Assembly: GCA_016873715.1 (NCBI GenBank)
Contig: VGWF01000021.1
Span: 1 to 43,662 of the forward strand
Direction of reading: 5' to 3'
Length of the DNA stretch: 43,662 nucleotides
Origin: Lentisphaerota bacterium
GTDB taxonomy: Bacteria; Verrucomicrobiota; Kiritimatiellia; PWTM01
Shown: positions 1 to 43,662 of the stretch, one piece after another
Position numbering within the stretch: the stretch's first letter is position 1
How the letters are laid out: the number at the start of each line of letters is the position of its first letter
Position numbers and translations under genes: made by a program
The notes under the pieces: model-generated
What the model saw: the letters and a program-made list of their open reading frames with translations, nothing else
Told to the model about the DNA's origin: nothing
Database searches by the model: none

Positions 1-759
1 GGGGCGGCCGAGGGTCGCGTTGAGGTTGGCGCCGTCGTAGTACATGAGGCCGTCGATGGCGTGCACGGCGTCGGCGATCTCGCGGATCCGCGCGGTGAAG
101 GTGCCCAGCGTGTCGGGACAGGTCAGCATGACGCCTGCGGTTTCGGGCGTGATGGCTTTCAGAAGCGCATCGACGTCCATCTGCCAGTCGCTGCGCGACG
201 GGATGGAGACCACGTCGTAGCCGGCGATGCGCGCGCTGGCCGGGTTGGTTCCGTGCGCGGCGTCGGGGATCACGATGTGGGTCTTGGCATTGCCGCGGTC
301 CTGGTGGTAGGCGGCCATCAGCATGACGCCGGTCAGCTCGCCGTGCGCCCCGGCGAGCGGCTGGAGCGTGAACTCGGCCATGCCGCAGATCTCGGAGAGC
401 ATGCGCTCCAGCTCGAAGAGCATCTGCAGCGCGCCCTGCGTGAGCTGGCCGCCGTGGCGCAGCTGCGGGAGGAGCGGGTGGAGATTCTCGAAGCCCGGCA
501 GCGCGGCGGCGGCCTCGCAGGCGCGCGGGTTGTACTTCATCGTGCAGGAGCCGAGCGGGTAGAAGTGGGTGTCGACCGAGAAGTTCCGGCGCGACAGGCC
601 CGTGAAGTGGCGGATCACGTCCAGCTCCGACGCCTCCGGCAGCGCGGCGGGTTCGGCGCGGCACATCGCGCGGTTCGACTCCAGCGACACCGGCCCGATG
701 GGCTCGGGCAGGCGCACGCCCCGGCGGCCCGGCACGCTCTTCTCGTAGATCAGGTCCAT
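1..759 (-). CDS. gcvPB: Glycine dehydrogenase (decarboxylating) subunit 2, 5' part
   Basis: This is the C-terminal-type P-protein subunit of the glycine cleavage system, a PLP enzyme that decarboxylates glycine and passes the aminomethyl group to GcvH. The visible 253 residues start with MDLIYEKSVPGRRG and contain the family stretches FYPLGSCTMKYNPR, PLAGAHGELTG and DAAHGTNPASAR. The PLP-binding lysine region and the C-terminus lie beyond the left edge, so the gene is cut by the window and not broken. The ATG at 759 fits the usual start of two-subunit P-proteins. The length and start show the split alpha/beta form, so gcvPA should lie nearby outside the window. It is divergent from the membrane-protein gene at 950. 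The identification is firm. Confidence 0.95.
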   Translation of the reverse strand, partial: MDLIYEKSVPGRRGVRLPEPIGPVSLESNRAMCRAEPAALPEASELDVIRHFTGLSRRNFSVDTHFYPLGSCTMKYNPRACEAAAALPGFENLHPLLPQLRHGGQLTQGALQMLFELERMLSEICGMAEFTLQPLAGAHGELTGVMLMAAYHQDRGNAKTHIVIPDAAHGTNPASARIAGYDVVSIPSRSDWQMDVDALLKAITPETAGVMLTCPDTLGTFTARIREIADAVHAIDGLMYYDGANLNATLGRP

Positions 760-826
760 GGTTGGCCTCGGTCCGGCGACGATACGTCCCCCGTGCCCCC
801 TCGGCAAGCGGGACGGGCAGGAGGAG

Positions 827-854
827 TTTCCATTTCCAGGTTTCAGGCTTCACG
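827..854. repeat. Degenerate heptanucleotide tandem array
   Basis: Four consecutive 7-base units (TTTCCAT, TTCCAGG, TTTCAGG, CTTCACG) lie in the 190-bp gap between the divergent gcvPB and membrane-protein genes. The period of 7 fades into GC-rich sequence downstream. No promoter could be assigned in the gap. It is one of several heptamer arrays of different sequence in this window. Confidence 0.5.
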
Positions 855-949
855 TTGGGCTCCGGTTTCCGGGTCCCCACTCCCGGCTTCCTTCCGCCGG
901 CATCGCGGGGTTGCCCGGTCGCGATTCAACCGCCATACTCCCGGGCGGC

Positions 950-3526
950 ATGTCCGGCACTTCCGCCATAGCGTCCCGGCTCCGGGCGTGGGCGCCCTCG
1001 GTCGTTCTGGCCGCGGGGGTGCTTGCGATCTGGGCCGTCTTCTCGTGGCCGCTGGCGGCGCACGTGACGGACGGAATCGCGTCGTCGTCGCACAACCGCG
1101 AGACCGGCGCGGTGCGGCGGATGATTCCCGGCGACCACCTGCAGCTCCTCTACACCTACTGGCTGGCCGGCGACATGATTGCCGGGCGGACGCCGTGGTT
1201 CCACAACCTCTACGAGTTCAACACGGGCGACGACGGCGAGTGCTTCCGCGTCCACGCCCAGTACGCGCCGTTCTCGTGGATCTTCGCGGCGACCTCCGCC
1301 GTCGCCGGCCGGGCCGCGGGGATGAACCTGGCGGGGCTCGTGTCGTTGTGGCTGACGGCGTGGTTGACGATGCGGCTCGCGCGGCGTTACGCGGAGGGCG
1401 ACGCGCTCGCGGTGCTGGCCGGCTGGCTCGCGATCCTGCTGCCGTTCCGCTGGATCATGCTGCTCGGCGGCAGCCCGATGGGCCACGCGATCACGTGGGT
1501 CCCGCTGCTCCTGCTCGGGGTCGACATCGTCGTGCGCGATCTGCGGGCGGCGGGCGGGTTCCTCGCGGGCCTCGGCCTGCTCTTCGCCTCGTGGGGCGAC
1601 AGCCACGTCCTCTTCTTCGGCGTCTTCGCCTGCGCGGGGTGGGTCGTGGTGGCGATCGTCGCCCGCGGCGGCTGGCCGTGGCGCGAGCGGAGGGCCTGGA
1701 TGGCGCTCCTCCGCGCGGCCGGCGCCGCGCTGGTCAGCCTGGTTCCGGCGCTGGTGATGCTCGCGTTCACCGTGGTGCGCCTCCGCGGGACCACGGCGGG
1801 CGTCCCGCGGGATCTCTCCGAGATCGCCCTCTTCTCGCCGCATCTGTCGGGCCTCTTCCGGTGGGGCGCCGGCGGGGTCGACAGCCATCTCTATCTCGGG
1901 TGGATCCCGTCCGCGATCGCAACGCTGGGCCTGGCCGGCTGGATCGCGGGCCGCCCGCGCTCGCCGGAGGCGTGGCGGCGGCTCGCGGTCTTCCTGCTGC
2001 TGCTGGCGGCGACGGCCGCCGTGATCGTACTGGCCACGGGGCCGCACGGCCCCCACGGCGGAGTCGTGTGGCGCGCGGCGCGCAAACTCGTGCCCCCCTA
2101 CCAGGCGATCCGTCAGCCGGCGAAGGTGCTCTGCCTTCTGCCGACCCTTGCGGCGGTCGGGCTGGTGGCGGGGCTGTCGGCATGGACCGGACTGCGGCGG
2201 CGTCCGGCGGCCGGCGCGGCGGCGGGTGCGCTGCTGGCCCTGGCGGTTGCGGCGGAGATGAAGGCGCAGATCCATGCGACGATCTGCACGCTCGATCACA
2301 GGCAGGGGGCCTACCAGGCGGTGGCCGCCCTCGCGCGCGCCGACGGCGTCGATCCGCGCGTCCTCGTCCTGCCGCTCTGGCCGGGCGACTCCGCCTACGG
2401 CTCCGTCTACCTGCACTACGCCTCGCTCTACCGGGTCCGCATGGCGAGCGGGTACTCGCCGGCGGTCCGGCCGTCCTACATCGAGGGGTTCTTCGAGCGG
2501 TTCAAGGACTTCAACCACGGCGGGATTCCGGATGCCTCGCTGGACGCGCTGCTCGGAAGGGGCATCCGCGCGATCCTGTTCCACGAGGACCTGTTCCCGG
2601 AGAAGGTCAGCCCGTTTCCCGCCGGACGCACGCTCGAGGCGCTGCGCCGGCATCCGCGGCTGCGGGTCCTCGCGCAGGACGGCCGGGTCTGGGCCTTCGG
2701 GATCCTGGCCCCCGGGGCCGCGCGGGCCGACGCGGGAGCGGTCGAGGCCTACGCGGATCCGTGGCCGCCCGCGCGCCGCAGCGAGATCGAGCGCGCCGCG
2801 CCGCGCGTGACGGCCGTTGACGACTCCTCCTGCAGCCGCGGATCGTACGGCGCGTTGGAGCGCGAGGGCGACGGCTTCGTCCTGCCGCGCGTGCCGCCGC
2901 ATGCCGAACCGGGCGCCGCGTGGTGGATGCGCGTCCGCGGCGACGGCGAGTTGTCGATCGCGTGGTCGCCCGGCGACGGCGAGGACGGGCCGCGGGCCGT
3001 GGTGCGGGTCGATTCCGGCTCCGCATGGACATGGCTGCGCGTGCCGCCGCCGGACGAGGTTCGGGACCGGGACCGCGTCACGCTCTCCGCCTCGTGGGCC
3101 TCGGGACGCGTGGGGGCCGACGTTGCGCTCTTCGCCGCCGCCGGGCCGCTCTCGATGAAGCCCGGCGAATCGCGCAGTTTCCCCGCGGCGACGTTCTTCC
3201 GCGCCGGCCACACGGCGCCCGGCGGCGCCGTGGTCTTCGATCCGGAACGCGATCCGGCGGACCGCGTCTTCTACGGTCCCTTCCGGCCGCTGGCGCCCGG
3301 CCGCTACCGCGCCGCCCTCGAGTTCGACACGCCCGCGGCGGCGGGCGAAGCGCCCGGGTCGTTCGCCGTCGAGGGCGTGGACGCGACGCCCGCGCCCGTC
3401 GCGGCCGGCCGCGCGGCGGAGGTCGAGTTCGTGCAGGTTGCCGATACGCCGTTCGTCGCATCCTTCACCTTCTCCCGCACGGCGCCCGTCACGGTGCAGC
3501 GCCTCGTGCTGCTGCGCCTCGAGTAG
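950..3526 (+). CDS. Large multi-pass membrane protein, GT-C-like, function unknown
   Basis: I do not recognise a characterised family. The 858-residue product has an N-terminal hydrophobic helix (about residues 11-32) and then about ten further membrane spans up to roughly residue 490. The first extracytoplasmic loop carries PGDHLQLLYTYWLAGD and PWFHNLYEFNTGDDGE, acidic and aromatic-rich as in the first loop of GT-C-fold glycosyltransferases and YfhO-type proteins. The last 350 residues are soluble and rich in beta-type sequence. A sugar transfer role from a lipid donor is inference. The ATG at 950 was preferred over the earlier in-frame ATG at 758 because the intervening 64 residues are low-complexity and precede the first membrane helix; no clear ribosome site is seen. 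Its final coding bases recur at 3992-4051. Confidence 0.7.
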   Translation: MSGTSAIASRLRAWAPSVVLAAGVLAIWAVFSWPLAAHVTDGIASSSHNRETGAVRRMIPGDHLQLLYTYWLAGDMIAGRTPWFHNLYEFNTGDDGECFRVHAQYAPFSWIFAATSAVAGRAAGMNLAGLVSLWLTAWLTMRLARRYAEGDALAVLAGWLAILLPFRWIMLLGGSPMGHAITWVPLLLLGVDIVVRDLRAAGGFLAGLGLLFASWGDSHVLFFGVFACAGWVVVAIVARGGWPWRERRAWMALLRAAGAALVSLVPALVMLAFTVVRLRGTTAGVPRDLSEIALFSPHLSGLFRWGAGGVDSHLYLGWIPSAIATLGLAGWIAGRPRSPEAWRRLAVFLLLLAATAAVIVLATGPHGPHGGVVWRAARKLVPPYQAIRQPAKVLCLLPTLAAVGLVAGLSAWTGLRRRPAAGAAAGALLALAVAAEMKAQIHATICTLDHRQGAYQAVAALARADGVDPRVLVLPLWPGDSAYGSVYLHYASLYRVRMASGYSPAVRPSYIEGFFERFKDFNHGGIPDASLDALLGRGIRAILFHEDLFPEKVSPFPAGRTLEALRRHPRLRVLAQDGRVWAFGILAPGAARADAGAVEAYADPWPPARRSEIERAAPRVTAVDDSSCSRGSYGALEREGDGFVLPRVPPHAEPGAAWWMRVRGDGELSIAWSPGDGEDGPRAVVRVDSGSAWTWLRVPPPDEVRDRDRVTLSASWASGRVGADVALFAAAGPLSMKPGESRSFPAATFFRAGHTAPGGAVVFDPERDPADRVFYGPFRPLAPGRYRAALEFDTPAAAGEAPGSFAVEGVDATPAPVAAGRAAEVEFVQVADTPFVASFTFSRTAPVTVQRLVLLRLE

Positions 3527-3548
3527 GCCCTGCCGCCAGGGTCGAACA

Positions 3549-3976
3549 TTGCTTCGAGGGCCTCCCGCACGGCGCCGACGGAGCGGCGCCCTCCAGGGCC
3601 GTCCTTTCGAACACGTCGGGCGATCAGGGATAGGCGTTGCTTCGAGGGTCTCACGCACGGCGCCGACGGAGCGGCGCCCTCCAGGGCCGTCCTTTGATTT
3701 ACGTGGAACAGGTCGGGTTGATCAGGGATAAGCCTTGCTTCGAGAGCCTCACGCACGGCGCCGACCCTGCTTCGCGAGGACGCTTCGCAGGGCAGGCGCA
3801 GCGGCGCCCTCCAGGGCCGTCCTTTCGATTTCCATGGAACAGGTCGGATCGATCAGGGATGGACGTTGCTTCGAGGGCCTCACTCACGGCGCCGACCCTG
3901 CTTCGCGAGGACGCTTCGCAGGGCAGGCACAGCGGCGCCCTCCAGGGCCGTCCTTTCGACTTCCATGGAACAGGTC
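3549..3976. repeat. Four tandem copies of a hairpin-forming repeat
   Basis: Four units begin with TTGCTTCGAG at 3549, 3637, 3735 and 3866. They share the order: that head, a hairpin core, CCTCCAGGGCCGTCCTTT, and (copies 2-4) GGAACAGGTC. Copies 1-3 also have GATCAGGGAT. The core in copies 1 and 2 is GGCGCCG-ACGGAG-CGGCGCC, a 7-bp stem with a 6-base loop (3571-3590, 3659-3678). In copies 3 and 4 the same stem encloses 38 bases, which can form their own CCCTGC/GCAGGG stem. Unit lengths are about 88, 98, 131 and 111. The array fills most of the 594-bp gap before the GH78 gene; open frames through it are repeat-derived and not taken as genes. Confidence 0.85.
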
Positions 3977-3982
3977 CTGGAG

Positions 3983-4002
3983 GGCCGCGCTCCGTCGCGG
4001 CC
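3983..4002. repeat. Stem-swapped variant of the hairpin, opposite orientation
   Basis: GGCCGCG-CTCCGT-CGCGGCC forms a perfect 7-bp stem. Its loop CTCCGT is the reverse complement of the ACGGAG loop in the upstream repeats, and the flanking CCTGGAGG is the complement of their CCTCCAGG. The element is therefore the same hairpin family inverted, with both stem arms changed in a compensating way. Confidence 0.7.
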
Positions 4003-4051
4003 GGCCGCGTGGCGGAGGTCGAGCTTGCGCAGGTTGCCGATGCGCCGTTCG
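3992..4051 (+). pseudogene. Displaced 60-bp copy of the membrane gene's 3' coding end
   Basis: These 60 bases align without gaps to 3396-3455 inside the membrane-protein gene, with five mismatches, all transitions. Translated in the matching frame the copy reads VAAGRVAEVELAQVADAPF against VAAGRAAEVEFVQVADTPF in the gene. Similarity stops right after this block. It is either the remnant of a tandem paralogue or a fragment carried along when the hairpin repeats expanded; its left edge overlaps the inverted hairpin. Confidence 0.7.
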
Positions 4052-4120
4052 GGATTGTCCACCGCGCGGTCGCTGCGGCATGATGACGCGGGCGGCGTCC
4101 GGCCGCCCGGGAGGCGTCCG

Positions 4121-5902
4121 ATGAAGCACCTGTCGCTGGCCGTGTCGATCCTGGGAGCCGTTGCAACCGCGACGGCCGCCGACCCCGTTTCACACCTCGC
4201 ACGGTGTGCAACGAACCACCCGGCGGCGGCGGCGGCGGGGCGGATGGCGCGGGACGTCCGCGGACGGACCTACGTCGCCCCGGCTCGCGTGATGTGGACG
4301 GAGGGTGCGGAGCGGACCGACCGTCTCGTCGAGGACCCGCGCGGCCAGGTCTTCGTGCAGAACCCGGGCGTCTGCCGGCTGACGCGCAAGGACGGCGCTC
4401 CCGCCGCCGTGCTGGTCGACTTCGGTCTCGAGCTGCACGGCGCGCTCCAGATCCTCGTCGGCAACACGCCGGGCAACAAGCCGGCGCGGATCCGCGTACG
4501 GCTGGGCGAGTCGGCGGCCGAGGCGATGAGCGACATCGGCGGCCCGAAGAACGCGACCAACGACCACGCGATCCGCGACGACACGATGCTCGTCCCGTGG
4601 CTCGGCACGCGCGAGTTCGGCCCGTCGGGCTTCCGGTTCGCGCGGATCGACCTGCTCGACGACGGCGCGCTCGACCTCGTCGGCCTGCGCGCCATCCTGC
4701 TCGTGCGCGACCTCGAGTACCTCGGCTCCTTCCGGTGCAGCGACGAGCGCCTCAACCGCATCTGGATCACGGCCGCGTGGACCGCGCACCTCAACCTCCA
4801 GGACTACCTCTGGGACGGCATCAAGCGCGACCGGCTCGTCTGGATCGGCGACATGCACCCCGAGACCATGGCCCTCGCCACCGTCTTCGGCCGCGCGCCG
4901 GCGATCGAGGCGAGCCTCGACCTCGTCCGCGACGCGACACCGCTTCCGCAGTGGATGAACGGCATCAGCTCGTACTCGATGTGGTGGATCCTGATCCACC
5001 GGGACTGGTACCGCTTCCACGGCGACCTCGACTACCTGCGCGATCAGAAGGCCTACCTCGTCCCGCTGCTCGACCGCCTGCTCTCGAAGATCGGCCCCGA
5101 CGGCGCCGAGCGACTCGACGGCATGCGGTTCCTCGACTGGCCCACCGCGGGAAACAAGCCGGCGGTCCACGCCGGCCTCCAGGCGCTGCTCGCGATGACC
5201 CTCGATGCCGGCGCGGAGATCTGCACGACCCTCGGCGACGCCGACGCCGCCGGGCGCGCCGCCGCCGGCGCGAAGCGTCTGCGGGCGAACGTGCCGGACG
5301 CGGGCGGCAGCAAGCAGGCGGCCGCGCTCCTCTCGCTGGCCGGCTTCGGCGACCCCGTGGCCTACAACCGCGACGTGCTCGCCGTTGGCGGCGCGAAGGA
5401 CATGTCCACCTTCTACGGCTACTACATGCTCGAGGCGCGCGCGAAGGCCGGCGATGTCCAGGGCGGCCTCGACGCGATCCGCACCTACTGGGGCGCCATG
5501 CTCGACCGCGGGGCGACCTCCTTCTGGGAGGACTTCAACCTCGACTGGCTCCCGGGCGCGTCGCGCATCGACGAACTGCCCGCCGCGGACGAGAAGGACC
5601 TCCACGGCGACTTCGGCGCGCACTGCTACAAGGGTTTCCGCCACAGCCTCTGCCACGGCTGGGCGTCCGGTCCCGCGCCGTGGCTCACGCGCCACGTCCT
5701 CGGCGTCGAAGGGGTCGAGCCGGGCGCGAAGACGGTTCGCGTGGCGCCCGTCCTCGGCGACCTCGCGTGGGCCGAGGGCACGTTCCCCACGCCGGCCGGA
5801 GTGCTCAAGGTTCGCCACGACAAGCGCCCCGACGGCACGGTCGAATCGAAGATCGACGCGCCGCCGGGCGTGAAGATCGTCGGCCCGGCCGCGCGGAAAT
5901 GA
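4121..5902 (+). CDS. Exported GH78-like alpha-L-rhamnosidase family protein
   Basis: Predicted glycoside hydrolase with a six-hairpin (alpha/alpha)6 barrel of the GH78 type, which releases alpha-L-rhamnose by inversion. Residues 1-20 form a signal peptide (MKHLSLAVSILGAVATATAA). An N-terminal beta domain with VDFGLELHGALQI precedes the barrel. The barrel shows IKRDRLVWIGDMHPE, the counterpart of the GH78 motif around the acidic active site, and GATSFWEDF, which matches the conserved GATT-x-WE segment. The C-terminal beta-sandwich is short. At 593 residues it is smaller than typical multi-domain GH78 enzymes. The start is set by GGGAGG about 7 bases upstream and by the signal peptide; longer upstream frames run into the repeat array. 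Rhamnose specificity is inferred from the family only. An STN protein follows after 7 bases, probably in one transcript. Confidence 0.8.
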   Translation: MKHLSLAVSILGAVATATAADPVSHLARCATNHPAAAAAGRMARDVRGRTYVAPARVMWTEGAERTDRLVEDPRGQVFVQNPGVCRLTRKDGAPAAVLVDFGLELHGALQILVGNTPGNKPARIRVRLGESAAEAMSDIGGPKNATNDHAIRDDTMLVPWLGTREFGPSGFRFARIDLLDDGALDLVGLRAILLVRDLEYLGSFRCSDERLNRIWITAAWTAHLNLQDYLWDGIKRDRLVWIGDMHPETMALATVFGRAPAIEASLDLVRDATPLPQWMNGISSYSMWWILIHRDWYRFHGDLDYLRDQKAYLVPLLDRLLSKIGPDGAERLDGMRFLDWPTAGNKPAVHAGLQALLAMTLDAGAEICTTLGDADAAGRAAAGAKRLRANVPDAGGSKQAAALLSLAGFGDPVAYNRDVLAVGGAKDMSTFYGYYMLEARAKAGDVQGGLDAIRTYWGAMLDRGATSFWEDFNLDWLPGASRIDELPAADEKDLHGDFGAHCYKGFRHSLCHGWASGPAPWLTRHVLGVEGVEPGAKTVRVAPVLGDLAWAEGTFPTPAGVLKVRHDKRPDGTVESKIDAPPGVKIVGPAARK

Positions 5903-5909
5903 GTTGATC

Positions 5910-6986
5910 ATGAAAATGGCCCGCGCGCCCGTTCTCGCCGCGGCGGCGGCCCTGGCGGCTCTCGCCGCCTCCGCCGCGACGGTGCAGGAGAAGCTGGAGA
6001 CCATCGTCTTCCCGTCCGTTGAGTTCCGGCAGGCCGCCCTTCCGGACGTCCTCGAATACCTCCGCCAGGCCTCCCGCAGGGAGGATCCCGGGAAGACGGG
6101 CGTGGAAATCGTCGCCCGCGACCTGCCGGAGGGCCTGGTGATCACGCTGAACCTGCGGAGGGTGCGGCTTGGCGATGTGCTGCGATACGTCGCGGAGATC
6201 AGCGGTGCGGTGATGGTCGTGGACGGCGACCGCGTCGTTCTGCGGCCCGGCTCTTCCCCGGCGCTCCCCGAGGCCGGGCCGCCGCCGCCCCCGGATCCGG
6301 ACACGCTGCGCCGGCTGAAGGAGATCGTGATCCCGTCGGTCGAGTTCCGCGAAGCCAGCCTTGTGGATGTGATGAGTTTCCTGCGGGACGCATCCGAGGC
6401 CCTCGCGAAGGACCCCGCCGGAGTGAACCTTGTCCTGAAGCCCGGTCCCCGCGGGGAGTTCCCGCCGTCACACCCGGGGCCCGACGTGGATCCGTTCGCT
6501 CCTGCGATGCCGCCGGGAACCGGGGATGGGCCCGGCATCACGCTCCAGATGCGGCGGGCGCCCCTGGGCGAGGTCCTCCGGCAGGTCGCGCGTCTTGCCG
6601 GCATGGATCTGCTGATCGAGGGCAGCACGGTCGTGATGGCTCCGGGGGGCGAGGCGGCGCGCGGGGCGGTGTTCCGCACGGAGGTCGATGTCGCGCGGGC
6701 CGGCGAGGCGAAGTACACGCTCAAGGTGAAGGTGTACGAGACGCCGGCCGGCGGGAAGGAGATCGTGCTGGCGAGTCCGTGGCTGTCCCTCGAGGCGGCG
6801 AAGGAGGGGGCGGTGACCGTCGGCGAGGAGGATGCACCCGGCGATCTGCGCGAGGGAGTGAAGTTGAGGGCCTCGGTCCGCGAGAGAGCCGGCGGGCTTG
6901 CGGAGATCGACTGCGAAGTGACCGTGATCCGGGGGCGGCGGACCGCATGGTCCTCGCGCCAGACGACGCGGTTGCCGGCGCCGTAG
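5910..6986 (+). CDS. Exported protein with two STN-like repeats
   Basis: The 358-residue product has a signal peptide (ending near ALAASAA) and two homologous units. Both contain PSVEFR, then a helix LPDVLEYLRQAS or LVDVMSFLRDAS, an ITLNLRR or ITLQMRR strand, the helix LGDVLRYVAEISG or LGEVLRQVARLAG, and a final strand with VVLRPG or VVMAPG. This is the pattern of the secretin/TonB N-terminal short domain (STN). A Pro-rich linker separates the units, and about 110 beta-rich residues follow. No secretin pore domain is present, so it is not itself a secretin. In PVC-group bacteria such proteins are common but mostly uncharacterised. The ATG at 5910 (MKMARAP) is preferred over TTG at 5904. It follows the GH78 gene by 7 bases and converges with the kinase gene. 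Confidence 0.75.
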   Translation: MKMARAPVLAAAAALAALAASAATVQEKLETIVFPSVEFRQAALPDVLEYLRQASRREDPGKTGVEIVARDLPEGLVITLNLRRVRLGDVLRYVAEISGAVMVVDGDRVVLRPGSSPALPEAGPPPPPDPDTLRRLKEIVIPSVEFREASLVDVMSFLRDASEALAKDPAGVNLVLKPGPRGEFPPSHPGPDVDPFAPAMPPGTGDGPGITLQMRRAPLGEVLRQVARLAGMDLLIEGSTVVMAPGGEAARGAVFRTEVDVARAGEAKYTLKVKVYETPAGGKEIVLASPWLSLEAAKEGAVTVGEEDAPGDLREGVKLRASVRERAGGLAEIDCEVTVIRGRRTAWSSRQTTRLPAP

Positions 6987-6996
6987 CGCCGGAGGC

Positions 6997-8418
6997 TCAG
7001 CCCCGGGGCGGGGGCGTGCCGCTCGCCTGCCGCAGGGCGGCGGCGAGGGCGGCGGCGGAACCGAAGCGGTCGGCGGGGTTCTGCGCGAAGCTGCGGTTCA
7101 GCACGGCCTGGACGTCCGGGTCCAGTTCGGAGGCCGAGATCGGCCGGTAGTCGCAGGTGTGGTCGGGCATCGTGTCGCCGGCGTGATCGGGCATCGATCC
7201 GGTCAGCAGTTCGTGCAGCGTGACGCCGAGGGAGTAGATGTCCATCGCCGGCCCGGGTCTGCCCCCGCGGGCCTGCTCGGGGCTCATGTAGAAGGGGGTT
7301 CCCACGACGTCCTCCTCGTCCGGCTTCGCCAGCGCCGCGAGGGATCCGAGCCCGAAGTCGATGATCCGCAGCACGTGCTTCGAGTCGATCATCAGGTTGT
7401 CGGGTTTGAGGTCGAGATGGTGGACGCCGTGCCCGTGCGCGTAGGTCAGGGCCGCGGCGCAGGCGTCGGCGACCGCCAGCACGGCCTCGACCGGCAGCCG
7501 CCCGGAATGCGTCAGGATCCGCCGCAGCGTGGCCCCGTCGATGAACTCCATCACCAGGTAGACGAGGCCGCCCTGCCGCTCGAGGGTATGGAGCCGGACG
7601 ATGTTCGGGTGGGAGAGCTGCACGGCGTCGCGCGCCTCCGCCACGAGCCCCTCGACAACCTTCGGGTCGCGCGCGAACGGTTCGGAGATGAGCTTGAGGA
7701 CGACCGGAAGGTCGAGCAGCGAGTCGTGCGCGCGGTAGATGGCGCCGAGGCCGCCCTGGCCGATCATCTGCAGGCCGGTGTAGCGGGCGGCCACCCGGGG
7801 AGGCTTCACCGGAGGGGCGAAGGTCGGCCGGGCGCCCGGTGCGGCGCGCGGGGGGTCCGGCGGAGGCGGCGCCGTCCGCGCGCCGGGCTTGGGCACGACG
7901 ATCCGCACCGTGCGCCGGGCCGCGGGCGCGGGGGTGGGGGGCGGCGCCGGGATCCGGATCCTGGGCTTCGCGGCGGGCGCACCCGGGCGGGCCGCTGCGC
8001 GCTTCCGGTGCACCTCAAGGGCTTCGGCCACGCAGTCGCAGAGGGCCGCCGCATGCCACGGCTTCTCGATCACCCGCCAGACATGGCCCACGTTGACGGC
8101 GTCGAGGAGCGCCTCCTTCGTCGCGTAGCCGGTGACGAGGATCGACACGATGTCGGGATTCCGGCGGTGCGCCTCGGCCAGGATCTCCGTGCCCTCGTGC
8201 ACGGGCATCCGGAGGTCGCAGAGGAGGACGGCGATGTCGCTGGCGGCGACGACCTGGAGCGCGACCTCCGCATCCGTGCACACCAGGATCTCGACGCCGG
8301 GAATCTTCAAGGCGATGTGGCGGCGCGTCATCTCCGCGATGGTCGGCTCGTCGTCGACGACCAGGATCGGCGGCCTCCGGCGCCCCGTCTTCCCGTGCGA
8401 TCTCCCCGCGTCAGGCAT
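6997..8418 (-). CDS. Response-regulator receiver fused to a Ser/Thr protein kinase
   Basis: A cytosolic 473-residue fusion. Residues 17-135 form a CheY-like receiver with acidic pair D22/D23, phospho-acceptor D68 (LLCDLRMP), T96 and K119 (EKPW), so it looks competent. Residues 136-207 are a Pro/Ala-rich linker. Residues 210-470 form a Hanks-type kinase with glycine loop GQGGLGAIYRAHD, the VVLKLI lysine, catalytic loop HLDLKPDN (D336), DFGLGS and SPEQA. The catalytic loop has Leu where HRD kinases have Arg, as in non-RD kinases, so activation may not need activation-loop phosphorylation. There is no membrane helix or PASTA domain. A histidine kinase could thus gate Ser/Thr phosphorylation; no partner is in the window. 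It is divergent from the NHL gene (83 bp apart). Confidence 0.9.
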   Translation of the reverse strand: MPDAGRSHGKTGRRRPPILVVDDEPTIAEMTRRHIALKIPGVEILVCTDAEVALQVVAASDIAVLLCDLRMPVHEGTEILAEAHRRNPDIVSILVTGYATKEALLDAVNVGHVWRVIEKPWHAAALCDCVAEALEVHRKRAAARPGAPAAKPRIRIPAPPPTPAPAARRTVRIVVPKPGARTAPPPPDPPRAAPGARPTFAPPVKPPRVAARYTGLQMIGQGGLGAIYRAHDSLLDLPVVLKLISEPFARDPKVVEGLVAEARDAVQLSHPNIVRLHTLERQGGLVYLVMEFIDGATLRRILTHSGRLPVEAVLAVADACAAALTYAHGHGVHHLDLKPDNLMIDSKHVLRIIDFGLGSLAALAKPDEEDVVGTPFYMSPEQARGGRPGPAMDIYSLGVTLHELLTGSMPDHAGDTMPDHTCDYRPISASELDPDVQAVLNRSFAQNPADRFGSAAALAAALRQASGTPPPRG

Positions 8419-8501
8419 CCGGGAAGAATACCGAACCCGCGTCGCGGGAAAAGATCGGAATTCGAGGGCGGTTCGGGCAGGATGGCCGCGAGGGATCCCG
8501 C

Positions 8502-9569
8502 ATGAACCGAAATCTCCGCCGCTCGCTCGTCCTGCTCCTCGCCGCCGGCCCGGCCGTGGCGGCCCCGACGATCGTCCTCGTCGCCGGGGGCGCGCCGCCG
8601 GCCGGCGCGCAGCTCCGCGAGCCCTACGCGCTCGATTTCGACCGCGCGGGCAACCTCTACATCGCCGAGATGTCGAAGGGCCAGCGCATCCACCGGCTCT
8701 CGCCCGACGGCCGCCTCGTCACCGTGGCGGGCACGGGGGCGAAGGGGGCGGGGGGCGACGGCGGCGCGCCGCTGCAGGCCACGTTCGACGGCATGCACGG
8801 CCTCGTCGTCGCGCCCGACGGAGCGCTGCTGGCCGCCGACACGTGGAACTGCCGCGTGCGCCGGATCGATCTGCGCGCGGACATCGTGTCGACCGTCGCG
8901 GGCACCGGCGAGAAGGCGTTCGGGGGGGACGGCGGGCCCGCCGCCGCCGCGCGCTTCGCCGGTATCTACTCCATTGCGCTCGACGCGGCGGGGCGGACCC
9001 TCTACATGGCCGACCTCCACAACCTCCGCGTGCGGGCGATGGACCTCAAGACCGGGATCGTGACGACGCTCGCGGGCGACGGGACGAAGGGCGTGCCGGA
9101 GGACGGCGCCGCCGCGGCCTCGGCGCCGCTGGTCGATCCGCGCGCCGTGGCGGCGGACGCGCAGGGCAACGTCTACATCCTCGAGCGCGGCGGGCACGCG
9201 CTGCGCGTCGTCGACCGCGCCGGCCGCATCCGCACCGTCGTGAACCGGTCCGGGAAGAAGGGGGCCCAGGGCGACGGCGGGCCGGCGATCGACGCGACGA
9301 TGAACGGGCCGAAGCACATCGGCATGGACCGGGACGGCGGGGTGCTGATCGCCGACGCGGAGAACCACCTGCTCCGGAAGTACACGCCGGCCGACGGGCG
9401 CATCGTTCGCATCGCCGGGTGCGGGCGCAAGGGCGCGGCGGGGCTCGGCGGTCCTCCGCTGGAGGTGGAGCTGAACCGTCCGCACGGGATCTGCGTCGCG
9501 GCCGACGGCACGATCTTCATCGCCGACAGCTACAACGATCGCGTCCTCAAGATCGCCGACAGCCGATAG
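8502..9569 (+). CDS. Exported NHL-repeat beta-propeller protein
   Basis: The 355-residue product has a signal peptide (residues 1-20, ending AVAA) and about six NHL repeats that probably form a complete six-bladed propeller. Blades carry the usual signatures, for example VAGTGAKGAGGDGG, LLAADTWNCRVRRID, LYMADLHNLRVRAMD, VLIADAENHLLRKY and IFIADSYNDRVLKI. No catalytic motif is visible, so a binding or scaffold role in the periplasm or outside is likely. The start is the first ATG before the signal peptide, with GAGGGA upstream. The stop codon lies inside an AGCCRAN heptamer array, so the last residues (ADSR) are encoded by repeat sequence and the original end may have been slightly different. 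Confidence 0.85.
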   Translation: MNRNLRRSLVLLLAAGPAVAAPTIVLVAGGAPPAGAQLREPYALDFDRAGNLYIAEMSKGQRIHRLSPDGRLVTVAGTGAKGAGGDGGAPLQATFDGMHGLVVAPDGALLAADTWNCRVRRIDLRADIVSTVAGTGEKAFGGDGGPAAAARFAGIYSIALDAAGRTLYMADLHNLRVRAMDLKTGIVTTLAGDGTKGVPEDGAAAASAPLVDPRAVAADAQGNVYILERGGHALRVVDRAGRIRTVVNRSGKKGAQGDGGPAIDATMNGPKHIGMDRDGGVLIADAENHLLRKYTPADGRIVRIAGCGRKGAAGLGGPPLEVELNRPHGICVAADGTIFIADSYNDRVLKIADSR

Positions 9570-9581
9570 CCAACAGCCAAG
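9561..9581. repeat. AGCCRAN heptamer array at a gene/pseudogene junction
   Basis: Three exact-length units AGCCGAT, AGCCAAC and AGCCAAG, with a degenerate fourth (CGCCGAC) just before them. The array contains the stop codon of the NHL gene and marks the point where similarity of the neighbouring glycosidase pseudogene stops. It may be a deletion or insertion scar. Confidence 0.6.
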
Positions 9582-9834
9582 CGCGCACGACCTCGGAGGC
9601 GAAGACGTAGCCCTCGAAGAACGGGAAGCGCTTGGGCCAGCGCGAGGCGAACATGTGCCAGCGGCCGTCCTAGCCGCGGGCGACGGAGCCGCACCAGACC
9701 CAGAAGTCGTCCATTCGGAACCCGCCGCCGGCCGGCGCGGGCTCCAGCCGGCCGGCGAACGTTCCGGCCGGCGCGCCGGCGGCCGCCGCTCCCGCCGCCA
9801 CGAGACATGCGACCACGGTCGGAAGACGATTCAT
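9577..9834 (-). pseudogene. Broken 5' end of an exported glycoside-hydrolase-like gene
   Basis: A start with a good ribosome site (GGGAGAAGG before ATG at 9834) encodes a signal peptide (MNRLPTVVACLVAAGAAAAG) and then FRMDDFWVWCGSVARG. A TAG stop at 9670-9672 follows, and the frame continues in register with DGRWHMFASRWPKRFPF and SEVVRA. The sequence on both sides of the stop reads as one protein resembling the first blade of a five-bladed beta-propeller glycosidase family common in PVC bacteria; the family assignment is from memory. The stop most simply arose from GAG (Glu) by one base change. After SEVVRA the frame enters the heptamer array, and the rest of the gene is missing. Both a nonsense change and a 3' deletion are therefore present. 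Any product would be a short secreted peptide. Confidence 0.7.
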
Positions 9835-9958
9835 GGCCTTCTCCCGCGGCCGATCATCGGCGCGTGCGGCATCGCGGTCAATCCGCCGGGGGCTGGACGG
9901 TGCCGGAGGCGTGGCGTCCGATGATGGAACGGGCCGGGCGCCGCCGGGTCGCCCCTGC

Positions 9959-9978
9959 GGCCGGCGTGTCAGCCGGCC
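9959..9978. other. Hairpin in the gap after the NlpC/P60-like gene
   Basis: GGCCGGC-GTGTCA-GCCGGCC forms a 7-bp stem with a 6-base loop about 140 bases beyond the stop of the minus-strand gene at 10118. No T-run follows on either strand, so a terminator role is only possible. The rest of 9835-10117 holds no gene that I can support. Confidence 0.35.
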
Positions 9979-10117
9979 CTCCCGGCCCCGACGCATGGAC
10001 CCGGTGCGCCGGGGTGGTCTCGACGGGCCCGGCGGAATCGCCGGTCATGTCGCCGGGGAATGCCCGGGCGAGAACCCGAGGACGCGGGCGAGGGCGGCGA
10101 GGACGGGTGCGCGCCGC

Positions 10118-11401
10118 TCAGTTCTCATGGTCGCGGTTGCGCCAGTACTGGACGTTCACGCCTTCGGGCGACAGCACGGCGTAGAGGTCCGTCACGTCGT
10201 CGAGGTCCATGATCGACCACGGCTGCCGGACGGAATCGCCGTTCTTTGTGAAGACGAGATTGGCGGCGAGGTAGACGCACGAGTGAATGACCTCGCCCGA
10301 CGGGAGGGACAAGAAGAGGACATCGCCGAACTGGGGGGTCTCGCCGATTCCGTAGTAGTGCTCGATGATGTGCCGCTGGGCCTCCTCGGAAATGCCGAAG
10401 CGATCCTCGGGGGTGAGGCTGAAGAAGTTGAGGCTGGTCCAGTGGCAGTCGCGGCGGACGCCGTCCGCGGCCTGGGCGGGATGCGGGTAGATGTAGATGC
10501 GCTGGCGGGCGAAGGCCGGCAGCAGGTGCGCGATGTCCAGGGTGCCGCCGCCGGGCAGGCCGGTCAGCGACTCCAGCATCGGGCGCAGGTCCTTCCGTCG
10601 TCCCCGTCCGCCCCAGTAGGCGACGAGCCGGTCGATATTGGTGTCGGGCGTGATCCTCAGATTCACGAGGTACGTCGACGCGGAACTCAGCAGCCGGGTG
10701 ATCCGGAGTTTCTCGTCGCGGTCCTGGGTCATGTTCAGGATGGTGAAGCTGTCCGACACGAAGGACCGCGGCCCCCTGATGTAGACGACCTTGCGGATCA
10801 GGGCCTGGGTCTCGGCGCTCAGTCCTGAGGCCGCGAGTGCCGCCTCGAAGTCCTCCGTGCGGATCGACCAGGGCTGGTGGTGCGGCAGGTTCCGGTCCGA
10901 GCGGGCGAGGGCGCCGTAGAGGGCGGCCCGTACGCCCGGGTCCAGGGACATCACCGTGTCGCCGTCCGGGCGGATGGTGATCCCGTCCTGCTCGACGGCC
11001 CAGGTCTCGACGTTCAGCAGGGCCTTGCTCTGCGCATCGGTGAGATTCAAGGTCCCGAGAAACTGACGGAGCGACTCCTCGTTGTGGCCCGAGAAGAACC
11101 AGGTCGCCGTCAACTGCTTCGACCAGCCGGCGGGAATCAACTCCTCCGACGGTGAAATCGTGATCCGGGTCAGCTCCAGAATCCCCCAAGGACCGCTGCG
11201 GACCTGTGAACCCTTCGTCGCCACGGGTTTCGCCGTCGCGGCCGGGGCGCTTCCGGCGGACGGGGAACCGATGACCCCGGTGGCGACCAGGGCCCACGGA
11301 AGCGCAACGAGACCCACCAGCACGGCAAACGCCGCGGTGGAGAGGCGAACCCCCGCGCCCGAACCGGCTCCGGGCGCGGTCGACGAATCGAGATCAGACA
11401 T
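10118..11401 (-). CDS. Membrane-anchored protein with NlpC/P60-like C-terminus
   Basis: This 427-residue protein has no family I can name with confidence. Residues about 20-45 are one hydrophobic helix (LSTAAFAVLVGLVALPWALV), placing the rest in the periplasm. The middle part is helical. The C-terminal 120 residues hold a Cys at 319 in DCHWTSLNFF, then GDVLFLSLPSGEVIHSCVYL with His373, then VFTKNGDSVRQPWSI. The order Cys-helix, GD-strand, His-strand is that of NlpC/P60 (papain-like) peptidases and amidases. A cell-wall or amide hydrolase is therefore plausible, but this is fold-level inference. The ATG at 11401 directly precedes the membrane helix; the longer upstream frame is an overlap with the dehydrogenase gene. 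It lies 122 bp from that gene on the same strand. Confidence 0.65.
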   Translation of the reverse strand: MSDLDSSTAPGAGSGAGVRLSTAAFAVLVGLVALPWALVATGVIGSPSAGSAPAATAKPVATKGSQVRSGPWGILELTRITISPSEELIPAGWSKQLTATWFFSGHNEESLRQFLGTLNLTDAQSKALLNVETWAVEQDGITIRPDGDTVMSLDPGVRAALYGALARSDRNLPHHQPWSIRTEDFEAALAASGLSAETQALIRKVVYIRGPRSFVSDSFTILNMTQDRDEKLRITRLLSSASTYLVNLRITPDTNIDRLVAYWGGRGRRKDLRPMLESLTGLPGGGTLDIAHLLPAFARQRIYIYPHPAQAADGVRRDCHWTSLNFFSLTPEDRFGISEEAQRHIIEHYYGIGETPQFGDVLFLSLPSGEVIHSCVYLAANLVFTKNGDSVRQPWSIMDLDDVTDLYAVLSPEGVNVQYWRNRDHEN

Positions 11402-11523
11402 TATTGGACTCCGGCTCCCCCCAAAGCCTGCCGCTATATGCCACAGCGGGAGGGGCGTTGCAAGCGGGCGCGGTCCGCGGACCGGTCGCCGGGAGCGGGA
11501 CGGTCCCATCCCGGAGGCCGGTG

Positions 11524-12666
11524 TCAGGCGCGCGTCCGGAGGATGGTCCCCGCCGCCGCCGCGTCGATGTCGCCGTCCTCCCCGAACGAGTCGCCCCGCT
11601 CGCGGAACCGGGCCTCGACCCTGCGGGCGGACTCGGCGGCGTCGATGCCGTGGTCCTTCAGCCGTACGGGCATGCCGATGGACCGGAAGAAATCCTCCGT
11701 CTGCGTGATCGCATCCTCGGCCGTGCCGACGCCCCAGACCCGGCGGCCGTACTGTTCGAGTTTCGCGCGCTTGGCGGTGAGCTTGTGCCGCCAGACGCCG
11801 GGCATGACGATGGCGAGGGTCTCGGCGTGATCGAGGCCGTGGAACGCTGTCAGTTCGTGCCCGATCATGTGGGTGGACCAGTCCTGCGGGACGCCGCATC
11901 CGACCAGCGTGTTGAGCGCCAGCGTCGCGCTCCACATGAACGAGGCGCGGGCGTCGTAGTCGGCCGGCTCCGCGATCGTGCGGCCGGCGATCTCGACGAG
12001 CGTCTGCAGGATGCCCTCGGCGATCCGGTCCTGCAGCGGCGCGGCGGAGGGACGCGTCATGTACTGCTCCATCACGTGAGCGAAGGCGTCGACGATGCCG
12101 TTGCGCACCTGTTTCGCCGGGAGCGTGAACGTCGTTTCGGGGTCGAGCACGGAGAAGACGGGGAAGACGTGCGCCGAGGTGAAGTGCAGCTTCTCTCGCG
12201 TTTCCGCCCGGGAGATCACGGAGTTCCCGTTCGCCTCGGAGCCCGTCGCCGGCAGCGTGAGCACCGTGCCGAGGGGCAGCGCGGTCTTCACGACCTCGCC
12301 GTGGGTGCGGAGGATCTCCCACGGGTCGGGCCCGTCGAAGACCGCGGCCGCGGCGATGAACTTCGCGGCGTCGAGCACGGACCCCCCGCCGGCGGCGAGA
12401 AGGAAACGGACGCCCTCCGCGCGCACGAGGCCGACGGCCTTCATGCAGGTTGCGAACTGTGGATTGGCCTCGATGCCGCCGAACTCGACGACGCGGCGCA
12501 CGCCGAGCGCCGCCCGCACCTGGTCGTACACGCCATTGCGGCGGATCGAGCCGCCGCCGTAGAGCAGCAGCACCGGCACGCCGTCCGGCACGCGGTCGGC
12601 GATGTCGGCGATCGTGCCGCGGCCGAAGAGGATCTCGGTCGGATTGTGGTAGACGAAGTTGTCCAT
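11524..12666 (-). CDS. yqhD: Iron-containing alcohol dehydrogenase, YqhD-like
   Basis: Group III metal-dependent alcohol/aldehyde oxidoreductase of 380 residues, the usual length. The N-terminus NFVYHNPTEILFGRG is typical of the YqhD/BdhA branch, which reduces aldehydes with NADPH. The dinucleotide site shows YGGGSIRRNG and AAGGGSVLDAAKF. Metal ligands are the Asp and His of GIVDAFAHVMEQY and the two His of MIGHELTAFHGLDH. The start at 12666 gives the canonical MDNFVYHNP and has AAAGGG upstream. It may detoxify or ferment aldehydes; the neighbours do not specify a substrate. The symbol is by similarity to the branch, and a butanol-dehydrogenase-type role cannot be excluded. Confidence 0.88.
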   Translation of the reverse strand: MDNFVYHNPTEILFGRGTIADIADRVPDGVPVLLLYGGGSIRRNGVYDQVRAALGVRRVVEFGGIEANPQFATCMKAVGLVRAEGVRFLLAAGGGSVLDAAKFIAAAAVFDGPDPWEILRTHGEVVKTALPLGTVLTLPATGSEANGNSVISRAETREKLHFTSAHVFPVFSVLDPETTFTLPAKQVRNGIVDAFAHVMEQYMTRPSAAPLQDRIAEGILQTLVEIAGRTIAEPADYDARASFMWSATLALNTLVGCGVPQDWSTHMIGHELTAFHGLDHAETLAIVMPGVWRHKLTAKRAKLEQYGRRVWGVGTAEDAITQTEDFFRSIGMPVRLKDHGIDAAESARRVEARFRERGDSFGEDGDIDAAAAGTILRTRA

Positions 12667-12897
12667 GGCGTCGGGCCCTTTCGATTGGGCGGCGACGATA
12701 CCCGGGGGCGCGCCCGATTTCACGTCTGATCTTCGCCCCGGACCGCAGGGCAGACGCTCTTCCTCGAGGTCGTGGCACCTTTCGGTCGGCGGGGCGCGGA
12801 GTGGCTGGTGGACGCTGGAGCGCTTGCGGTTGCGGGGGTGCGACGCGCACCAGGCCGGCCGGATCGCGCGGGATCCCGCCCCGCCTGCGGCGTTGCC

Positions 12898-12932
12898 GAA
12901 GGGGGCGCGGACACGAGTCCTGCGCCCCCTTC
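12898..12932. other. Strong intergenic hairpin, 11+4 bp stem
   Basis: GAAGGGGGCGC (12898-12908) pairs perfectly with GCGCCCCCTTC (12922-12932). Inside, GGAC and GTCC extend the stem by 4 bp past a single bulged T and close an ACGA tetraloop. No U-tract follows on either strand. It sits in the 577-bp gap between the divergent dehydrogenase and esterase genes. The remainder of the gap (12667-13243) shows no convincing gene; the open frames are low-complexity Arg/Pro/Gly sequence. Confidence 0.6.
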
Positions 12933-13243
12933 GTCGCCTTGCATCCGGGGCGGTCTGCCGCGTTCCCGGCCGGGCCCCTCGCGGGCTCGGGGCCACCCGG
13001 TGCGCGCCGCGGCAGCGCCTTGGCCTTGATTCAAGGATCGTTCGGCTGGGATCTCCCTTTCCCGGCGATGGAAGGGGAATCCTGAGGATCCCGAGCACAC
13101 GGCCCGGTTTCGACAGGAACAAGATGCGTCGGCCCTGCCCCGGACCGCGGCGGCGCTGGCGCCGGTGCGGCGGCCATGGCATCATGCGCGGACGTTCCGG
13201 CCGCGCGTGCGCGTCGGGGGATGCGCGGCGGCCCGGAGGGGGG

Positions 13244-14770
13244 ATGCGGATGAAGTCGATGCGGATCGTGGGGTCATGGATCGCGGCGGTGATGCTGGCC
13301 GCGGGGGCCGCGCAGGCGCTGTCGCTGAACGGGATGTTCACCGAGGGGGCCGTGCTGCAGCAGCGCGTCCCGGTGCCGGTGTGGGGCACCGCCGAGCCCG
13401 GCGAGGAGGTCGTCGTGACGTTCGCCGGCGCGACGCGGCGCGCCCGGGCCAGCGACGGCGGCTGCTGGATGGTCCGCCTCCCCGCGATGCGGGCCTCGTC
13501 CGAGCCGCGGTCGCTGACGGTGACCGGCAAGGCGCCGGACTCGAAGATCGAGATCGCCGGCGTGCTCGTCGGCGAGGTCTGGATCTGCAGCGGCCAGTCG
13601 AACATGCAGTGGACCCTCGGCGCCTCGGAGGGCGGCACGAATGCCGCGGCGGAGGCGAAGGATCCGCTGCTGCGGCTCTACAAGGTCCCGATGGTCAAGG
13701 CCGACGCCCCGCAGTGCGCCGTCACCAGCCAGTGGACCTCCTGCGAATTCACCAACTCGATCGGTTTCAGCGGCGTCGCGTTCTACTTCGGCCGCGAGTT
13801 GCGCACCCTGCGCGGCGTTCCGGTCGGCCTCGTCCAGACTGCGTGGGGCGGAACCCCGGCGGAGTCGTGGACCCCGCGCCCGATCCTCGAGGGGCACGCC
13901 GACCTCAAGGCCATTCTCGACGACCACGCGAAGGCCGTCGCGGACTTCTCGCAGCCGAAGGCCGATGAGAACTACGCCAAGGCCCTCGTCGCATGGAGCA
14001 ACGCGACGGCGAAGGCGAAGGCGGAGACCCGCGAGCTGCCCCAGCGGCCGCGCAGGGCCGAGCCGCCGGCGGACTCGCCGAAGCGCCCGTGCTGCCTCTA
14101 CAACGCGATGATCCACCCGCTCGTGCCGTACGCCATCCGCGGCGCCATCTGGTACCAGGGCGAGTCGAACTCCGGCCGCGCGAAGCAGTACGAGACCCTC
14201 TTCCCCGTCATGATCGGCAGCTGGCGGCAGGCCTGGGGCCAGGGCGACTTCCCGTTCCTGTTCGTCCAGATCGCCCCGCACAACGGCATGGTGCCCGAGA
14301 TCCGCGAGGCCCAGCTCGTGTCGTGGATGAAGACCCCGAAGACCGCGATGGCCGTCATCGCCGACGTCGGCGAGGAGAAGGACATCCATCCGAAGAAGAA
14401 GGAGCCCGTCGGGAAGCGCCTCGCGCTGGCCGCGCAGGCCGTCGCGTACGGGGAGGACCTCGTCCACTCCGGCCCCCTCTTCCGCGTGATGACCGTCCAC
14501 GGCAACCGCGCCATCGTCGAGTTCTCGCACGCCGGATCGGGCCTCGTCGCGGCCGAGGGCGGCCTGAAGGACTTCACCCTCGCCGCCGCCGGCAGCACGA
14601 ACTTCGTACCCGCGCAGGCCGTCATCGAGCGCGGCCGCGTCGTCGTGACCAGCCCGGAGGTCGCCGTGCCCGGCGCCGTCCGCTACGGCTGGTCGAACTG
14701 GTTCGTCGGAAGCCTGTTCAACCGGGAAGGCCTGCCGGCGACCCCGTTCCGCACCGACCGACCCCGGTAG
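13244..14770 (+). CDS. Exported sialate O-acetylesterase-like (SASA) carbohydrate esterase
   Basis: SGNH-type esterase of the SASA/DUF303 family, which removes O-acetyl groups from sialic acids or plant and algal polysaccharides. The signal peptide ends near GAAQA. A beta domain (LNGMFTEGAVLQQRVPVPVWG) precedes the catalytic part. That part shows the nucleophile block WICSGQSNMQW, the oxyanion/Gly block LVQTAWGGTPAESW, IWYQGESN, and the DIHP segment carrying the catalytic Asp/His. Length (508 residues) is normal. GGAGGGGGG lies just upstream; ATG at 13244 or 13250 are both possible. It stands alone on the plus strand. The actual acetylated substrate is unknown, but an exported deacetylase fits a polysaccharide lifestyle. 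Confidence 0.88.
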   Translation: MRMKSMRIVGSWIAAVMLAAGAAQALSLNGMFTEGAVLQQRVPVPVWGTAEPGEEVVVTFAGATRRARASDGGCWMVRLPAMRASSEPRSLTVTGKAPDSKIEIAGVLVGEVWICSGQSNMQWTLGASEGGTNAAAEAKDPLLRLYKVPMVKADAPQCAVTSQWTSCEFTNSIGFSGVAFYFGRELRTLRGVPVGLVQTAWGGTPAESWTPRPILEGHADLKAILDDHAKAVADFSQPKADENYAKALVAWSNATAKAKAETRELPQRPRRAEPPADSPKRPCCLYNAMIHPLVPYAIRGAIWYQGESNSGRAKQYETLFPVMIGSWRQAWGQGDFPFLFVQIAPHNGMVPEIREAQLVSWMKTPKTAMAVIADVGEEKDIHPKKKEPVGKRLALAAQAVAYGEDLVHSGPLFRVMTVHGNRAIVEFSHAGSGLVAAEGGLKDFTLAAAGSTNFVPAQAVIERGRVVVTSPEVAVPGAVRYGWSNWFVGSLFNREGLPATPFRTDRPR

Positions 14771-14792
14771 CCCCCGGCCGCGCCGGACGACG

Positions 14793-14928
14793 GAACACGA
14801 AGACGCAACGAGCGCAAAGGCGGACGGGGACTCGGCACAACGGCCGAAGCGTTCAGAGCGGGATCCGGCCCGGACGTGCCCGATCGGTCCGCCCCTGCCT
14901 TCCTTCGCGGCCTTTGCGTCTTCGTGTC
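14793..14928. repeat. Inverted CACGAAGACGC-type dispersed repeat
   Basis: ACACGAAGACGCAA plus GCGCAAAGG on the left (from 14793) and CCTTCGCGGCCTTTGCGTCTTCGTGT on the right (to 14928, in two parts) are inverted copies of one motif. They fill most of the 184-bp gap between the convergent esterase and deformylase genes. Motifs of this kind recur in intergenic DNA of related bacteria, as I recall; here only one pair is visible. Confidence 0.5.
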
Positions 14929-14954
14929 GGGTCTTCCGCCGCGGGCGACGGGGA

Positions 14955-15515
14955 CTACGCGAGGCCGAGGGCTTGCTCCGTCTCGCGCCTGAGGCGCTTG
15001 AGCTTCCCGGACAGCGTGACCTTCTTCACCGCCGACATGCGGTCGCAGATCAGCACGCCGGCGAGGTGGTCCATCTCGTGTTGCACACAGCGGGCGACGA
15101 GCCCCCGCAGCCGCTGTTCGCGCTTCGCGCCGTCGCGGTCGGTCCAACGGACCGTGACCTCGCTCGGCCGCGTCACGGGCGCGCGGATCTCCGGGAAACT
15201 CAGGCAGCCCTCGTCGTAGACGTCGGTCGCATCGGAGGCCTCGACGATCTCCGGGTTGAAGAGGATCATCGGCATCGCGACGTCCGGGTTCAGCCGGGTT
15301 CCGGCCTCGTCCGTGTCGCCCGTGGCGGGGACGTCGACGACGCAGAGCGACACCGTCTCGCCGACCTGCTGCGCGGCCAGCCCGATGCCGTCCTCCGCGT
15401 GCATCGTCTCGACCATGTTGTCGGCCAGCGTCCGCAGGCGGTCGTCGACCGCCGCGACCGGCGCCGACTTCTGCCGCAGCGCCGGATCCCCGTAGAATCT
15501 GAGGTCGAGCTTCAC
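14955..15515 (-). CDS. def: Peptide deformylase
   Basis: Metalloenzyme that removes the formyl group from the initiator Met of new proteins. All three family motifs are present: GIGLAAQQVG, EGCLSFPEI and the HEMDHLAG metal site. The Cys of motif 2 and the two His of motif 3 bind the metal. The 186-residue length is normal. The start is GTG at 15515, giving MKLDLRFYGDPALRQ, the usual N-terminus; longer frames run into the AraC gene. It lies 31 bp after the AraC-type gene on the same strand. Confidence 0.95.
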   Translation of the reverse strand: MKLDLRFYGDPALRQKSAPVAAVDDRLRTLADNMVETMHAEDGIGLAAQQVGETVSLCVVDVPATGDTDEAGTRLNPDVAMPMILFNPEIVEASDATDVYDEGCLSFPEIRAPVTRPSEVTVRWTDRDGAKREQRLRGLVARCVQHEMDHLAGVLICDRMSAVKKVTLSGKLKRLRRETEQALGLA

Positions 15516-15546
15516 GGGGTCACTATACGGGGTCGGCCGCGCCCGA

Positions 15547-16389
15547 TCAAAACCTCCGCGCAATGCCGGCCCCCTCGCGCCGCCGCAGCTCCGACGGGCT
15601 GAACCCGAAATGCCGCCGGAAGACCCGCGCGAAGTAGAACGGGTTGGCATGGCCCGCCGCCGCCGCGACTTCCTGGACGCGCAGCGACGGATCGCCGAGC
15701 AGGTGCCGGGCGAGGTCCATCCGGCGGCGCAGCATGTAGGCGTGGGGCGTCAGGCCGAAGGTCGCACGGAAGCTGCGGTGGAAGTACGCCGGGGCCATCC
15801 CGGCCGCCGCAGCCAGCTCCGCCAGCGGGGGGTTGTCCCGGAACCGCGCGTCCATGAGGCCGATCACGCGCTGGAACCGGCCGGCGCCGCCCCACGCCGC
15901 GCGCTCGGCGGCCGGCCGGTGCCGCTCGAGCACGTGGCCGATCAGGTGCAGAAAGAGGCCCTGCACGCGGCACAGGGCGGCGAGCGGCGCGCCCTCGACC
16001 GGACGGTTCGTCCCGGCGCCGGGATCCTCGAAAATGCGGCGCAGCGCCCGCCACTCGTCCGCCTGCGGCGCGGACTCGGCCGTGGCGTCGGTCACCGGCG
16101 GCAGCGCCGAGAGGACGCGGTGGAGGAAGAGCGACTCCGGGGCGAAATGGACCCAGAACACGTCCATCCGGCGCGGACACCGCTGCGCGGCGAGGCGGTG
16201 GCCGTCAATAAGGTATATGCGCCCGGCCCGCAGCGGATGGCGGCCGTCGCGCGAGGCGATCTCGGCGGCGCCGCCGGCGACGAAGTAGATCTTGAAGCAC
16301 GCGTCGATCGCGTCCGCGGGCTTGTCCCACGCGGGTGTGCACCGGGCGTGCCCGCCGGCCAGGAGCAGGATGTTGAAGTTCGCGATCAT
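15547..16389 (-). CDS. AraC-family transcriptional regulator
   Basis: A 280-residue regulator. Residues about 1-150 are a cupin-type sensor domain (YFVAGGAAEI, RAGRIYLIDGHRL, FWVHFAPESLF). The last 100 residues form two helix-turn-helix units: LAELAAAAGMAPAYFHRSFRATFG and VQEVAAAAGHANPFYFARVFRRHFG with PSELRRRE at the end. The start at 16389 (MIANFNILLL) is preferred; an earlier in-frame ATG at 16482 adds 31 residues but would place a TTGACA box inside the gene. It is divergent from the fucosidase operon, a common arrangement for a local activator. The likely inducer is a sugar from that glycan; this is inference. Confidence 0.88.
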   Translation of the reverse strand: MIANFNILLLAGGHARCTPAWDKPADAIDACFKIYFVAGGAAEIASRDGRHPLRAGRIYLIDGHRLAAQRCPRRMDVFWVHFAPESLFLHRVLSALPPVTDATAESAPQADEWRALRRIFEDPGAGTNRPVEGAPLAALCRVQGLFLHLIGHVLERHRPAAERAAWGGAGRFQRVIGLMDARFRDNPPLAELAAAAGMAPAYFHRSFRATFGLTPHAYMLRRRMDLARHLLGDPSLRVQEVAAAAGHANPFYFARVFRRHFGFSPSELRRREGAGIARRF

Positions 16390-16548
16390 GTCCGTTCCAT
16401 GGGGCACAGGGTCAGGTTCGTGGCGGTCGAATGTCAAGATCGTGCATGGTGGAACTCCCGGCGTTGGGCGCAGCATGGGCAACGATCAGGCCGGGACACG
16501 GCGGAGCGGCGGACGGCGGGGTCCGCCCCGGGGGGGAAGGGAGCGAAC
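16390..16548. promoter_or_regulatory. Divergent control region between araC-type gene and fucosidase operon
   Basis: On the minus strand, TTGACA (16437-16432) is followed 17 bases later by only a weak -10 (TGACCC), consistent with a regulator that needs help or with chance. On the plus strand, GGCGGAC (16508-16514) and GTCCGCC (16521-16527) form a 7-bp hairpin just ahead of the GGAAGGGAG ribosome site of the first fucosidase gene, so it would sit in the 5' leader. No AraC site could be assigned. Confidence 0.4.
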
Positions 16549-19500
16549 ATGAAACGGATGCGGACGTGGGCTCTCGCGTTGGCGGCGTGGACGTCCGTCG
16601 CTTCGGCGGCGGAGCCGGTGGACCTGGCGCGGCGGACCGCCGAACTCCAGTCGTTGCGCTGGGGCATGTTCATCTGCTGGAGCTTCAGCACGTTCTCCGG
16701 CACCGAATGGACGCCCGGCGTCACCAACCTCGACTTCTTCCGCGCGACCGAGGTCGACACCGACCAGTGGGCGCGCACGGCGAAGGAGGCGGGGATGGGC
16801 TACATCCTCTTCCTCACGAAGCACCATGACGGCTTCTGTCTCTGGGACACCGCGACCACGGACCGCAAGGTGACGAAGGCCCCGCTCGGCCGCGACGTGC
16901 TGGCGGAGTTGAAGAAGAGCTGCGACCGGCACGGCATCAAACTGGCCCTGTACTTCTCCGAGGGCGAGTGGCGGCAACCGGGCGGGCTGGATGATCCCGC
17001 CACGCCCGGGCCGAAGCGGCGCAACCAGGGCGGAGCGAACGCGGACCTGAAGAAGGCGCAGTTGCGCGAGCTGCTCACGCAGTACGGTCCGATCGAGTAC
17101 ATCTGGTTCGACCATGCGGTCGGCGACGGCGGGCTGAACCACGCGGATACGATCGCCTTCTGCAAGGCCCTCCAGCCCGGCTGCTTCGTCGGCTTCAACC
17201 ACGGCGAGCAGGAGGGCGCGGACATCCGCCTGGGCGAGATGGGCAAGCCCGGGCCGCTGACGGACCACGGCGCCGCCGGCCCACACATGCGCAACGCGCC
17301 CGCGACCACCTACCGCCTCGCCGAGTTCACGTACCCGATCCTGCCCCCGCACAAGGGCGGCGCGATGTGGTTCTACTCGCTGCCGGAGCACGACGGGCTG
17401 GTCCTTCCGCCGGAGAAGCTCTACCGGGACTACCTCGGCGCGGTGAAGCACGGCAACGTCTTCGCGCTCGACATCGGGCCGGACTACCGCGGACGGATCC
17501 GCGACATCGACGTCGCCACGTTGCGCAAGGTCGGGGAGATGATCCGCTCGAAGGCGCCGCTGCCCGAGGGCGCCTCGCTGCTCGTCGACGACAAGGTCGA
17601 CTGGACCGCCTTCCTCGCCCGGCAGGACCTCGTCTTCGATACGCTGCCAACCCAGTTCGACTTCGGGGCCTTCCTCGGCAACGGCCTGATGGGCGCGATG
17701 ATCTTCCGCGAGGGCGACAACCGGCTGCGCTTCGAAACCGGCCGCTCCGACGTCACCGAGCACCGCCGCGACAACAACCGGCTCCCCGTCGGAGGTCTCG
17801 TGCTCGAAACGGCCGGCGCGATCCGCGACGGCACGATGCGCCTCGACCTCCGCAACGCCGAGGTGCGCGGAACGGTCGCGACGGCGAAGGGGTCGCTCAA
17901 GTTCCGCGCACTCGTCCACACCGACTCGATGGCGCTGCTGATCGAGCTCGAGTCCGCCGGCGGCGAGACCAACGCGGCCTTCTCGTGGGTCCCCGGCCAC
18001 GGCCAGGACCGGCGGAACCTGGAGAAATTCAAGGATCCGCCCAATCCCCCGGCCGTGACGGAGACGATCGACGGCGTGCCGGTCTGCATCCAGCCGCGCC
18101 ATGCCGGCGGCGAGTTTGCGACGGCGTGGACCGAGGTTCCGACGCCGTCCGGCCGCCGCGTGATCCTCAGCGTGGCCGACTCCTTCCCGGGCGCCACCGC
18201 GCGGCGCGAGGCCGTGGCGACGGTGCGGGCGACGGCCGCGGCGGACTTCGAGGCGCTCCTCGCCTCCCACCGCGCCTGGTGGCACGCGCTGTATCCGCGG
18301 AGCTTCGTGTCCGTGCCCGACCCGAAGCTGGAGGGCTTCTACTGGGCGCAGATCTACAAGCTGGCCTCCGCGTCCCGCCCCGACCGCGTGCCGGTCGACC
18401 TGCTCGGCCCCTGGTTCCGAGACACCGGCTGGCCGCGCATCTGGTGGAACCTCAACATCCAGACGCTCTACCTGCCCGTCTACACCGCCAACCAGCCCGC
18501 GCTCGGCGAGTCGCTCGTTCGCTTCATCGACGCGAAACGCGCCAACTTCGTCCGCAACGCGAAGGACATCTGGGGCTTCGACGACTGCGCCACCGTGCCG
18601 CACACCACGTGCTACGAGGGCCTGCGCGGCGACGGGTCCTGCGCGCCGGACAAGTACATCAATCCCGGCGACTTCACCTGGGCGCTGCACAACGTCTGGC
18701 TGCACTACCGCCACACGATGGACCACGCGATGGTCACCAACCACGCGAAGCACGCCTTCTATCCGCTGCTGCGCGGCAGCGTGAACCTCTACCTGCGCCT
18801 GCTGAAGCCCGGCGACGACGGACGGCTGCACCTGCCCGTGATGCACTCGCCCGAGTACGGCGAGGCCGCCGACAACAACTACAACCTTGCGCTGCTCCGG
18901 TGGGCCTGCCAGACCCTGCTCGCGCTGAACGAGCGGTACGGGCTCAACGATTCACTCGCACCCCGGTGGCGCGAAACGCTCGAGAAGCTGACACCGTGTC
19001 CGGTCGATGAGACGGGCCTGCGGATCGGCGCGGACGTCGCATTCGAGAAGTCGCACCGGCACTGGTCGCACCTGCTCGCGGTGCATCCGCTGCACATCGC
19101 CGACCTCGACGACCCGGCGACGCGCGAGTTGTTCGGGCGGTCGATCCTCCACTGGCTGACCGTCGACCGGAGCCGCGGCGTCAACGGATGGTCGCGCGCC
19201 GCCGCCGCGTCGCTCTACGCCGCGCTCGGCGACGGCTCGAACGCGATCGCGCAGATCCATGGCCACATGTCCGACGCGCGCTTTGTGCGCCCGAACACGA
19301 TGTACATCGAGGGCTCGCCGGTGATCGAGTGCTCCATCGTCCTCGCCCGCTCGCTGCAGGACATGCTCCTGCAGAGCCACGGCGGCGTGATCCGCGTATT
19401 CCCCGCCGCGCCCGCGGCGTGGACGAACGCGGTATTCCACAACCTGAGCGCCGAGGGCGGATTCCTCGTCAGCGCAGGCCGCGCGGACGGCCGTACGGCG

Positions 19501-20133
19501 TGGGTGCGGGTCCGCAGCCTGGCCGGCGAGCCGTGCCGCGTCGCGCCGGGGCTCGCGGGGGATGTGAAGGCGGACGTTCCGATGAAGCCGCTCGGGAACG
19601 GGCGCTACGAGCTGACGCTGCCGCGCGGCGCGGAGGCGTTGCTGTACGCCGGCGACACGCCCCCGCGGCCGGCGGTGGCGGCGCTGCCGATCGTTGCCGC
19701 GGACGCCAACCCGCACGGATTGCGAAAGCCCCGGGCGGCCCGGTCCTCGCTCTCCGCGGGCAAGCCGGCGAAGGCCTCGAGCGTGTGGAGCGGGGGGTTC
19801 GACGCGGCGCAGGCGTTCGACGGCGACGAGACGACCCGCTGGGGCGCCGCACCGGGCTCGCGCAGCGGATGGATCGAGGTCGACCTCGGCGCGGAGAAGG
19901 AGATCGGCCGCGCGGTGGTCATGGAGATCGGCTTCCCGCGCACGGACGCGTTCGCGATCGAGGCGCGGACGGGCGACGCATGGAAGTCGCTCGTCACCGG
20001 CACGACGATCGCCGGCTGCCGCACGTACGACTTCGCGCCCGTGAAGGCGCGGTTCGTCCGCCTGAACATCACCGCCGCGAACGAGGTGCCGACCATCGAG
20101 GAGTTCCAGTTGTACGGGGCGGGCAAGCCATGA
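16549..20133 (+). CDS. Exported GH29-GH95-CBM32 double alpha-L-fucosidase
   Basis: A 1194-residue secreted enzyme. After a signal peptide (to about residue 21) residues 22-350 match GH29 alpha-L-fucosidases (WGMFICWSFSTFSGTEW, FLTKHHDGFCLWDT) with the nucleophile candidate D188 in YIWFDHAV. Residues about 360-1060 match GH95: TLPTQFDFGAFLGNGLMGAM, WWNLNIQTLYLP (N634, N636), HSPEYG (E769, the expected general acid) and QDMLLQSHGG. GH29 retains and GH95 inverts, so two mechanisms share one chain. The usual DGN-FG motif of GH95 is replaced by YIEGSPV (E921). Residues about 1070-1190 form an F5/8 type C (CBM32) domain. The start follows GGAAGGGAG. First gene of the operon; its stop overlaps the sulfatase start. 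Fucosidase activity is likely; linkage is unknown. Confidence 0.85.
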   Translation: MKRMRTWALALAAWTSVASAAEPVDLARRTAELQSLRWGMFICWSFSTFSGTEWTPGVTNLDFFRATEVDTDQWARTAKEAGMGYILFLTKHHDGFCLWDTATTDRKVTKAPLGRDVLAELKKSCDRHGIKLALYFSEGEWRQPGGLDDPATPGPKRRNQGGANADLKKAQLRELLTQYGPIEYIWFDHAVGDGGLNHADTIAFCKALQPGCFVGFNHGEQEGADIRLGEMGKPGPLTDHGAAGPHMRNAPATTYRLAEFTYPILPPHKGGAMWFYSLPEHDGLVLPPEKLYRDYLGAVKHGNVFALDIGPDYRGRIRDIDVATLRKVGEMIRSKAPLPEGASLLVDDKVDWTAFLARQDLVFDTLPTQFDFGAFLGNGLMGAMIFREGDNRLRFETGRSDVTEHRRDNNRLPVGGLVLETAGAIRDGTMRLDLRNAEVRGTVATAKGSLKFRALVHTDSMALLIELESAGGETNAAFSWVPGHGQDRRNLEKFKDPPNPPAVTETIDGVPVCIQPRHAGGEFATAWTEVPTPSGRRVILSVADSFPGATARREAVATVRATAAADFEALLASHRAWWHALYPRSFVSVPDPKLEGFYWAQIYKLASASRPDRVPVDLLGPWFRDTGWPRIWWNLNIQTLYLPVYTANQPALGESLVRFIDAKRANFVRNAKDIWGFDDCATVPHTTCYEGLRGDGSCAPDKYINPGDFTWALHNVWLHYRHTMDHAMVTNHAKHAFYPLLRGSVNLYLRLLKPGDDGRLHLPVMHSPEYGEAADNNYNLALLRWACQTLLALNERYGLNDSLAPRWRETLEKLTPCPVDETGLRIGADVAFEKSHRHWSHLLAVHPLHIADLDDPATRELFGRSILHWLTVDRSRGVNGWSRAAAASLYAALGDGSNAIAQIHGHMSDARFVRPNTMYIEGSPVIECSIVLARSLQDMLLQSHGGVIRVFPAAPAAWTNAVFHNLSAEGGFLVSAGRADGRTAWVRVRSLAGEPCRVAPGLAGDVKADVPMKPLGNGRYELTLPRGAEALLYAGDTPPRPAVAALPIVAADANPHGLRKPRAARSSLSAGKPAKASSVWSGGFDAAQAFDGDETTRWGAAPGSRSGWIEVDLGAEKEIGRAVVMEIGFPRTDAFAIEARTGDAWKSLVTGTTIAGCRTYDFAPVKARFVRLNITAANEVPTIEEFQLYGAGKP

Positions 20134-21800
20134 CTTGGCGGACGGCTCTTGCGGCGGCTTCGCTGCTCGCGTCGGCGTGCGGGCCGTCGGCCGCGGCGGC
20201 GCCGGGGGGCCGGGCGAACGTGGTCTTCATCCTCGCCGACGACCAGCGCCACGACGAACTCGGCTGCACCGGCGATCCCGTCGTCCGCACGCCGAACATC
20301 GACCGGCTCGCGCGCGAGGGCGTGCTGTTCGAGAACTCGTTCGTCACGTCCGCCTCGTGCATGCCGAACCGCACGAGCCTGCTGACGGGCCAGTGGGAGC
20401 GGCGGCACACGATCGGCTGGAACAACGCGGGCGTGCTCTCGCCCGGGCAGTGGGCCGAGACCTTCCCGATGGCCCTGCGGCGCGCCGGCTACGTCACCGC
20501 CTACCTCGGCAAGAACCACACGCCGGGGCTTCGTCCGTGGAATTTCGACTACTACTACGGCAACCGCCTCGGCCACCTCGGCTTCTACCCCAAGCCGGCG
20601 CAGCCGGTGTTCTCCAACGCGACGGCCGACACGCAGATCGAGATCCTCGGCGAGGGGGCGGCGAGCTTCCTCGAAACGGACGCGGACTTCGTGACGCGCG
20701 CCGGCGACCGCGCCGGCGTGTTCCTGCGCGCGCGGCCGGCGGACCGTCCGTTCCTCCTCTACGTGTGTTTGAACGTGCCGCACGGAGCCGGGACGCGGTC
20801 GATGGAGCGGCGGCCGACGGACGACGCGCTCTACCGCACGGCCTACCGCGATGTCGCCGACCGGATTCCGCTGCCGCCCGGCTACGTCGCCGCCGCGGAC
20901 CTGAAGGAGCTGAAGATCCCCGCGCAGGTCTACAGCGGCCGGCAGATCAGCCAGTACGACTACCGGCTCACGCCCGACGCGCTGCGCGAACAGCGGGTCC
21001 GCATCTGCGAGACGGTGGAGGGCATCGACCGCGTCGTGGGTCGGATCCGCGGGCAGTTGGAGCGGCTCGGCGTGGCGGACCGCACGGTGTTCGTCTACAG
21101 CGCCGACAACGGCATCCTGCACGGCGAGCACGGGTACGGCGGCAAGTGCCTGCTCTACGAGCCGTCCATCCGCGTGCCACTGATCGTGCGCGATCCCCGG
21201 CTTCCCGAGCCGTTGCGCGGCCGCCGGCTGAAGGAGCTCGTGCTGTCCGAGGATGTGGGCCCGACGATCCTCGATCTCTGCGGCGTGCCGGTCCCCGGCG
21301 CGATGCAGGGGTGCAGCCTGCGACCGCTCCTGCGGGGGGACCCGGTGGGATGGCGGAAGGACTTCCTGTGCGAGAGCCTGATCCTCTTCCAGGAGTACCC
21401 CGTCATCCAGGGCGTGCGCGGCGAGGGGTGGAAGTACATCCGATACTGGCCCAACCGGCCGGCGCCCGCGGACTACCGCGAACTGCTGAATCTCGGGCTC
21501 GCCGGCGAGGTGCCGGCCCACGAGGAGCTCTTCGACGTGACGGCCGATCCGCTCGAGAAGCGCAACCTGGCCGGCGAGGGCGCGCAGAAAGCGCGCCTCG
21601 AAGCGATGCGCGCCCGGTGCGTGGCGTTGCTGCGCGAGGCGCGCGGCGATCCCGCCGCGAAGCCCGCCATAACGGCGGCCGAGTGGCTCGCGGAGGCGCC
21701 GCCGGAGTGGAAGGATGTCCTGCCGCTGCTCGGCGCCCGGGGCGAGGTCGGGGCGGGCTCGACGAAGCGGGGAAATCCGAAGAAGGGGAGGTCTGAATGA
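20130..21800 (+). CDS. Exported Cys-type sulfatase
   Basis: Type I (formylglycine) sulfatase of 556 residues. The signal peptide covers about residues 1-24. The N-terminal metal site is VVFILADDQRHDELGC, and the maturation motif is CMPNRTSLLTG with C77, which fits C-x-P-x-R although position 4 is Asn and not the usual Ser. FVYSADNGILHGEHGYGGK supplies further metal and sulfate-binding residues (DN, H, K). The maturase that oxidises the Cys is not in the window. The ATG overlaps the stop of the double fucosidase (ATGA), so the two are co-translated. Neighbouring fucosidases suggest a sulfated fucose-containing substrate such as fucoidan or a sulfated glycan; this is inference. Confidence 0.9.
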   Translation: MTWRTALAAASLLASACGPSAAAAPGGRANVVFILADDQRHDELGCTGDPVVRTPNIDRLAREGVLFENSFVTSASCMPNRTSLLTGQWERRHTIGWNNAGVLSPGQWAETFPMALRRAGYVTAYLGKNHTPGLRPWNFDYYYGNRLGHLGFYPKPAQPVFSNATADTQIEILGEGAASFLETDADFVTRAGDRAGVFLRARPADRPFLLYVCLNVPHGAGTRSMERRPTDDALYRTAYRDVADRIPLPPGYVAAADLKELKIPAQVYSGRQISQYDYRLTPDALREQRVRICETVEGIDRVVGRIRGQLERLGVADRTVFVYSADNGILHGEHGYGGKCLLYEPSIRVPLIVRDPRLPEPLRGRRLKELVLSEDVGPTILDLCGVPVPGAMQGCSLRPLLRGDPVGWRKDFLCESLILFQEYPVIQGVRGEGWKYIRYWPNRPAPADYRELLNLGLAGEVPAHEELFDVTADPLEKRNLAGEGAQKARLEAMRARCVALLREARGDPAAKPAITAAEWLAEAPPEWKDVLPLLGARGEVGAGSTKRGNPKKGRSE

Positions 21801-24589
21801 ACCGGCCCACCATGGTTCTCGCCGCGCTGCTGGCCGCCGCGCCTCCGACCCTGCGGGCGGCCGGCCCGGCGGCGCCGCGGGATCCGATCCGAGCGTTCTG
21901 CGTCGACTTCAACTGGGGACCGGGCGGGCCGAACGGCTTTGCGCCGCCCGGGCTCTGGGCCGACGCCGATCCGGGGACGCACGTCGCGTGGTACGCCGCG
22001 CTCGGAGCGAACGTGATCCAGACCTTCGCCGTCTCGTGCAACGGCTACGCCTGGTACAAGGGCGGGGCGATCCCCGCGCAGCCCGGCCTCAAGCACGACT
22101 TCCTGCCCGAGGTCGTCCGCCTCGGCCACGCGAAGGGGATGAAGGTCATGGGCTACTTCTGCGTCGGCGCCAACACGCGGTGGGGCATGGAGCACCCGGA
22201 TCTCAGCTACGGCGCGCCGAGCACGTACCACATCCCGCTCACGGACGCCTACCTCGACCACCTCGCCGGCTCGATCGCGGAGGCGCTGGCGAAGAGCGGG
22301 ATGGACGGCTTCATGATCGACTGGGTCTGGAATCCGTCGGACAAGGCGCGCAACGGTCGCTGGATCCCGGCGGAGCAACGGCTCTTCGAGCAGCTCTGCG
22401 GACGGCCGTTCCCCGGCGCGGACCAGCTGTCGCCGGAGGCGAAGCTCGACTACGAGCGCAAGGCGATCGACCGCTGCTGGGCGCGCATCCGCGCCGCCGC
22501 GCGGAAGGCGAAGCCGGACTGCGTCGTCTGGCTGACGTGCAACAAGGTCGCCGACCCGACCGTCTCCGGGTCGGCCCTGCTGCGCGAGGTCGACTGGATG
22601 ATGGACGAGAGCGGCGCGCCGGACGCGCTGCGCGGGGTCGCGCACATGCTGGGGCCGCACACACGCCCGGTGCTGTGCGTCGTCGGTTGGGGCGACCGGC
22701 ACGACGCGCGCCGCGTGGTGGCGGACGCGGCGAATGCGGAGTTCGGCATCTACGGCTTCTCCAAGCCCAACCCCGACTCGCTGCCGCTCCCCGTGGAACG
22801 CTACCTCGCCGGGCCGCCCGAGTCCTTCAAGGGCAACGACCGGAACATCGCCGTCCTCGCCCGCTTCTTCAACGGGAAGCCGATTCCCCAGCCGGCCGCC
22901 GCGCCCCGCGCCCCGTGGCGTGCCTCCAGCGAGTGGGGCCCGGGCTACGAGGCGGGCAAGGCCTGCGACGGCGACGAAGCGACGCGCTGGGGCGCGGCGC
23001 CGGAATCGCGCAGCGGCTGGCTGGAGATCGATCTCGGCGCGGAGCGGGAGATCGGCCGCGCGGTGGTCATGGAGATCGCCTTCCCGCGCACGGAAGCGTT
23101 CGCGATCGAGGCGCGGACCGGCGACGCGTGGAAGCCGCTCGTCACGGGCACGACGATCGCCGGCCGCCGCGCGTTCGACTTCGCGCCCGTGAAGGCGCGG
23201 TTCGTCCGCCTGAACATCACCGCCGCGAACGAGGTGCCGACGATCGAGGAGTTCGCGGCGCTCCCGCCCGGCGCGCCGCTGCCGGCCTCGATGGCGGAGG
23301 AGGAGCGGAAACAGGCGCGCCTGCCGTGGTTCGACGAGGCGAAGTACGGGCTGTTCATCAACTGGGGCCTCTACGCGATTCCGGCCGGCGAATGGAAGGG
23401 CCAACCGGTGGACGGCATCGGCGAGTGGATCATGAACCGGGCGAAGATCCCGGTGAAGGAGTACGAACAGCTCGCGAAGCAGTTCAATCCCTCGAAGTTC
23501 AGTGCCGACGAGTGGGCGCAGCTGGCGGTCGACGCCGGCATGAAGTACGTGGTCTACGACTGCAAGCACCACGACGGCTTCGCGATGTACCACTCGCGCG
23601 TCAGCCCGTACAACGTGCACGATGCGACGCCCTGGAAGCGTGATCCCTTCCGGGAACTGCAGGAAGCCTGCGCGAAGCGGGGGCTGAAGTTCTGCTTCTA
23701 CTACTCGCAGGCGCAGGACTGGCACGAGCCGGACGGCGCCGGCAACGAGTGGGACTTCGGGGCGGACCCGGCGAAGGACTTCGACCGCTACCTTGAGCGC
23801 AAGGCCCTGCCGCAGGTCCGCGAACTCTTGGAGAACTACGGTCCGATCGGCCTGATCTGGTTCGACACACCGCGGCTGATGACGCCCGAGCGCTCGAAAC
23901 GGTTCGTCGACCTCGTGCGTTCGATCCAGCCCGCCACGCTGATCAACAGCCGTCTCGGCCCAGGGGGTCTGCACGACTACCAGTCGCGGGGCGACAACGA
24001 GATCCCGCACCTGGTGACGCCCGGCGCGTGGGAGACCGCCGCGACGATCAACGACACGTGGGGCTTCAAGAAGGGCGACCGGGCATGGAAGACGCCGGCG
24101 GACATCTGCTTCAAGCTCGTCGACATCGTCAGCAAGGGCGGCAACTACCTGCTCAACGTCGGTCCGGACGCGGAAGGCTTCATCCCGCAACGGAGCCAGG
24201 ACATCCTCCGCGAGGTCGGCGCGTGGATGAAGGTCAACGGCGAGGCGGTCTACGGCGCCGGCCGCACGCCGTTCGGCGACGAACTCGGCTCGGTCCTCCA
24301 GGGGCCGAAAGACCGGCGCGGCCAGCCGCCGTTCGCTCCCAGGACCGACTGGCGCTGCACCACGAAGCCCGGGCGCCTCTACGTTCACCTCTTCACGTGG
24401 CCCGGCGCGTCGTTCGAGCTGCCGGCGGCTGTGGGCCGGGTCGCGAGGGCGACCCTCCTCGCCGACACGCAGCGCAGGGAGCTGGGGCTTGTGGTCCGGG
24501 AGGGCCGCACGAGGATCGCGCTGCCGGAGGCCGCGCCGGGGCCGCTGGCCACCGTGATCTGCGTTGAGACAGTGCCCGTGGCGCCCTGA
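21797..24589 (+). CDS. Exported barrel-CBM32-GH29 fusion, alpha-L-fucosidase
   Basis: 930 residues with signal peptide (about 1-21). Residues 28-345 form a domain that I cannot assign: AFCVDFNWGPGG, MKVMGYFCVGANTRWG and GFMIDWVWNP suggest a TIM-barrel glycosidase-like fold. Residues about 370-490 are a CBM32 module. Residues about 495-930 are a second GH29 fucosidase (KYGLFINWGLYAIPAGEW, YDCKHHDGFAMY, LIWFDTP with nucleophile candidate D690, GGNYLLNVGPDAEG). The module at 22967-23254 is nearly identical in DNA to that of the first fucosidase gene. ATG overlaps the sulfatase stop (ATGA) and follows GGGGAGG. It is probably exported together with its neighbours. The order barrel-CBM-GH29 is unusual and may come from fusion of two genes. 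Confidence 0.85.
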   Translation: MNRPTMVLAALLAAAPPTLRAAGPAAPRDPIRAFCVDFNWGPGGPNGFAPPGLWADADPGTHVAWYAALGANVIQTFAVSCNGYAWYKGGAIPAQPGLKHDFLPEVVRLGHAKGMKVMGYFCVGANTRWGMEHPDLSYGAPSTYHIPLTDAYLDHLAGSIAEALAKSGMDGFMIDWVWNPSDKARNGRWIPAEQRLFEQLCGRPFPGADQLSPEAKLDYERKAIDRCWARIRAAARKAKPDCVVWLTCNKVADPTVSGSALLREVDWMMDESGAPDALRGVAHMLGPHTRPVLCVVGWGDRHDARRVVADAANAEFGIYGFSKPNPDSLPLPVERYLAGPPESFKGNDRNIAVLARFFNGKPIPQPAAAPRAPWRASSEWGPGYEAGKACDGDEATRWGAAPESRSGWLEIDLGAEREIGRAVVMEIAFPRTEAFAIEARTGDAWKPLVTGTTIAGRRAFDFAPVKARFVRLNITAANEVPTIEEFAALPPGAPLPASMAEEERKQARLPWFDEAKYGLFINWGLYAIPAGEWKGQPVDGIGEWIMNRAKIPVKEYEQLAKQFNPSKFSADEWAQLAVDAGMKYVVYDCKHHDGFAMYHSRVSPYNVHDATPWKRDPFRELQEACAKRGLKFCFYYSQAQDWHEPDGAGNEWDFGADPAKDFDRYLERKALPQVRELLENYGPIGLIWFDTPRLMTPERSKRFVDLVRSIQPATLINSRLGPGGLHDYQSRGDNEIPHLVTPGAWETAATINDTWGFKKGDRAWKTPADICFKLVDIVSKGGNYLLNVGPDAEGFIPQRSQDILREVGAWMKVNGEAVYGAGRTPFGDELGSVLQGPKDRRGQPPFAPRTDWRCTTKPGRLYVHLFTWPGASFELPAAVGRVARATLLADTQRRELGLVVREGRTRIALPEAAPGPLATVICVETVPVAP
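22967..23254 (+). repeat. CBM32-coding module duplicated from 19819-20106
   Basis: A 288-base gapless match to 19819-20106 with about 24 mismatches (hand count, about 92 percent identity), including about 65 identical bases near the 3' end that encode FAPVKARFVRLNITAANEVP. Flanking domains are unrelated in the two genes, so the match is limited to the module. Confidence 0.85.
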
Positions 24590-24603
24590 AGGGAGGACCG
24601 GCC

Positions 24604-25905
24604 ATGCTGCACGACCCGAGCCATCGAACCCCGCCGCCGGTGGACGAGCCCATCGTCCTCCGGGCGGGGGAGAAGGAAGTCCTGCGCCGGCTGGTCGGCG
24701 AACTCGCGGAGATTGCGGCGCTGCCGGTGCACCGCGAGAAGGCCCTGCTGTGGCGGCGTCTGAACGACCTCGATTCCGTCCGCCCGATGGTGTGGATCAA
24801 CGAGATCCCGTGGCACGAGATGGACGTCGACGGCGAACTGACGCTGCGCTGCGGGCACCCGTGGGCGCGCGACCTGGAGACGACGCTGCGGCGGACGATC
24901 TACCAGTGGCGCCACATGCCCGGCGACATGATCGTCGGCGACGCGCTCGAGTGTCCGCTGGCGCTCCACAGCAGCGATTTCGGCATCCTCGAGGAGGTCG
25001 ACGTCGAACGGACCGACGCGGCGAGCGACATCGTCTCGCGCCACTTCCACATCCAGATCCGCGACTGGCCGGACCTGGAGAAGATCCGGATGCCGGTGGT
25101 CACGCACCACGAGGCCGTCACGGAGCGCTGGGAGGCGGCGATGCGGGAGATCGCCGCGGGGCTGATGCCGGTGCGGCGCGTCGGGCAGACGCACATCTGG
25201 TTCACGCCGTGGGACTGGCTCATCCGCTGGTGGGGCGTCCAGGAGGCGATGGTCGACATGATCGACCGCCCCGACTTCGTGCACGCCGCGGTCGAGCGCA
25301 TGGTCGACGCGTGGATGAGGGAACTGGACCAGTTCGTCGCGCTCAACGCCCTCTCGCTCGACTGCAACGCCACGCGCATCGGATCCGGCGGCTACGGGTA
25401 CGTGGGCGCGCTGCCCGGCGAGCCCTTCGACCCGGCGCGCGTGCGGCCGCACAACCTGTGGGGCTGCTCCAACGCGCAGATCTTCTCCGAGGTGTCGCCG
25501 GAGATGCACTGGGAGTTCGCGCTGAAGCACGATCTGCGCTGGCTCCGGAGGTGGGGCCTGACCTACTATGGCTGCTGCGAGCAGCTCGACGGGAAGCTCG
25601 ACCTGTTGCGCCGGATTCCGAACCTGCGCAAGATCTCGGTCAGCCCGTGGTGCCGGACGGACCGCGCGGTGGCGGCGATCGGGGCGGACTACGTGATGAG
25701 CCGCAAGCCGACGCCGGCGGTCTTCGCGGAGGACGCCTGGCGGCCGGAGAAGGCGCGGGCGGATCTGCGGGAGTTCCTGGACCGGGCGCGCGGGGGGCAC
25801 GTCGAGCTGATCATGAAGGACATCTCGACGGTGCGGCGCGAGCCCGGGCGGCTGTGGGAATGGTCGCGGATCGCGATGGAGGAGGCCGGGCGGGCGGCGC
25901 GGTGA
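24604..25905 (+). CDS. URO-D-superfamily-like protein in the fucosidase operon
   Basis: A 433-residue cytosolic protein without signal peptide. It resembles the uroporphyrinogen-decarboxylase superfamily as used by corrinoid methyltransferases (MtaA/CmuA type): an (alpha/beta)8 barrel with GQTHIWFTPWDWLIRWWG, a long middle helix pair, LTYYGCCEQLDGKL and LRKISVSPWCRTDRA. A histidine/cysteine-rich set (HMPGDM, GCCEQ, PWCR) could bind a metal but no fixed zinc motif is evident. Heme synthesis is unlikely given the context. Homologues often sit beside sugar-degradation genes in PVC-group bacteria and remain unassigned, as far as I recall. It lies 14 bp after the GH29 gene with GGGAGG as ribosome site and 43 bp before the symporter. 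Confidence 0.65.
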   Translation: MLHDPSHRTPPPVDEPIVLRAGEKEVLRRLVGELAEIAALPVHREKALLWRRLNDLDSVRPMVWINEIPWHEMDVDGELTLRCGHPWARDLETTLRRTIYQWRHMPGDMIVGDALECPLALHSSDFGILEEVDVERTDAASDIVSRHFHIQIRDWPDLEKIRMPVVTHHEAVTERWEAAMREIAAGLMPVRRVGQTHIWFTPWDWLIRWWGVQEAMVDMIDRPDFVHAAVERMVDAWMRELDQFVALNALSLDCNATRIGSGGYGYVGALPGEPFDPARVRPHNLWGCSNAQIFSEVSPEMHWEFALKHDLRWLRRWGLTYYGCCEQLDGKLDLLRRIPNLRKISVSPWCRTDRAVAAIGADYVMSRKPTPAVFAEDAWRPEKARADLREFLDRARGGHVELIMKDISTVRREPGRLWEWSRIAMEEAGRAAR

Positions 25906-25948
25906 GGGACGGCGAAGGCGGCCGGCGGACGGCCGCGGGGAGGCGGGC

Positions 25949-27634
25949 ATGTTGCGGATCGGCGGAGTGGATCTGGTCATCCTGGCGGCGTACCTCGTCG
26001 CCATCGTGTCCTTCGGCCTCTGGGTCGGCGTCCGCCAGCGGCGGCGCGCGACCGCGGAGGGCGGCTACTTCCTCGCCGGCCGCACGCTCGGCTGGGCGCC
26101 GGTGGGGCTGGCGCTCTTCTCGACGAACATCTCGACGGTGCACCTCGTCTCGCTCGCCGAGCAGGGCTACGTCAACGGGCTGGCCTTCGGCAATTTCGAG
26201 TGGATGGCCGCCTTCACGCTGATCGCGCTGGCGCTCTTCTTCGTGCCGTTCTACCTGCAGACGCGCGTCGCGACGCTGCCCGACTTCCTCGAGCGCCGCT
26301 ACAGCCGCCCTTGCCGCGACTACCTGGCGGTCGTGTCGATCATCTCCGCCGTGTTCATCCACATCGGCTTCTCGCTCTATGCCGGTGCGGTGGTGCTCCA
26401 CGCGCTCTTCGGCATCAACGTGTGGGTCTCGGTCGTGACGCTGACGATCCTGACCGGCGTCTACACGCTGGTCGGCGGCCTGATGGCGGTCGTCTTCACG
26501 GAGTCGGTCGAGACGGTCGTGCTGCTGCTCGGCGCGGTCTGCATCACGGTCTTCGCGTTCCTCAAGGCCGGCGGCATCGACGGGGCGATGGAGCTGGTCG
26601 CGGCGGCGGGCGAGAAGTTCCCGGCGGCGACGATGTCGATGCTGCGTCCGCGCGGCGACCCGTCGGGCATCCCGTGGTACGGATTCCTGCTCGGCTACCC
26701 GGTGATCGGGCTGTGGTACTGGTGCGCGGACCAGACGATCGTCCAGCGCGTCCTGGGCGCGAAGTCGGAGAACGACGCCCGCGTCGGCGCGCTGTTCGCC
26801 GGCTTCATCAAGATCCTGCCCGTCTTCCTGTTCGTGCTGCCGGGGCTCGTCTACCTGGGGATCACGAAGGACGCGCCGGTCGCGGACACGAAGGCGGTCT
26901 ACGCCCACATGATCCAGGCGCTGCTGCCGGTCGGCGTGCGCGGCGTCGTCGCGGCGGCGCTGGTGGCGGCGCTGATGAGCACGATCTCGGGCGCGCTGAA
27001 TTCCATCGCGACGCTCTTCAGCTACGACCTCTACAAGCGGTTCCGGCCGGAGGCGTCGGAGCGCCGCACGGTGCTGGTCGGCCGGATCGCGACGCTGATC
27101 GCGGTCGTCATCGCGATCGCGTGGACGCCGTTCGTCGCGCAGTTCAAGACGATCTTCGACGGCATCTCGGCGCTGATCTGCTTCATCGCGCCGCCGATCA
27201 CCACCGTGTTCGTGTGGGGCGTCTTCTGGAAGCCGGCCTCGGCGCGCGGAGCGCTCGTCACGCTGTGGAGCGGGTTCGTGGTGTGCGGCGCCTGTTTCGT
27301 CCTCTTCTACGCGCCCCCCGAGTGGGCGAAGTGGCTCGCGGCCGTGGCGCCCGGTCTCGGCGGTGCATGGGTCGGCTGTCTCGCGTGGTACTCGGAGACG
27401 GTGGCGATCCCCTACATGCTTGCGACCTTCATCCTGTTCTTCGTCTGCTCCGTCATCCTGGTGGTCGCCTCGCGGCTGCGGCCCGATCCGGAGAACGCCC
27501 CGGGCCGTCAGCTCGTGTGGGGCAACGCGCTCGACGCCTTCCGCCGCCCCGCATGGCCCGGCCTTGGCGACTACCGCCTGCTCTCCGCCCTTCTCGTGGG
27601 CGTCATGGCAGTGCTCTACGTCGTGTTCCGGTAG
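25949..27634 (+). CDS. Sodium/solute symporter, SSS family
   Basis: A 561-residue inner-membrane transporter with about 13-14 membrane spans, typical of the SSS (SGLT/PutP) family that moves sugars or other solutes with Na+. Family features include FLAGRTLGWAPVGLALFSTNIS near the start, GGLMAVVFTESVE, WYWCADQTIVQRVLGAKS and VAALMSTISGALNSIATLFSYDLY, which contains the Ser/Thr-rich sodium site of helix 8. The ATG at 25949 follows GGGGAGGCGGG. It is the last gene of the fucosidase operon and the obvious route for the released monosaccharide; L-fucose as substrate is inference. It converges with cysK, 30 bp away; CGGCC and GGCCG in that gap form a weak 5-bp hairpin. Confidence 0.92.
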   Translation: MLRIGGVDLVILAAYLVAIVSFGLWVGVRQRRRATAEGGYFLAGRTLGWAPVGLALFSTNISTVHLVSLAEQGYVNGLAFGNFEWMAAFTLIALALFFVPFYLQTRVATLPDFLERRYSRPCRDYLAVVSIISAVFIHIGFSLYAGAVVLHALFGINVWVSVVTLTILTGVYTLVGGLMAVVFTESVETVVLLLGAVCITVFAFLKAGGIDGAMELVAAAGEKFPAATMSMLRPRGDPSGIPWYGFLLGYPVIGLWYWCADQTIVQRVLGAKSENDARVGALFAGFIKILPVFLFVLPGLVYLGITKDAPVADTKAVYAHMIQALLPVGVRGVVAAALVAALMSTISGALNSIATLFSYDLYKRFRPEASERRTVLVGRIATLIAVVIAIAWTPFVAQFKTIFDGISALICFIAPPITTVFVWGVFWKPASARGALVTLWSGFVVCGACFVLFYAPPEWAKWLAAVAPGLGGAWVGCLAWYSETVAIPYMLATFILFFVCSVILVVASRLRPDPENAPGRQLVWGNALDAFRRPAWPGLGDYRLLSALLVGVMAVLYVVFR

Positions 27635-27664
27635 GCAGGACGCGCACGGCCCGGGAGCGGCCGG

Positions 27665-28621
27665 CTATCCGATGCCCTCGAACAGGACGGTCGACAGGTA
27701 GCGCTCGCCGGCGTCGGGGAGGACCACGACGATCGTCTTCCCGGCGAAGGCGTCCTCGCGGGCGATCCGCAGCGCGGCGGCCGTGGCGGCGCCGCAGGAG
27801 ATGCCGGCCAGGATGCCCTCCTCCTTCGCGAGCCGGCGGGTGGTCTCGACCGCCTCGGCGCTTTCGACCTGCTCGACGCGGTCGACGATGGAAAGGTCCA
27901 GCGTGTCCGGGATGAACCCCGCGCCGATGCCCTGGATCTTGTGCGGACCCGGCTTGAGGTCCAGTCCGGCGAGCTTCTGCGAGATCACCGGGCTCTCCTT
28001 CGGCTCCACGGCGACCGAGACGATCGCCTTCTTCTTCGTGCGCTTGATGAAGCGCGAGACGCCGCTGATCGTTCCGCCGGTGCCGACGCCCGCGACAAGC
28101 ACATCGATGCCGCCGTCGGTGTCCTCCCAGATCTCCGGCCCGGTCGTCGCCTCGTGGATCGCGGGGTTGGCGGGGTTCTTGAACTGCTGCGGCATGAAGT
28201 AGCGCTGCGGGTCGGCGGCGGCGATCTCCTCGGCCTTCCTGATCGCGCCCTTCATCCCCTCGGGGCCGGGCGTCAGCACGAGGCGCGCGCCGAACATCGC
28301 CAGGACGCGGCGGCGCTCGATGCTCATCGTCTCGGGCATCGTCAGCGTCAGCGGGTAGCCCCGCGAGGCGCCCACGAAGGCCAGCGCGATGCCGGTATTG
28401 CCGCTGGTCGGCTCGATGATCTCCATCCCCTGCTTCAGGGCGCCGCGCTTCTCGGCGTCCCAGATCATGTTGGCGCCGATGCGGCACTTGACCGAGTAGG
28501 CGGGGTTGCGGCCCTCGATCTTGGCGAGGACGGTGGCCTTGAGGCCCTGGGCCAGGCGGCTGAGCTTCACCAGTGGCGTGCGGCCGATGGAGAAGGAGTT
28601 GTCTGCGTGGATGCGGCTCAT
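27665..28621 (-). CDS. cysK: Cysteine synthase (O-acetylserine sulfhydrylase)
   Basis: PLP enzyme that makes cysteine from O-acetylserine and sulfide in the cytosol. At 318 residues it has normal length. PLP lysine K45 lies in [19 protein letters not shown] is the substrate loop; [11 protein letters not shown] is the phosphate-binding loop; [12 protein letters not shown] is near the C-terminus. It is the last gene of the run that starts with the Rrf2 regulator, 11 bp after the cystathionine enzyme gene. In Bacillus the Rrf2 protein CymR needs CysK as partner, so its presence in the regulator's own transcript is noteworthy. Confidence 0.95.
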
Positions 28622-28632
28622 GGTCGTGTCTC

Positions 28633-29772
28633 CTATTCCGACAGGGCCCCGAGGAGATCCTCCTCCAGGTCCTTCACATTCTCGATTCCAACCGAGATCC
28701 TCAACAGGGTCTCACGGATTCCCCGCGCATGGCGCTCCTCCGGCGTGAGCGCTCCGTGGCTCATGCGCGGGGGATAACAGATCAGCGATTCGACGCCGCC
28801 GAGGCTCTCGGCGAGGAGGAAGACCTTCAGGCGCGACAGGAACCGCTCGATCGACGCGAAGTCGCCGGCGAACTCGACGCTGAACGTGCCGCCGAAGCCC
28901 TCCATCTGCCGCGCCGCGAGGGCGCGCTGCGGATGGGAGGCGAGGGCGGGATGGTGGACGCGGGCGATCCGCGGGTGCTTCTCAAGCACCTGCGCCAGGT
29001 GCCGCGCGTTCCGGTCGTGCTCGCGCATGCGGACCGCCAGCGTGCGCAGGCCGCGCAGCACGAGCCAGCAGTCCCACGGCGCGGGGACCCCGCCCATGCC
29101 GTTCTGGACGAACCGGAGGGACTCGAACAGGGCGTCGTCGCGCACCACGATCGCACCGCCGATGACGTCGCTGTGGCCGCCGAGGTACTTCGTCGCGCTG
29201 TGGACGATGATATCCGCGCCGAGTTCCAGCGGCCGCTGGAAGAGCGGCGTCGCGAACGTGTTGTCGACAACCAGCTTCGCGCCGCCGCGGTGCGCCGCCT
29301 CCGCGACGGCCGCCAGGTCGGCGATGCGGAGAAGCGGGTTCGTCGGCGACTCGACCCAGACGAGCTTCGTGGCCGGCCGCATTTTCGCCGCGAAGTCGGC
29401 CGGGTCCTCGACCTTCGCGTAGGAGAAGTCGAGGCCCCACGGCCGGTAGATGCGCTCGAACATGCGGATCGTGCCGCCGTAGAGGTCCTCGCCCGCGACG
29501 ACGTGGTCCCCGGGGCGCAGGGTGTGCAGGACCGCCGCCATCGCGGCGGAGCCGGAGGCGAAGGCCAGCCCGTGCCGGCCGCTCTCGAGGGAGGCGAGGG
29601 CCTCCTCCAGCGCCTTGCGCGTCGGGTTGCCGCTGCGGGTGTACTCGAAGCCCCGGTTCCGGCCGATGCCGTCCTGCTGGAACGTCGAGGTCTGGTACAC
29701 GGGCACGACGACGGCCCCGGTCTTGGGGTCCGGCGCCTGCCCGTCGCGAATGGCTCGTGTCTCGAATCGCAT
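28633..29772 (-). CDS. Cystathionine gamma-synthase / lyase family PLP enzyme
   Basis: Cys/Met metabolism PLP-dependent enzyme of 379 residues. The PLP lysine is in [42 protein letters not shown] and VDNTFATP are the standard family motifs. The class holds MetB, MetC and gamma-lyases that sequence alone separates poorly. [12 protein letters not shown] near the C-terminus and the neighbouring metY and cysK suggest transsulfuration, in either direction. The start at 29772 gives [12 protein letters not shown], the expected N-terminus. It lies 31 bp after metY. Confidence 0.9.
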
Positions 29773-29803
29773 GGATCGTCGTTCCGCGTCGCCCGCGGCG
29801 GGG

Positions 29804-31626
<1,823 letters not shown>

Positions 31627-31629
31627 CTT

Positions 31630-31652
31630 CCTCGCCCCTCGTCCCTCGCCCC
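31630..31652 (-). repeat. Right inverted heptamer array of the four-helix-bundle cassette
   Basis: On the minus strand this reads as GAGGGGC, GAGGGAC, GAGGGGC and continues as GAGGAAG directly into the ATG. It matches 31179-31201 in inverted orientation at 21 of 23 positions. The two arrays enclose about 470 bp that hold the conserved part of the gene. Confidence 0.7.
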
Positions 31653-31659
31653 TCGTCCT

Positions 31660-32100
31660 TCAGATTGCAAAATCCATCGCCGGACGCTTGCTCCTTGCGC
31701 GGTGCCGGTCCGCGAGGGCCTCGAGCGTGATCGCCTCCAGGGCCTGCTCGAATCCCCTGCCGGCCTCGCGCCAGGCGTCGCGCATCACGCCGGCGGCCAC
31801 GCGGTCCGTCCCCACGGGTTCCGCGCGATCCGCCGGGTCCACCTCGCCGTCGAGGGCCGAGACCACGTCCTTCAGCGTGATGCTCCGCAGGGGCCGCGCC
31901 AGCCGGTAGCCGCCCGCCGCCCCCCGCACCGCCTCGACCAACTGGGCCGTCTTCAGGGCCGCGGCGACCTGCCAGAGATACTTCTCCGACACGCCCTGCC
32001 GCGCCGCCGTCGCCCCGAGCGACACCGCCGCCTTCCCGCCCTGGATCGCCAGATCCAGCAGCAGCCGGGCCCCATATCGACTCCGCGTTGACAGTTTCAT
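31660..32100 (-). CDS. Rrf2-family transcriptional regulator, CymR-like
   Basis: A 146-residue winged-helix regulator: MKLSTRSRYGARLLLDLA is the classic Rrf2 start, followed by the recognition helix region GVSEKYLWQVAAALKTA and the wing GAAGGYRLARP. There is no cysteine at all, so it cannot carry the Fe-S cluster of IscR. That and the sulfur genes on both sides suggest a CymR-like regulator of cysteine metabolism. The start at 32100 gives the conserved N-terminus, with GGTGGAG as ribosome site; an earlier in-frame start at 32157 lies within the promoter. It probably heads the transcript through metY to cysK. Specific ligands or partners are inference. Confidence 0.9.
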   Translation of the reverse strand: MKLSTRSRYGARLLLDLAIQGGKAAVSLGATAARQGVSEKYLWQVAAALKTAQLVEAVRGAAGGYRLARPLRSITLKDVVSALDGEVDPADRAEPVGTDRVAAGVMRDAWREAGRGFEQALEAITLEALADRHRARSKRPAMDFAI

Positions 32101-32157
32101 GATCTCCACCAATCCAATCGAGATACGAGATAATACGCGCGCGCCATCTCTTGTCAA
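32101..32157 (-). promoter_or_regulatory. Sigma-70-type promoter and candidate operator of the Rrf2 gene
   Basis: TTGACA (32157-32152), a 16-bp spacer and TATTAT (32135-32130) make a near-consensus promoter. Just downstream lies GTATCTC (GAGATAC on the plus strand, 32120-32126). ATCTC recurs inverted near the ribosome site, giving an ATCTC-13-GAGAT inverted pair over the start region. The same GAGATAC element follows the -10 of the cysD promoter. Confidence 0.75.
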
Positions 32158-32199
32158 GGCAGGGACATTATTTCCCCCGGAGCCGGCCTTTGAATCCCG

Positions 32200-33270
32200 T
32201 CAGATGACGTAATCCTCCGCGAAGATGCGGAGATTCGACGGGCGTGCGAACACCCGTTCGCCGACGGTCAGTCCCAGCCGGCGCGCCGACTCCTTGCCGA
32301 GTTCGGCCTCGAACGGCTCGCCCGTGTCCGAGCGGCGGAGGCCGACGCGGACGATCGGTCCCACCGGCAGGATCTGCACGACCGTGGACTCGATGCCGGA
32401 CTCGCTGGTCCGCGTGCGCTCGATATCCAGTTCGTGGGGCCGGGCGTAGGCGATGGCCTGCCGGTCCCGGGCGGCCGCGTGGGCCGGCGCCTCGACCTCC
32501 AGGGTCCCGATCTGCGCCCGGCCCTCGTGGACGCGCGCGTGGAACAGGTTGACGTGGCCCAGGAAGTTGCACACGAAGGCGTTCACGGGGCGCTCGTAGA
32601 CCTCGTCCGGCGTGCCGACCTGCTCGATCCGGCCGTGGTTCATGACGACGACCACGTCCGCGACCTCGAGGGCCTCCTCGACGTCGTGCGTGACGAAGAG
32701 GCTGGTGACGTGGATCTCGTCGTGGAGCCGCCGCAGCCACCGCCGCAGTTCCTCGCGCACCCGCGCGTCGAGCGCGCCGAAGGGCTCGTCGAGAAGCAGC
32801 ACCGACGGATCGACCGCCAGCGCCCGCGCGAGCGCCACCCGCTGGCGCTGTCCGCCCGAAAGCTGCCCCGGAAGCCGTCCGGCCAGGCCTTCGAGCTGGA
32901 CCAGCCCGAGCAGTTCGTGCACGCGGCTGCGGATCTTCTCCTCGGGCGGCCGCTCCCGGCGCGGCTTCACGCGGAGGCCGAAGGCGATGTTCTCGAAGAC
33001 CGACATGTGGCGGAAGAGGGCGTAGTGCTGGAAGACGAACCCCACGCGGCGGTCGCGCGCGCTGCGGGCGGTCGCATCCTTCCCCTCGAAGAGCACGGTT
33101 CCCGTGTCGGCGGACTCCAGCCCGGCGATGATGCGCAGCAGGGTCGTCTTGCCCGAGCCCGACGGCCCCAGCAGCGCGACCAGCTTGCCGGACGGGAAGA
33201 CCGCCGACACGTCGTCGAGGGCGGCGAAGGCGCCGAAGCGCCGCGAGAGGTTCCGGACTTCGATGCTCAT
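32200..33270 (-). CDS. cysA: Sulfate/thiosulfate ABC transporter ATP-binding protein
   Basis: The 356-residue ATPase of the sulfate importer. Walker A is GPSGSGKTT, the Q-loop lies in [12 protein letters not shown], the signature is [15 protein letters not shown], Walker B is [12 protein letters not shown], and the switch His is in [12 protein letters not shown]-terminal beta domain (about 240-356, with RPHELDIER and a TOBE-like tail) is the regulatory domain of CysA-type proteins. The ATG at 33270 overlaps the cysW stop (ATGA). It is the last gene of the cysD transcript; 99 bp separate it from the Rrf2 start codon. Confidence 0.95.
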
Positions 33271-34166
33271 GGCGGGGCGGGCTCCGTGGATTCGGCGGCG
33301 GGCACGACCGCCGCCCGGGCGGCGTGCCATTCGACGAGGTTCTTCAGGACGAGCGTGACGAGGGCCAGCAGCGCCAGCAGGGACGCGACGGCGAACGCGG
33401 CGACGAAGTTGTACTCGTTGTAGAGGATCTCCACGTGCAGCGGCATCGTGGTGGTCAGCCCGCGGATGTGGCCCGACACCACCGAGACCGCGCCGAACTC
33501 GCCCATCGCGCGCGCGTTGCAGAGGACGACGCCGTACAGCAGCCCCCACCTGATGTTGGGAAGCGTCACGCGGACGAAGGTCGTCCACCCGCCCGCCCCG
33601 AGGACGATCGCCGATTCCTCCTCCTCGCTGCCCTGCGCCTGCATCAGAGGGATCAGCTCGCGCGCCACGAAGGGGAACGTCACGAAGATCGTCGCCAGCA
33701 CGATGCCCGGCACGGCGAAGACCACCCGGATGCCGTGCTCGATGAGCCACGGCCCGAACCAGCCCTGCGCGCCGAAGACCAGCATGTAGATGAGGCCGGA
33801 CACGACCGGCGAGACGGCGAAGGGGAGGTCGATCAGCGTCAGCAGCAGGCTGCGGCCGGGAAAGCGGAACTTGGCGATCGCCCACGCCGCGGCCACGCCG
33901 AAGACGAGGTTCAGCGGAACCGCGATCGCCGCGGCGAGGAGGGTGAGGCGGATCGCCGCCCGCGCGGCCGGGTCGGCCAGCGCGGCCGCGTAGGCGCCCG
34001 CGCCCTTGCGCAGCGCCTCGTGGAAGACGGCCGCCAGCGGCGCGAAGACCAGGAGCGCCAGGAACGCGAGGGCCGCGCCGATCAGGATGCGGCGAACCCA
34101 GGCCGGCTCGGCTGCGCCGCGCCGGCGGACCGTCCCCGTCGCGTGCCTGGACACGGTGCCGGTCAT
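33267..34166 (-). CDS. cysW: Sulfate ABC transporter permease CysW
   Basis: A 299-residue inner-membrane permease with six predicted spans. The segment [26 protein letters not shown] is the EAA coupling loop that docks on CysA, and [18 protein letters not shown] is the CysW/CysT signature close to it. The first 25 residues are a basic cytosolic leader, longer than usual. Its stop overlaps cysA; 28 bp separate it from cysT. Confidence 0.94.
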
Positions 34167-34194
34167 CCGCGCCCCTCCCTGGAGCCTCGCCGCG

Positions 34195-35016
34195 TCATCG
34201 CCGGGAACTCCAGGACTGCAGGACGTTGACGAGCAGCAGCAGCGCGAAGGAGACCGCCAGCATCACCACGGCGATCGCGGTCGCGCCCGCGTAGTCGAAC
34301 TGCTCGAGCTTCGTGACGATCAGCAGCGGCGTGATCTCGGTCTTCATCGGCATGTTGCCCGAGATGAACACGACCGAGCCGTACTCGCCGACCGCGCGCG
34401 CGAAGGCCATGGCCATGCCCGTGACGAGCGAGGGCGCCAGGGTGGGGAGGACGACCCGTGTCACCGTCTGCCAGCGGTCCGCCCCGAGGCTCGCCGCGGC
34501 CTCCTCGATCTCCGCGTCGAGATCTTCCAGCACCGGCTGCACCGTGCGCACGACGAACGGCAGGCCGATGAAGACCAGCGCGACGCCGACGCCGAGCGGC
34601 GTGAACGCCACCCGGATCCCCAGCGGCTCCAGCAGGCGGCCGATCCACCCGTTGGGCGCGTAGATCGCCGTCAGCGCGATGCCCGCCACCGCCGTCGGCA
34701 GCGCGAACGGAAGGTCCACCAGCGCATCGACCAGCCGGCGGCCGGGAAACGAGTAGCGCGCGAGAACCCAGGCGACGAGAAACCCGAAGACCCCGTTCAC
34801 GAGGGCGGCGAGGAACGAGACGCCGAAGGTCAGGCGGTACGACGCCAGGACCCGCGGCGCCGTGACCGTCGCCCAGAAGGCCCCCCAGTCGAGCGTCGCC
34901 GACTTGAGGAAGACGGAGGCGAGCGGGATCAGGACGATCAGGCCGAGGTAGGCGACCGTGAAACCGAGCGACAGCCCGAAACCGGGCAGCACGCGGATCT
35001 GGCGGGAACGGGCCAT
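34195..35016 (-). CDS. cysT: Sulfate ABC transporter permease CysT
   Basis: A 273-residue partner permease of CysW with six spans. [19 protein letters not shown] and the coupling segment [23 protein letters not shown] are typical, and [19 protein letters not shown] is the CysT signature. The ATG at 35016 overlaps the final base of the binding-protein stop codon (TGATG), so translation is coupled. Also called cysU. Confidence 0.94.
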
Positions 35017-36026
35017 CAGCGGGCGTAGATCCGATCGAAGGTGCCGCCGTCGCTGAAGTGGACCGCCTGCGCCTTCGCCCACCCGCCGAACTCGCGGCCG
35101 ATCTCCACCATCGGGATCCTGGGGAACCGGTCCGCGTGCTTCGCGGCGACGGAGGCGAGGCGGGGGCGGTAGAAGTGCTTCGCGGCGAGTTCCTGGCCCT
35201 CCTCGGAGTAGAGGTGTTTCAGGTAGGCCTCCGCGACCGCGCGCGTGCCGCGACGGTCGACCACCTTGTCGACGATGGCCACGGGCGGCTCGGCGAGAAT
35301 GCTGAGCGACGGCGCGACGATCTCGAACCGGTCCGCGCCGAACTCGCGAAGCGCCAGGAAGGCCTCGTTCTCCCAGGAGATGAGCACGTCGCCGATGCCG
35401 CGCTGGAGGAAGGTCGTGGTGGAGCCCCGGGCGCCGGAATCGAGGACGGGCACGTTCTTGAAGAGGGCCTGGATGAAGGCGCGGGCTCCGGCCTCGTCGC
35501 CGCCGGCCGCACGGGTGGCGTAGGCCCATGCGGCCAGGTAGTTCCAGCGCGCCCCCCCGGAGGTCTTCGGGTTCGGCGTGATCACGGCGACGCCCGGCTT
35601 CACGAGATCGTCCCAGTCCCGGATCCCCTTTGGATTCCCCTTGCGGACCAGCAGGACGATCGTCGACGTGTACGGAGCGCTGTTGTCGGGCAAACGCGAT
35701 TGCCAGTCCGCGGGCAGCAGGCCTCCGACCCGGTGGAGCGCGTCGATGTCGTAGGCGAGGGCCAGCGTGACCACGTCCGCCTCCAGACCTTCGAGCACGG
35801 AGCGCGCCTGCTTGCCGGACCCGCCGTGCGACTGGTTGACCGTCAGCCTCCCCCCGTGCGACGCCTGCCATTGCCGCGCGAACGCAGCGTTGTACTCGGC
35901 GTAGAACTCCCGCGTCGGGTCGTAGGAGGCGTTCAGCAGCGTGAAGTCCGCCGCGCCGGCAGCCGATGCCCACAGGGCCGCGAGCGCCGCCAGGGCGCCT
36001 CGGGGTGGGGTGGAATGGGGCTTCAT
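35016..36026 (-). CDS. sbp: Periplasmic sulfate-binding protein
   Basis: A 336-residue solute-binding protein with signal peptide (ending SAAGAA). [48 protein letters not shown] and [11 protein letters not shown] are the conserved sulfate-binding segments of Sbp/CysP proteins; the backbone and Ser side chains in SHGGSGKQ bind the dianion. Ribosome site GGAG lies upstream of ATG 36026, 22 bp after cysN. Sbp and CysP (thiosulfate) cannot be told apart from sequence here. Confidence 0.93.
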
Positions 36027-36048
36027 GGCATCTCCATCGGACGGGGGA

Positions 36049-37860
36049 TCAAATCACGTAGTCCAGGATCACGTGGCGGGCTTTCAGCAGCTCCCCGACG
36101 CGCGCGATACCGGCCCCGATGTCCCCGGCCGGATCCAGACGGAGGCTCGTCGCGGGGGCGGACGGCTCGTCGCCGCCGACGCTGACGGTGAGGATCTCGT
36201 TCGGGTGGTTGAGCTGCCCGAGGATCCGCAGGTCGTCCGCGTCGGCGCCGGACAGCGAGGTGATGAAGATCTGGCCCGACCCCGTCAGGATGCGCGCCAG
36301 CTCGCCCAGCCGGCGGATGCGGTCGTCGCGGGCGTCCTCGCCCAGGTCCGCGTCGAGCCCCCGTTCGAGGCTCTCCATCCCGACGTAGTACGCCTTGAAC
36401 CCGCGATCGAACAGCGCCTGCTCCAGCGCCCGCGCGTGGGCGTCGGCGGCGCCGTCCGCCGGTCCGCTGAAGACCACGAACTTGGCGCCGTGGCCGTAGG
36501 CCCGCGCGCGCTCGGCCGCGGCGATGGCGCTCGGCTTCCACGCGATCTCGCGGGCTCGGACGTGCTCCTGCAGCGTCGACTCGGCCGACTCGACGGCCGC
36601 CAGCACGATGCCCGCGGCGGCGATCTCGTGGTGGTCGACGATCACCAGCCGCCCGGTGGTCTCGAGGTCGGTGACGAGGTCGAACGCGACCGGCTTGGGC
36701 GTCTCCAGCACGCACTCGGCCACGTCGTGGCGGTCCACCTGCTGCTTGCCGGCGACGGTCGAGAGCTCCGTCGCGTCGAGGACCGCCAGCACCTCGACGA
36801 GCTTCACGGGCGACCGCGTCGCGCCGAGCTTCAGCTTGTAGGTCTTCCCTCGGACCATCGGGTCGCGGCCCATCCAGAACAGGTTCGCGCGGAACCGCGT
36901 CGCCGTCTTCAGCGGCGGCTCGCCGGCCTTCACCATCCATTCGCCGGGGCGGATGTAGATCTGCGTCGTCAGCGTGAACCCGGGCGCCTCGCCGGCGGCG
37001 GCCGTGTCCCGGGGCGGGCGGTTGAAGACCTCGATCGACTTCACGGTCGAGGTCTTGCCCGACGGCTGGAAGACGACGGCGTCGCCGGCGCGGATCGTGC
37101 CGGTCTCGATCGTGCCCGTGACGATGCGGCGGTCGTCGCCTCGGGCGGTGAACTTGTAGACGTCCTGCACGGGCAGCCGGAAGGGAAGCGACTCCGGGAA
37201 CTCGCGGCGCTGGAAGGCGTCGATCTGCTCCAGCACCGTCGGGCCGTCGTACCACGGCGTCTCCGGCGACCGCGCCGCGATGTTCGCGCCCTGCATGCCG
37301 CTGACGGGGATGAAGCTGACCGGGCGGATGCCGAGATGGCCCAGGAAGGCCTCGTACTCGGCGCGGATGCGGCGGAAACCCGTCTCGTCGTAGCCGACGA
37401 GGTCCATCTTGTTCACGAGGACGGAGACCTGCCGCAGCCCGAGCATCGAGAGCATGTAGCCGTGGCGCTTCGTGTTCTCGCGGATGCCCTCCTTCGCGTC
37501 GATCACGAGCAGCGCGGCCTCGGCGCGCGAGGCGCCGGTGATCATGTTCTTGAGGAACTCGATGTGGCCGGGGGCGTCGATCAGGATGTAGCGGCGCTTC
37601 GCGGTGCGGAAGAAGCAGCGCGCGGCGTCGATCGTGATGCCCTGCGACTGCTCGTCCTTCAGCGCGTCGAGCAGGAACGCGTACTCGAAGGGCTTGGAAT
37701 TCCTCCGGCACGTTTCGCGCACCTGTTCGAGCCGCCCCTGGGGCAGGGCGCCGGCCTCGACCAGGAGCCGGCCGATGACCGTGCTCTTGCCGTGGTCGAC
37801 GTGCCCGGCCATCACGATGCTGAGTTGCTGTTCGTCCGTCGTGGGATTCATGGGATTCAT
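36049..37860 (-). CDS. cysN: Sulfate adenylyltransferase subunit 1 with degenerate APS-kinase-like tail
   Basis: The GTPase subunit of ATP sulfurylase, which with CysD turns sulfate and ATP into APS. Residues 1-430 form an EF-Tu-like unit with G1 GHVDHGKST (19-27), DAPGH and NKMD all intact. The last 150 residues align to CysC (APS kinase): [40 protein letters not shown]. But the P-loop position reads [11 protein letters not shown] where GLSGSGKST is expected, and the DGDN segment reads GMES. Both nucleotide and catalytic residues are lost, so the tail should have no kinase activity. It follows cysD by 9 bp. PAPS formation would need a separate CysC; alternatively the cell reduces APS directly. 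Confidence 0.93.
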
Positions 37861-37869
37861 CCGGGATGC

Positions 37870-38751
37870 CTACATGTAGCCGCCGCGCCGCAGGGTCTCG
37901 AGGCCGCCGCCGTCCTCCTGGTCCTGCGCGCGCCCCGAACGCTCCGCGACGTTCGCGAAACGGCCGGTCCTCAGTTCCTCGACGATGTCCGCGACGTTGC
38001 AGGCCGGGGACTTCACGCAGCCGGTGCAGGGGAGGCAGCCGAGCGACCGGTAGCGCGTGCCGCCGCCGCGGTCGAAGTAGAGCGGGATGATCGGGATCGA
38101 CTCGCGTTCGATGTACTCCCAGATGTTCAGCTCCGTCCAGTCCAGCAGCGGGTGGATGCGCACGTGCGTCCCGGGCGCGAAATCGGTCTTGTACTGCTTC
38201 CACAGCTCCGGCGGCTGGTCGCCGACGTCCCACTCGCTCTGGCGGTCGCGCGCCGAGAAGTAGCGCTCCTTCGACCGGCTGCCCTCCTCGTCCGCCCGCG
38301 CGCCGACGATGACGCCGCTGAACGCCTCGCGCGTCGCCTCCCACTCGAACTCCCCCGTCGCGGGGTTCAGCCGGCGGCGCGGCCATTCGCCCGACAGCGT
38401 GTGCTTGAGAGCCTCGCTCTTCAGCGCCTTGCAGCACTCGACCCGCGTGAGGGCGCCGTCCGGAAACGTCTGCTTGGCCTCCAGCGCCGCCGTGTTCTGC
38501 CCGACGATCAGATCCAGCCCCCACTCGCGCGCGATCCGGTCGCGATACGCGATCATCTCCGGAATCTTGAACCCCGTGTCGATGTGCATCAGCGGGAAGG
38601 GGACGTGCCCGAAGAACGCCTTCCGCGTCAGCCACAACAGCACCGTGCTGTCCTTCCCGATCGACCAGAGCATCACCAGGCTCTTGAACTCCCGGTACGC
38701 CTCCCGAAGGATGTGCACGCTATGCGCTTCCAGCCTCTCCAATGTGTCCAT
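37870..38751 (-). CDS. cysD: Sulfate adenylyltransferase subunit 2
   Basis: The 293-residue catalytic subunit of ATP sulfurylase. The PP-loop is [44 protein letters not shown] and the Cys-containing [15 protein letters not shown] are family signatures. It is the first gene of the transcript cysD-cysN-sbp-cysT-cysW-cysA. The start at 38751 gives the normal [18 protein letters not shown]. Regulation is probably by the Rrf2 protein through the element just upstream. Confidence 0.95.
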
Positions 38752-38776
38752 TCCAAACCCCCGAATTATTCTCTCC

Positions 38777-38822
38777 TATGTCCATGGAGATACTACTCTA
38801 TCATGGCGCGCCCGTTTGTCAA
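38777..38822 (-). promoter_or_regulatory. cysD promoter with palindromic candidate operator
   Basis: TTGACA (38822-38817), 16-bp spacer, then TAGAGT (38800-38795) as -10. Directly downstream, 38777-38792 read TATGTCCATGGAGATA on the plus strand, a 16-bp palindrome with one mismatched pair. It contains the GAGATAC element also found at the Rrf2 promoter. A repressor bound here would block transcription start. Confidence 0.7.
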
Positions 38823-38870
38823 ATCGGGCCACGTGCCGGCCCGGGGAACGACAACCGAATGGGGGAGGAA

Positions 38871-38926
38871 GTGGCGGGTGGCGAGTGGCAGGTGGCGAGT
38901 GGCAGGTGGCGAGTGGCGAGTGGCAG
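38871..38926. repeat. (GTGGCRR)8 heptamer array
   Basis: Eight exact 7-base units: GTGGC followed by GG, GA, AG, GA, AG, GA, GA and AG. It lies in the 266-bp gap between the divergent cysD and SUMT-like genes. Apart from this array and the cysD promoter I see nothing assignable in the gap. Confidence 0.85.
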
Positions 38927-39017
38927 GTCGGATGGGATGTCGGCTGCCGGAGATGGGCGGTTGGGTATCCTGTCCCGCTGATGGACGCCATGCGGGTTCG
39001 GGTGCATGCTCTGCCGG

Positions 39018-40262
39018 ATGGACGGGCACGAGATACGGGTGGCGGCGGCTCCGGGCGCGAACGCGCTGGACCGCCTGCGGGCGGATCTTCCCGCCAGCGC
39101 CTGGCTTCCCGTGACGGGCCGAGGGGATCCGCTTGCGGTCCTCGATGCCGGCGAGGCACGGTTCGCCCTCGCGCCGGATCTGCCGGACTGCCCGGCGCTG
39201 GACGGCTTCGTCCTGCCGCACGCCCCGCGCGAGGCCGTCGTCTTCCGCGCCGCCGATCCCGTCGGCCGCATCGTCCGCGGGCTCTACGTCCGCACCGTCG
39301 TCTTCGCCGGCGCGGGCTGCGGCCGTGCCGGCTCGTGCACGCTGGATGCGGCGCGCGCCCTGCGCCGCTGCGAGGCCTGCCTCCATGACGCGCTGATCGA
39401 TCCGGCCTTGCTGGACCTCGTCCCCGCGGGCGCGGAGGTTGTCGATGTCGGCAAGCGCCGGGGCTGCCATCACGCGCAGCAGTCGGAGATCAACGCGCTG
39501 CTGCTCGACCGCGCGCGCCGCGGCCTCCGGGTGGTGCGGCTCAAGGGCGGCGACCCGGGCCTCTTCGGACGGCTCGCGGAGGAGACGTCGGCGCTGGAGA
39601 CGACCGGGCTCCCGTATCGCGTGCTGCCGGGTGTCAGCGCGCTGAGCGCGGCGACGACGGGCACGGGCCTGCTGCTCACGCGCCGCGGCGTCTCGCGGGG
39701 CTTCTGCGCCATCACTCCTCGCACCCACGAGGGCGGTGTCGCGCCGGTCGATGCGTCCGCCCGTGCCGGTCAGCCGGTCGTGCTGTTCATGGCCGTCGGC
39801 GCGGTCGCCGGGGTCGCGGCGCAGCTTCGCGCGGAAGGCCTGCCACCCTCGACGCCGGCCGCGATGGTCTTCCACGCCGGCGCGCCGGAGGAGGCGGTTC
39901 TGCAGGGCACGCTGGACGATATCGCCGCGAAGACGGCCGGGCTTCTGGCCGCGCGCCCGCCCGGCGCCCATCTTCCGCCCGGCGTCCTGATCGTCGGCGA
40001 GGTGGCGGGAGCCGCCCTCCCGCGTCCATCCGGCGCGCTGGCCGGCGCGGCGGTACGGCTGCAGGGCGGTCCCGCGACGCTCGACGCCCTGGAGGACCTC
40101 GTGTTCGACCTCGGCGGCCGCCCGCTCCGTCCGCCCCGCCCCGGCGGCACCCCCGTCCCCGGTTTCGCGGACGCCCCGGCCGTAACCTGCGAAGCGGAGA
40201 TCTTTGCCCTCGCACGTAACCACGTGAACGCAGTGCTGACGCGAGTATTGAAATACGGGTAG
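39018..40262 (+). CDS. SUMT-like uroporphyrinogen-III methyltransferase with HemC/HemD-like ends
   Basis: The central part (about residues 85-300) matches S-adenosylmethionine-dependent uroporphyrinogen-III methyltransferases, which start siroheme and B12 synthesis: LHDALIDPALLDLVPAGAE, VGKRRGCHH, INALLLDRARRGLRVVRLKG, GGDPGLFGRLAEE and VLPGVSALSAATTGTGL. The first glycine loop is altered (GAGCGRAG where GAGPGD is usual). The N-terminal 80 residues look like a shortened HemC: start HEIRVAAAPGANALDRL and later LAPDLPDCPALDGFVLPHAPRE, placed as the VHSLKDxPxxLPxGL segment of HemC. The last 100 residues faintly resemble HemD. Residual deaminase or synthase activity is unlikely. ATG 39018 fits a HemC-like start; 39006 is an alternative. 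The likely job is siroheme for the sulfite reductase at the right edge. Confidence 0.7.
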   Translation: MDGHEIRVAAAPGANALDRLRADLPASAWLPVTGRGDPLAVLDAGEARFALAPDLPDCPALDGFVLPHAPREAVVFRAADPVGRIVRGLYVRTVVFAGAGCGRAGSCTLDAARALRRCEACLHDALIDPALLDLVPAGAEVVDVGKRRGCHHAQQSEINALLLDRARRGLRVVRLKGGDPGLFGRLAEETSALETTGLPYRVLPGVSALSAATTGTGLLLTRRGVSRGFCAITPRTHEGGVAPVDASARAGQPVVLFMAVGAVAGVAAQLRAEGLPPSTPAAMVFHAGAPEEAVLQGTLDDIAAKTAGLLAARPPGAHLPPGVLIVGEVAGAALPRPSGALAGAAVRLQGGPATLDALEDLVFDLGGRPLRPPRPGGTPVPGFADAPAVTCEAEIFALARNHVNAVLTRVLKYG

Positions 40263-40284
40263 GCAACCCATACGGCGACCCATA
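40257..40284. promoter_or_regulatory. Candidate VapB operator
   Basis: GGGT (40257-40260) and ACCC (40266-40269) form a short inverted repeat. ACCCATA occurs twice in direct orientation (40266-40272 and 40278-40284), ending at the vapB start. Type II antitoxins usually bind such repeats at their own promoter; that role is inferred. The first repeat overlaps the stop codon of the upstream gene. Confidence 0.4.
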
Positions 40285-40514
40285 TGAAGACCACCCTTGA
40301 GATCGACGAGAAGAGGCTGCGGAGCGTGATGGCCCTCACCGGCATCAAGACACGCCGGGCGGCGGTGGAGCACAGCCTTCGAGAGGCGGAGCGGCTCGCG
40401 CGTCTCGATCGCATCGTGGCGAAGCCATGGACGCCGGAGGAAATGGCCGGCATTCTCGACCCTGCCTACGACCTCGCCGCTCTGCGGGCCATGGACAAAC
40501 CGGCCGCCCGATGA
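40284..40514 (+). CDS. vapB: VapB-type antitoxin
   Basis: A 76-residue protein, MKTTLEIDEKRLRSVMALTG followed by IKTRRAAVEHSLREAERLARL. This is the pattern of the short VapB family whose N-terminal strand-helix-helix binds DNA and whose C-terminal tail covers the toxin. Its stop overlaps the start of the PIN-domain gene (ATGA), the usual arrangement for a type II toxin-antitoxin pair. It lies 21 bp after the SUMT-like gene. Confidence 0.88.
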   Translation: MKTTLEIDEKRLRSVMALTGIKTRRAAVEHSLREAERLARLDRIVAKPWTPEEMAGILDPAYDLAALRAMDKPAAR

Positions 40515-40909
40515 TCCTCGCCGATTCCAACGTTTACATCGACTTGATCCGGTCGCGTCGGGATCCGCGCGCGGTTCTGGCGCCGTACGTCCGGGCCGGC
40601 TGGCTCCGGACCTGCGACGCGATCCGGCTGGAGGTCCTCCGGGGTGTCGCGGTGCCGGAACGGCGCCACGCCCTGGGGGAGTTCTTCGACCTGATCCCCT
40701 CGCTGCCGTTGAACGATGTGGTCTGGCGGGAGGCGGTCAACCTCGGCTGGCGGCTCGATCGTGCGGGACGCGTGCTGACATCCATGGACTCTGTGATCGC
40801 CGCGTGCGCGCTGGTGCATTCCGCGGCCTTGGTCAGCGCCGACCGGCACTTCGGCCGCATCCCCAACCTGAAACTGTGGAAGACCCTTCCGTCGCCGGTC
40901 AGCCTGTGA
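40511..40909 (+). CDS. vapC: VapC-type PIN-domain ribonuclease toxin
   Basis: A 132-residue PIN-domain protein. The four acidic active-site positions are seen: ADSNVYIDL (Asp5), AIRLEVLRG (Glu), TSMDSVIAACAL (Asp) and LVSADRHF (Asp). VapC toxins cut tRNA or rRNA when freed from VapB. The length is normal and nothing suggests inactivation. It converges with the flavoprotein gene; only 6 bp separate their stop codons. Confidence 0.9.
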   Translation: MILADSNVYIDLIRSRRDPRAVLAPYVRAGWLRTCDAIRLEVLRGVAVPERRHALGEFFDLIPSLPLNDVVWREAVNLGWRLDRAGRVLTSMDSVIAACALVHSAALVSADRHFGRIPNLKLWKTLPSPVSL

Positions 40910-40915
40910 CGGGCG

Positions 40916-43324
40916 TCACGTCGCCAGGTCCACGGTCGCGGCGCCGTCGGCGGCGCGGACGGTGCGGAGGCTGACGCGCTGCACGCTGATCGCGTCGACG
41001 GGGCAGGCCTCGACGCAGGCATTGCAACGGATGCAGTCCGCCTGGTTGATCCAGATCAGCTTCGTCGCCTCCGTGGAGGCCGCCGGCTGGTGCGTGACGA
41101 TGCGGCCCTGGCGGTCGTGGACGATCTCCGCCGCCTTGACGATGCAGTTCGGCCGCGGCTTCGCCTTGAGGCACCAGTCGCAGAAGATGCACTTGTCCGG
41201 GTCGATCTCGTACTTGAAGTGGCAGAGATAGCAGCGCTGCGTCTCCTCCGCGGCGCCGTTGGGGTCGAAGCCGCGTTCGACCTCGGCCTGCAGGGTGCGC
41301 TGGTCCACGGGCAGCGACGGCATGGGCTGGCGCGGCACGTAATCCATCTCGCGGATGCGCCCCGTGGCCTCGACGTCCTCGATCCTCGCCACCTCGCGCA
41401 GCCGTTCTGCGCCCATCAGGAACGCATCGACCTTCCGCGCGCAGTCCTTGCCGTGCGCGATCGCCTGGATCAGCGTGCTCGCGCCGGTCGCGAAGTCGCC
41501 GGCGACGAACAGTTTCGCCAGCGCGGTGCGGGAGTCCTTCCCGCTCCTCAGCCAGCCGTCGCGTTCGACGAGCCCGGCCTGCAGTTCCGCGTCGATCCAC
41601 GCCGCGTCGGGGAATTGGCCCGTCGCCAGCAGCACCGTGTCGGCCGGGATCTCGAACTCGGACCCCGGCACCGCCACGGGACGGCGCCGCCCGCCCGCGT
41701 CGGGCTCGCCGAGCTCGGTGCGGACGAACCGCATCGCCTTCACGCGGCCGGCCTCGCCGACGTAGGCCACGGGGGCGACCATGAACTGCATCGGTATGCC
41801 TTCGTGGTTCAGCTCCTCGAGCTCGCCGGGCGTGATGAGCATCTCGGTTCTGGACCGGCGGTAGAGCACTTTCACGGACTCGCGCCGCAGCTTCATCACG
41901 GCCGGCTGCCCGTCCGCCGCCGTCTCCAGCTCGAGCTCGACCGTCTGCGCGCCGAGACGCGCCGCCGTGCGGGCGCAGTCCATCGCCGTGAAGCCGCCGC
42001 CGATGATGACGACATGCCGTCCCACCTCCGCCGCGCGCCGCTCGTTGGCCTCCAGCAGGAACGGCAGGCCGTGCCGGATGCCCGCAAGGTCCGCGCCGGG
42101 GATGTCGAGCAGGTTCGGCCGGAGCGTCCCGCAGGCCATGACGACCGCATCGTGGTCCGCCAGCAGCCGCGACAGCGGCAGATCGGGGCCGACGGCCGAA
42201 TCGCAGACGATCCGCGCGCCCTGCCGCCGCACCTGGTCGATCTCGCGGTCGATCACGTCGCGCGGCAGCCGGAACTCCGGGATGCCCTGGTTCATCATGC
42301 CGCCGGGCGTCGAGTGCCGCTCGTGAACGGTTACCGCGTGGCCCATCAGCGCCAGGTTGCGCGCGGCCGCCAGGCCGGCCGGCCCGGCCCCGATCACCGC
42401 GATCCGCTTCCCGCTCGGCGGAAACCACGGGTCGAGCACCACGGGGGCCTGCGAGCGGAAATCGGCGGCGGACCGCTTAGAGAAGCAGATCGCGACCGGC
42501 TCGCCGAGGCCCTCCCAGCCGTGGCGGCACTCGGCCTCGCAGGGCCGCGAGCAGACGCGCCCGAGCACGGCGGGGAAGACGTTGTCGTGAAGGTTGATCC
42601 GGTAGGCCCGCTCGAAATCGCCGCGATGGATCGCGTGCAGGTAGCCGGGAATGTCGGTTCCGGCCGGGCACGCCTTCTGGCACGGGATGTTGCGCGCGAG
42701 CCAGTCGAAGTCCTTCGCCGTCGCCGCGTCGCCGCGCAGCTTCGACACGGCGTTCGAGGCGTAGGGCGCCGGCGCATCCATCGGCCGTTTGTCGCGCGGG
42801 CCGCCCAGTCCCTGCGGGGCCTTCGTCCAGGCGCGCCCGGCCGGCGGCGCCCCGCCCTCGACCGCGGCGCGGGCCTCGTCGAGCGCGACCGCGTACTCGG
42901 GCCTCGCCAGCCGCCCCGCCGCCGCGCGCTCGATCCACGGAACCGCGTCCGCCGCGCGACCGAGCCGCAGCAGCGAGAGGCCGAGCATGAACTGCGAGGC
43001 GCCGGGGCTCCTGTCCGTCACGTAGCGGCCGAACAGACCCGCGGCCTCGTCGAACATCTCCTTGCGGAAGGCGGCGACGGCGCGGATCGCCAGGAGCTGG
43101 TTCGTCGCGACGCCGAGGTCCATCGCGCGGGTCGCGAAGAAATGGCTCGAGTAGACGTCGCCCCGGCTGTCGCCCCGCTGGAAGTAGGCGCGGGCGAGCA
43201 ACGCGCAGCGGGCGGCGTCGTTCGGCGCGTCCGCGGAGCGGAGCAGGTCGATCGCGGCGTCGTTCTGCCGCGCGGCGACCAGGCCTTCGGCTCGGCGGAG
43301 GATCTCGTCGTTCGGCATTGTCAT
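40916..43324 (-). CDS. TPR-domain glutamate-synthase-small-chain-like Fe-S flavoprotein
   Basis: An 802-residue cytosolic oxidoreductase. Residues about 1-160 are TPR-like helices (LLARAYFQRGDSR, AFRKEMFDEAAGLFGRYV), an unusual addition. Residues about 200-275 hold the N-terminal Fe-S domain (CQKACPAGTDIPGYLHAIHR, GRVCSRPCEAECRHG). The FAD site is VIGAGPAGLAAARNLALMG, the NAD(P)H site IIGGGFTAMDCARTAARLG, and the third motif is LFVAGDFATGASTLIQAIAHGKD. The C-terminus carries ferredoxin-like clusters: CYLCHFKYEIDPDKCIFCDWC and CIRCNACVEACPVDAI. The protein can pass electrons from NAD(P)H to Fe-S partners; 28 bp after a sulfite/nitrite reductase gene, it may serve as its reductase. Glutamate synthase activity is unlikely without the large subunit. 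Confidence 0.87.
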   Translation of the reverse strand: MTMPNDEILRRAEGLVAARQNDAAIDLLRSADAPNDAARCALLARAYFQRGDSRGDVYSSHFFATRAMDLGVATNQLLAIRAVAAFRKEMFDEAAGLFGRYVTDRSPGASQFMLGLSLLRLGRAADAVPWIERAAAGRLARPEYAVALDEARAAVEGGAPPAGRAWTKAPQGLGGPRDKRPMDAPAPYASNAVSKLRGDAATAKDFDWLARNIPCQKACPAGTDIPGYLHAIHRGDFERAYRINLHDNVFPAVLGRVCSRPCEAECRHGWEGLGEPVAICFSKRSAADFRSQAPVVLDPWFPPSGKRIAVIGAGPAGLAAARNLALMGHAVTVHERHSTPGGMMNQGIPEFRLPRDVIDREIDQVRRQGARIVCDSAVGPDLPLSRLLADHDAVVMACGTLRPNLLDIPGADLAGIRHGLPFLLEANERRAAEVGRHVVIIGGGFTAMDCARTAARLGAQTVELELETAADGQPAVMKLRRESVKVLYRRSRTEMLITPGELEELNHEGIPMQFMVAPVAYVGEAGRVKAMRFVRTELGEPDAGGRRRPVAVPGSEFEIPADTVLLATGQFPDAAWIDAELQAGLVERDGWLRSGKDSRTALAKLFVAGDFATGASTLIQAIAHGKDCARKVDAFLMGAERLREVARIEDVEATGRIREMDYVPRQPMPSLPVDQRTLQAEVERGFDPNGAAEETQRCYLCHFKYEIDPDKCIFCDWCLKAKPRPNCIVKAAEIVHDRQGRIVTHQPAASTEATKLIWINQADCIRCNACVEACPVDAISVQRVSLRTVRAADGAATVDLAT

Positions 43325-43352
43325 GGCGTTGGAAGGGCCCCCGCGGCGGCGT

Positions 43353-43662
43353 CTACGATTCCCATGCGACCGCCTCGTCGAAGACCGGCTGCAGCTTCAG
43401 GTTCGCCTGGTTGGCGGGTTCGCCGCGGACGGCCGGCACGCCGAGCCGGGCCGACACCGCCCCGGCGCCGACGCGGCGCGCGTACTCGCCGAACGTCTCC
43501 GATTCGCCGCGCCGGTCCTCCAGGTAGATCTCCAAGATGCGGCGGACGGCCGGCACAAGCCCGGCGGACGCCACCTCGGCCACCGGGCGCGCGATGTGGC
43601 CGGGGCCGGACAGCCCGCCGCCGATGCAGATCTCGAAGCCCTCCTCGCTGCCCGTCGCGGGG
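43353..43662 (-). CDS. Nitrite/sulfite reductase, C-terminal fragment
   Basis: The last 102 residues of a siroheme Fe-S reductase; the gene is cut by the right edge, not broken. GFEICIGGGLSGPGHIARPV corresponds to the strand-loop of the second ferredoxin-like half domain, and LVPAVRRILEIYLEDRRGE followed by ETFGEYARRVG matches the usual end of the family. Siroheme and 4Fe-4S ligands would lie outside the window. Given the sulfate-activation genes and a SUMT-like gene nearby, sulfite is the more likely substrate. Confidence 0.75.
   Translation of the reverse strand, partial: PATGSEEGFEICIGGGLSGPGHIARPVAEVASAGLVPAVRRILEIYLEDRRGESETFGEYARRVGAGAVSARLGVPAVRGEPANQANLKLQPVFDEAVAWES

Follow-up and report, generated by a model that had tools for sequence, protein, structure and literature searches.

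GGAG-tagged hairpins as a probable REP family associated with RAYT genes in a Lentisphaerota bacterium

REP-associated tyrosine transposases (RAYTs, or TnpAREP) are regarded as domesticated transposases. The published tag of REP elements is GT[AG]G (PMC6006769), with some GYRG/GTMG degeneracy in the REP literature, which also notes an abundance of GTAG/GTGG REPs in Opitutus terrae (Verrucomicrobia). In GTAG-tagged REPs (Di Nocera 2013, PMC3733652; Nunvar 2010/2013, PMC2817692, PMC3686654) a 4-nt tag lies directly 5' of a short hairpin, and the 6–13 bp stems show complementary changes. The elements form inverted dimers and clusters, are placed after genes, occur as several families per genome and flank RAYT genes. 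E. coli TnpAREP recognizes GTAG with the participation of residues in the W94–R104 region, and other GT[AG]G subclasses in some cases have Arg in place of H101 (PMC6006769). Group 3 TnpAREP, which have perfectly paired REPs, require specific loop bases. In the Marinomonas member of this group a tag change altered the cut site by complementarity, the GTAG tag picking CT/CA, with A3-G4 corresponding to CT (PMC8266576).

The hairpins analysed here share with the GTAG-tagged REPs the features listed for these above, but have GGAG instead of GTAG/GTGG/GYRG, and a 6-nt loop, CTCCGT. They resemble the group 3 (subclass 2.5) TnpAREP/REP pairs of Stenotrophomonas and Marinomonas (PMC8266576) in their short, perfectly paired hairpins, conserved loop bases and small HUH-Tyr protein, and differ by the GGAG tag and by Thr/Arg at the position of E. 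coli H101, the likeness being one of features and not of published group models. As in REPINs (PMC3116915) and BIMEs, the repeated unit is two inverted REPs with a short spacer, also found in tandem arrays; here, however, the spacer has 34–36 nt, the tags point inward and the partners belong to two stem classes. IS200/IS605 elements likewise combine a single-strand hairpin and a 5' guide tetranucleotide with an HUH-Y1 enzyme, but in our case the gene is not carried by the repeats and many copies are solitary. Unlike CGTC-tagged REPs, which lack a RAYT, the GGAG-tagged repeats flank RAYT genes. In the main text of the freely accessible REP papers searched, the word “GGAG” was not found. The REP/RAYT kind is already known; as far as checked, what is new is a GGAG tag that belongs to a supported RAYT clade.

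The window is a 43,662-nt stretch (contig VGWF01000021.1 of assembly GCA_016873715.1, positions 1–43,662). Read on the CTCCGT strand, the motif is 24 nt long and consists of GGAG, a 7-bp stem and the loop CTCCGT between the two stem arms. Two identical copies on the minus strand, with GGCGCCG and CGGCGCC as stem arms, lie at 3571–3594 and, 88 bp further on, at 3659–3682; both were verified by their letters and by pattern count. Copies 3 (3757–3812) and 4 (3888–3943, 131 bp after copy 3), also on the minus strand, are long-loop forms. Both have the stem and tag of copies 1 and 2 and a structured loop of 38 nt, which in copy 3 holds an inner hairpin (CCCTGC...GCAGGG). Copy 5 (3979–4002, plus strand) is inverted and has another stem class, GGCCGCG-CTCCGT-CGCGGCC. 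Together with copy 4 it forms a REPIN-like doublet (3888–4002), with the GGAG tags face to face across a 35-nt spacer (3944–3978). The preliminary description had reported two GGCGCCG-ACGGAG-CGGCGCC hairpins, two further copies with a 38-base insert in the loop, and an inverted member with a different stem at 3983–4002, all of which was confirmed; without the tag, the first two lie at 3571–3590 and 3659–3678 and the long-loop ones at 3757–3808 and 3888–3939. It had also proposed the flanks CCTCCAGG and CCTGGAGG as conserved; they are present, but sharing of the wider flank is partial and limited to this genome, and what is conserved is the loop together with the 4-nt tag on the CTCCGT strand.

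The five copies span 3571–4002, and the entire cluster with its repeated spacers (3530–4002) is a BIME-like tandem array. It begins directly after the stop codon (at 3526) of a long plus-strand ORF (758–3526), for which a Pfam and NCBIfam search at E 0.001 gave no match. The window alone holds GGAG-N7-CTCCGT three times, where 0.27 would be expected; none of the shuffles gave as many as three. The segment 3925–4015, with the tag end of copy 4, the spacer and copy 5, had a single-strand folding z of -2.9. Long-loop forms were also found elsewhere in this genome (contigs C40, C20 at 33.7k and C8 at 57.6k), and in the better-preserved ones the extra sequence separates the CTCCG of the loop from its T. 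Right after the array, at 3992–4051, there is a repeat of the upstream gene's end (3396–3455), with 55 of 60 positions identical. This match starts inside the plus-strand REP, in its 3' half (CCGTCGCGGCCG), and looks as if a template switch or recombination had joined the REP to the gene end.

A motif confined to this locus, or stem changes that break pairing, would have told against the preliminary description; neither applied. GGAGGGNNNNGCTCCGTCNNNNCC had at least 181 exact matches on many contigs of the 5.1-Mb genome, against none for the pattern read backwards, and a 64-nt query taken from the window had 56. Of 388 genomes sampled across the phylum, 69 carried the motif, as did 18 of 58 relatives; both counts include the window's own genome, and both samples were free of other genomes of its genus. 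The named carriers of the exact 24-mer were mostly Verrucomicrobiota MAGs. The 24-mer was also present in a MAG titled Methanoregulaceae archaeon (JADZEW010000018.1, JADZEW010000021.1), reflecting either misbinned contigs or spread to archaea.

Stem classes vary among genomes (CGCC/GGCG, CCGC/GCGG, GCAC/GTGC, TTTT/AAAA, CCAC/GTGG and more). Among copies taken with no selection for pairing, 78 of 83 own copies with distinct contexts were perfectly paired, the other five having a single non-Watson-Crick pair; for copies in named records the figure was 179 of 197, and for those in relatives 73 of 84. In 60 distinct 24-mers, 86.2% of the cells were paired compared with 59.2% after shuffling, and double-sided changes occurred in six of the seven stem pairs. 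The covariation score was 0.602 versus 0.161 shuffled and was lost when the register was slid; such scores are inflated by related sequences. Despite this relatedness, it is difficult to account in any other way for a constant tag and loop beside two-sided changes at six of the seven pairs, bearing out the earlier claim that the loop is kept while both arms change together. GGAG stood directly before 78 of 81 perfect CTCCGT hairpins in the genome's own loci, a count partly selected by the search pattern. Many loci were fetched by patterns containing tag and loop, so that part of their constancy comes from selection; loci fetched through their RAYT, not selected by tag or loop, had the same constant tag and loop. 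A T preceded the tag in 94–96% of own and named copies, mostly as CT in the window's genome, and in 56% of the relatives' copies.

Among the 100 own copies listed, most close pairs were inverted and had their GGAG ends turned towards one another across 34–36 nt, and the usual partners were the stem classes GGCCGCG and GGCGCCG. The remaining copies formed tandem arrays with locus-specific periods. Inverted REP pairs, short spacers and tandem repetition, by which REPINs and BIMEs are recognized, were all present. The cluster in the window is intergenic, and copies within the RAYT gene of contig C11 are intragenic.

The search for REP-associated tyrosine transposases, suggested with the preliminary description, found such Y1 transposase genes in the same genome (contigs C147, C11, C35 and C170), including genes flanked by the same hairpin family. 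The C147 gene (7059–7520) passed the NCBIfam model NF047646, “REP-associated tyrosine transposase”, with 81.4 bits (cutoff 80), and its HUH (HVH) and catalytic Tyr (YxxxN) residues are intact; the C11 gene remained under the cutoff with 74.7 bits. A profile of three own RAYTs (alignment A1) matched E. coli TnpAREP (PDB 4er8) with an E value of 1.9e-7. The CTCCGT REPs on the flanks of the C147 gene belong to the classes GGGCACG and GGCGCCG, and the GGCGCCG one is identical to copies 1 and 2 of the window. CTCCGT REPs were also present at the C11 locus, and a TGCCAC-loop family at the C35 locus. RAYT genes flanked by their own repeat were seen at L218/L094, at L188 and at loci of other genomes.

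In the C11 gene an inverted CTCCGT REP pair (L188, 1677–1738) lies in the RAYT frame between the HUH and Tyr motifs and leaves the frame unbroken; in-frame REPs inside a RAYT gene are reportedly known for subclass 2.4. The RAYTs of C170 (L220/L099) and of L227 are flanked by GGAG repeats of a different build: the stem base has 4 bp (GGCC or GGCG), there is a tandem G-A mismatch, and the apex is GCTACGC or similar. C117 encodes a very divergent Y1 gene (L224, 863–2077) flanked by GTAG-tagged hairpins, whose loop GCTACGA contains CTAC, complementary to the tag.

Most RAYT loci examined in other genomes (e.g., L173, JAPLTG010000019.1) had their own tagged hairpins beside the gene, and at many loci these were GGAG-CTCCGT. 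On a tree of 66 RAYTs, tag and loop class required 16 changes compared with 35.4 when shuffled, and none of 200 shuffles was as low. In a second tree of 98 RAYTs, built without the tag-recognition columns, 47 rows formed one supported clade for which the automatic calls were all GGAG except L227, and another, separate group was likewise GGAG. Throughout the class, loop and tag are particular to the RAYT lineage. The L227 call, GTAG with Thr, was a calling error: inspected by eye, this RAYT has GGAG-tagged repeats on either side, with the GTAG ones at a greater distance. Similarly, L268 was first called GGAG and is actually GTAG with a 1-nt spacer.

Among relatives, the presence of motif and RAYT overlapped only partially. 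Genomes G013 and G049 had 62 and 73 CTCCGT REPs, respectively, and beside these no GGAG-type RAYT was found. Of the RAYTs checked, the one in G013 had GTAG repeats and that in G049 GTGG repeats. The CTCCGT REPs of these two genomes may be orphans, their partner lost or the repeats acquired. At loci L102–L187, mostly from Opitutaceae MAG-3/MAG-4, many hairpins with GTAG, an 8-bp stem and a 3-nt loop (GCT, GCC) were found next to the GGAG family.

We observed a repeat family with a fixed tag and loop and covarying stems, arranged in doublets and arrays, RAYT genes flanked by these repeats, and RAYT lineages matching tag and loop. The copy number is high and dispersed, the palindromes are within 20–40 nt and have covarying arms, and a cognate RAYT is flanked by the same repeat, as is characteristic of REPs; the 5' GT[AG]G tag is absent, and a conserved GGAG of the same length stands at its position. 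Because of this difference we claim a variant and not a canonical GTAG-REP. The hairpins are very probably non-autonomous REP elements, in REPIN-like doublets and BIME-like arrays, most likely spread in trans by a RAYT/TnpAREP of the same genome. The same-genome RAYTs, their flanking hairpins and the way hairpin type tracks RAYT phylogeny support the earlier suggestion that a TnpA(REP)-type protein mobilises a REP-like element; the mobilisation itself we infer. The best candidate enzyme is that of the intact C147 gene. By analogy with TnpAREP work in E. coli, Stenotrophomonas and Marinomonas, which provides the single-strand binding, the cleavage site and the mobilisation, GGAG and the hairpin would fold when the strand becomes single, e.g., during replication, and the RAYT would recognize both the tag, GGAG, and the loop, CTCCGT. 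With its HUH/Tyr centre it would then cut at a nearby dinucleotide picked by the tag. Since GGAG retains A3-G4, the predicted cut site stays CT, as with GTAG. Rejoining of the strands by the RAYT would move or multiply doublets.

The preliminary description had offered a structured RNA as the other option. We consider it very unlikely that the main role of the hairpins is at the RNA level, as terminators, mRNA stabilisers or CsrA/Rsm-type protein sites, even though the array lies 3' of a gene and the stems would fold in RNA too. CsrA prefers an ANGGAN hexaloop, and the loop of the other strand, ACGGAG, fits it; however, CsrA (PF02599) is absent from the window's genome and from motif-rich relatives such as G013, G014 and G049, and loop variants without ANGGAN (CTTCGT, TGCCAC, TTCCAC) retain the architecture. 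A CsrA sponge was ruled out by this absence from the genome. No T-run terminator was found, and with no terminator-like site a terminator was ruled out as well. The hairpins matched no family in an Rfam search, and the flanking of RAYT genes would be left unexplained. Less probable still, to the point of being hardly credible, is that the hairpins are autonomous or MITE-like ends of another transposon family. Dispersed inverted repeats and arrays with common spacers would fit such ends, but the gene type found flanked by the hairpins, the sole type searched for, is the RAYT, and the C147 gene passes a curated RAYT model.

An addition to the REP reading, rather than an alternative, would be that the tag pairs with the loop during recognition, in a fold beyond the simple hairpin. 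GGAG is complementary to CTCC, and the unrelated C117 system of the same genome has the corresponding match. Nevertheless, other GGAG families have the loops TGCCAC, GCC and GTT, and CTAC is missing from the loop in most GTAG families; with no linker and seven stem pairs, an intramolecular pseudoknot would be sterically unlikely. General tag-loop base pairing was unsupported across families, and we regard this addition as improbable.

A possible link between tag and enzyme was seen at the residue aligned with E. coli TnpAREP H101, which is Thr or Arg in the GGAG clade and usually His in GTAG-tagged relatives. In the first locus set, Thr occurred with GGAG 30 times and with GTAG once, His with GTAG/GTGG 18 times and never with GGAG, and Arg with GGAG 13 times and with GTAG once. 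In the second set, fetched later from other genomes or other places, the counts were 7 and 0 (GTAG/GTGG) for Thr, 20 with GTAG/GTGG and 2 with GGAG for His, and 5 with GGAG and 2 with GTAG for Arg (Fisher p 2e-5, on counts that ignore descent). Judged by these counts the association is strong. Other tags resulted from a few of the calls, and roughly one locus in three went uncalled. Tags were called by maximal-hairpin plurality, with an acceptance rule that did not use the protein residue, although the association had already been seen in the first set; this caller was adopted after the output of a binomial-cutoff caller had been seen, which gave too few calls and mislabelled overlapping GAGG/GGAG. 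The tree of 98 RAYTs holds only three independent residue/tag pairs on supported branches, and the switches are too few to prove causality. We treat the association, seen in aligned sequences, as a lead. It is possible, though somewhat less likely than not, that the GGAG-REPs form, with the RAYTs of their clade, a recognition class of their own, in which the guide changed from GTAG to GGAG together with residue 101 from His to Thr/Arg, the residue reading base 2 while A3-G4 still directs the CT cut.

If this separate class is real, guide-enzyme co-evolution would be directly testable by swapping tag and residue. Our results also suggest that searches limited to GT[AG]G would miss the whole GGAG branch. 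This large clade, from a phylum that has received little study, combines a shifted tag with loops specific to the clade and stems that covary freely; it offers a natural experiment on the co-evolution of tag, loop and enzyme.
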